Shown: positions 1-37,949 of the stretch, piece after piece
How the letters are laid out: every line of letters starts with the position of its first letter
How positions within the stretch are numbered: position 1 is the stretch's first letter
Origin: Bacteroidota bacterium
Lineage (GTDB): Bacteria > Spirochaetota > Spirochaetia > JABMQR01
Assembly (NCBI GenBank): GCA_013202335.1
Contig: JABMQR010000016.1
Location: 1-37,949, forward strand
DNA length: 37,949 nt
Direction: 5' to 3'
Position numbers and translations under genes: made by a program
Notes under the pieces: model-generated
Database searches by the model: none
What the model was told of the DNA's origin: nothing
Seen by the model: only the letters and a program-made list of their open reading frames with translations

Positions 1-27
1 ATTCAGAGAATTTTGAAATTGACTCAG

Positions 28-429
28 TTACTCGACAAAAATTGAGACATTGATATGATCACCTTTATCATCAGCATCAATATCTACAAGCGGTCCATCC
101 GCCAATTCATCAATATTGGAGAGAATGCCAACGAGATCAATGCCTTGATCCTTCATCTTGACTTTTGCCTCACGGGGAACTATTTTTTCTGCTATTTTCG
201 CCAATCTGAGGGGAATCCTGATATTGGCTTTATCCTTTCCGGTATCGGTATCTGTGACTTTAATCCGCAGTTTTTTTCCACGTAGTGAAGGTTTTACGCC
301 AGAAAGCTGTTCTTCAACTTTCTCATCACCCTCACCACCACCAATAGCTTTCATGAGTTCTGCACCCTCTTCGGCTGTTACCTTACCCTCTTCAATCATC
401 TTCAGTATTCTCATATATTCTTCGTTCAT
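28..429 (-). CDS. SHOCT-like domain protein (YvlB/LiaX N-terminal type)
   Basis: A 133-residue protein of unknown biochemical role. The first 30 residues form the short helical motif seen at the N-terminus of SHOCT-like/YvlB proteins (a MIEEGKVTAEEGAELMKAI stretch around residues 11-29). A glycine- and acid-rich linker follows, then a beta-rich domain from about residue 50 with the pattern LRIKVTDTDTGK...NIRIPLRLA that is typical of this family. There is no signal peptide or membrane segment, so it is probably cytoplasmic. It is the last gene of a three-gene minus-strand operon, 32 bases after the DUF2089 gene, with an AGGAG site before its ATG. The C-terminus of the DUF2089 protein carries a similar helix, which suggests the two proteins work together. 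In Firmicutes related proteins are linked to envelope-stress responses; applying that here is inference. Confidence 0.75.
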   Translation of the reverse strand: MNEEYMRILKMIEEGKVTAEEGAELMKAIGGGEGDEKVEEQLSGVKPSLRGKKLRIKVTDTDTGKDKANIRIPLRLAKIAEKIVPREAKVKMKDQGIDLVGILSNIDELADGPLVDIDADDKGDHINVSIFVE

Positions 430-461
430 TTGTTTCTCCTATTTTTCCGCCCAATCGGAAC

Positions 462-854
462 TCAGTCTTCCAAACCTTCTCCATCACCCTTAAGAAGCTT
501 AGTCGCTTCACCAGCAGTTAACTCACCCTTATCAAGGCGATCAAGAATCTCCTTTCTCTTATCCGGGGCAACCCCGCGATCCACCGCATATCCCAGTTTC
601 CCAATAACACTATCCAGCATTCCGCGAACCGTTGGGTAGGATACACCAAGGGCTTTTTCCATCTCCTTGATCGAACCACGGGACTGGACAAACATCTCCA
701 CAAACTCAAGATCTTCCCTGGATAATGAGAATAATCTCGATTCAGGGGGGGAGAAATCTCCCTCTATTTTTGTTCTGCAGGATGGGCAGGCCAGAACCTT
801 TACCCGAAGTTCCGATCCACAAATTGGACAGTCATGCAGCTGCTTCTTTTTCAT
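462..854 (-). CDS. DUF2089 family zinc-ribbon/HTH regulator
   Basis: A 130-residue putative transcription regulator. A four-cysteine zinc ribbon lies at the N-terminus (C9, C12, C23, C26, as CPIC and CPSC). A sigma-like helix-turn-helix follows at residues 48-90 (EFVEMFVQSRGSIKEMEKAL, then GVSYPTVRGMLDSVIGKLGY). The C-terminal helix, about residues 105-124 (EILDRLDKGELTAGEATKLL), resembles the N-terminal motif of the downstream SHOCT-like protein. This order of zinc ribbon, HTH and C-terminal helix is the usual DUF2089 architecture and length. A GGAGTAG ribosome-binding site precedes the ATG. It lies 17 bases after a 78-residue ORF in the same operon and probably controls its own operon, possibly through the palindrome at 1178-1185. 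That last point is inference. Confidence 0.8.
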   Translation of the reverse strand: MKKKQLHDCPICGSELRVKVLACPSCRTKIEGDFSPPESRLFSLSREDLEFVEMFVQSRGSIKEMEKALGVSYPTVRGMLDSVIGKLGYAVDRGVAPDKRKEILDRLDKGELTAGEATKLLKGDGEGLED

Positions 855-871
855 CTACTACTCCTACTCCC

Positions 872-1108
872 CTAAGGGTTTCTCTGTTCAAAATTAACTG
901 TACCGGATTTTGTATCGGCATATTTCCGGTAACGATTCCCCAACCTTAATTGGATTCCCCGCAAAATACTCTTTACCAACAGCTTAAAACATGCAGAGAC
1001 CTGTCCACCTGATTCCCGGCATTTTCGATATTCCCAGGTATTTTCGTACTGTCGATACAGGTCAATCTCTCTTTTTCTCAATTCCAGCGTTTCTCTATCT
1101 ATTGCCAT
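872..1108 (-). CDS. small basic protein of unknown function, first gene of the DUF2089 operon
   Basis: A 78-residue protein that I do not recognise. The start was placed at ATG 1108 (MAIDRETLELRKREIDLYRQ) because a near-perfect GGGAGG site lies 6 bases before it; the frame stays open upstream to 1210, but those codons include the predicted promoter's start point. The first 35 residues are charged and probably helical, the middle is more hydrophobic (about residues 35-50, ACFKLLVKSILRG) and the end is basic. It has two cysteines and no signal peptide. It is the promoter-proximal gene of an operon with DUF2089 and SHOCT-like proteins, 17 bases before the DUF2089 start. Its reality rests on the ribosome-binding site and the promoter, not on homology. 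Confidence 0.6.
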   Translation of the reverse strand: MAIDRETLELRKREIDLYRQYENTWEYRKCRESGGQVSACFKLLVKSILRGIQLRLGNRYRKYADTKSGTVNFEQRNP

Positions 1109-1177
1109 ACAATCCTCCCAAAAAAGAGGACCGCGCGCGATCCCGGCATAGGATCTTAAGAACATTATTCTTTGTTC

Positions 1178-1185
1178 TGTATACA
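1178..1185. promoter_or_regulatory. candidate operator palindrome at the transcription start
   Basis: TGTATACA is a perfect 8-base palindrome that starts two bases downstream of the -10 box, so a bound protein would block initiation. The DUF2089 regulator encoded in the same operon is the obvious candidate. The site is short and its function is inferred from position only. Confidence 0.3.
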
Positions 1186-1186
1186 C

Positions 1187-1215
1187 AATATATAACGAGA
1201 AATTCAGCAAGTCAA
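1187..1215 (-). promoter_or_regulatory. promoter of the 78-aa/DUF2089/SHOCT operon
   Basis: Reading the minus strand, -35 TTGACT (1215-1210) and -10 TATATT (1192-1187) are separated by exactly 17 bases. Each matches five of six consensus positions. The expected start point, about 1180, falls inside the palindrome at 1178-1185. The first gene starts 72 bases downstream. Confidence 0.65.
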
Positions 1216-1300
1216 GTAATATTATTAAATATATTAACTATTTTAATTATATTATTAATTTTATTAATATATATCTATATTATATTAATTATCGTCATTT
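1216..1300. other. very AT-rich intergenic stretch between divergent transcription units
   Basis: The intergenic region 1109-1430 contains no convincing gene. Its centre (about 1216-1300) is almost pure A and T, with many short TTAAT/ATTAA runs. It lies directly upstream of the -35 box of the minus-strand operon and may act as an UP element or a bent, nucleoid-protein-binding segment. A TTGACA at 1396-1401 with a poor TACAGT at 1417-1422 (15-base spacing) may be the weak promoter of the plus-strand phosphodiesterase gene. Confidence 0.4.
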
Positions 1301-1430
1301 ACAAAGAAAAGTACTCTTTTCCAGACCTGATACTCTTGTCCAACCTCCGTCCCTCCGTCCTCCTGGTCCAGCCTCCCGTCTCCCGCACACCCTTCTTGAC
1401 AAAAGCTCGGAATAGCTACAGTTTATAAGA

Positions 1431-1997
1431 ATGAATGCATCAACACTGGTTGACCTCAGCAGGAATGAAACACTCTTTGTCATCTCTGATATTCACGGGA
1501 AAGCTGATGCGCTCCGCATGGCCTTCGGAAAATTTGCCCGTGTAAAGGATTTTCATATTCTTGTTGCCGGTGATTTAATGGTACGCCACTCCCCGGAAAC
1601 CGCAACACTGATGCAAAGACGAAGAAATCACATTACTGCGGTACGGGGAAACTGCGACAGGGGTATCGACCAGGACTTAGCCGGAACCCCGCTCCCGCTC
1701 ATTCAAAATATAATCTGGAATGAACGCAAACTGCTGCTCACCCATGGCCATACGCTCTCACAGGGCAGAGTACCGCTGCTCCCGCCAGGAAGCATATTGG
1801 TAATAGGACACACACACTATCCTGCCCTGTCTATAGATAAAGAGAGTGGAATAATATTGCTGAACCCCGGATCCATCGCATCACCCAGAAGAGGATCAAA
1901 AGCATCCTATGCGGTAATTACAAAAACCGGTATTAAGGTAATTTCATTGTTCAGCGGAAAAAAACTGCTGTCTCTATCTCTTAAACATCTTCCCTGA
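1431..1997 (+). CDS. yfcE: YfcE/MJ0936-family metallophosphoesterase
   Basis: A 188-residue cytoplasmic phosphodiesterase of the calcineurin-like superfamily. All metal-binding motifs are visible in order: SDIHGKADAL near residue 19, GDLMVRHS near residue 46, GNCD near residue 74, LLTHGHT near residue 103 and IGHTHYP near residue 125. The length fits the YfcE group, which has in-vitro activity on model phosphodiesters; the natural substrate is unclear. The ATG at 1431 has only a weak upstream site (AAGA), and the first ten residues before the beta strand LFVISDIHG are somewhat longer than usual. It stands alone, 98 bases ahead of two genes for secreted proteins, and is transcribed away from the DUF2089 operon. 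Confidence 0.85.
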   Translation: MNASTLVDLSRNETLFVISDIHGKADALRMAFGKFARVKDFHILVAGDLMVRHSPETATLMQRRRNHITAVRGNCDRGIDQDLAGTPLPLIQNIIWNERKLLLTHGHTLSQGRVPLLPPGSILVIGHTHYPALSIDKESGIILLNPGSIASPRRGSKASYAVITKTGIKVISLFSGKKLLSLSLKHLP

Positions 1998-2095
1998 AAA
2001 ATACACAAACCAGGCCCGCCCGCCAATATTGCATTATCAACTTCTGGCTGATACACTCCTATCATACTAACACTGTGTTAAGGATACCTGATACT

Positions 2096-3523
2096 ATGCG
2101 TAGAACTTCTCCAAAACATCTCCTGCTGATGATACTCCTGCTCGTAGGAATCCTTCAAACAATACCTGCAGTTGAAATCACCAAATACTGGTTAATAGAG
2201 GACGATACAGGCGATGTTGCGACAATGCACAGACTGACTCTCCCCGAATACACCTATAATGAGCAGCTTAAGCTTCTGTTTGAGATTAGCGATGCAAAGT
2301 TGTCAAACAATACCGGGAATGTGAGTTGGGTAATCAGCTTTTACACGAACGGAAGACTGGATACCCGGCTGGAAGAACAGTTTTACACCCCGGAACTTGA
2401 CGGTGACAGCTTCGCTCACTGGAGAGTCCTTTCTATCCCCATACCTGAAATACCCGGCGTGCAGAGCATCAAACTCACCATAACAGATCATATTTCCGGA
2501 TTGGAAAAGAGTGCTTCAGCAACCTATTTTGTCAAAAATCCTGATGGCAAAGCTCCTTTCCTGCAGCCCCCAACCAGTGAGAGCCTGGAGGAGATCCTGG
2601 CTGGATTCGGGTTAAACAGTGTTGAAGTGACAGAGACCCGCAACAATATCCTTGTTGAATACAACTGTGGTGAAAATGTTGATTATGAAACACTGCTTAG
2701 TCAATTTATTGGGATAACGATTCAAAGCGCATTTGCCAACCCTGATGCAGAGTATATAATTGTAATCACGAAAGCCGGAGACATCCCTGTTGTGAGGACC
2801 TGGGCTGCAACTGAAGAAATCCTCGATTTTGCTGGCGGGAAAGTTGCCTTTAACACATTCTACAAAGAATCCATTCATGCGGATTTTTCCGTATACAAAG
2901 GAGCCATAGTCACAATCACCGGGGACGGCTCTGTCGACCCCCTGGAGCTTCCAGAAGATCGTGAGGCCGCAGCTGAGGGAAATCTACTGATATTTGAAAC
3001 TTTTGACACAAATGACAGTGGTTGGTTTACAAACGAAGAAGTTACCGTAACTGACGGCAAGTACCTTATGAATCCCGCCGACACAGGCCGGCTCTCTTTT
3101 ATGCTCTACGAAATACCGGATGGGGAAATTACCGTTAATACTTTTCAGATTGAAGGAAATAATGATGCCGGATACGGTCTGCTGTTTCGGGTTAGTGATA
3201 ATACCAACTTCTACTTCTTCCTGATTGCGGAGCTTGGATATTTCAGCTTTGGGTATGCCATAGATAATGAATATACTGCCGTTATTCCCTGGACACAGAC
3301 CACTGCCATCAGGCAGGACGATGAGAGTGAAAACATCCTGAATGTAAGAATGCATGAAGATAAAATAAGTGGATCAATTAATGGTGAAGAAGTATTTTCC
3401 ACCTATGACACCACATTCCGGGATGGCGGTCTGGGATTCCTGACATCTCCTAATATCTCAGTTACCTTCGATAATCTTGAGGTCTGGCTGGAATCAGCTC
3501 CCGGGGAGGGAAGTAGTGAGTAA
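2096..3523 (+). CDS. secreted protein with C-terminal concanavalin-like jelly-roll domain
   Basis: A 475-residue exported protein of unknown function. ATG 2096 was chosen because AAGGA lies 11 bases before it; a GTG at 2075 would add seven residues. A basic start followed by a hydrophobic segment (HLLLMILLLVGILQTIPA) is a signal peptide or an uncleaved anchor; no lipobox cysteine follows. Residues about 35-150 are beta-rich and Ig-like in spacing. Residues about 165-270 form a second unassigned domain. Residues about 296-465 (FETFDTNDSGW ... YGLLFRVSDNTNFYFFLI ... GLGFLTSPNISVTFDNLEVW) follow the strand pattern of concanavalin-like jelly rolls such as the 3-keto-disaccharide hydrolase-like or LamG folds, which bind carbohydrate. 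The next gene overlaps its end, so the two products probably act together outside the cytoplasm. Confidence 0.7.
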   Translation: MRRTSPKHLLLMILLLVGILQTIPAVEITKYWLIEDDTGDVATMHRLTLPEYTYNEQLKLLFEISDAKLSNNTGNVSWVISFYTNGRLDTRLEEQFYTPELDGDSFAHWRVLSIPIPEIPGVQSIKLTITDHISGLEKSASATYFVKNPDGKAPFLQPPTSESLEEILAGFGLNSVEVTETRNNILVEYNCGENVDYETLLSQFIGITIQSAFANPDAEYIIVITKAGDIPVVRTWAATEEILDFAGGKVAFNTFYKESIHADFSVYKGAIVTITGDGSVDPLELPEDREAAAEGNLLIFETFDTNDSGWFTNEEVTVTDGKYLMNPADTGRLSFMLYEIPDGEITVNTFQIEGNNDAGYGLLFRVSDNTNFYFFLIAELGYFSFGYAIDNEYTAVIPWTQTTAIRQDDESENILNVRMHEDKISGSINGEEVFSTYDTTFRDGGLGFLTSPNISVTFDNLEVWLESAPGEGSSE

Positions 3524-4535
3524 AAAACTTCTCTTTTCACTATTCCTGATGATACTCACCACTTTTACATCTCTTATCGCCTCACCGGGTGCCCCGGCCG
3601 TCCCGGGAGACAACAACATTCAGGGAAGCGTTAATCTTTCCACCGACCCTCATACCATCACCTGGACTATTGAGGCAGCTTTTCTGTCGGAGATCAGCCG
3701 AACGCAGAATGATGAATATCTGATTGACGGGCAAAACACAGGCATTCAGGATATTACCGATTACCTATCCCGAGAATACACATTACCGATCCCTGAGGCA
3801 GGTGAGCTAAGCTATCAGGTTGATGGAAAAATTGGAGCGGAGCCGGAAATTCATATCCCGGTTCATACATTTAATGAGGCTGGAACCGCACGAATTTCTG
3901 TGTATCAACACTCACAAGGTTCATTACAGGCTGTATGGTTACCAGGTTTTCTCACTTTCACGGTAACTTTCTCTCCTGAGGATGGGCAGTTACCGGCCGG
4001 CTACACATTACCATCAGCCGGAAACGGAAGAGTTCCAAAAGCCGGTATGCAGAATTTACAACTTCCAGCTACTCAAGAGCAGTTTGAGAAAGAGTATGCA
4101 GTTTTTATTGATGGCTGGTATCAATGGGCAGATTTCTTTAATACGAACCTTCAATCGCGCCAGACAAAACGCATTACCATGCATCCGGGGATTACTGGTA
4201 ATAACTTAGCTGAAAAAACTGTTTCATGGATAGGGATTAAATTTAGTGGGGCTGATGTACAGCAGCTCTCCTCAACCATCGATAAATTGAAGGCTCAAAT
4301 AAACGAGCCGTACTTAGCTTCTGATGTACACACCCTCTTGAATTGGGGAGCCCTGCTTATCGACAAATCCGGCCCATTTAATGCGGTAATAACCGACACC
4401 ACAGAGGCAGTGGAATCCTTAAGCAAAATTTTGACCTATTATGCCTACAATACGCAGGTCGGGGAGATTACTGATTTTAATTTCGAGAAAAACCGTATAC
4501 TTATAAAAGAGATTCTTGAGTCTTTACAAAAATAG
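3516..4535 (+). CDS. exported protein of unknown function, coupled to the upstream secreted protein
   Basis: A 339-residue protein that I do not recognise. GTG 3516 is the likely start: GGGGAGGG ends 5 bases before it, and it overlaps the upstream stop codon by 8 bases, a clear case of translational coupling. An N-terminal signal peptide is visible (KKLLFSLFLMILTTFTSLIA, then SPGAP). The mature N-terminal half is beta-rich with an acidic, proline-containing character; the C-terminal third is more helical (DVQQLSSTIDKLKAQI, LESLQK). There is no catalytic motif that I can name. Pairing with the jelly-roll protein suggests a two-component extracytoplasmic complex. The gene ends 45 bases before the convergent kinase gene, and no T-tailed hairpin lies between them. 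Confidence 0.65.
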   Translation: MSKKLLFSLFLMILTTFTSLIASPGAPAVPGDNNIQGSVNLSTDPHTITWTIEAAFLSEISRTQNDEYLIDGQNTGIQDITDYLSREYTLPIPEAGELSYQVDGKIGAEPEIHIPVHTFNEAGTARISVYQHSQGSLQAVWLPGFLTFTVTFSPEDGQLPAGYTLPSAGNGRVPKAGMQNLQLPATQEQFEKEYAVFIDGWYQWADFFNTNLQSRQTKRITMHPGITGNNLAEKTVSWIGIKFSGADVQQLSSTIDKLKAQINEPYLASDVHTLLNWGALLIDKSGPFNAVITDTTEAVESLSKILTYYAYNTQVGEITDFNFEKNRILIKEILESLQK

Positions 4536-4580
4536 ACCTTATGCAGCTGCAGCAGCTACCCTCGCATTGAAGAAATCTCA

Positions 4581-6686
4581 TTAGCTAAGATATCTGGAAA
4601 ACAGTGCCTGAAGCTCCTGTTTTCTGTAAGGCTTATGCAGACTGTCATGAAACCCAAATTTAGCAGGTTCAGACATTATAGGATTGTTGGAATATCCGCT
4701 GGAGGCAAAAAGAATACACTCCGGAAAAGTATTTTTAATCTCTTCCAGAATCTCAAAACCACCCAAACCTCCTGGAATTGTCAGATCAAGCAGCGCGGCA
4801 GAGATTTCCTTTCCTTTTTCATGCGCATCCTTTGTCAAACGCAAAGCTCTTTCACCATCTCCGGCAGTCAAAACAGCATAACCCATATCTTCAACTATTT
4901 GTCGAACAATATCCCGCATATGATCCTCATCATCCAATACCAGTACCAATCCATTCCCCATATGAGATATTTCGGAAGACTTAGGTTCCAGAGAGGCATT
5001 ACTGTCAGCCTTTGGCAGGTATACCGTAAAACAACTACCTTTACCGGGAGTTGAAGAGACCTCAATAATTCCACCATGCCGCTGAATAATTGAGTAGCAG
5101 GTTGCCAAACCCAGCCCGCTCCCACTGGGTTTTGTAGTGAAAAAGGGGTCGAAAACTTTCCCAACTATCTCAATCGGTATACCAACCCCGGTATCTTCGA
5201 ATGAAATTGCAACGTATCTTCCAGGTTTCAAGGATGGTAGATTTTTTCCAACTGCTTCAACATTCTCCATTCTGACAGAAATCACCCCGCCATCAGGCAT
5301 CGCCTGCCGAGCATTTATAACCAGATTATCTATCACCTGCCCAATTTGATTTTCATCAACCCTGCACAACCAGAGATCATCAGCAACGTGACAGGAGACA
5401 GCGATATTTGTTCCCGTCAAAATAAATGCTGCATTTTTCGTAACCAGCTCATCAATTCGCACTCCCTTCCGAACGGGATCTCCACCTCTGGCGAAGGTGA
5501 GCAGCTGCAGGGTTATTCCTTTTGCCCGGTCAAAAACATCCATTGCATTAGAGAGATATAATTTAACCGTTTCTTCGCTACTAACATCTTCAGCCAGCTC
5601 AATATAACCAAACAGTCCATTGAGCAGATTATTAAAATCATGTGCAAGTCCACCGGCAAGCACACCGAGAGACTCCAGTTTCTCATTTCTCTGCATTCTG
5701 TTCTGCAGTTTCCGGGACTCAGTCTGATCCCTGATTACCAGCACAACCCCTATAATTTCGCTGTCAATATTTCGAATGGGAGCACCACTATCCGCAATCA
5801 CCCGCTCGGTACCATCACGGGAAATAAGCAGTGTATGATTTTCCAGCTCAATAACTTCTCCCGTCAACATCACTTTTTCAACAGGATTTACATGGGCTTT
5901 CCTGGTATCTTCATGAATGATTATAAAGACCTCTTCCAAAGGCTTTCCGGCAGCTTCCTGCTGTTTCCATCCAGTCAGATCTTCCGCCACCCGGTTCATA
6001 AGCTGAATATGCCCATCTACATCTGTAGTAATTACCCCATCTCCGATACTCTGCAGGGTTATATCCAAACGTTCATGGCTCTCCTGCAGCTGGTCAGAAA
6101 GCAGGTTCTGCTTTTGTCGTCCATGCAGCAATCTGCCGAGAAGAGCGGTTCCCAATGGATAGATGATCATAACCGGTAAGGTTATTACTCTTAAAAGCGG
6201 TAGAGCTATAGAGATCGGAAGGGATAACATAAGCAGAAGCATAACTATATGAACAACTACACCCAAAATATATAATGCGGGAAAACTATAGTTCCAGGAA
6301 AATCTTTTTCCTGAATCTCTCCACATCAGGCCAATCCCACCAGAAGTTATGATTACCAGTAAACCGGGAAGTATTCCCATCCCACCCTGTATAATGCGCA
6401 GTATTATTGTCATACTAACAGCTACAGCGGTTGGTATTGCTCCAAAAAAAAGACCGGATATACAGAGTACTATGGAACGGGTATCAAAGATAATCTCTTC
6501 AGTAAATCTCCAGGGCATGAGCATTACAATCATACCCATGCTTCCAAGAATTACTCCAATAATTACAGAACGATAAAAGGATTTTCTCTTTTCCAGCCAG
6601 GGATACAAAAGATCATAGATGAACCCTAAGAGAAGTAGTAGTGCCATATTGTTAATAAGGCTTAAAAAAATCTCGTTTTGTATCAT
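4581..6686 (-). CDS. hybrid sensor histidine kinase: five-TM input, PAS, kinase, receiver
   Basis: A 701-residue membrane kinase. Residues 1-190 contain about five or six hydrophobic helices like the 5TMR-LYT sensor module (LLLLLGFIYDLLYPWLEKRK). A PAS domain lies at about 205-322 (IGDGVITTDVDGHIQLMN). HisKA is of the HDFNN type with the phospho-accepting H349 (GGLAHDFNNLLNG). The ATPase domain shows the N box (DNLVINARQAM, about 453-463), DTGVGIP (498-504) and GSGLGLA (522-528). A C-terminal receiver has the acidic triad D585/D586/E587, phospho-acceptor D634 and K685. Kinase and receiver in one chain imply a phosphorelay, with an Hpt protein elsewhere. It is separated by 186 bases from the transporter operon upstream, so it may have its own promoter. 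The signal it senses is unknown. Confidence 0.85.
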   Translation of the reverse strand: MIQNEIFLSLINNMALLLLLGFIYDLLYPWLEKRKSFYRSVIIGVILGSMGMIVMLMPWRFTEEIIFDTRSIVLCISGLFFGAIPTAVAVSMTIILRIIQGGMGILPGLLVIITSGGIGLMWRDSGKRFSWNYSFPALYILGVVVHIVMLLLMLSLPISIALPLLRVITLPVMIIYPLGTALLGRLLHGRQKQNLLSDQLQESHERLDITLQSIGDGVITTDVDGHIQLMNRVAEDLTGWKQQEAAGKPLEEVFIIIHEDTRKAHVNPVEKVMLTGEVIELENHTLLISRDGTERVIADSGAPIRNIDSEIIGVVLVIRDQTESRKLQNRMQRNEKLESLGVLAGGLAHDFNNLLNGLFGYIELAEDVSSEETVKLYLSNAMDVFDRAKGITLQLLTFARGGDPVRKGVRIDELVTKNAAFILTGTNIAVSCHVADDLWLCRVDENQIGQVIDNLVINARQAMPDGGVISVRMENVEAVGKNLPSLKPGRYVAISFEDTGVGIPIEIVGKVFDPFFTTKPSGSGLGLATCYSIIQRHGGIIEVSSTPGKGSCFTVYLPKADSNASLEPKSSEISHMGNGLVLVLDDEDHMRDIVRQIVEDMGYAVLTAGDGERALRLTKDAHEKGKEISAALLDLTIPGGLGGFEILEEIKNTFPECILFASSGYSNNPIMSEPAKFGFHDSLHKPYRKQELQALFSRYLS

Positions 6687-6708
6687 TACGCCCCCCGGAA
6701 TTGTCAGG

Positions 6709-6725
6709 TCAGGAGTAGCTCCTGA
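6709..6725. repeat. perfect 7-bp hairpin in the leader of the hybrid kinase gene
   Basis: TCAGGAG-TAG-CTCCTGA forms a perfect 7-base-pair stem with a 3-base loop, 22 bases upstream of the kinase ATG (minus strand). The minus-strand arm CAGGAG looks like a ribosome-binding site, but the real site is the GGGGGG run nearer the start. Its function is not known. Confidence 0.4.
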
Positions 6726-6776
6726 TAAGATAACAGAGATATCCCGGGCGTTCCTGCAATCTGATCATCAGTAAAG

Positions 6777-6800
6777 TCTTACAAAAATAATATTGTAAGA
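6777..6800. repeat. 8-bp inverted repeat between the transporter operon and the kinase gene
   Basis: TCTTACAA and TTGTAAGA are exact inverted copies separated by 8 AT-only bases. On the minus strand the repeat follows a TATAAT-like hexamer (6805-6800), so it could be an operator. No T-run follows it in the minus direction, so it is not an obvious intrinsic terminator for gguB. Confidence 0.35.
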
Positions 6801-6872
6801 TTATAACATAATTTTATTAAAAAGGAGATGAGTATAATTTGAAAAAATGGAAGAAGAAATGAGATCTGTTAA

Positions 6873-8069
6873 TCAGCCCAGTCCGGCTTTTCGTCTGGTA
6901 TATATGTCATACAGAACTGCAAACAGTAATACAAGGGCTTTCACTACATACTGCCATTCAGCACCAATATTCATCAGCGACATACCATTATTGATAACAC
7001 CCATTACCAATGCACCAGTTATTGCCCCGATTATTGTACCTATTCCGCCTGATGTTGAAGCCCCGCCAATAAAACATGCAGCAATAGCATCAAGCTCAAA
7101 CAGATTCCCCGCCTGAGGCAGTGCCGAATTCATATATCCGGTGAAGACCAACCCTGCCAGTCCGCCAAGACCACCCATAATAATATGCACGATAAATACA
7201 ACCCGCTCAGAATTTATACCGGAAAGTTTAGCTGACCTGGAGTTTCCCCCAACTGCATAGATATATCTTCCAATAACTGTATTTTTCGTAATAAAAACAA
7301 ACAGAGCAATAACAATTGATAGTACAATCACCACGGTAGGAATACCGCGATAATCAGCAAATTTCCAGGAGAGAACACCTATTAGTAAAACCATGAATGT
7401 TATCTTTATCATAAAAAACTGTATCGACGGCACAACAAACCCACGTTTTATCTTATTCCTGCGGGATCTAAATGTAATCAAAATATACATAAAAGCGATC
7501 AGAGCCCCCACGATAATCGCAAAATAATGGATACCACCGAATTCAAGAGCCTTTATTGATATCGAACCTGAGGTGATTTTTTTAAAATTATCATCCATAA
7601 GCGAAATGGGAGAAACATTCGTTATAATATAGGTGAGCCCGCGAAACAGCAGCATTCCTGCCAGCGTAACAATAAATGCAGGTATATGTGCATAAGCAAT
7701 CCAAAACCCCTGGAACACACCAAGGCCAAGACCAATTACTATAGTCAGGATAAGAGTCAGGATCATACCCATTCCAGTATTATAGAGCATAGCACTTAAT
7801 GCACCGGTAAAAGCACACAGAGAACCAACCGACAAATCTATATTTCCAATTATGATAACCAGAACCATTCCTACGGCAAGAATGAGGATATAACTGTTCT
7901 GAATAAAAATATTTGTGATATTTCTGGAAGTAAAATTCACTCCTCCGGTAAGTACTAAAAAAACAATAAATATCAGCCCCAGCATAAGAAACATCGAGTA
8001 GTTACGAATATTCCCTTTTGCATATTCCCAAAAAGATGTGTGTTTTATTTTTTTATCTTCAGTTCTCAT
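6873..8069 (-). CDS. gguB: sugar ABC transporter permease, GguB (MmsB) type
   Basis: A 398-residue inner-membrane permease of the BPD_transp_2 family (AraH/XylH/RbsC group). The length and the long cytoplasmic insert after the mid-protein helix (FRSRRNKIKRGFVVPS) fit GguB, the partner of GguA and ChvE, rather than the shorter RbsC. About ten hydrophobic helices are visible, and the conserved NIDLSVGSLCAFTGAL and GGASTSGGIGTIIGAITGAL segments are present. I prefer ATG 8069 (MRTEDKK), because AGGAG lies 6 bases before it; a GTG at 8087 would add six residues and contains that site. It starts 26 bases after gguA in the operon chvE-gguA-gguB. Together they import one or several monosaccharides. 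Confidence 0.88.
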   Translation of the reverse strand: MRTEDKKIKHTSFWEYAKGNIRNYSMFLMLGLIFIVFLVLTGGVNFTSRNITNIFIQNSYILILAVGMVLVIIIGNIDLSVGSLCAFTGALSAMLYNTGMGMILTLILTIVIGLGLGVFQGFWIAYAHIPAFIVTLAGMLLFRGLTYIITNVSPISLMDDNFKKITSGSISIKALEFGGIHYFAIIVGALIAFMYILITFRSRRNKIKRGFVVPSIQFFMIKITFMVLLIGVLSWKFADYRGIPTVVIVLSIVIALFVFITKNTVIGRYIYAVGGNSRSAKLSGINSERVVFIVHIIMGGLGGLAGLVFTGYMNSALPQAGNLFELDAIAACFIGGASTSGGIGTIIGAITGALVMGVINNGMSLMNIGAEWQYVVKALVLLFAVLYDIYTRRKAGLG

Positions 8070-8095
8070 CATTATCTCCTGATTCACGTAAAATC

Positions 8096-9616
8096 TTAAC
8101 TCAAAGCCATGTGCATAATCTTATCCTGAGCAGCTTCGTCTCTGTTGAGAACCCCTTTAATCCTACCCTCATTCATAACATATATGCGGTCTGCCATGCC
8201 TATTGCTTCCGGCATTTCCGAGGAGATCATAATAATGCTCTTCCCCTGGCTCGCCAGATCGTTCAGGATGGTGTAAATCTCATATTTAGCCCCGACATCA
8301 ATTCCCCGGGTGGGTTCGTCAACAATAAAAATCTGTGGATCAGCCAGAAGACAGCGGCTTAGTACAACCTTCTGCTGATTCCCTCCGCTTAGATTCCGCA
8401 CCAGCTGCAGAAGAGTCGGTGTCTTTATATTGAGGGTCTCTTTCAGACGCTCGGCCTCATGTAGTTCCTGATATACATCAACAACACCAAGCCGTGACAG
8501 CTTCTCCAGGCTAGAGTTTGTGATATTGTTTTTCACTGACTGAATAAGAATAAGTCCCAGATCTTTTCTATCTTCAGAGACATACCCAACCCCCTGCTTT
8601 ATGGCCTCTTTAGGGGTCCTGATTATAGTCTCTTTCCCATTTATACTAATTGTTCCCACAGAGCTCGAACCGTAGGACTTGCCGAAAATACTCATCATCA
8701 ACTCTGTCCTGCCGGCTCCCATTGGTCCGCAAAAAGCAAGAATCTCACCTTTTCGTACAAAGAATGAAGCATTATCCACAATCTTCAGACTGTGATACTC
8801 CGGGTGAAAAACGGTCCAGTCCTTAATCTCAAACACCACATCCCCGATATCCGGTGTCTTTGGGGGATAGAGATGCTTCATATCACGACCTACCATATCT
8901 TTGATGATCATCGCCTTGGTCACTTTCTTCTTTTGTGTATCATAACTGCAAATCGACTTACCATCCCGAAGCACAGTAATAGCATCAGCTATTTTCAGCA
9001 CCTCGTCAAGTTTGTGTGAAATCATAATGCAGGTCATACCCTCTTTCTTCAGTTCCAGAATCAAATTCAGAAGGTTCTCACTCTCTTCATCATTTAGGGA
9101 TGCAGTAGGTTCATCAAGAATGAGCAATTCGGTTTTTCTTGATAGTGCCCGTGCAATCTCCACAAGCTGCTGCTTCCCAACTCCCATCTTGCTGACAATG
9201 GTTTCAGGAGGATCCTTCAAACCCACCCTCTTCAGAAAAGGCCTGGATTCTTCAAGCAGGTCATCCCATTTTATAATGCCGAATTTTTGTTTACGGTGAC
9301 CGAGAAACATATTTTCATAGATTGATAAGTAGGGGCTGAGAGCCAACTCCTGATGCATGATGGTAAGTCCTACTTTTTCACTATCCCGAATACTGCGGAA
9401 GTGCATCTCATCACTATGCATAAAGACTTTCCCTTCATAATCACCTTTCGGATATACACCGCTGACTACACCCATTAAAGTGGATTTCCCGGCACCGTTC
9501 TCTCCGCACAAACAATGAATCTCGCCTTTCCGTACCTTGAAATTGACATTATCCAGTGCCCTCACACCCGGAAAATCTTTTGTAATATTTTCAACTACCA
9601 GAATATCTTCATTCAC
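8096..9616 (-). CDS. gguA: sugar ABC transporter ATP-binding protein, GguA (MmsA) type
   Basis: A 506-residue protein with two fused ATPase domains, as in RbsA/XylG/MglA. The first half has Walker A GENGAGKST (38-46) and Walker B with LLILDEPTASL. Its signature region reads GVGKQQLVEIARAL, where most relatives have SVGQQQ. The second half has a degenerate P-loop (CGPMGAGRTELMMSIFG), as is normal in this family, with signature LSGGNQQKVVLSR and IFIVDEPTRGIDVGAK. It energises import through GguB. Its ATG is preceded by AGGAAG about 10 bases upstream. A strong hairpin at 9643-9665 separates it from chvE, which usually means more binding protein than ATPase is made. Confidence 0.9.
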   Translation of the reverse strand: MNEDILVVENITKDFPGVRALDNVNFKVRKGEIHCLCGENGAGKSTLMGVVSGVYPKGDYEGKVFMHSDEMHFRSIRDSEKVGLTIMHQELALSPYLSIYENMFLGHRKQKFGIIKWDDLLEESRPFLKRVGLKDPPETIVSKMGVGKQQLVEIARALSRKTELLILDEPTASLNDEESENLLNLILELKKEGMTCIMISHKLDEVLKIADAITVLRDGKSICSYDTQKKKVTKAMIIKDMVGRDMKHLYPPKTPDIGDVVFEIKDWTVFHPEYHSLKIVDNASFFVRKGEILAFCGPMGAGRTELMMSIFGKSYGSSSVGTISINGKETIIRTPKEAIKQGVGYVSEDRKDLGLILIQSVKNNITNSSLEKLSRLGVVDVYQELHEAERLKETLNIKTPTLLQLVRNLSGGNQQKVVLSRCLLADPQIFIVDEPTRGIDVGAKYEIYTILNDLASQGKSIIMISSEMPEAIGMADRIYVMNEGRIKGVLNRDEAAQDKIMHMALS

Positions 9617-9642
9617 TGCACACTTCCTGTCAGTATATATAG

Positions 9643-9665
9643 AGCGGCATCATAGTGATGCCGCT
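9643..9665. repeat. intercistronic hairpin between chvE and gguA
   Basis: AGCGGCATCA-TAG-TGATGCCGCT is a perfect 10-base-pair stem with a 3-base loop, lying between the binding-protein gene and the ATPase gene of one operon. No T-run follows on the minus strand, so it is not a simple terminator. Such hairpins commonly protect the upstream message from 3' exonucleases, which raises the binding-protein level (known from malE-malF). Applying that here is inference. Confidence 0.6.
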
Positions 9666-9701
9666 ATCAATTATACCATCTCTTAATAAGTTTTGAATCA
9701 G

Positions 9702-10796
9702 CTACTTAATATCTTCTGCTGAGTAGTAACCGCTGTCAATCATTATTTCCTGAAAATTATCCAGGGTTACATTAACCGGTTCGAGAAGATAGGATTTAAC
9801 AAGCTTCTTTCCTGTGTCATATGCTTCTGTATCCAGACGTGCTCCTGCGATCTGGGGAGTCTCCCCTTTCAAGAGTGCGTCAGCAAGTTTGATAGCTGCT
9901 GCTGCAAGATCTCGGGTGTCTTTGAATACGGTCATATACTGTTTTCCGTCCCTGATGTACTGTATAGAAGCAACTTCACCATCCTGTCCTGTTACTACGG
10001 GAAGTTTATCGATTGTATTGTATTTAGCATCTGTGGATAGAGCTTCAATGATTGCCCGTGCAAGAGTATCATTCGGAGCAAGTACTGCGTCAAGAACTAC
10101 GTTCTTTGCATCATTACCCAGAAGATTTTCCATTCTGGTTTTTGCAATATCTGCTCTCCAGTTCTCAGTAGCAATACGGGTAAAATCAGAGCTGGAAGAG
10201 TCCAGCGGAGCTGGTCCTACAAGTTTAACCACACCGGACTCAACATATGGCCTGAGTATGGACATTGCGCCATCAAAGAAGACATTTGCATTGTTGTCTG
10301 TAGGTGACCCGGCAAACTGGGTGATGTATTTAGGATTTGCCGCAGTTGCAGCCTTAAGATTGAGAGCTTCCTCAATCGCCATACCCTGGAACTGACCAAC
10401 TTTGAAATTATCAAAGGTGATATAGTAGTCGTAGTCATCCGAATCCTGAATGAGACGGTCATAGGCAATTACGATTACACCGTCATCAGCGGCACTGCTT
10501 ACAACGGAAACAACACCGGTGTTGATTGAGCCAACTATCAGAAGTTTTGCACCTTTCGTGATAAAGTCCTCAATCTGCTGATTCTGCTTACCCTGGTCTG
10601 CATCCCCAAAGGCAACTTCTGCGTTATACCCCATAGCCGTTGCATCTTCCAGCAAGGCTGCTCCATCACGCTGCCATCTCTCTACATGGGTTTCAGGCAT
10701 TGCAAGCCCGATATCAAGTTTCTCAGCAGCACCTTGTGCAACCAATGCACCCATGGCCAACATGATAATTAAACATGTCACAACTAGTTTTTTCAT
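9702..10796 (-). CDS. chvE: periplasmic multiple-sugar-binding protein, ChvE type
   Basis: A 364-residue solute-binding protein of the Peripla_BP_4 class. A signal peptide is visible (KKLVVTCLIIMLAMGALVAQ, cut near GAAEKLD). The mature part begins with the ligand-domain pattern IGLAMPETHVERWQRDGAAL and contains VIAYDRLIQ and VVTGQDGEVASIQYI, which place it in the ChvE/XylF-like group. It delivers sugar to GguA/GguB. ChvE of Agrobacterium binds several aldoses; the neighbouring lyxose isomerase and XylF-like protein suggest pentoses or related sugars, but the ligand cannot be read here. The gene has its own promoter at 10887-10915, and its leader can base-pair with its ribosome-binding site. 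Confidence 0.9.
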   Translation of the reverse strand: MKKLVVTCLIIMLAMGALVAQGAAEKLDIGLAMPETHVERWQRDGAALLEDATAMGYNAEVAFGDADQGKQNQQIEDFITKGAKLLIVGSINTGVVSVVSSAADDGVIVIAYDRLIQDSDDYDYYITFDNFKVGQFQGMAIEEALNLKAATAANPKYITQFAGSPTDNNANVFFDGAMSILRPYVESGVVKLVGPAPLDSSSSDFTRIATENWRADIAKTRMENLLGNDAKNVVLDAVLAPNDTLARAIIEALSTDAKYNTIDKLPVVTGQDGEVASIQYIRDGKQYMTVFKDTRDLAAAAIKLADALLKGETPQIAGARLDTEAYDTGKKLVKSYLLEPVNVTLDNFQEIMIDSGYYSAEDIK

Positions 10797-10800
10797 AACA

Positions 10801-10864
10801 ACTCCTCTAATGATTTTTTTCTAATATCAGTATGAGGCAGAGTTTTCATCCATTAAAGAGGAGT
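10801..10864 (-). promoter_or_regulatory. chvE leader with a sequestered Shine-Dalgarno sequence
   Basis: In the minus-strand transcript the leader carries ACUCCUCUUUAAUG (10864-10851). After a 38-base loop follows CAUUAGAGGAGU (10812-10801), which contains the ribosome-binding site of chvE. The two arms pair over 8 continuous base pairs plus 4 more beyond a 2-base bulge. This would close the Shine-Dalgarno sequence until something opens it, such as a protein, an RNA, temperature or a ligand. The pairing is read directly; the regulation is inferred. Confidence 0.5.
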
Positions 10865-10886
10865 ATTTTGACAGTTTCTCCATTTT

Positions 10887-10915
10887 ATTACACTATCAGA
10901 ATATTTTTTTGTTAA
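10887..10915 (-). promoter_or_regulatory. promoter of chvE-gguA-gguB
   Basis: On the minus strand, -35 TTAACA (10915-10910) and -10 TGTAAT (10892-10887) are spaced by 17 bases. Each box matches five of six consensus positions. It lies just after the stop codon of the XylF-like gene and gives a leader of about 84 bases, which holds the structure at 10801-10864. Confidence 0.6.
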
Positions 10916-10940
10916 GGCTAGCAATATTATGACATCAAAA

Positions 10941-12038
10941 TTATTCTGGTGCATTCCTATACACATCTGCAGCAGAATGAAATCCATCTTTTACTACGGT
11001 TTTATCCATATTCTCCGGATAGACTGCAATCGGAACTTCCAGATAATAGGGAACAGGTGTGCCGCTGTTATTTTCAATATACCTGTCCGGGGCTGGTAAT
11101 GTACCATTGACAATACTCACAGCCAGTTCTGCCGCCCGGCTTGCAAGCTTCTCGATCGGTTTATATACCGTCATCAGCTGCAGCCCCTCAACTACCCGCT
11201 GACAGGAGAGAAGATCAGCATCCTGTCCAACCACTGCAACCTTCCCGGCAAGCCGGCGCTCTGCAAGAAGCCTGATAGCCGCATTTGCAAGCTGATCGTT
11301 TCCCGCTGAAATTGCATCAATATCAGTCGTGCGATCCAGTACCTCAAGAATTTTCTCCCGAGCCTCGTCCGAACTCCACTCCTGCAGCCAAATCTCTTCA
11401 ACCAGTTCAATTTTCCCATCATCAATTAAGGGATCAATAATCTCATGAAGACCAGTATTCACCTCAAAACTGTTATTATCCTTAACTGAACCATTCACAA
11501 TAAGGTATTTGCCCTCCGGCACCTCAGCAGTAAGCGCCTTCCCAAACAGCCGTCCCACTTCCTGATTATCAAAAGAGATGAAGGCGGTAATCGGTACCCC
11601 CTGGATTAGACGATCATAGGCAATAACCGGAATCTTCTGATCATTCACCGATTTCACCACCCCGGCCAGCAAGTCTGTATCATGAGCCAGCACCACCAGA
11701 ATATCTATATCGTTCTTCATTAGATACTCAATCTGATCAATCTGCGCCTGAGTTCCCCCAGCAGAAAGCTGCATCATAACCTCAGCTCCGAGTTTACGCG
11801 CTGTTTCAGAGAATATTTTAATGTCCTTGTTCCATCGTTCAATAATAAAAGTATCGGTTGCAATGGAAAAACCTATTTTGATCGGATCATCAGCACCTCG
11901 CTCCACATCGCCGGAAACTGTCCTGTTTTCAGCACCTCCGCATCCTGCAAAAAGCAGCAGTACCATTACAAAACAGAACACGCCAACAACCTGTCGTTTT
12001 CGACGATCAGATTTACGAACCTTCTCTGGTCTGTTCAT
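10941..12038 (-). CDS. XylF-like sugar-binding lipoprotein, last gene of the sensing operon
   Basis: A 365-residue periplasmic binding protein. A basic N-terminus and a hydrophobic stretch end in a lipobox (LLLFAGC), so it should be lipid-anchored. The fold region shows IGFSIATDTFIIERWNKDI, VIAYDRLIQGVPITAFISFD and AVVGQDADLLSCQRVVEGL, close in pattern to D-xylose-binding XylF and to the neighbouring ChvE protein. Its ATG overlaps the stop of the YesN gene as ATGA, with GAGGAG upstream, so it is translated together with the regulator. Being anchored and tied to the sensor genes, it may feed the kinase rather than, or as well as, the transporter. That role is inference. Confidence 0.8.
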   Translation of the reverse strand: MNRPEKVRKSDRRKRQVVGVFCFVMVLLLFAGCGGAENRTVSGDVERGADDPIKIGFSIATDTFIIERWNKDIKIFSETARKLGAEVMMQLSAGGTQAQIDQIEYLMKNDIDILVVLAHDTDLLAGVVKSVNDQKIPVIAYDRLIQGVPITAFISFDNQEVGRLFGKALTAEVPEGKYLIVNGSVKDNNSFEVNTGLHEIIDPLIDDGKIELVEEIWLQEWSSDEAREKILEVLDRTTDIDAISAGNDQLANAAIRLLAERRLAGKVAVVGQDADLLSCQRVVEGLQLMTVYKPIEKLASRAAELAVSIVNGTLPAPDRYIENNSGTPVPYYLEVPIAVYPENMDKTVVKDGFHSAADVYRNAPE

Positions 12039-13555
12039 CTTAACTCCTCTTCCCGCATATAGAGCGTAGGGGTAACTCCCTTGTATTTTTTAAAAATTTT
12101 ACTGAAGTAATTTGGATCCTGATACCCCACCGCATTCGCTACCTCCTTAACCGAAGTATCCAGATTCTTCAACAGTTCTTCGGCATGAGCGAGACGCACT
12201 CCTGTAAGATAATCTACAAAATTAGTCTGAAGATGTTCAGAAAACAGCCTGCTGAGATAGGCCGGTGAGACATTACACACTTCTGCTGTTGAACTGAGCT
12301 GTATGGGTTCTGAATATCCGGAATGAAGATACGCAAGAGCCTTTCTCAACGGCAGAGGACGGCTCTCTTTTCTGATTTCACTATTTAAATCCCCGAGAAT
12401 CCTTACCCCCCATCCGGCCCATGTATGAAATTGATCCCGATTTGAGAAAGAGAGAATGTCGCGCACCGGATCGAATGGAATTTTCAGAGGTACCCCCTTG
12501 CCGACGAATTGCAGCAAATCATCAATTAAAAGCGTAAAAAGCTGGATCATTTTCCCTGAGGCTATCGAAAAGGAGCATGTATGAAAAATAAACTCCTCAA
12601 AATTGGCAAACTGATCCAGAACCGCTAATGATCCCCGCGAATCCACCCCGGCAGCCACCTTACGCAGCTCATTTATCATATTCTGTTCCTGATTCATTCT
12701 GGCAGCAAGATCATCTCCCATGGTAAAGGGCTGCATCGCTTCATTGCAGGAGATATGCAGCTCATTATAGTTCCTGAAAGTTCCTATCCCCAATGTATAT
12801 TCAGTATCTTTTGGAACAACAGACTCCAAGACATGCGTACATATACTCCGCAGCCGATAGCCGTTATCATCTTCCGATACAAAAACCAGAAGTTTCCCCA
12901 GATAATCTGAGGACAGACACTGGTATTTATACTGCAGCCGGGAAATAAAGCTTTTATACGCATCCTGAATACTCTGCTCATTCCCTCCATCCGGATACAT
13001 TTGGAGCAGCATCACAGCTCCATCGTCTGAAGGAAAATCAAAAAGTCCTTTATATTTGGCCCACTCCTCATCCTGCAGAGTTTTCCAGGTTAAACGTGAC
13101 AGAAAGTTTTTCTCCTCCCAGGCGTTTGTCTGTATACTCTTTTTCAGCTCTTTAACATGCGATGAGATTTTATCTTTTTTCTGATTAAGAAACTTCCTGG
13201 CCTTTTCCAGAGTATCCTGAAATCTACCGCGGGAGATCGGCTTAACCAGATATTCAAAAACACCGAGCGGTACTGCACGCTTGGCAACATCAAAACGTTC
13301 ATAAGCCGTTGATATAATGTAGAGAATTTCCGGATACTGCCCCTGCAGCTCCTTTATAGTCTCCAACCCGTCGATGCCCGGCATACCAATATCCATAAAT
13401 ATGATGTCCGGATGAACATTCTGCACCATTTCAATCGCTTCATATCCAGATCTGGCCTTTCCGCACAAAGAGAAATGTTCACTGTTTTTCTGAAGCAGAT
13501 AGGAAAAACTATCCAGAACGGGTTCTTCGTCATCAACAATCATAACGTTATACAT
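12035..13555 (-). CDS. YesN-type response regulator with AraC DNA-binding domain
   Basis: A 506-residue regulator. The N-terminal receiver has the acidic pair D8/D9, phospho-acceptor D55 (IIFMDIGMPG) and a conserved lysine in YLVKPISRGRF. A long middle region of about 250 residues of YesN type follows. A C-terminal AraC domain with two HTH motifs occupies about residues 405-500 (VCNVSPAYLSRLFSEHL; VANAVGYQDPNYFSKIFKKY). It is the cognate partner of the overlapping YesM kinase gene, whose end it overlaps by 16 bases with GGAGGAAGAACC before its ATG. It probably activates the chvE-gguAB promoter and perhaps its own operon. It ends in an ATGA overlap with the XylF-like gene. Confidence 0.9.
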   Translation of the reverse strand: MYNVMIVDDEEPVLDSFSYLLQKNSEHFSLCGKARSGYEAIEMVQNVHPDIIFMDIGMPGIDGLETIKELQGQYPEILYIISTAYERFDVAKRAVPLGVFEYLVKPISRGRFQDTLEKARKFLNQKKDKISSHVKELKKSIQTNAWEEKNFLSRLTWKTLQDEEWAKYKGLFDFPSDDGAVMLLQMYPDGGNEQSIQDAYKSFISRLQYKYQCLSSDYLGKLLVFVSEDDNGYRLRSICTHVLESVVPKDTEYTLGIGTFRNYNELHISCNEAMQPFTMGDDLAARMNQEQNMINELRKVAAGVDSRGSLAVLDQFANFEEFIFHTCSFSIASGKMIQLFTLLIDDLLQFVGKGVPLKIPFDPVRDILSFSNRDQFHTWAGWGVRILGDLNSEIRKESRPLPLRKALAYLHSGYSEPIQLSSTAEVCNVSPAYLSRLFSEHLQTNFVDYLTGVRLAHAEELLKNLDTSVKEVANAVGYQDPNYFSKIFKKYKGVTPTLYMREEELR

Positions 13556-15021
13556 GGTTCTTCCTCCATATTGATATTTATCAGTACTTCGGTCCCCTCC
13601 TCCGGGGCGGAGTGAATTTCAATAATTTCCTTGTTGTCCGGATAGAAAAAATAGAGCCGTTGTATGACGTTTTCCAAACCCATTACCTTAGAACTATAGT
13701 CTGATGTTCGTGAAGTGTGCCGCATAAGTGATTCAATAATTTCCGGCTGCATTCCCACTCCATTATCCTTAACCGAAAATCTCATAAACATATCATCCTG
13801 CCAGACTCTTACAATAATACTGCCCTTCCTCTCAACTCCCTTAAACGCATGAATAACCGAATTCTCAACCAGCGGCTGGAGAATCATGGCAGGCACCTGA
13901 TAATCCTGATCCATATCATCCCGCATCTTCAAATTGAGGCTCAGAGATCGTGGAAACCGTATATTAAGAATATAGAAATATGATCTCAACCCCTCCATCT
14001 CATGCCGTAAAGGAACAAAAAGTTTCCGCTCCCGTATATTATGACGGAAAAAATCGGCCAGGTGCTCCATAAATTCAGCGGTTTTATCGGCCTCTTCCAT
14101 AATAGCGAGCTGCACACCGGTATTGATGGTATTAAACAGAAAATGAGGGTTCATCTGCGCCTGCATGGTATAGAGCTCCATTCTCTTCAGCAGCTGCTCC
14201 ATTTTCAAATTTCTCAATTTTTCGTTCAGGTATTCCTGTTCAATGGTTTTTTGTTTCTGAATTTCAGTAATATATTGACTGATATCATTTTTCATCCGGT
14301 TAAAGGTCTCGACCACCCTGCTGACCTCAGCTACCGCTTCAATATGGATATCCGCTACAGAGAAGTTCCCCTTCGACAACTCTTCAGCTGTTGTGGAAAG
14401 CAGGTACATGGGTTCAGTAATTTTATTCAGGGAATACATCATCCAGCATATTGCCCAAATAAATGCGAAAATAATAACCAGCAAATTCCAGAACTGCAGC
14501 TGCCGGGAGACCTTAATAACCCGCTCATAACCGGCCAGTTGTTCCCGAAACCCCAGCAGACTTATTTTATCTATTTGTGAGCTTATATATTGATTCATGT
14601 TCTCCATGGTCTCATACAACTGCGTATATTCACTGATGGCACTTCCGCGCTTTTCCTGAATAGCGGTGTCTATCATATCAAGATAAGCTCCAAGCAGGTG
14701 ATAGACTTCCCGCACAGAAAGATCAACCTGATCATGCAGTATAGGCTGATCATCAGGAATCATGCTTCTCAGGGTTTGCTCTTTTATAAGGAGTGAAGCC
14801 AGTGCTTTTGAAGATCGGCTGGAAAGATAATCAAGAAAAGGGGTCCTGATCTCTTCGATTTCCTCCTGTAACTCCTGAAAGAACCGTTCAGTTCTGAACT
14901 GCGTATCAACTATTTTTTGTATACGCCAGGAAATAAAAAGGATAAATGACATTGAGACAACGATAACCAGGAGACTTGCCCCCACGTTCAGGAAAAGCTG
15001 AGCCTGCAGGGATTTTTTCAT
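13540..15021 (-). CDS. YesM-type sensor histidine kinase
   Basis: A 493-residue membrane kinase. Transmembrane helices lie at about 13-33 and 178-197, enclosing a mostly helical extracytoplasmic sensor of about 145 residues. A HAMP linker follows (198-250), then the His_kinase domain with H293 (QMNPHFLFNTINTG) and an ATPase domain at about 385-490 (LQPLVENSVIHAFKG, VKDNGVGM). The periplasmic part is too small to be a sugar-binding domain itself, so it most likely reads sugar occupancy through the binding protein encoded just upstream, whose stop it overlaps as ATGA. Its partner is the overlapping YesN regulator. Confidence 0.9.
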   Translation of the reverse strand: MKKSLQAQLFLNVGASLLVIVVSMSFILFISWRIQKIVDTQFRTERFFQELQEEIEEIRTPFLDYLSSRSSKALASLLIKEQTLRSMIPDDQPILHDQVDLSVREVYHLLGAYLDMIDTAIQEKRGSAISEYTQLYETMENMNQYISSQIDKISLLGFREQLAGYERVIKVSRQLQFWNLLVIIFAFIWAICWMMYSLNKITEPMYLLSTTAEELSKGNFSVADIHIEAVAEVSRVVETFNRMKNDISQYITEIQKQKTIEQEYLNEKLRNLKMEQLLKRMELYTMQAQMNPHFLFNTINTGVQLAIMEEADKTAEFMEHLADFFRHNIRERKLFVPLRHEMEGLRSYFYILNIRFPRSLSLNLKMRDDMDQDYQVPAMILQPLVENSVIHAFKGVERKGSIIVRVWQDDMFMRFSVKDNGVGMQPEIIESLMRHTSRTSDYSSKVMGLENVIQRLYFFYPDNKEIIEIHSAPEEGTEVLININMEEEPCITL

Positions 15022-16010
15022 TGAGCTTCTCCTTTCACACCCGTCTGAACGGTATCAAGGTTTTCTTTTGTGATGATTTCCACTCCGGTATCAACATAGC
15101 TCTCTGACTGTCCCTCATCGCTGAGAGATTTTAGTACTTTCACGGCATTATACCCTATTTCTACCGGAAATACGGCAATGGTTCCAGTGATTATTCCTTT
15201 TCCAATATTATCCAGTATTGGTTCATCTGTTCCAAATCCGATTATCCTGACAGAACCAACAAGGTTCATATCAATAAGGACCTGAGTTGCCGCCAGAGTA
15301 TCATTTGTATCGGTAAATACTATGGTATTGATATCCGGTTCGTTTCGTAATATCTGGTATGTCAGATTTTCTGCATCCAGTGGATTCAGATCTGTCACCA
15401 TCACTGTCAAAAGTTCTATGCCCCTTTCTCCCAGAGCAGATCGTATTCCCATCTCCACGAGTTCTTTTTCTGATAATATTCCGGGTGATTTTTCACTGTA
15501 GACTACTGCCATTTGTAAAGGCTGATCATTATTCCGTCCTGCGAGTTCTCCGATTTTTTTACCCAGGTCAAAGTTATTTGTTCCTACAAACGGCCAGGGA
15601 GATCTGTCTGATAATCCATGTTCTATCAGCACTATGGGTATTCCGGCTTTATTTATTTCACTCAGCTCGAGTTGTGCAGACTGTTCATCAATACTCGGAT
15701 AGACGATAATTCCATCCATTCCGAAATATTTGGCCATAAAGAAATCTGTTGTATCATTTCCAATTGGATGAAAAGAGAGGGCACAGTCAAATTCTTCTGC
15801 GGCTGCCCGGGCGCCTGTTACCACGTCCTGAAAAAAGATGTAGGTGTTTTCCGGGAGAAATACACCAAAATGGTACTCGGCGGTCTCTCCTGGTGCTGTT
15901 TGTTCCCTGGATGCTTTTGATAGATTGAAGATGGTTAGGGCGGAGAATGCCAGAGCTGCAGCAAATAATATTCCTGATAAGAGTGCTATGATTTTAACTA
16001 TGTTTTTCAC
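15018..16010 (-). CDS. membrane-anchored RbsB-like binding protein, likely sugar sensor subunit
   Basis: A 330-residue periplasmic-binding-protein-like protein. The start is GTG 16010, with AGGA 7 bases upstream. Residues 6-30 form one hydrophobic segment (IIALLSGILFAAALAFSALT) without a clear cleavage site or lipobox, so it probably stays anchored. The rest follows the Peripla_BP_4 pattern: FGVFLPENTYIFFQDVVTGA, DGIIVYPSIDEQ, IPIVLIEHGLS, FVGTNNFDLGKKIGELAGR and IIGFGTDEPILDNIGKG. Its end overlaps the YesM kinase gene by 4 bases. Binding proteins encoded directly before a LytS/YesM kinase act as the sensing subunit in XylFII-LytS and related systems. A MITE-like element lies 19 bases upstream of the start and cuts it off from the lyxose isomerase gene. 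Confidence 0.8.
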   Translation of the reverse strand: MKNIVKIIALLSGILFAAALAFSALTIFNLSKASREQTAPGETAEYHFGVFLPENTYIFFQDVVTGARAAAEEFDCALSFHPIGNDTTDFFMAKYFGMDGIIVYPSIDEQSAQLELSEINKAGIPIVLIEHGLSDRSPWPFVGTNNFDLGKKIGELAGRNNDQPLQMAVVYSEKSPGILSEKELVEMGIRSALGERGIELLTVMVTDLNPLDAENLTYQILRNEPDINTIVFTDTNDTLAATQVLIDMNLVGSVRIIGFGTDEPILDNIGKGIITGTIAVFPVEIGYNAVKVLKSLSDEGQSESYVDTGVEIITKENLDTVQTGVKGEAQ

Positions 16011-16029
16011 ATTGCTGTCCTATAAATAT

Positions 16030-16168
16030 GGTAGTGTTCAGAAGCGTGCAGGTCCTCCTGCAAAGAAGACTTATGAGCAATTAGCAGAAACTGAACATAC
16101 CTGCATAAAGGTTTAACACCTTTATAAATCACCTATTATCATTTACCTGCACGCTTCTGAACACTACC
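16030..16168. mobile_element. MITE-like element A (139 bp), relative of the insertion sequence at 23018-24452
   Basis: Perfect 24-base terminal inverted repeats (16030-16053 and 16145-16168) begin GGTAGTGTTC and end GAAGCGTGCAGGT. They enclose 91 bases with no gene. The ends match those of the insertion sequence apart from one or two bases, so its transposase could act on it. The inside holds a perfect hairpin (ATAAAGGT/ACCTTTAT, 16105-16125). The right end contains the stop codon of the lyxose isomerase gene. No clear target-site duplication is visible; CCTATAA occurs at 16019-16025 and 16167-16173, but not symmetrically about the ends. Confidence 0.8.
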
Positions 16169-16829
16169 TATAATCAACCATCAAATACCTGTAGGGAAGT
16201 TCATCTTCTTCTATCTCCGGAAAACGCCCGGGAGCCTCATAGAACCTGTTATCTGCAGCATCATCATTCACCATACTAACTTCTCCGGTAAGCACCGGTC
16301 CCTTCCCTTCTTCTGCATAAAACCGGTGATACACACCCGGCATCAGGGTCAGACTCTCACCGGGAGTAAGCACAATCATACCGCCGGAGGGGATGATCTT
16401 CTCAATACCATCCACCTGAACCTTCACTTGTTCTTTAGAAAGCTGCTCATCCAATGTACTGCCGTAGAGCTGAAAACAGAGATTCCCGCCTCCCCTGTTA
16501 ATAATATCTTCCATCTTATTCCAGTGAAAATGGAGGGGTGTTTCCTGATTTTCCTGAACCACCATTATTTTCTCAGCATACGGCTTCCCATACAAATTGT
16601 CGCCGCCATTACGGATAGTGATCAGAACCAGCCCCTGCTTCTGAAAATCACCACTGCCGAAATCTGTGATATCCCAACCAAGTCCGGCTGTAACAATCTC
16701 ATGGATAGAGTCCTTGTTCTTAGCCCACTCTTTTTTCGTCCATGAGGCCCAGGGGGGAAGTAAAAACTGTCTTCGTGCCATAAAGCGCTCTGCGCTCCTG
16801 ATGATTCTATTGATTTCGCTTCTTTTCAT
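16164..16829 (-). CDS. D-lyxose isomerase (cupin type)
   Basis: A 221-residue cytoplasmic sugar isomerase that interconverts D-lyxose and D-xylulose; family members also act on D-mannose/D-fructose. The cupin metal site is visible: H100 and H102 (TPLHFHWNKMED), E107 and H167 (MPGVYHRFY). GWDITDFGSGDF and YGKPYAEKIMVVQE are family-typical. The length is close to that of characterised enzymes. The last codons come from an inserted element: the TAG stop and two bases of the final Arg codon lie in the terminal repeat of element A. The gene is the first of the minus-strand sugar locus and diverges from argC. It links the uptake and sensing genes downstream to pentose or hexose catabolism. Confidence 0.85.
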   Translation of the reverse strand: MKRSEINRIIRSAERFMARRQFLLPPWASWTKKEWAKNKDSIHEIVTAGLGWDITDFGSGDFQKQGLVLITIRNGGDNLYGKPYAEKIMVVQENQETPLHFHWNKMEDIINRGGGNLCFQLYGSTLDEQLSKEQVKVQVDGIEKIIPSGGMIVLTPGESLTLMPGVYHRFYAEEGKGPVLTGEVSMVNDDAADNRFYEAPGRFPEIEEDELPYRYLMVDYR

Positions 16830-16876
16830 CTCTTGAACCCTTGCCTCTTGTACATTAGATTTCCTGTAATTGACTC

Positions 16877-16905
16877 AGTATACCACTTGAATTTCAAAGG
16901 GGTAA
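16877..16905 (-). promoter_or_regulatory. candidate promoter of the lyxose isomerase gene
   Basis: On the minus strand, an extended -10 (TGG then TATACT, 16882-16877) is paired at 17 bases with a poor -35 (TTACCC). The extended TGn motif makes it plausible despite the weak -35. Confidence 0.4.
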
Positions 16906-17089
16906 AGGAAATCTGCAATAATTCTTCAATCAACAACACCTCGAATCTCCTGGAATCAATCGTGAAGATGTTTTCTCTGAAAAACTTCTTTTTCTTGTCT
17001 TTACTAATAATAGTTTTTGCATAAAACAGACATTTTTAAAAAATGGAAATAAAATAAGATTTTTATTCTTTCATTTTTGAAAGAGAACC

Positions 17090-17114
17090 GGAATAAAGGC
17101 TTTTCCTTTATTCC
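17090..17114. repeat. perfect 10-bp hairpin in the divergent intergenic region
   Basis: GGAATAAAGG and CCTTTATTCC are exact inverted copies with a 5-base loop (CTTTT). Only TTTC follows on the plus strand and no T-run on the minus strand. It lies upstream of the predicted argC promoter and so is not part of that leader. It may be a remnant terminator of a lost plus-strand gene. Confidence 0.45.
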
Positions 17115-17162
17115 TTTCAGAAGTTTAAGAACTTATTATTCTTTTATAACATATACATTTAC

Positions 17163-17188
17163 TTATAGAAAACTTCAAATCCATGTAA
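17163..17188 (+). repeat. 26-base repeat, copy 1
   Basis: This 26-base stretch matches 35739-35764 at 24 positions; the shared core is AAACTTCAAATCCATGTAA. Both copies are intergenic and on the same strand, 18.6 kb apart. This copy has no hairpin around it, unlike copy 2. Confidence 0.5.
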
Positions 17189-17275
17189 TCAAAGACCCAG
17201 TAATCTTTAAAAATTTCTATTATTAAAAAAATTGGCTTCTCTATCTATACAAACAAGGAATTATATGTATAATTA

Positions 17276-17304
17276 TTGAATATTCGACAATTTTTACGTA
17301 TATT
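17276..17304 (+). promoter_or_regulatory. argCJBD promoter with an overlapping palindrome
   Basis: -35 TTGAAT (17276-17281) and -10 TATATT (17299-17304) lie 17 bases apart, giving a leader of about 15 bases before ATG 17326 with AAGGAAA as ribosome-binding site. The -35 sits in GAATATTC (17278-17285), a perfect palindrome resembling a compressed ARG box, so an ArgR-type repressor could bind here. The repressor part is inference. Confidence 0.5.
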
Positions 17305-17325
17305 TATACAGAAAAGGAAACTGTC

Positions 17326-18384
17326 ATGATACAAGCAGGCATTATCGGGGCATCCGGATACACCGGTCAGGAACTCTATAGAATACTATCTTCACACCCG
17401 GAAGTAACCATCAAGGTAATTACATCCCGAACCTATGCAGGGCAGCCTCTCGGGAGTGTCTATGGGAACCTCTACAGCAATGGGCATACCAAAGGCGGGA
17501 GTGCTGTTTTTAGTAATGCCACTATACAGGAAGCAGCTGAAGTGTGTGATGTACTATTTCTCGCCCTTCCCCATGGACTGGCATCCCATCAGGTAACCCC
17601 CGAACTACTCACAAAAACACATATAATTGACTTAGGTGCCGATTACCGGCTGAAATCCCAGGATATCTACGAAACGTGGTATAAAACAGAACACGGATCA
17701 CCGGAATTGCTGCCGGAAGCGGTATACGGCTTGTGCGAATGGTTTCGGGAAGAAATAAAACACACGAAAATCGTGGCAAATCCCGGATGCTATACAACCT
17801 GCTCAATCCTCACTCTGGCACCATTGCTAAAAGCAGGACTCATTGATCCTGAAACTATCATAATAGACGCAAAATCAGGAATATCCGGAGCTGGCAGAGC
17901 CGCTAAAACAGGCTCATTATACGCAGAGAGCAATGAATCAGTGAAAGCGTATGGCGTTGCTTCACACCGGCATACACCGGAAATAGAGGAACAGCTCTCC
18001 ACCCTATCCGGTTCTGATATCACCATCAGCTTCACCCCGCACCTCATCCCCATGAACAGGGGCATTCTCATAACAGCGTATGCAACACCCAAACCCGGAG
18101 TTACCGGACAGGATATAACAGATGCATATCATGCAGCGTACAATAATGAGTACTTTATCAGACTCCTTCCGACAGGAGTGTTTCCAGAAACCCGCTGGGT
18201 AAAAGGATCCAATTTTTGTGATATTGGATATACGCTTGATACCAGAACAAACCGTCTTATCATGGGCGGAGCAATCGATAATCTGGTAAAAGGTGCATCA
18301 GGACAGGCTGTCCAGAACATGAATATCATGTTCTGTCTAAAGGAACAGACAGGAATTGATTCACTTCCCATTTTTCCTGCATGA
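17326..18384 (+). CDS. argC: N-acetyl-gamma-glutamyl-phosphate reductase
   Basis: A 352-residue cytoplasmic enzyme of arginine synthesis that reduces N-acetylglutamyl phosphate to the semialdehyde with NADPH. The nucleotide-binding motif GIIGASGYTGQEL starts the protein. The catalytic C155 sits in VANPGCYTTCS, and the substrate-binding HRHTPEIE segment is present. The length is typical. It is the first gene of argC-argJ-argB-argD, the classical acetyl-cycle order. AAGGAAA lies 5 bases before the ATG. Confidence 0.95.
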   Translation: MIQAGIIGASGYTGQELYRILSSHPEVTIKVITSRTYAGQPLGSVYGNLYSNGHTKGGSAVFSNATIQEAAEVCDVLFLALPHGLASHQVTPELLTKTHIIDLGADYRLKSQDIYETWYKTEHGSPELLPEAVYGLCEWFREEIKHTKIVANPGCYTTCSILTLAPLLKAGLIDPETIIIDAKSGISGAGRAAKTGSLYAESNESVKAYGVASHRHTPEIEEQLSTLSGSDITISFTPHLIPMNRGILITAYATPKPGVTGQDITDAYHAAYNNEYFIRLLPTGVFPETRWVKGSNFCDIGYTLDTRTNRLIMGGAIDNLVKGASGQAVQNMNIMFCLKEQTGIDSLPIFPA

Positions 18385-18449
18385 TATAAACAGAATAGCC
18401 TGATTAGGAAATTTCAGCTTTGAGTGTTGAAACAGAGAGGAACTATTAC

Positions 18450-19673
18450 ATGAAATTATTAGACAGCGGCCTTAGTGCCGTACAGGGATACAAAACTGCA
18501 GGGATACATGCCGGCATAAAAAAAGCTAAAAAAGATCTTGCACTGATTGTCAGCAATACGCCGGCAGCAGCAGCAGGAGTCTTTACCATAAATAAGGTTC
18601 AGGCCGCACCGGTAACCTATGACAAAGCAATAATTGCAGCCGGGAAATCTGTACGTGCCATCGTGGTGAACAGCGGCAATGCCAATGCCTGTACTGGAAA
18701 ACCAGGACTGCAGAATGCTGAAACAATGGGCACTACCGCCGCCAAGGCCCTGGGTGCAGAAAAAGGAACAGAAGTCCTTGTCTGCTCCACTGGTGTTATC
18801 GGTGTTCCCCTACCCATGGAAACAATTAAAAACGGCATAACAGCGGCCGCCGAAGAACTCTCAACAACCCGAGATTCAGCGGCAAATGCTGCCGAGGCCA
18901 TACTGACCACAGACACCTTTAAAAAAGAGATAGCAGTTGAGATAACCATTGAGGGAAAACCTGTCGTACTGGCCGGGATAGCAAAAGGATCCGGAATGAT
19001 ACATCCAAACATGGCCACCCTGCTCTCATTCATCATAACCGATGCAAATATCGAAGCAGCAACCCTGCAGGGACTGCTCGGAATATCAATCAGCTCAACC
19101 TACAACATGATTTCTGTAGATGGAGACACCAGTACAAACGATACAGTGCTGACACTGGCAAACGGGGCATCCAACACCCCTCTTATATGCAGAGGGACGG
19201 AGGAGTACGCAAAGTTCGCCGAGGCATTTGACTATGTACATGCCTATCTTGCAAAACAGATTGTCCGCGACGGAGAAGGTGCCAGTAAATTTATTGAGGT
19301 CCAAATAACAGGCGCAGCAAATGAGACTGATGCAAAACTTCTGGCAAAATCAATTATAACTTCAAACCTGGTTAAAACAGCCGTCTTTGGTGAAGATGCC
19401 AACTGGGGAAGAATACTCTGTGCTATGGGTTATTCCGGCGCACAGTTCAACCCCGACACTGTTGACCTGACAATATCAAGCACTCAAGGAGACATCCTCC
19501 TGCTTAAACAAGGAGCACCGGTACCCTTCGATGAAAACATTGCCCTTGCCATATTGAAAGAACATGATATTGTGATTAAAGCAACACTTCAGGATGGAAA
19601 CGCCGATGCAACAGCCTGGGGCTGCGACCTGAGCTATGAATATGTAAAAATTAACGGAGAGTACCGGACCTAA
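18450..19673 (+). CDS. argJ: bifunctional glutamate N-acetyltransferase / ornithine acetyltransferase
   Basis: A 407-residue enzyme that recycles the acetyl group from N-acetylornithine to glutamate. The autocleavage site is intact: KGSGMIHPNMATLLSF, with nucleophile T190, giving alpha and beta chains. The N-terminus GYKTAGIHAGIKKAKKDLAL and AGVFTINKVQAAPV are family signatures. ATG 18450 was chosen, with AGAGAGGA upstream; a TTG at 18420 with its own AGGA would add ten residues. It follows argC by 65 bases. Its presence means no separate ArgA is needed for the recycling step; whether it is mono- or bifunctional cannot be read here. Confidence 0.94.
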   Translation: MKLLDSGLSAVQGYKTAGIHAGIKKAKKDLALIVSNTPAAAAGVFTINKVQAAPVTYDKAIIAAGKSVRAIVVNSGNANACTGKPGLQNAETMGTTAAKALGAEKGTEVLVCSTGVIGVPLPMETIKNGITAAAEELSTTRDSAANAAEAILTTDTFKKEIAVEITIEGKPVVLAGIAKGSGMIHPNMATLLSFIITDANIEAATLQGLLGISISSTYNMISVDGDTSTNDTVLTLANGASNTPLICRGTEEYAKFAEAFDYVHAYLAKQIVRDGEGASKFIEVQITGAANETDAKLLAKSIITSNLVKTAVFGEDANWGRILCAMGYSGAQFNPDTVDLTISSTQGDILLLKQGAPVPFDENIALAILKEHDIVIKATLQDGNADATAWGCDLSYEYVKINGEYRT

Positions 19674-19694
19674 CCCGCCGGAGAGGATATACGC

Positions 19695-20555
19695 ATGGAT
19701 AAATACATTGAAAAAGCTAAAGTACTGATAGAGGCCCTGCCCTATATTAAACGATTCTCAGGAAAAGTTGTCGTGATAAAATACGGCGGCAGCGCCATGG
19801 ACGATGAACATATGAAAGATCTGGTGATTCAGGACATCGTCTTGATGAAACTTGTCGGCATGAAACCCGTTATCGTGCATGGTGGAGGGAAAGCGATATC
19901 CAAAATGATGACGAGGCTGGGAAAAAAAACCCAGTTTGTTGATGGATTGCGGGTAACTGATGCTGAAACTGCAGAGATAGTTGAAATGGTTCTCTCTGGA
20001 AATATTAACAAACAGATCGTTCAGGCTATCCAAAACCATGGCATGAAAGCTGTAGGAATTAACGGTAAAGATGCCAACACCCTGACTGCTGTAAAGACGA
20101 AGGTAAAGGGAAAAGATATCGGCTTTGTCGGCACCATCACAAAAACTGATCCCGCTCTCGTTCTCTCACTCATAGAGAATGATTTTATCCCAGTAATCGC
20201 ACCAATAGGGACAGATGCACAGGGAAATACCTATAATATAAATGCTGATTTCGCTGCTTCAGCAATTGCCGGTGCACTGAATGCCCAGAAGCTGGTTTTT
20301 CTCACCGATGTTGAAGGTATTCTGAGAGACGTGGATGATCCTGATTCAATTATCCGAAGACTAACTGCTGCAGAAGCTGAAAACTATATTTCTGACGGTA
20401 CCATTTCCGGTGGCATGATCCCAAAAACGACCTGCTGTATAGATGGAATTCAGAAGGGTGTTGATAGTGTTCATATTCTTGACGGACGAACCGAACACAG
20501 TATGCTGCTGGAAATATTCACCAATAACGGCATCGGCACAATGATAACACACTGA
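19695..20555 (+). CDS. argB: acetylglutamate kinase
   Basis: A 286-residue amino-acid kinase that phosphorylates N-acetylglutamate. The ATP-loop VVIKYGGSAM, PVIVHGGGKAISKMM, the substrate-binding RVTDAETAEIVEMVLSG and the C-terminal GGMIPKTTCCIDGI are all present. An N-terminal helix (KYIEKAKVLIEALPYIKRF) is of the length seen in arginine-inhibited hexameric enzymes, so feedback inhibition is likely but not proven. It lies 21 bases after argJ with a GGAGAGG site. Confidence 0.95.
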   Translation: MDKYIEKAKVLIEALPYIKRFSGKVVVIKYGGSAMDDEHMKDLVIQDIVLMKLVGMKPVIVHGGGKAISKMMTRLGKKTQFVDGLRVTDAETAEIVEMVLSGNINKQIVQAIQNHGMKAVGINGKDANTLTAVKTKVKGKDIGFVGTITKTDPALVLSLIENDFIPVIAPIGTDAQGNTYNINADFAASAIAGALNAQKLVFLTDVEGILRDVDDPDSIIRRLTAAEAENYISDGTISGGMIPKTTCCIDGIQKGVDSVHILDGRTEHSMLLEIFTNNGIGTMITH

Positions 20556-20588
20556 CATTATCAAAAAAACATTTAAAGAGAGACAAGC

Positions 20589-21803
20589 ATGAAAACATAT
20601 GATGAATTACTGAATACCGGAAAAACCCACATGATGAATACCTACGCCCAGCTGCCTATAGTACTTACCGGGGGCAGCGGCAGCCGTGTACAGGACAGCA
20701 ATGGCAATACCTACCTCGATTTCGTGGCCGGCATTGCAGTTAATGCGTTGGGATATGGAAACGAGACCCTAAAAACTGCCCTTAAAGCAGTCATTGATTC
20801 GGGTCTCACCCACTGCTCAAACCTCTACTGGAATGAACATGCTATTACTGCAGCCGCCCTTCTTGCAGAACTCAGTGGTCTCGATCGGGTATTTTTCTGC
20901 AACAGCGGGGCTGAGGCAAATGAAGCAGCTATGAAACTTGCACGAAAATACGGCTTCCTGCACAAAGGTTCGGGGGCAAGTAAAATCATCTCAATGAAAC
21001 AATCCTTTCATGGCCGAACCTACGGAGCAATAACCGCAACCGGGCAGCCAAAATATCACAAAGGATTTTTCCCACTGATGCCGGATATAGAATTTGCTGA
21101 ATTCAACAACTCCGCCAGTGTCGAGGCACTGATTGACGATAAAACTTGTGCGGTAATTCTGGAACCTGTCCAGGGAGAAGGCGGTATCCACCCGGCAGAT
21201 CCGCAGTTCCTCAAAGATGTAAGACTGCTTTGTGACAAATATGATGCCCTCCTTATCTTTGATGAAGTTCAGTGCGGGATGGGAAGATGCGGTAAACCCT
21301 TTGCCTACCAGATTTCAGGAGTAACACCGGATGCAGTCAGCCTGGCAAAAGGACTGGGCGCGGGTCTCCCAATCGGTGCTCTGGTAGCATCCGAGAAAGC
21401 TGCCTCAGCCTTTACTCCCGGGGATCATGCCTCCACTTTCGGCGGAAATCTTATATCTACAGCCGCAGCATCAGTAGTTCTTTCCAGCCTAAAAAATGGG
21501 ACTTTGCCTGCAAATGCTGCAGCACGAGGTACCCAACTCACCGCAGGACTTACAGAACTGCAGCAGGAATTCCCTGATCTGATTACTGACATCCGTGGTA
21601 TTGGGCTGATGCAGGGCATCGAACTCTCATCATTAGCTGCACCTATAATAGCACTTTGCCTCAAAAAAGGGCTACTGCTGGTGTCTGCAGGAACGCATAT
21701 TATCAGGTTTGTACCCCCCTTAACGGTAACTGCGAATGAAATTAGTGAGATGCTGGCTATCCTGAAATCAGCTGTCACTGAAATAAGCCAGTTGCCTGTC
21801 TGA
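20589..21803 (+). CDS. argD: acetylornithine aminotransferase
   Basis: A 404-residue class-III PLP aminotransferase that makes N-acetylornithine. The PLP lysine is K254 (SLAKGLGAGLP). FCNSGAEANEAAMKLARKY, LEPVQGEGGI and LIFDEVQCGMGRCG mark the cofactor site. It is the last gene of the arginine operon, 33 bases after argB. argF, argG and argH are not in the window, so the later steps are encoded elsewhere. No clear terminator follows within 100 bases. Confidence 0.94.
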   Translation: MKTYDELLNTGKTHMMNTYAQLPIVLTGGSGSRVQDSNGNTYLDFVAGIAVNALGYGNETLKTALKAVIDSGLTHCSNLYWNEHAITAAALLAELSGLDRVFFCNSGAEANEAAMKLARKYGFLHKGSGASKIISMKQSFHGRTYGAITATGQPKYHKGFFPLMPDIEFAEFNNSASVEALIDDKTCAVILEPVQGEGGIHPADPQFLKDVRLLCDKYDALLIFDEVQCGMGRCGKPFAYQISGVTPDAVSLAKGLGAGLPIGALVASEKAASAFTPGDHASTFGGNLISTAAASVVLSSLKNGTLPANAAARGTQLTAGLTELQQEFPDLITDIRGIGLMQGIELSSLAAPIIALCLKKGLLLVSAGTHIIRFVPPLTVTANEISEMLAILKSAVTEISQLPV

Positions 21804-21912
21804 ATTCCAAACTGATGAAAAAATCTCACTCAGGGTAAAATTGCAATAGAGAGAATCACATGCTATTATGCATATACCAGAGCCGGTTTTTGAAAAGCTG
21901 GTTGGATCCGTG

Positions 21913-21951
21913 TTTACATAAATTTTAAGTTTTCGATTCTTTTTATGTAAA
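21913..21951. promoter_or_regulatory. 10-bp inverted repeat upstream of the sugar isomerase gene
   Basis: TTTACATAAA (21913-21922) and TTTATGTAAA (21942-21951) are exact inverted copies, their starts 29 bases apart, about three helical turns. They lie about 75 bases upstream of the isomerase start in an otherwise empty 221-base gap. This spacing and symmetry suit a regulator that binds two half-sites on one face; a large-looped hairpin is also possible. Confidence 0.4.
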
Positions 21952-22024
21952 TAATTGTAATTTAGAGACCAATAAAAAAATCGAAAAATTCTTAAAAAAT
22001 GTATTTTTTATATGGAGGATAAAG

Positions 22025-23014
22025 ATGGGCAGACCTATTACTATGTTCACAGGACAATGGGCAGATTTAACTTTTGAGGAAGCTTGTAGAAAACTTAGTT
22101 CTCTTGGGTATGAAGGGGTTGAGATAGCCTGCTGGGGTGATCATATGGACGTCCGCAAAGCAGTCGAGGATCCTTCTTATGCTGCAGGAAGAAAAGCAAT
22201 CCTGAATAAATATGGACTCGAATGTTATGCCCTGGGCGCACATCTTGCCGGCCAGTGCGTAGGTGACTTTTGGGAACCTCGAATTAACACTTTTGCACCA
22301 GCAGAACTCGCCGGTAATCCAGAAGCTATACGCGCCTGGGCTATTGAAGAGATGAAATATACCGCAAGGGCTGCCGAGGCTATGGGCTGTAAGATTGTGA
22401 CCGGATTTTTTGGATCACCAATCTGGAAATACTTCTACTCTTTCCCTCCTACAACAAAAAAAATGATCGATGATGGATATGCTTTGATTAAAAAACTCTG
22501 GGATCCGATCCTTGAAGTTTTTGATATTGCGGGAGTTAAATTTGCCCTTGAAGTTCACCCTTCAGAAATTGCCTACGACTACTACACTACAAAGCGTTTG
22601 TTTGAAGTTTTTGAAAACAGAGCCTCTCTGGGAATCAATTTTGATCCTTCACATCTCATTTGGCAGGGTTTACAGCCCGAGCTCCTGATCCGTGATTTTC
22701 CTGATAGGATTTACCACGTTCATATTAAAGATGCTGCTGTAACTTTGGATGGACGATCCGGAATTCTTGGATCCCATCTTGAATTTGGCAACCTGAACCG
22801 CGGCTGGAATTTCCGTTCACCCGGACACGGAGATGTGAATTTTGAGGCTATTATTCGTGAACTCAACTCCATTGGTTATGACGGTCCTCTTTCAGTAGAG
22901 TGGGAAGATAATGGGATGGATAGAGATTATGGGGCCAAGGATGCATTAGAATTTGTTCAATCAATCAATTTTTCTCCTTCAACTCTTGAGTTTGATAAAT
23001 CAATGGAGAACTGA
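22025..23014 (+). CDS. sugar phosphate isomerase/epimerase (TIM barrel)
   Basis: A 329-residue protein of the COG1082 xylose-isomerase-like TIM-barrel family. The usual metal ligands can be picked out: Glu in FALEVHPSEIAY, Asp and His in INFDPSHLIWQ, His in VHIKDAAV and Glu in LSVEWEDNGMDRDYG. The N-terminal GRPITMFTGQWADLTFEEA fits this group. The substrate cannot be named; relatives act on sugars, inositols or hydroxypyruvate. A strong GGAGG lies 6 bases before the ATG. The gene appears monocistronic, and the insertion sequence begins 3 bases after its stop. Confidence 0.8.
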   Translation: MGRPITMFTGQWADLTFEEACRKLSSLGYEGVEIACWGDHMDVRKAVEDPSYAAGRKAILNKYGLECYALGAHLAGQCVGDFWEPRINTFAPAELAGNPEAIRAWAIEEMKYTARAAEAMGCKIVTGFFGSPIWKYFYSFPPTTKKMIDDGYALIKKLWDPILEVFDIAGVKFALEVHPSEIAYDYYTTKRLFEVFENRASLGINFDPSHLIWQGLQPELLIRDFPDRIYHVHIKDAAVTLDGRSGILGSHLEFGNLNRGWNFRSPGHGDVNFEAIIRELNSIGYDGPLSVEWEDNGMDRDYGAKDALEFVQSINFSPSTLEFDKSMEN

Positions 23015-23070
23015 GGATAGTGTTTAGAAGCGTGCAGGTATAAATCTAAAAATTAGAGTCTTAATGCAAG

Positions 23071-23096
23071 AACTTGCCTAAATTTAAGCAAGTTTT
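23071..23096 (+). terminator. hairpin inside the left end of the insertion sequence
   Basis: AACTTGC and GCAAGTT form a 7-base-pair stem whose loop can pair further (TAAATTTA), followed by four T on the plus strand. It would end transcripts entering from the isomerase gene, a common protective feature of insertion sequences. Confidence 0.45.
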
Positions 23097-23101
23097 AACC
23101 C

Positions 23102-24316
23102 TTAAGCTACTACATAATTAGCAATATAGCTCCCACATACTCTACCCAGACTAAGATTTTTTAAAGGAGTAACTATTTCACCACACCAAATACTTCGCCA
23201 TGTTTCTGGTATTTGAGGAATGTGGGATAGAAAAAATCGACGATCCTCAGACATCCATTTTTTGCATTGGTCTAACAACTCCGACTCAATTCCTGCCATC
23301 TCAGCATGTGACAGAAAATCAGCAGCTCTACTGTTTATTCTATAGGATTTGAAAATGTTGTGCCAACACATATAAATACTGATTCTGTACATCTGACAGC
23401 AGAGATCCCGTGCAAAACAGACACTTTTACGATGAAATTCAGAGAGATCCTTTCGCAGCTCCCTTTCAAAATAGTTTACAGCAAACAATTCATTTCTTAA
23501 ATCACGTAATTTATGGGAACTTATCTGAATATGAGAAAAATCCCCTATATTAGTAAGTTTTCTGAGGGTGGTATGACGATGCAAAGCGGTAACATACTGA
23601 GTTTTATAATCCGTATATAACAATAAAGGATTTACTGCCCCACTTCGGGAATGCAATCCATTCATCTGATCGGCCAGCTCTAGAAATTTATTGGTTATAG
23701 ACCCCCTGGGGAATTTAGCTGTTTTATAGAGCTCTTCGCAACGCTGTTGTTGTTTGGCTGTTTTTCTTCCCTTTCTTTTAAATGGGGCTACATTATAGAA
23801 AAAACATAATTGACTGATCTTTCCTACTAATATGTGAATATCATGTGGTGAGTATTTACTGAAAGCATACGACTCAAATCCATCAGCAACAAGCGGTTCA
23901 CTGAGTTTCGCTGTATGTAAAAGTAGTGTTTGAATAGCAATCGACTGTCGGGAAAGAATTGCAATTTTATGAAGTATCGTTGCCGGGCTGCAGTGTAAAA
24001 TAGCAGCCATCCCACGAATCGAGGTGCTACGAACCAGGAGCTCCTGTAAGCGAGTAAAATTGAATTTTATACGCTGGTAAAAGTGTAGAGAAAATTGATT
24101 TTGACTAAAGGATCGATCACAACTTTTACATCCGTATCGTTGGCGGCGAATACCACTTTTAAGCTTATACGTACCAACTTTATTATACCAAATGGTAAAA
24201 TTCTGAGACAAGTGAATATCGGGATTGTGATTTTTGCAATCCTTATATGGACAGAAAGGGGGAATGAAAACATCGATACTTTCAAATTTTACTTGTTTTT
24301 GCATTGCCATTAACAT
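23102..24316 (-). CDS. transposase, zinc ribbon plus IS1-like DDE domain
   Basis: A 404-residue transposase. A zinc ribbon sits at the N-terminus (C22, C27, C63, C66: FCPYKDC and YGCKSC), then a helix-turn-helix near residues 95-118 (RSTSIRGMAAILHCSPATIL). Putative catalytic acids are D145 (LVADGFESY), D236 (LLYTDYKTQY) and E284 in FERELRKDLSEFHRKSVCFA. That last block resembles the conserved ER...R...RK-CF motif around the glutamate of IS1-family transposases. It is longer than IS1 InsAB and is one uninterrupted frame, so no frameshift is needed. GGAGG lies 8 bases before the ATG. The gene looks intact, so the element may still be active. The family placement is by motif only. Confidence 0.75.
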   Translation of the reverse strand: MLMAMQKQVKFESIDVFIPPFCPYKDCKNHNPDIHLSQNFTIWYNKVGTYKLKSGIRRQRYGCKSCDRSFSQNQFSLHFYQRIKFNFTRLQELLVRSTSIRGMAAILHCSPATILHKIAILSRQSIAIQTLLLHTAKLSEPLVADGFESYAFSKYSPHDIHILVGKISQLCFFYNVAPFKRKGRKTAKQQQRCEELYKTAKFPRGSITNKFLELADQMNGLHSRSGAVNPLLLYTDYKTQYVTALHRHTTLRKLTNIGDFSHIQISSHKLRDLRNELFAVNYFERELRKDLSEFHRKSVCFARDLCCQMYRISIYMCWHNIFKSYRINSRAADFLSHAEMAGIESELLDQCKKWMSEDRRFFLSHIPQIPETWRSIWCGEIVTPLKNLSLGRVCGSYIANYVVA

Positions 24317-24535
24317 TGGATAAACCTCCAGAAAAAGTTTTGGGTCTACCCGTAATAACTGAAAAAAGAGAGGAAAAAATTCAATTAATTAAAAATTTTT
24401 TGTTTTTTCTATTTTTTTGTCCCTTTTCGCACCTGCACGCTTCTTAACACTAACAAAATACTATCCAAAATGGAAAAACAACGGTAAAATAGAGTAACAC
24501 AATGTTAACTTATTATTGTATCATGGATTAACAAA

Positions 24536-24549
24536 GACTATTCATAGTC
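24536..24549. promoter_or_regulatory. small palindrome upstream of the hpt gene
   Basis: GACTAT-TC-ATAGTC is a perfect 6-base inverted repeat, 27 bases before the hpt start. It could be an operator or a leader hairpin; no clear promoter could be placed beside it. Confidence 0.3.
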
Positions 24550-24576
24550 GCATATTTCATAAAGTAAGGAAGCACT

Positions 24577-24933
24577 ATGTCAGAACAATTAATTATTAAC
24601 ATAGAACGTCTGCAGCTTCTTTTTGATGGAGATCTATCACTTCTTCAGCAAATATTAGGAATAGTACAAACAGATTTTCCTCAATTGTGCACAAAGTTAG
24701 GCCATGCCATTGATACTGGAAACATCGAAATGATTCACAGGCACGCCCATACACTTAAAGGCAGCCTGGCAAATGTTGGGGGAGATAAAGCCAGCTCAAT
24801 AGCAGCTGGAATTGATACTTCAGCAACTACTAATGACCTAAAAAAATGCGCTAAAGAGTTTGCCGGATTAAGACCAGCAATAGACGATTTTTTGGTACAA
24901 CTAAAATTGGCTGCATATGGAGAACTCACATGA
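24577..24933 (+). CDS. histidine phosphotransfer (Hpt) protein
   Basis: A 118-residue helical protein with the Hpt signature HAHTLKGSLANVG; H58 is the phospho-acceptor. The length is that of a free-standing Hpt module. It passes phosphate between a hybrid kinase and a response regulator. Its stop overlaps the start of the HD-GYP regulator as ATGA, so that regulator is its likely target. AAGGAAG precedes the ATG. No kinase is encoded beside it; the hybrid kinase at 4581-6686, with its own receiver, is a possible donor. Confidence 0.88.
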   Translation: MSEQLIINIERLQLLFDGDLSLLQQILGIVQTDFPQLCTKLGHAIDTGNIEMIHRHAHTLKGSLANVGGDKASSIAAGIDTSATTNDLKKCAKEFAGLRPAIDDFLVQLKLAAYGELT

Positions 24934-25916
24934 AAGTGCTTATTGCTGATGATGACCACTCAATCAGGTTTATCCTCAAAATTCAGCTGGAATCCTGGGG
25001 CTATCAGGTAATAAGCTGCCAGGATGGAAACGAAGCCCTAAAGTATCTCCTCTCTGATGACCCACCACGAATTGCTATACTGGACTGGGTGATGGATGGC
25101 TATACCGGAGTCGATATAAGCCAAATTATCAAAGAACGATCACCCCTGATTTATGTAATATTATTCACCTCAAAAAACAATGAAAAAGACCTCGTTGAAG
25201 CAATTGAGCGGGGTGCTCACTGTTTTCAATCTAAACCAGTCTCACCTGGAGTTCTGAAAAGCCATATCGAAGTGGCAAAACGGCTTATTATCGCAGAAGA
25301 CAAACTCAAAACCCAGGAACGTGAAATCCGGCTTCAGTGTTACTCTGCATTATCCGACCTTGCAGAAGTTCGTCACAACAACACCGGTTCGCACATGAAC
25401 CGAATAAGCTACTACACCAAACTGATGGCTGAAAAACTAGGAATGCCGGCAGAACAGTGTGATAACCTTGCCCTATACAGCAAATTCCATGATATCGGAA
25501 AAGTAGGAATTGTGGATTCCGTACTCCTCAGCGAGGAAGCCTTCGACAAATATGAACGGGATGTCATGAACACCCATACAGAAATAGGATTTTCTATCCT
25601 TAACAGCGTACCGACGCTCAAAATTGCCGCCCACATTGCCAAATCACACCATGAACAGTGGGATGGATCAGGATATCCGGATAAACTGAAAGGGGAGGAA
25701 ATACCCCTCGAAGCACGAATAGTCTCAATTGTTGATGTCTATGACGCACTCAGGTCGGAGCGTACCTATAAAAAAAGCTGGTCTCACAAGGAAGTTGTCA
25801 AATATATGAGGGAGAATGCCGGAAAAGCTTTTGATCCCAAATTGGTAGACATATTTCTCCTGAATGAAGAAGTATTTAATGAAATTTTTAATAATAATAC
25901 CATAGAGAATAAATAA
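24930..25916 (+). CDS. response regulator with HD-GYP cyclic-di-GMP phosphodiesterase domain
   Basis: A 328-residue two-domain protein. The receiver has D7-D9, phospho-acceptor D52 (LDWVMDG) and a lysine in SKPVSPG. The HD-GYP domain is complete: E146 with RHNNTGSHMNR, HDIGKVG (H187/D188), H216, HHEQWDGSGYP (H240/H241, G248-P250) and D269 in SIVDVYDAL. It should hydrolyse cyclic di-GMP to pGpG and GMP when phosphorylated. Unlike typical RpfG proteins, the two domains are joined by a short helix only. It overlaps hpt by 4 bases and ends 4 bases before the nucleoside kinase gene. Confidence 0.9.
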   Translation: MKVLIADDDHSIRFILKIQLESWGYQVISCQDGNEALKYLLSDDPPRIAILDWVMDGYTGVDISQIIKERSPLIYVILFTSKNNEKDLVEAIERGAHCFQSKPVSPGVLKSHIEVAKRLIIAEDKLKTQEREIRLQCYSALSDLAEVRHNNTGSHMNRISYYTKLMAEKLGMPAEQCDNLALYSKFHDIGKVGIVDSVLLSEEAFDKYERDVMNTHTEIGFSILNSVPTLKIAAHIAKSHHEQWDGSGYPDKLKGEEIPLEARIVSIVDVYDALRSERTYKKSWSHKEVVKYMRENAGKAFDPKLVDIFLLNEEVFNEIFNNNTIENK

Positions 25917-25920
25917 AATT

Positions 25921-27630
25921 ATGATGAATCAAGTGATAGTCCAGTACAACGAATTCTCATTACACCAATCCCAAAGCTACCCGTTCGGCACTAAAATTTC
26001 GACCGCCCTCAAAACTTCAAAGTGCATGGATTATGATGACAGGTCGGCCCGAACCTATGAAAACGACCCGATTGTTGCCGTACTGGTTAATAATGAACTG
26101 AAAAGCCTGTCAGACCCGCTTGAGTATAATTGCGCAATATCTCCGGTCAGATTATTCTCGGAATACGGAAAAAGAATGTACCGCCATTCACTCAGCTTCC
26201 TGTTTACCATGGCTGGCAGAATCGTATGCCCGGAGAGAGAAATGGTAATCGGGCACTCTTTAGGTGACGGTTACTATTTCACCTTTGCAGATGGGGAGTC
26301 GGTATCAGAGGAGCTGGTAACAGCGCTTAAAAATGCAATGCAGGAGCTTGCTGCCCGGGAATTACCGATCTCGAAAATAATTGTCGCTTATAGTGAGGCA
26401 ATAGACTGGCTTACTAATGCCGGAAGACATAACAGTATACTTCTGCTTAATTATCAGAATAAGGCCGCTGTGCAGCTATATGAGTGTGGAAACTACCGGG
26501 ATATCTCGTATGAGCCGCTGCTGCCCTCGACTGCACTGATCACAAAGTTTCAGCTGCGAAAATATGGATCAGACGGCATCCTCCTGCGATACCCAAGAAG
26601 TACGAACCCTTTGCAAATGGGAAATTTTTCAGATAACCCCGTTCTCTTCTCCATTTATCAGGAATACAAAAAATGGGGAGCTATTCTTTCTGCAGACAAC
26701 CTCGGCAAGGTTAACCAGCTCTGCGAAAAACGGCAGATAGCTCCGTTCATACAAGTGGCAGAATCCCTGCAGAATAAGAAAATTTCCAATATAGCTGATT
26801 CAATTGCAAAAAAACGAGCCGCAAACCCTCTCAAGTTTATACTTATTGCCGGTCCATCATCATCCGGTAAAACCACATTTGCCAAAAGGCTTAGCATACA
26901 ATTGAAAGTACTTGGTTTCAAACCTCTCGCTATTTCTTTGGATGACTACTACCGGGATCGTAAGGATGTCCCGCTTGATACAGATGGAAAACCAGATCTG
27001 GAAGCATTGGAAGCATTGAACATCAGAAGGCTTAACAGTGACCTATTAGAGCTTTCATCAAAGGGTAACGTTATTATACCGCAGTTTGATTTTAATACCG
27101 CAAAAAGGAAACCTGAGGGAAAAGAGCTGCTCCTGCCGGATAACGGAATAATTATTTTGGAGGGCATACACGGGTTGAATCCAGGACTCACCCCGGGACT
27201 TCCTGATGAATCAAAATTCAAGATTTATATATCAGCCCTAACCCAGTTAAACCTCGACAATCATAATAGGATTTCAACCACTGACAATCGAATAATCAGG
27301 AGAATAGTTCGCGACCACAATTTTCGGGGAATGTCCGCGCTGGAAACGCTCAACATGTGGCCGTCAGTACACAGAGGAGAGAAATCGAACATATTTCCTT
27401 ATCAAAACAATGCTGATGCTGCATTTAACTCTGCTCTGGATTATGAGCTGGCTGTATTAAAACCGTATGCCGAGCCCTTGTTGAAAATGGTTAAACCCTC
27501 TGATCCGGTTTATTGGAACGCAGTGAGACTTCTGACATTTCTTGATAATTTTTACCCGGTACCGGCAAATCTTGTCCCCGTTGACTCTCTGTTGAGGGAA
27601 TTTATCGGCGGTTCTATTTTCTATTCCTAA
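25921..27630 (+). CDS. TGS-domain nucleoside kinase (uridine kinase-like)
   Basis: A 569-residue protein of the nucleoside/phosphoribulokinase-like P-loop family, common in spirochaetes and clostridia. The N-terminus is TGS-like; the middle (HSLSFLFTMAGRIVCPERE, IGHSLGDGYYFTF) resembles the second additional domain of threonyl-tRNA synthetase. The kinase half begins near residue 308 with AGPSSSGKTTFAKRL, then SLDDYYRDR and IILEGIHGLNPGL, as in uridine kinases. The substrate is predicted to be a nucleoside and is not proven. The start region has no strong ribosome-binding site; the gene lies 4 bases after the HD-GYP gene, so coupling is likely. ATG 25921 or 25924 may be used. Confidence 0.85.
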   Translation: MMNQVIVQYNEFSLHQSQSYPFGTKISTALKTSKCMDYDDRSARTYENDPIVAVLVNNELKSLSDPLEYNCAISPVRLFSEYGKRMYRHSLSFLFTMAGRIVCPEREMVIGHSLGDGYYFTFADGESVSEELVTALKNAMQELAARELPISKIIVAYSEAIDWLTNAGRHNSILLLNYQNKAAVQLYECGNYRDISYEPLLPSTALITKFQLRKYGSDGILLRYPRSTNPLQMGNFSDNPVLFSIYQEYKKWGAILSADNLGKVNQLCEKRQIAPFIQVAESLQNKKISNIADSIAKKRAANPLKFILIAGPSSSGKTTFAKRLSIQLKVLGFKPLAISLDDYYRDRKDVPLDTDGKPDLEALEALNIRRLNSDLLELSSKGNVIIPQFDFNTAKRKPEGKELLLPDNGIIILEGIHGLNPGLTPGLPDESKFKIYISALTQLNLDNHNRISTTDNRIIRRIVRDHNFRGMSALETLNMWPSVHRGEKSNIFPYQNNADAAFNSALDYELAVLKPYAEPLLKMVKPSDPVYWNAVRLLTFLDNFYPVPANLVPVDSLLREFIGGSIFYS

Positions 27631-27672
27631 TTTTGGCTCCTCTGAATAAAGTAAAATTAGTTTTTATTCTTG

Positions 27673-27728
27673 GAAGTTTGTTTATAATAAGTTGATACTA
27701 GAAGAATCTGCATATCTAAACAAACTTC
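27673..27728. repeat. 12-bp inverted repeat between convergent genes
   Basis: GAAGTTTGTTTA (27673-27684) and TAAACAAACTTC (27717-27728) are exact inverted copies with a 32-base spacer. The repeat lies between the nucleoside kinase stop and the terminator at 27761. No T-run follows directly, so it does not look like an intrinsic terminator. It could be a remnant of a small mobile element. Confidence 0.5.
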
Positions 27729-27760
27729 ACGTAGGTAAGTATTTCGAGTATTTTTCTGAC

Positions 27761-27788
27761 GCAATATTTGTGTAAAGATTGCTTTTTT
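27761..27788 (+). terminator. intrinsic terminator of the hpt/HD-GYP/kinase operon
   Basis: GCAATATTTG and the arm AAAGATTGC form a 5+3 base-pair stem with one mismatch and a GTGT loop, followed directly by six T. It ends the plus-strand operon 9 bases before the convergent aat stop. Confidence 0.6.
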
Positions 27789-27796
27789 CAGGAGAG

Positions 27797-28474
27797 TCAA
27801 TTTTTTAATGCAGATCGTAACAGAACCATATACTCAGACCGGGGAATCGTTATGGCTCCCAGTAAGGCTAAATGATCGTTCATCACCTGACAATCTATCA
27901 TAGTCATTCCTAAACCCATTAGGTGACGATACAGGGTGATAAGTGCGGTCTTTGATGCATTTGGAACATGAGAAAACATCGATTCACCGAAAAAGGCTGT
28001 TCCTAAATGCAGCCCGTAGAGTCCTCCTGCCGGTTTATCTGAAGAGTAGTCAGCATCCCACACCTCAACTGAGTGGGCGTACCCCAGCCTGTGGAGCTCA
28101 CAATATGCATCCAGTATCTCATCTGTAATCCAGGTACCATCCTGACCCGGGCGTTCAATTTCACGGCATGAACGAATCACAGAGCGAAAATCCTGATTAA
28201 ACGTTACAGTGAGGTTTGTTCTGTTTAGAAAACGTTTCATGGATTGAGAAACATGCAGTTTCCCCGGCAGAATAACTGCCCTTTCCCCGGGATTCCACCA
28301 GATGATTGGCTCATCGGGGCCATACCAGGGGAACACACCCTGTTCATAGGCTGAAAGAAGCATGCCCGGAGAGAGATTTCCACCAACGCCAGCTATACCA
28401 GACTCGTCAATATCATCTTCACCCGGAAATTGTATTCTCTGATCCTCTTCGAAAAAGGGAAAAGTCTCTTCCAT
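27797..28474 (-). CDS. aat: leucyl/phenylalanyl-tRNA--protein transferase
   Basis: A 225-residue cytoplasmic enzyme that adds Leu or Phe from charged tRNA to proteins with N-terminal Arg or Lys, marking them for ClpS/ClpAP. Family segments are clear: GNLSPGMLLSAYEQGVFPWY, IIWWNPGERAVI, GTWITDEILDAYCELHRLGY, AHSVEVWD and LYGLHLGTAFFGESMF. It starts 2 bases after the clpA stop without a good ribosome-binding site, so its translation is probably coupled to clpA. Grouping with clpA and clpS puts the enzyme and its readers in one operon. Confidence 0.94.
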   Translation of the reverse strand: MEETFPFFEEDQRIQFPGEDDIDESGIAGVGGNLSPGMLLSAYEQGVFPWYGPDEPIIWWNPGERAVILPGKLHVSQSMKRFLNRTNLTVTFNQDFRSVIRSCREIERPGQDGTWITDEILDAYCELHRLGYAHSVEVWDADYSSDKPAGGLYGLHLGTAFFGESMFSHVPNASKTALITLYRHLMGLGMTMIDCQVMNDHLALLGAITIPRSEYMVLLRSALKN

Positions 28475-28476
28475 AT

Positions 28477-30852
28477 TTAATCTACAGATTCAGTAACAGA
28501 AGCAGTGACAGTGTCAGCAGCAGAAGCTGTGTCGGTGGCCAAATTCTTAGTTTGCAGGTCGAGTTCATCGTCCTTAATATCCACACACGCTGTTCCACCG
28601 CCGGACAGAGTTCCGAAGAGAATCTCATCAACAAAGAAATCTTTCAGACGATCCTGAACCAGCCGTGAGATGTTTCTGGCTCCAAATTCATCGGAGTACC
28701 CTTTCACAGCAAACCATTCTACAGCTTGATTTGAGACTTCAAGTTTGACCTGTTTCTTTTTAAGCTGAGCGGAAAAATCATGGATCTCTTTTTCCACGAT
28801 CAGCATAATTTCTTTGTGGGCCAGTCGCTTGAAGGTTACAATTTTATCAAGTCGATTCCGGAATTCCGGAGAAAATATCTTTTCCAGAGCATTTCCGACA
28901 GAGCTGGTTCCTGCAGCAGCCTCGACAAATCCGATCATGCGCTTTCCAAGATCTCTTGCACCGGCGTTACTGGTCATGATAATTATAACATTCCTGAAGT
29001 CTGCTTTTCTTCCCATATTATCGGTAAGAGTTGCATAATCCAGAATTTGCAGCAGGATATTGTAGACATCCTGATGGGCTTTCTCAATCTCATCCAGCAG
29101 TAGCACCGCGTGCGGCTGCCGTCGTACTGCATCAGTCAAAAGTCCACCTTCATCATATCCAACATATCCTGGGGGAGATCCTACCAGTCTGCTGACTGTA
29201 TGTTTCTCCTGATACTCACTCATATCGAATCTAATCATGGGAATATCCAGAACATCGGCCAGCTGCACACAAAGCTCTGTTTTCCCCACCCCGGTGGGTC
29301 CCACAAATAGGAAAGAGGCGACAGGTTTTCGTTCATTGCCAAAGCCGGCCCGGTTTCTCTTTATTGCACTTGAAACAGTTAAAACTGCCTCATTCTGCCC
29401 AAATAATCGGGTCTCAAGCTCGGTCTCCAGTACTTTCAATCTGTCAATCTCTGATTTATTTACATTTGTTACCGGTACACGGGCAATTCCAGCCACAATT
29501 TTCTCGATAAATCTGACATCTACCCGCTTCACCTTTTTACCGCTCCGGGATCCGTCCGGTTTTTCTGCAGCAGTCTGAAGCTGCATGAATGCCCCGGCTT
29601 CGTCAATAACGTCAATTGCTTTATCAGGAAGACATCGTTCCCGAATATATTTTGTAGAAAGTTCTACTGCTGCCTTAATTGCTTTATCGGTGTACCTTAC
29701 ATGGTGGTACTCCTCATAGCGCTTTTTAAGACCTTTTAGAATATCGAGAGTCTCTTCCTGGGTGGTTTCCGGCACTTCCACTTTCTGGAATCGTCGGGAA
29801 AGTGCACCATCACGGTTAAAAATCTTCTTGAATTCATCCTGGGTCGTAGATCCGATACAGCGGATTTTACCGGATGCAAGTGAAGGTTTCAACAAGTTTG
29901 CACCATCGACTGAACCACCGGAGACTGATCCTGCACCTATGATTGTATGTATTTCATCAATAAAAAGAATCGCTTCCCGCTGTTCAAGCTCTTTGAGAAC
30001 CGCTTTCAGGCGCTCCTCAAAATCACCACGATATTTCGTACCTGCGAGAAGTCCCCCCATATCCAGCTCAAACACTTCTGCTTTTTTCAGTCTGGCCGGA
30101 ACATTCCCGGTCTGAATTCTTTGGGCGATACCTGCTGCAAGGGCAGTCTTCCCAACTCCCGGATCACCTACTAAAATCGGATTATTTTTTATCCGTCTGC
30201 ACAATATCTGCAAGGTTCGGTCAAGAATCTGTTCCCGTCCGATCAATGGATCAAGAGTTCCTTCAATGGCAGCATGTGAGAGATTTTGTGTATATAATTC
30301 CAGAGGACTTTTCTTTTTACTCTGGCCGCTTTGACCGCTATTACTATCACCCTCAGCTCTATCTCCCTCATTTTGATCAATGTGAGTATCAGAACTCTGC
30401 TGCTGGTCATCCATGTTTTCCAAGAAACCAGGGAGTCTGTGGCTAATAATTTCCAGTAAAATGTATTTTGTAAGACCCTCTTTCTCAAGGAAAAATGAGG
30501 CATAGGATTCAGGTTCATCAAATATGGAAGCAAGAATATCAGATAATTCAAGGAACTCTTTTCGAGAAGATTCTGTATGCAAAACTGCGCGTTCAATTAC
30601 ATCCTGAAAACCTACTGATTGAGTTGGTTCCCCATCCAGCTCTACAAGAGGAAGCTTTTCAGCAAAAAATGTATTCAGCTTCTCTTTCAGCAGCTCTATA
30701 TCAATCCCGGAGGATTCAAGGATAAATATTGATTCATCATAGTACAGTAGGGAATACAGCAGATGCTCAGGTGTAATATATTCATGATGATGTTCCCGTG
30801 CTGTTAAATATGCTGTTCCCAAGGCTTCCTGAACCTTTTCTGATACTTTCAT
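28477..30852 (-). CDS. clpA: ATP-dependent Clp protease ATP-binding subunit ClpA
   Basis: A 791-residue AAA+ unfoldase. The N-domain (residues 1-145) has the two Clp repeats (REHHHEYITPEHLLYSLLYY). The first ATPase domain has GDPGVGKTALAAGI and ILFIDEIHTIIGAG; the second has VGPTGVGKTELCVQLA and LLLDEIEKAHQDVYNILLQI. The IGF loop that docks on ClpP (RMIGFVEA) is present, so it works with ClpP, which is encoded elsewhere. The acidic Ser/Gln-rich linker around residues 148-178 is longer than in E. coli ClpA. The C-terminal tail is threonine- and alanine-rich. It follows clpS after an 84-base gap filled by an array of small hairpins. Confidence 0.95.
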   Translation of the reverse strand: MKVSEKVQEALGTAYLTAREHHHEYITPEHLLYSLLYYDESIFILESSGIDIELLKEKLNTFFAEKLPLVELDGEPTQSVGFQDVIERAVLHTESSRKEFLELSDILASIFDEPESYASFFLEKEGLTKYILLEIISHRLPGFLENMDDQQQSSDTHIDQNEGDRAEGDSNSGQSGQSKKKSPLELYTQNLSHAAIEGTLDPLIGREQILDRTLQILCRRIKNNPILVGDPGVGKTALAAGIAQRIQTGNVPARLKKAEVFELDMGGLLAGTKYRGDFEERLKAVLKELEQREAILFIDEIHTIIGAGSVSGGSVDGANLLKPSLASGKIRCIGSTTQDEFKKIFNRDGALSRRFQKVEVPETTQEETLDILKGLKKRYEEYHHVRYTDKAIKAAVELSTKYIRERCLPDKAIDVIDEAGAFMQLQTAAEKPDGSRSGKKVKRVDVRFIEKIVAGIARVPVTNVNKSEIDRLKVLETELETRLFGQNEAVLTVSSAIKRNRAGFGNERKPVASFLFVGPTGVGKTELCVQLADVLDIPMIRFDMSEYQEKHTVSRLVGSPPGYVGYDEGGLLTDAVRRQPHAVLLLDEIEKAHQDVYNILLQILDYATLTDNMGRKADFRNVIIIMTSNAGARDLGKRMIGFVEAAAGTSSVGNALEKIFSPEFRNRLDKIVTFKRLAHKEIMLIVEKEIHDFSAQLKKKQVKLEVSNQAVEWFAVKGYSDEFGARNISRLVQDRLKDFFVDEILFGTLSGGGTACVDIKDDELDLQTKNLATDTASAADTVTASVTESVD

Positions 30853-30865
30853 CCGTCTCTCCTAA

Positions 30866-30939
30866 AGCAGTACTTTGCTACATGAGTTGTACTCAACTCA
30901 GTTAGTTGTACCCAACTACGTATTAGCAGTACACTGCTA
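30866..30939. repeat. array of four GTAC-centred palindromes between clpS and clpA
   Basis: Four imperfect palindromes follow each other: AGCAGTACTTTGCT, AGTTGTACTCAACT, AGTTGTACCCAACT and AGCAGTACACTGCT. The GTAC cores start at 30870, 30889, 30908 and 30929, a period of 19, 19 and 21 bases. Stems change in pairs (CA with TG, TT with AA), so each unit stays self-complementary. The second unit extends to 7 base pairs (30883-30900), and the fourth overlaps the clpS stop codon. It is either a set of protein-binding sites on one DNA face or a string of RNA hairpins. Confidence 0.75.
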
Positions 30940-31266
30940 CGCTTCCTCAAGTATGCATTTAAGTGGAAAATTTTCCTTAAATGCTAAATGCATAACTCTT
31001 TCGGCTTTCGTACGTGCAATATCATGAACATAAGTTCCCGCTACACCACGTCCTTTATGATGAACCTCCATCATTATCGAAGCAGCAGCTTCAGGTGATT
31101 TTTGAAACACCTTCTGCACTGTTTTTAAGACAAACTCCATAGTTGTAAAATCATCATTCATCAGAATGACATGAAACATTGAGGGTTCTCTTATTTCAGC
31201 TTGCTGTTCATTAACAGTCGAGAATCCCGTTTTTCCTGTCTGACCATCTCTCTGCTCATGGGACAT
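30937..31266 (-). CDS. clpS: ClpS adaptor protein
   Basis: A 109-residue adaptor that delivers N-degron proteins to ClpAP. The binding-pocket motifs are visible: FHVILMNDDFTTMEFVLKTV, then MMEVHHKGRGVAGTYVHDIA. The N-terminal tail of about 25 residues is polar, as required for ClpA engagement. I place the start at ATG 31266, because GGAGA lies 9 bases before it; a TTG at 31275 would overlap that spacing. It follows nifU by 27 bases and precedes clpA. Its stop codon lies inside the last palindrome of the array. Confidence 0.93.
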   Translation of the reverse strand: MSHEQRDGQTGKTGFSTVNEQQAEIREPSMFHVILMNDDFTTMEFVLKTVQKVFQKSPEAAASIMMEVHHKGRGVAGTYVHDIARTKAERVMHLAFKENFPLKCILEEA

Positions 31267-31293
31267 TTCACTCAATCTCCATAGTCATTTGTA

Positions 31294-31902
31294 TCATTTT
31301 ACATAAACATGCAGAAATTCATCAAGCAAATCGGTGGCTTTGGATTTACATTTCCCGCATCCGGTACCAAGACCGGTTTTTTCCTGAAGCTGTTCCAGTG
31401 TTTCCACAACTCCATCTTTCACCAATTCCTCGATTTGCTGATCTGTTACCCCTTTGCATTCACAAATAATCTTTGCTACGCTGGCTTTAAATGGGTTATC
31501 CCGCTTTTGCCTCTCCAGATAATCATCGATTGCTGCCCGCAGGGCTTTATCTCCCAGTACTGAACAGTGAAATTTATGCTGAGGAAGTCCGCCCAGTTTA
31601 TCAGTTATCATTTGCGGAGATAGGTTATACGCTTCCTCAAGTGTCATACCTAAAGCCATTTCCGACATCATTGAGGTACTTGCAATTGCGCTAGCGCATC
31701 CATAGGTCTTCCACTTGCACTCTACTATCGTGTCATTCTCAATTTTTATGACTACCATCATTTGATCACCACATGCCATACTGCCCACAATTCCCTTGCC
31801 ATCTTCCTTATATTCAGGATCCAACAGGATGTTTTTTGGGTTCATGAAATGTTCTTTTACAGTGTCTGTATATACCCATTCATTAAAAAAGCTATCGCTC
31901 AT
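31294..31902 (-). CDS. nifU: NifU/IscU-like Fe-S scaffold with C-terminal BFD-like [2Fe-2S] domain
   Basis: A 202-residue protein. The N-terminal IscU-type domain has C44 (ACGDQ, with D46), C69 (YGCASAIAST) and C113 (HCSVLG), the scaffold ligands. The C-terminal domain has four cysteines in the BFD-like pattern, C147/C149 (CECKGV) and C182/C185 (GCGKCK). This is NifU without the third, Nfu-type domain. It builds Fe-S clusters with sulfur from the cysteine desulfurase, whose gene it overlaps by 4 bases. IscU-plus-BFD proteins are usual in epsilonproteobacteria and spirochaetes. Confidence 0.88.
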   Translation of the reverse strand: MSDSFFNEWVYTDTVKEHFMNPKNILLDPEYKEDGKGIVGSMACGDQMMVVIKIENDTIVECKWKTYGCASAIASTSMMSEMALGMTLEEAYNLSPQMITDKLGGLPQHKFHCSVLGDKALRAAIDDYLERQKRDNPFKASVAKIICECKGVTDQQIEELVKDGVVETLEQLQEKTGLGTGCGKCKSKATDLLDEFLHVYVK

Positions 31903-33059
31903 AGTGTTGACATCTCCCTAAGCCGCTTGATCACCGGCGGTAATATTTCTAATACAAAATCTACTTCTTTTTCTGTGTTGAATTTTCCCAGACTGAATCT
32001 AATAGATCCATGTGCGAGTTCCGGTCCAACTCCGGTTGCAATAAGTACATAAGATGGTTCAAGTGAGCCTGTAGCACATGCTGAACCTGTTGAGACAGAT
32101 ATTCCTTCCATATCGAGATACAGCAGAATTGACTCCCCTTCTGCTCCGGGAAATGATACATTTAGTGTTCCCGGGAGTATATCTGAAGGATGCCCGTTCA
32201 CATGTACATTAGGAATAAGTGACTCTATCCCCCGGCACAATCTATCCCGAAGTTTATTGATATATTCCATATCAGCGGTAAGTCCATTAAATGCAATTTC
32301 CGCTGCTACACCAAGACCGATTATACCCGGTGTGTTATAGGTGCCGGCACGCTGACCTTGTTCCTGATGTCCTCCCCGGATGAAAGGTTCAATATTTAGC
32401 CCCTTTCGGATATATAATGCCCCTATTCCTTTCGGTCCATGTAGTTTGTGACCGGATATACTGGCAAAATCTACTTTTAGTTTATGTACATCAAGTGCAA
32501 TTTTCCCTGCAGCCTGTACTGCATCAGTATGCATCAGTGCTCCGCAGGATGCTGCAATTTCTGCTGCCTGGGCAATATCCTGAATCGTTCCGATTTCATT
32601 ATTTGCCATCATTACAGAGATTAATGCGACGTCATTGCCAGCTTCCATTCTCAATGCTTCCATATCCAGTTTACCATAGGTATCAACTCCAATAATAGTA
32701 ACTGGTACTCCTTTTTCTCTGAAAGACTCAACTGTTTCAATAATACTGGGATGCTCAATGGATGAGGTGATAATTCGTTTTTTACCACTTTTTGCAAACA
32801 TATGAGTATAAACCAGATTTAATACAGTATTGTTAGATTCAGAACCACCGCTGGTAAATATTATCTCTTCGGGATCTGCACCGATAAGCCGGGCAGTTTG
32901 TATTCTGGCACGCCCCACTGCTGCTGATGCAGCTCTGCCTGGTCCATGCATACTCGACGCATTACCAGATAAATCGAAACCTTTCAGGACGGCTTCTTTG
33001 ACAATCGGATCGATCCGGGTTGTCGCGTTGTTATCCATGTATATGTTATTTTCAGTCAT
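31899..33059 (-). CDS. iscS: cysteine desulfurase (NifS/IscS)
   Basis: A 386-residue PLP enzyme that moves sulfur from cysteine to the NifU scaffold. The start MTENNIYMDNNATTRIDP at 33059 has AAGGAA upstream and fits the family; the frame is open up to 33107, but that part lies in an inserted element. H103 (SSIEHPSII), the PLP lysine K205 (SISGHKLHGPKG) and catalytic C328 (STGSACATGSLEPSYV) are present. The long loop around C328 is of the NifS/IscS (group I) type. Its 3' end overlaps nifU by ATGA. A MITE-like element lies just before the ribosome-binding site, so its promoter is upstream of or within that element. Confidence 0.93.
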   Translation of the reverse strand: MTENNIYMDNNATTRIDPIVKEAVLKGFDLSGNASSMHGPGRAASAAVGRARIQTARLIGADPEEIIFTSGGSESNNTVLNLVYTHMFAKSGKKRIITSSIEHPSIIETVESFREKGVPVTIIGVDTYGKLDMEALRMEAGNDVALISVMMANNEIGTIQDIAQAAEIAASCGALMHTDAVQAAGKIALDVHKLKVDFASISGHKLHGPKGIGALYIRKGLNIEPFIRGGHQEQGQRAGTYNTPGIIGLGVAAEIAFNGLTADMEYINKLRDRLCRGIESLIPNVHVNGHPSDILPGTLNVSFPGAEGESILLYLDMEGISVSTGSACATGSLEPSYVLIATGVGPELAHGSIRFSLGKFNTEKEVDFVLEILPPVIKRLREMSTL

Positions 33060-33074
33060 GTTACTTCCTTTAAG

Positions 33075-33217
33075 AAGGTAGTGTTTGGAAGCGTGCAGGT
33101 CTTTCATGAAAGGTCATTATTAACCATCAGAAATTAAATTATATATTGCTGCAGGTACCATAAACATACTGGTATCACTTTACTTTTTGGCACCTGCACG
33201 CTTCCAAACACTACCTT
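33075..33217. mobile_element. MITE-like element B (143 bp) upstream of iscS
   Basis: Perfect 26-base terminal inverted repeats (33075-33100 and 33192-33217) contain GGTAGTGTTTGGAAGCGTGC, close to those of the insertion sequence and of element A. The inside is 91 bases, exactly as in element A. Sequence similarity inside is weak, but CAGAAA, CTGCA, CATAAA and ATCAC occur at similar positions. No gene and no clear target duplication are visible. A TATAAT in the inside, minus strand, could act as a -10 for iscS, but no matching -35 is clear. Confidence 0.8.
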
Positions 33218-33252
33218 ACTAATCTGGTAATAATAAAGTACTTGCAGAACAA

Positions 33253-33600
33253 TTAATCGTCAAGTTGAGTATCACAAAGAGCAGACGAAATATAGAAGAA
33301 TTCCAACTTCCTGACAAATCGAATATAATGCTTTTCAGCCCATTGTACGTATGCACAATCGGGAGGTAAATAGGAGGCAAACATTGCTTTAAACAGATTG
33401 ACAGATTTGCATCTTGGATGTTCTATAAACCTGTTACTATATACCTTGCAAAGATTTGTTTTAGTATCCAGCATAATACACGGTGAGTCTAAATGATAGG
33501 TTGCAGTTTTGGATGATACCGTTTTCTCATGACAGCACAACCCGCATCTGGTGCACATATTTTCCCATTCCTGATTTTGCAGAACTTTAAAAAATCCCAT
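33253..33600 (-). CDS. YkgJ-like cysteine-cluster protein
   Basis: A 115-residue protein of the YkgJ/CxxCxxxCC family, thought to bind zinc or an Fe-S cluster. The motif CTRCGLCCHEK is near residue 16, followed by SPCIML, NLCKVY and HPRCKSV. The family function is not established; some members modify flagellin (FliB-like), but this one is too short for that. It starts 3 bases after the surE stop with a poor ribosome-binding site, so it is co-transcribed with surE. Confidence 0.7.
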   Translation of the reverse strand: MGFFKVLQNQEWENMCTRCGLCCHEKTVSSKTATYHLDSPCIMLDTKTNLCKVYSNRFIEHPRCKSVNLFKAMFASYLPPDCAYVQWAEKHYIRFVRKLEFFYISSALCDTQLDD

Positions 33601-33603
33601 ACA

Positions 33604-34365
33604 CTATTTTTCCGCTGTCTGGGTCACAAGATGTTTATCAAGTTTTTGCATGCTCTCTTCATGACAGGAAGGGTAAATAGATACCGGAGAAATGGTAATT
33701 ATTCCATTTTGTAATTTTGTAAAATCTGATTCATCATGTGCACTGCCAATCCGTTCCAGTTCGCCTTGCAGCGAATAGGTAACACTGTCAGAATCAGGTC
33801 CACTCTCTTTAATATGCAGGGTATTCCCATACGAGAGTAAAGAAAGAGAGGCTGCTTCCCAGCTCCCGTTTGGCTTTTTCGGAACATTTACATTCAGGAT
33901 AATCTCCTTATTCCAGAGAGAAATGAGCTCATTTAGATGATTGAGAATGAATTCTGCAGCTTCACTAAATGGAAATGGCGGAAAATAACCGGCAGCTGAT
34001 ACCGCTATTGATGGAATTCCAATAAATGCGCCCTGTCGGGCAGCAGCTACGGTACCGGAATAGACTATATCATTTCCGATATTATTACCTTTATTGATTC
34101 CGGAAATTACTACATCCGGTACAACAGGAACTGCCCCTTTTAGCGCAAAAAGAATGCAGTCTGCCGGAGTACCGCTGCAGGTAAAGGTTTTCTCATTAAC
34201 AGCAGTAAAAACAACTGATCTGCGAATAGTAATACCATGGGAAGATGCACTCCGTTCAGTATCAGGTGCTGATATCCAAACTGTGTGTTCTTTTCTCAGA
34301 GTTTCAGCAAGGACTATCAAGCCCTCACTGTCAATTCCATCATCATTTGTGAGTAGTACATTCAT
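33604..34365 (-). CDS. surE: 5'/3'-nucleotidase SurE
   Basis: A 253-residue metal-dependent nucleotide phosphatase. The metal site is clear: D8/D9 (LLTNDDGIDS), the serine in SASSHGIT, and N in VISGINKGNNIGNDIVYSGT. IPSIAVSAA is family-typical. It dephosphorylates nucleoside monophosphates and may help in starvation survival. It lies 28 bases after the galactokinase-like gene. No Shine-Dalgarno site precedes its ATG; a TACAAT about 6 bases upstream could be a -10 for a leaderless message, though no -35 fits. Confidence 0.92.
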   Translation of the reverse strand: MNVLLTNDDGIDSEGLIVLAETLRKEHTVWISAPDTERSASSHGITIRRSVVFTAVNEKTFTCSGTPADCILFALKGAVPVVPDVVISGINKGNNIGNDIVYSGTVAAARQGAFIGIPSIAVSAAGYFPPFPFSEAAEFILNHLNELISLWNKEIILNVNVPKKPNGSWEAASLSLLSYGNTLHIKESGPDSDSVTYSLQGELERIGSAHDESDFTKLQNGIITISPVSIYPSCHEESMQKLDKHLVTQTAEK

Positions 34366-34393
34366 GTTTATTGTATATTAATCTATCTTTGTA

Positions 34394-35545
34394 TTATTCG
34401 CGGATTTTCGCTCGCTCTGCCGGTTTATAAATAAACCAGTCCGGATGAAACCCGAAGATATGTTCATATTCCTCCAGCCTGTCGGTATAATTCTCAATTT
34501 TCTCCGCTTGCATGAGGGTAACTGTACACCCTCCAAACCCGGGACCAATCATTTTTGACCCGTAACACCCGGAAGCTTCCATGGCCCGTTTTGTCAGCCA
34601 GTCAACCTCTGGGCAGGAAACCTCAAAGAGATCTCTGAGCCCGGTCTGCATTCGGTTCATGGACTTACCATACGCCGGAGCATCTTTTTGTTCAAGTACA
34701 TATGCAGCATCTTTTGTTAATCTGCTCTCTTCAAGAATGTAATAACAGAACTTCTTTTGATCCTCAGGCAAATACTCCGATGCACTTTTTACTTCAGAGG
34801 AAGTAAGTTCCCGAAGTGCTCCTGATCCTTCCGGAAGTTTTTCCCTGATTGCTGCGAACCCGATGTGACAGGCTTCCTCACGGTACACTACATCCTCACG
34901 GATTGAGAATGGGGGAATATCGCTTTCAGTTATCAGAAATACTGCACCATTCAGCTGGCAGGGGATATAGGAATAGTCGAGTGAATGGAGATCAAACAGA
35001 AGCAGATGATCTTTCCGGGCATAGAGCATGGTCATAATGTCGACCAGACGTGATTTTGCCTGCATAAAAGCAGTTTCGGCAAAGTAGATCGACTGTATAA
35101 GTTGTGTGTCATCAATATCAAAATTATGTAGTTTCTTTACGGAGAGGGCAGCTGCTGTGCAGAGGGCCGTTGAAGATTTAAGCCCAACTTTCTGGGGAAT
35201 AGATCCTTTAACGGTTATATTCAAGCCTTTAAAGACATAGTTTCTACGAAAGATTTCGTGCAGAACTCCCTTAATATAGTTTGCCCAGCGATCCTCCCGC
35301 CTGAATTTGAGATTTGGTATGGTAGTTCTTTTGCGCTCATCAAAATCAGTAGAGTAAAACCGTAGAGAATTATCCCGTCGTTTTGATACCGCAATTTCAA
35401 CTGTCTGACCTAATGCCCCGGATAATGTATAACCATCACATAAATCCGAGTACTCTCCCATAAGAGTAACTACCCCGGGAACAGCAACAATTGCCCCGGG
35501 AGATTCGTTGTATTCAGACATGTGCAGCTCAGCAATACTGCTCAT
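34394..35545 (-). CDS. galactokinase-like GHMP kinase with altered active site
   Basis: A 383-residue GHMP-family kinase. The galactokinase layout is present: N-terminal sugar motif (PGVVTLMGEYSDLCDGYTL), ATP loop (IPQKVGLKSSTAL), VDIMTML in place of IMDQ, and C-terminal GPGFGGCTVTLM. In true galactokinases the first motif reads GRVNLIGEHTDY; here the Arg is Val, Asn is Thr, His is Tyr and the final Tyr is Leu, while Glu and the Asp of that motif remain. The Arg and His help bind or activate galactose, so the substrate may differ or activity may be low. Many annotations would call it GalK. It has its own promoter (35562-35590) and leads the surE and YkgJ-like genes. Confidence 0.75.
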   Translation of the reverse strand: MSSIAELHMSEYNESPGAIVAVPGVVTLMGEYSDLCDGYTLSGALGQTVEIAVSKRRDNSLRFYSTDFDERKRTTIPNLKFRREDRWANYIKGVLHEIFRRNYVFKGLNITVKGSIPQKVGLKSSTALCTAAALSVKKLHNFDIDDTQLIQSIYFAETAFMQAKSRLVDIMTMLYARKDHLLLFDLHSLDYSYIPCQLNGAVFLITESDIPPFSIREDVVYREEACHIGFAAIREKLPEGSGALRELTSSEVKSASEYLPEDQKKFCYYILEESRLTKDAAYVLEQKDAPAYGKSMNRMQTGLRDLFEVSCPEVDWLTKRAMEASGCYGSKMIGPGFGGCTVTLMQAEKIENYTDRLEEYEHIFGFHPDWFIYKPAERAKIRE

Positions 35546-35561
35546 TTATTCCCCCTAAGGA

Positions 35562-35590
35562 ATTGTAGGCCAAATGATAACATATTGCAA
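35562..35590 (-). promoter_or_regulatory. promoter of the galactokinase-like gene
   Basis: On the minus strand, -35 TTGCAA (35590-35585) and -10 TACAAT (35567-35562) are 17 bases apart. The leader would be only about 10 bases, consisting mostly of the AGGGGG ribosome-binding site. Confidence 0.6.
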
Positions 35591-35632
35591 CTGAAACTTA
35601 ATTTTGACTATATTCGTTTGGTTCTGTGAAAT

Positions 35633-35665
35633 AAAAAAACCCCACACTGGTGTGCAGGGTTTTTT
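35633..35665 (-). terminator. strong intrinsic terminator downstream of rpmE
   Basis: The stem CCC-CACAC/GTGTG-GGG with a TG loop and a two-base CA bulge is flanked by A-runs on one side and T-runs on the other, so it works in both directions. On the minus strand it ends rpmE transcripts before the galactokinase-like promoter. Confidence 0.85.
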
Positions 35666-35711
35666 CTTTGCTGACTTGCAGCATTCCTCAGGAATATTAA
35701 ATATAGTAGGG

Positions 35712-35772
35712 GTTTCCGAATTTTTATGTCTATAAAATTTATCGGAAACTTCAAATCCATGTAACCATGGAT
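35712..35772. repeat. two adjacent hairpins downstream of rpmE, including 26-base repeat copy 2
   Basis: GTTTCCGA/TCGGAAAC (35712-35719, 35742-35749) encloses an inner TTTTAT/ATAAAA stem. ATCCATG-TAAC-CATGGAT (35755-35772) follows 5 bases later. The 26-base repeat shared with 17163-17188 spans 35739-35764, so it covers one arm of each hairpin. Neither hairpin has a T-run in the rpmE direction. They lie between rpmE and its terminator. Confidence 0.5.
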
Positions 35773-35779
35773 CACGGCT

Positions 35780-35983
35780 CTATTCCTTAATTCCGTATTT
35801 TTTCTTGAACCGCTCAACTCTACCCGCAGTATCTACCAGTTTTTGTTTCCCGGTAAAGAAGGGGTGACAGGATGAACAAATTTCCACATTGAGATCTCCG
35901 GCTGTTGACCGGGTTTCAATCACATTACCGCATACACAAGTAATTGCTGCGGGTGCATATTTGGGATGTATTCCCTGTTTCAT
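35780..35983 (-). CDS. rpmE: 50S ribosomal protein L31, zinc-binding form
   Basis: A 67-residue ribosomal protein. The zinc ligands C16, C18, C36 and C39 ([18 protein letters not shown]) mark the zinc-containing RpmE type rather than the zinc-free YkgM type. [20 protein letters not shown] is family-typical. A strong GGAGG lies 6 bases before its ATG. It follows rho (144 bases) but has its own promoter at 36040-36068; the rho-rpmE pairing is common in bacteria. Confidence 0.96.
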
Positions 35984-36039
35984 AATTTCCTCCAGAATCT
36001 ATATTGTAATCCACAGCTACGGTTATTTGATTGTTACTC

Positions 36040-36068
36040 TATATAAACAGAAGGAACTGCATTTGCAA
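36040..36068 (-). promoter_or_regulatory. promoter of rpmE
   Basis: On the minus strand, -35 TTGCAA (36068-36063) and -10 TATATA (36045-36040) are spaced by 17 bases. The leader is about 50 bases. L31 genes are often autoregulated through their leader, but no clear structure is seen here. Confidence 0.5.
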
Positions 36069-36126
36069 TTACAAAAGTTTTGTATAAGTAAAAATCTTCA
36101 CTTCCTTCACAGCAGATCAGGTGTCA

Positions 36127-37949
36127 TTATTTTCCTGCTCCTGTATTCATCGATCTCAGGAACGCTTCATTATTCTTACTTTTCTTCATCCTGTCAATTA
36201 GCATCTCAGTCATTTCGATATCTTCGAGAGAATTCATTGCATTTCGTAAAACCCACAATTTTGATATCTCATTTTCCTGCAGAAGCAGTTCCTCACGACG
36301 GGTACCGGATTTCTTTATATTAATCGCGGGAAACAATCTTCTGTCCGCCATTCTGCGATCCAGAACTATTTCATTATTACCTGTCCCCTTGAACTCTTCA
36401 AAAATAACCTCATCCATTCTTGATCCGGTCTCGATCAGAGCAGTTGCCACTATAGTGAGACTTCCACCATGCTCAATATTTCTTGCTGCACCAAAAAATC
36501 TTTTTGGTTTGTGCAGAGCATTAGAGTCGACACCACCGGAAAGAATTTTCCCAGATGTAGGAACTGTCTGGTTATAGGCACGGGCTAAACGGGTAATTGA
36601 ATCCAAAAGTATTACAACATCCCGCTTATGCTCAACTATGCGTTTTGCTTTTTCAATAACCATTTCGGCAACTGATACATGCCGGGATGCCTGTTCATCA
36701 AAGGTAGAAGCAATAACCTCCCCTCTTACATTTCGGCGCATATCGGTTACTTCTTCCGGCCGCTCATCAATCAGCAGTACAATTAGTTCTACCTCAGGGT
36801 GATTTTCTGAGATAGAATTCGCAATCTTCTGCAGAAGTACTGTTTTACCTGTTCGTGGTGGAGATACAATCAACCCACGCTGTCCTTTTCCAATCGGGGC
36901 AAACAGGTTAATAAGTCTGGTAGAAATATCACCTTTTACGTTTTCCAGATTCAAACGCTCATCTGCATACAGAGGGGTAAGACTGTCAAATCCAACACGG
37001 GTCTGTGCGAAAGAGGGGTCATCATTATTAACTGTCTCAACACGCAGCATCGCAAAAAATCTCTCTCCGTCTTTTGGCGGGCGTATTTGCCCTGCTACGG
37101 TATCACCAGTTTTAAGGTTAAAAAGTCTGATTTGTGATGGTGAAATATAGATGTCATCCGATCCGGGCAAGTAACTGTTCTGTGGTGATCTGAGAAAACC
37201 ATATCCGTCAGGTAATATTTCCAGTGACCCGTAAGCGAAAATAACTCCGCCGGAACGGGTATGTGCTTTGAGGATCTCAACAATAACTTCCTGTTTTTTC
37301 ATAACAAGAAGAGCTTCAACCTGAATTCCCCATTCATTTGCTTTGTCGCGCAAATCAGGTACACTCATCGCAGATAAATCATTTATGCTGAGCTTTTCTC
37401 CCTCATGCTCTGAAGAATAGGGAGCCTGTACTGTTTCCGTATGTTCCCGGACATTGCGGTTATTTGGTCTTTTATTGTTCGACTTATTGTTATATTTACC
37501 ACTATTACCACTATTCCCGCTATTTCCGCTATTCCCATGTGCAGGTTTTGATGAATACTTTGAACTCTGGCGCTGCCCTCTGTTACCAGGTTTATCGTAA
37601 TTTCTTAATTCAGTCTCACCCATCGTCATTCTCGCATGTGCTGGAATATCATCATTTATCGGGTTTGCTTCAATATTGGATTGTGTTTGTTCTTGCGGTT
37701 TAACGTCGCCGTTATCACGTCGCTGCTGTGGCTGTTCTTCTCTTTGGCTCGGTTTCTGTACATGAGCACGTTCTCGAGGTTTGGGTTGAGATTGATGTTG
37801 ATGTTGGGTCTCTTTGGGTGCGGGGGTACTTTCTACAGGCTTTTCGCTTATAACCGGAGCTGGTGCTTCTGGTTTTACTTCTGGTTTTACTTCTGGTTTT
37901 ACTTCTGGTTTTACTTCTGGTTTTACTTCTGGTTTTACTTCTGGTTTTA
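36127..37949 (-). CDS. rho: transcription termination factor Rho, with long low-complexity N-terminus (5' end outside window)
   Basis: 606 residues are visible and the frame is still open at the window edge. Reading from the edge: at least seven KPEV repeats, a Gln/Pro/Glu-rich part, then a Gly/Asn-rich part ([28 protein letters not shown]). The Rho core follows: Rho_N helix bundle ([20 protein letters not shown]), cold-shock RNA-binding domain ([16 protein letters not shown]), Walker A ([14 protein letters not shown]), Walker B ([14 protein letters not shown]), Q-loop ([12 protein letters not shown]) and R-loop ([15 protein letters not shown]). An ATG at 37629 has no ribosome-binding site and the frame upstream is intact, so the real start is beyond the window. 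It forms the RNA-dependent ATPase hexamer that ends transcription. Confidence 0.95.
37498..37536 (-). repeat. 9-base tandem repeat encoding GNSG units in Rho
   Basis: Four nearly identical 9-base units encode Asn-Ser-Gly in frame inside the Rho N-terminal extension. Such repeats expand and contract easily, so length differences between strains are expected. Confidence 0.6.
37867..37949 (-). repeat. 12-base tandem repeat encoding KPEV units in Rho
   Basis: Six complete copies and 11 bases of a seventh copy of TTCTGGTTTTAC (plus strand) reach the window edge with no change between copies. On the minus strand they are in frame with rho and encode Val-Lys-Pro-Glu. Perfect identity points to recent expansion. 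Confidence 0.8.

What the first reader, a model, noticed from the sequence alone, without database searches (positions are those of the whole stretch)
30866..30939. Four GTAC-centred palindromes at a two-turn period between clpS and clpA
Units AG-(CA/TT)-GTAC-N-N-(TG/AA)-CT repeat with cores 19, 19 and 21 bases apart, and stems differ by paired changes. The array fills the gap and even covers the clpS stop codon. It could be a cooperative operator in front of clpA, an RNA hairpin string that sets the ClpS to ClpA ratio, or a small repeat family of unknown origin. I know of no described element of this form at clpS-clpA.
Basis: seen in the sequence. Interest (0 to 1): 0.7.

Follow-up and report, generated by a model that had tools for sequence, protein, structure and literature searches.

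The report
Tandem hairpin array between clpS and clpA
Between two genes of a protein-degradation operon in an uncultured spirochaete lies a real string of four tiny DNA/RNA hairpins, which a sister species keeps in an altered form and which resembles a few similar strings near gene ends in close relatives; what it does, if anything, is not known.

Summary
The array is real. In the clpS-to-clpA sense it is four hairpins, three perfect (6-7 bp) and one with a mismatch, all with loop NGTA; the first contains the clpS stop. Chance does not explain it. The genes are clpS and clpA, followed by aat, in a spirochaete. Relatives G001 and G002 (ClpA 76-77%) have a 24-nt gap without it. The 85% sister G003 has a diverged three-unit version: one 8-bp hairpin, two decayed, spaced 14 and 17 bases, which argues against a phased operator. 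Elsewhere the 14-mers occur no more often than a control (79 against 109 matches). However, the nearest genomes G001, G003 and G004 hold a few tandem arrays with other stems around the same G-NGTA-C loop, several beside or across stop codons; a matched control core gave none. Best reading: a small, clade-restricted kind of locally amplified hairpin array at gene ends, with fast unit turnover and stems kept by paired changes. An mRNA role between ClpS and ClpA is possible but undemonstrated. REP/BIME-like in looks, not shown to be REP.

The parts
30866..30879 (-). unit 4 (sense): AGCAA-AGTA-CTGCT, imperfect hairpin next to the clpA ribosome site
   Evidence: -2.4 kcal/mol alone
30883..30900 (-). 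unit 3 (sense): TGAGTTG-AGTA-CAACTCA, 7 bp
   Evidence: -7.6 kcal/mol
30903..30918 (-). unit 2 (sense): TAGTTG-GGTA-CAACTA, 6 bp
   Evidence: -5.8 kcal/mol
30924..30939 (-). unit 1 (sense): TAGCAG-TGTA-CTGCTA, 6 bp; contains the clpS stop codon
   Evidence: -6.8 kcal/mol
30937..31275 (-). clpS, 112 aa, TAG stop at 30937-30939
   Evidence: Pfam PF02617 E 9e-30
28477..30852 (-). clpA, 791 aa
   Evidence: Clp_N, AAA_2 and ClpB_D2-small domains
30857..30863 (-). likely clpA ribosome site AGGAGAG (GGAGAG kept in G003)
   Evidence: seen in the sequence
27797..28474 (-). aat (leucyl/phenylalanyl-tRNA protein transferase) directly after clpA: an N-degron gene set
   Evidence: PF03588 E 5.9e-69

Best explanation
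It is a locally amplified string of short hairpins in the clpS-clpA spacer, one of a small, clade-restricted kind of tandem hairpin array, mostly at gene ends, in this spirochaete group (loop NGTA closed by G-C, stems differing from locus to locus). Shown: the array, its paired changes, its presence in diverged form in one sister and absence in the next two, and a few same-loop arrays elsewhere in the nearest genomes. Inferred: arrays start from a small palindrome near the stop codon, grow and shrink by slippage of the hairpin unit, and keep matching stems by hairpin-templated correction, by selection on the mRNA hairpin, or both. Any effect is most likely at the mRNA level between ClpS and ClpA translation, and modest.
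For: Array and chance tests. Sister G003 keeps a 3-unit version; the flanking genes show 46-54% identity at 4-fold sites, and with the window array taken as ancestor an 8-bp loop-4 stem survived or arose by neutral point changes in 0.1% (50% identity) to 0.8% (80%) of simulations. Unit number, order and spacing differ between the two, so the array turns over. Paired changes: 36 of 42 cells paired and 8 cells changed on both sides in 7 units, 1 and 0 of 500 shuffles as high. Same-loop arrays with other stems: G003 C101 ATGAG/CTCAT (second unit TGTA, first ATTA) across a stop TGA and the next ATG; G004 C145 ACAAG/CTTGT 4 nt after a stop; G004 C58 GCTGAG/CTCAGC 2 nt after a stop; G001 C236 GTTATG/CATAAC; G001 C183 and C124 CGCAG/CTGCG in palindromic mosaics. 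Three-unit GTACNC places in 98 genomes: 6 of 54 distinct listed places have stems of 5 or more, against 0 of 90 for CATGNG (p 0.002) and 0 of 78 typed GATCNC rows. Model R2: 14 of the 15 matches at E<=1 in 40 genomes are in G001, G003 and G004.
Against: Two of those six (G089, G076), and G037 with a stem of 4, lie inside long open frames; without the two it is 4 of 54 against 0 of 90, p 0.018. R2 was built from most of the arrays it refound (only G001 C124 and one weak G013 match are new), so its E-values are circular. The arrays in G004 and at G001 C236 were found by a GTAC search and G001 C183 by a model of the array; the samples scanned without a loop preference (20% of G003, 15% of G001) also hold tandem hairpins with other loops, for example GAAT in L413. 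The mosaics at G001 C101, C124 and C183 are crossed by several short open frames, so 'intergenic' is not proven there. In one search, the number of pairs with both-sided change (323 of 500 shuffles as high) and of pair types (336 of 500) are not unusual. Two of three G003 units have broken stems. Slippage and correction are not observed.
Confidence: 0.5

Rival explanations
1. A functional mRNA element: the hairpin string after the clpS stop separates clpS from clpA translation or shields the clpS message, setting the ratio of adaptor to unfoldase.
For: Covariation; three window units fold alone at -5.8 to -7.6 kcal/mol and the G003 end hairpin at -6.8; in the five arrays that abut a gene end with clear sense (window, G003 clpS, L369 second unit, L458, L457 by its nearest gene) the sense strand reads NGTA in the GTAC units.
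Against: Whole-region RNA folding is not unusual (z -1.24, 26 of 200 shuffles as good); units are weak and the one next to the clpA ribosome site is the weakest (-2.4); two of three G003 units are broken; G001 and G002 do without; two of the five arrays are orthologous, so the orientation rests on four.
Confidence: 0.25
2. A cooperative operator for a dimeric repressor in front of clpA.
For: Four palindromic sites about two turns apart in the window.
Against: Spacing 14 and 17 and broken palindromes in G003; no promoter-like site between clpS and clpA (simple sigma-70 consensus only); of 20 relative stretches fetched around a 14-mer match, 20 have it inside an open frame of 80 aa or more (coding not tested further); CIRCE 0 hits, CtsR-type 4 hits against 5.6 expected and none in the array.
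Confidence: 0.07
3. A member of a dispersed REP/BIME-like mobile palindrome family moved by a tyrosine transposase.
For: Small palindromes in a cluster; three of four window units and the first G003 unit carry GTAG at the foot; G001 has long mosaic palindromic stretches with CGCAGTACCCTGCG.
Against: Model R1 finds in G003 only the clpS-clpA copy; the 14-mers occur no more than control in 198 relatives; the foot tag is absent from the other arrays; stems are locus-specific.
Confidence: 0.1

Closest known systems
REP / BIME repeats (GTAG- and CGTC-tagged palindromes; PMC3733652, passages read)
   Same: Short extragenic palindromes, stems 5-13 bp for GTAG families, clusters frequent; the paper names Spirochaetes among the phyla with CGTC repeats.
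   Different: No fixed tag at the foot across arrays, no dispersed copies found, stems vary by locus while the loop is kept; 'GTAC' at a word start has 0 occurrences in that paper.
Tandem palindromic repeats at stop codons in other spirochaetes
   Same: 15-21 base hairpin units in tandem starting at, across or 3 nt after a stop codon.
   Different: Other loops; near-identical units in L075, L049 and L413 rather than paired variants (L046 does vary by pairs).
Quasi-palindrome correction by template switching (PMC3820800, abstract start in the listing)
   Same: Would give paired changes in hairpin arms without selection.
   Different: A mutational process, described there in yeast; not shown here.

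Membership tests
REP/BIME | Conserved tetranucleotide (GTAG or CGTC) at the foot of the palindrome | tested here: not met
   GTAG at the foot in 3 of 4 window units and 1 of 3 G003 units, not in L457, L458 or L459 (by eye)
REP/BIME | Many dispersed extragenic copies in the genome | tested here: inconclusive
   Not met in the sister G003 (R1 finds one copy); the window's own genome is not held
REP/BIME | Associated tyrosine transposase (RAYT) | not tested
   -
HrcA/CIRCE or CtsR operator | Consensus site (typed from recall) in front of a clp gene | tested here: not met
Described structured RNA (Rfam) | Match to a covariance model | tested here: not met
   30600-31300: one sub-threshold snoRNA hit at 30640-30722, outside the array
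Loop-kept tandem hairpin arrays of this clade (proposed here) | Two or more adjacent hairpins with G-NGTA-C core outside genes | tested here: met
   L369 has one NGTA and one ATTA unit
Intrinsic terminator | G+C-rich stem then T run in the gene's sense | tested here: not met
   the one terminator-like hit in the array is on the opposite strand

The most novel reading that the evidence does not exclude
A clade-specific class of gene-end hairpin arrays in which the loop (NGUA closed by G-C, read in the mRNA sense) is the recognised part and the stems are free to differ from gene to gene: a loop-binding factor, or a copying process that leaves GTAC as its signature, builds and maintains such strings directly after stop codons, including between clpS and clpA.
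Probability: 0.18. Interest if true: 0.72.

Novelty: new variant of a known kind. Interest (0 to 1): 0.45.

Why it matters
Arrays that keep the loop and hairpin form while stems change offer a natural test of whether short palindromic strings at gene ends are selected RNA elements or by-products of replication. The spacer lies inside an N-degron gene set (clpS-clpA-aat), where an altered adaptor-to-unfoldase ratio would be measurable.

Tried and rejected
Chance: rejected. The 14-mers as a regulon: 57 of 198 genomes have a match to AGYWGNGTACWRCT, 79 matches in all against 109 for the reversed control; I fetched 20 stretches (19 of them around perfect palindromes) and in 20 of 20 the site lies in an open frame of 80 aa or more. 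Plasmid hit: none. Rfam: none in the array. BLAST of 96 bases around the array in 198 relatives: best E 0.0076, short pieces only. ClpS in IMG/VR: one distant hit, 38%. Linker AATACG after a GTAC unit, seen in the window: no excess elsewhere (1 in 670 kb of G001, 0 in 551 kb of G003, 7 in 878 kb and 16 in 1.13 Mb of controls). Single G-NGTA-C hairpins are not enriched in general (3 of 705 loop-4 stems in G003, 9 of 869 in G001, 3 of 1309 in 80 spirochaete loci); two more in G003 lie inside genes. Dropped as members after reading: G089, G076, G037 (inside long open frames) and G001 C167 and C213 (inside one long open frame each). G092 is a two-unit case near a tRNA, frames not tested; G070 C46 was not looked at. 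One search scored 81 CATGNG places; I had left out 9 listed places, which adds (no stem over 3), so the control is 0 of 90. Of the literature searches only named clpS and clpA (3 papers, none on this by title or abstract start); all but PMC3733652 were seen as listings only.

Full report
WHAT IS THERE. The window is spirochaetal: 78 of the 80 kept ClpA loci in genome contigs are labelled as spirochaetes (two of them by genus name only), the top one 76% identical. The array sits between clpS (30937-31275, minus) and clpA (28477-30852, minus), with a NifU-like gene and a class-V aminotransferase upstream and aat downstream. Read in the sense of the genes it is TAGCAG-TGTA-CTGCTA, TAGTTG-GGTA-CAACTA, TGAGTTG-AGTA-CAACTCA and AGCAA-AGTA-CTGCT. 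The first holds the clpS stop; the last ends just before the likely clpA ribosome site. Observation confirmed, with one correction: the hairpin dyad is one base off the GTAC dyad, so the shared feature is a loop NGTA closed by G-C.

MORE THAN CHANCE. The window has 19 loop-4 stems of 6 bp or more and 3 of them are here. Clusters of three or more stems (loops 3-5, gaps up to 8): 1 in the window (this one), 0 in 551 kb of G003, 1 in 285 kb of G001, 1 in 878 kb of 80 spirochaete loci, and 1 in 200 Markov sequences of window size. As single-stranded DNA the region folds better than all 200 shuffles (z -3.66); as RNA it does not stand out (z -1.24).

RELATIVES. Of 30 loci listed with their clpA start, 1 (L248, genome G003, ClpA 85% over residues 1-566) has a like array by eye; G001 and G002 (76-77%) have a 24-nt gap without it. 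A second look from ClpS, 15 loci, gave the same single case. A mechanical scan of the 110 nt before clpA in 110 loci (some genomes twice) found a loop-4 stem of 6 or more in 6, only L248 with a loop of this sort (AATA); the window has three. After the TAG the G003 gap reads TTG-GGAA-CAA, then CAG-AGTA-CTG, then AAAAGTTG-AATA-CAACTTTT, then GGAGAG. Loop spacing there is 14 and 17 by my count, not 19 to 21. Only the last is a strong hairpin (-6.8 kcal/mol; the others -1.0 and -0.2). The flanking genes are 46-54% identical at 4-fold sites. In simulations that take the window array as ancestor, an 8-bp loop-4 stem remained or arose in 0.1% of cases at 50% identity and 0.8% at 80%. So the hairpin was probably kept, extended or remade rather than passively left over. 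Unit-level covariation over 4 window and 3 G003 units: 36 of 42 cells paired (1 of 500 shuffles as high), 8 cells changed on both sides (0 of 500), but the numbers of changed pairs and of pair types are not unusual (323 and 336 of 500). The units are related and hand-cut, so this is support, not proof; two of the changed pairs may be one event.

A SMALL KIND, NOT COPIES. The degenerate 14-mer occurs in 57 of 198 relatives, 79 matches against 109 for the reversed control; in the 20 stretches fetched the site lies in an open frame. Model R1, made from the array, finds only the clpS-clpA copy in G003. But tandem CAGTACNCTG gave 11 matches in 118 genomes, all in G001 (six places on five contigs), against 0 for the reversed control. 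Two of these places (C167, C213) lie in one long open frame each; C101, C124 and C183 lie in palindromic mosaics crossed by several short frames. A three-unit GTACNC search then showed arrays with other stems: G004 C58 and C145, and G001 C236. A repeat scan without loop preference had already shown ATGAG-ATTA-CTCAT and ATGAG-TGTA-CTCAT in G003 C101. As a control for the loop, three-unit CATGNG gave 90 distinct listed places with no stem of 4 or more, against 8 of 54 for GTACNC (p 0.0003; stems of 5 or more 6 of 54, p 0.002). Among 78 typed GATCNC rows, 2 had a stem of 4 and none of 5. Two of the six (G089, G076) are inside long open frames, which leaves 4 of 54 (p 0.018): G004 C58, G004 C145, G001 C236, and G092 C311, a two-unit case near a tRNA. 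Raw counts of three-unit GTACNC are not higher than the reversed control in most of the 98 genomes; among the four nearest the excess is in G001 (11 against 4) and G004 (7 against 0). Model R2 over 40 genomes finds 15 matches at E<=1: 6 in G004, 2 in G003, 6 in G001 and 1 weak one in G013; since R2 was built from most of these arrays, it mainly shows that no other genome of the 40 has a strong one.

POSITION. Arrays lie at gene ends in several cases: across the stop codon in the window, in G003 C101 (where the 21-base period is in frame with the next gene's start codons), in G001 L413 (end of a 74-aa open frame), and in the more distant L075 and L049; 2 nt after a stop in G004 C58 and 4 nt after one in G004 C145. 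G001 C236 has no clear gene end beside it. Intercistronic gaps are short, so closeness to stops is partly expected. In the GTAC units of the arrays with a clear gene sense the loop reads NGTA in that sense (window, G003 clpS, C101, C145, and C58 by the gene it abuts), which is only suggestive with so few loci.

MECHANISM. Most likely these are locally amplified hairpin units that grow and shrink by slippage and whose arms are kept matched by hairpin-templated correction and perhaps by selection on the mRNA; these steps are inferred. A phased operator is disfavoured by G003. A role in the ClpS:ClpA ratio is possible, and the gene set (clpS-clpA-aat) makes it worth testing, but nothing here shows it. 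The boldest reading left open is that the loop is what is recognised, stems being free.

Noticed in passing
L046:5366-5556: Nine-copy 21-base array 3 nt after a stop codon in another spirochaete, with paired changes between hairpin units (CCGTAGAGGCTACGG and CCGTGGAGGCCACGG).
   Followed up: partly
L075:2466-2525 and L049:4229-4331: Four- and five-copy tandem hairpins that include the stop codons of clpA and of a gene that looks like a peptidyl-prolyl isomerase (label recalled, not tested).
   Followed up: partly
L405:7100-8400, L431: G001 carries long mosaics of many small palindromes, with repeated GGAAATC/GATTTCC hairpin strings and many degenerate CGCAGTACCCTGCGG units (6 exact CAGTACNCTG in the 3-kb locus L431).
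   Followed up: partly
L369:5595-5641: The 21-base hairpin repeat is in frame and offers three ATG starts to the gene that follows a peptidase-like gene (label by eye, not tested).
   Followed up: no
L460:1150-1192: A 7-base GTACAGA tandem repeat directly after a stop codon in G001.
   Followed up: no
window 37866-37949: Seven perfect copies of a 12-base repeat (CTTCTGGTTTTA) at the end of the window.
   Followed up: no
window 1219-1321: AT-rich palindromic stretch followed by a single GAAAAG-TACT-CTTTTC hairpin.
   Followed up: no
window 23102-24316: 404-aa open frame without any Pfam match at E 0.001; it looked transposase-like to me by eye only.
   Followed up: partly
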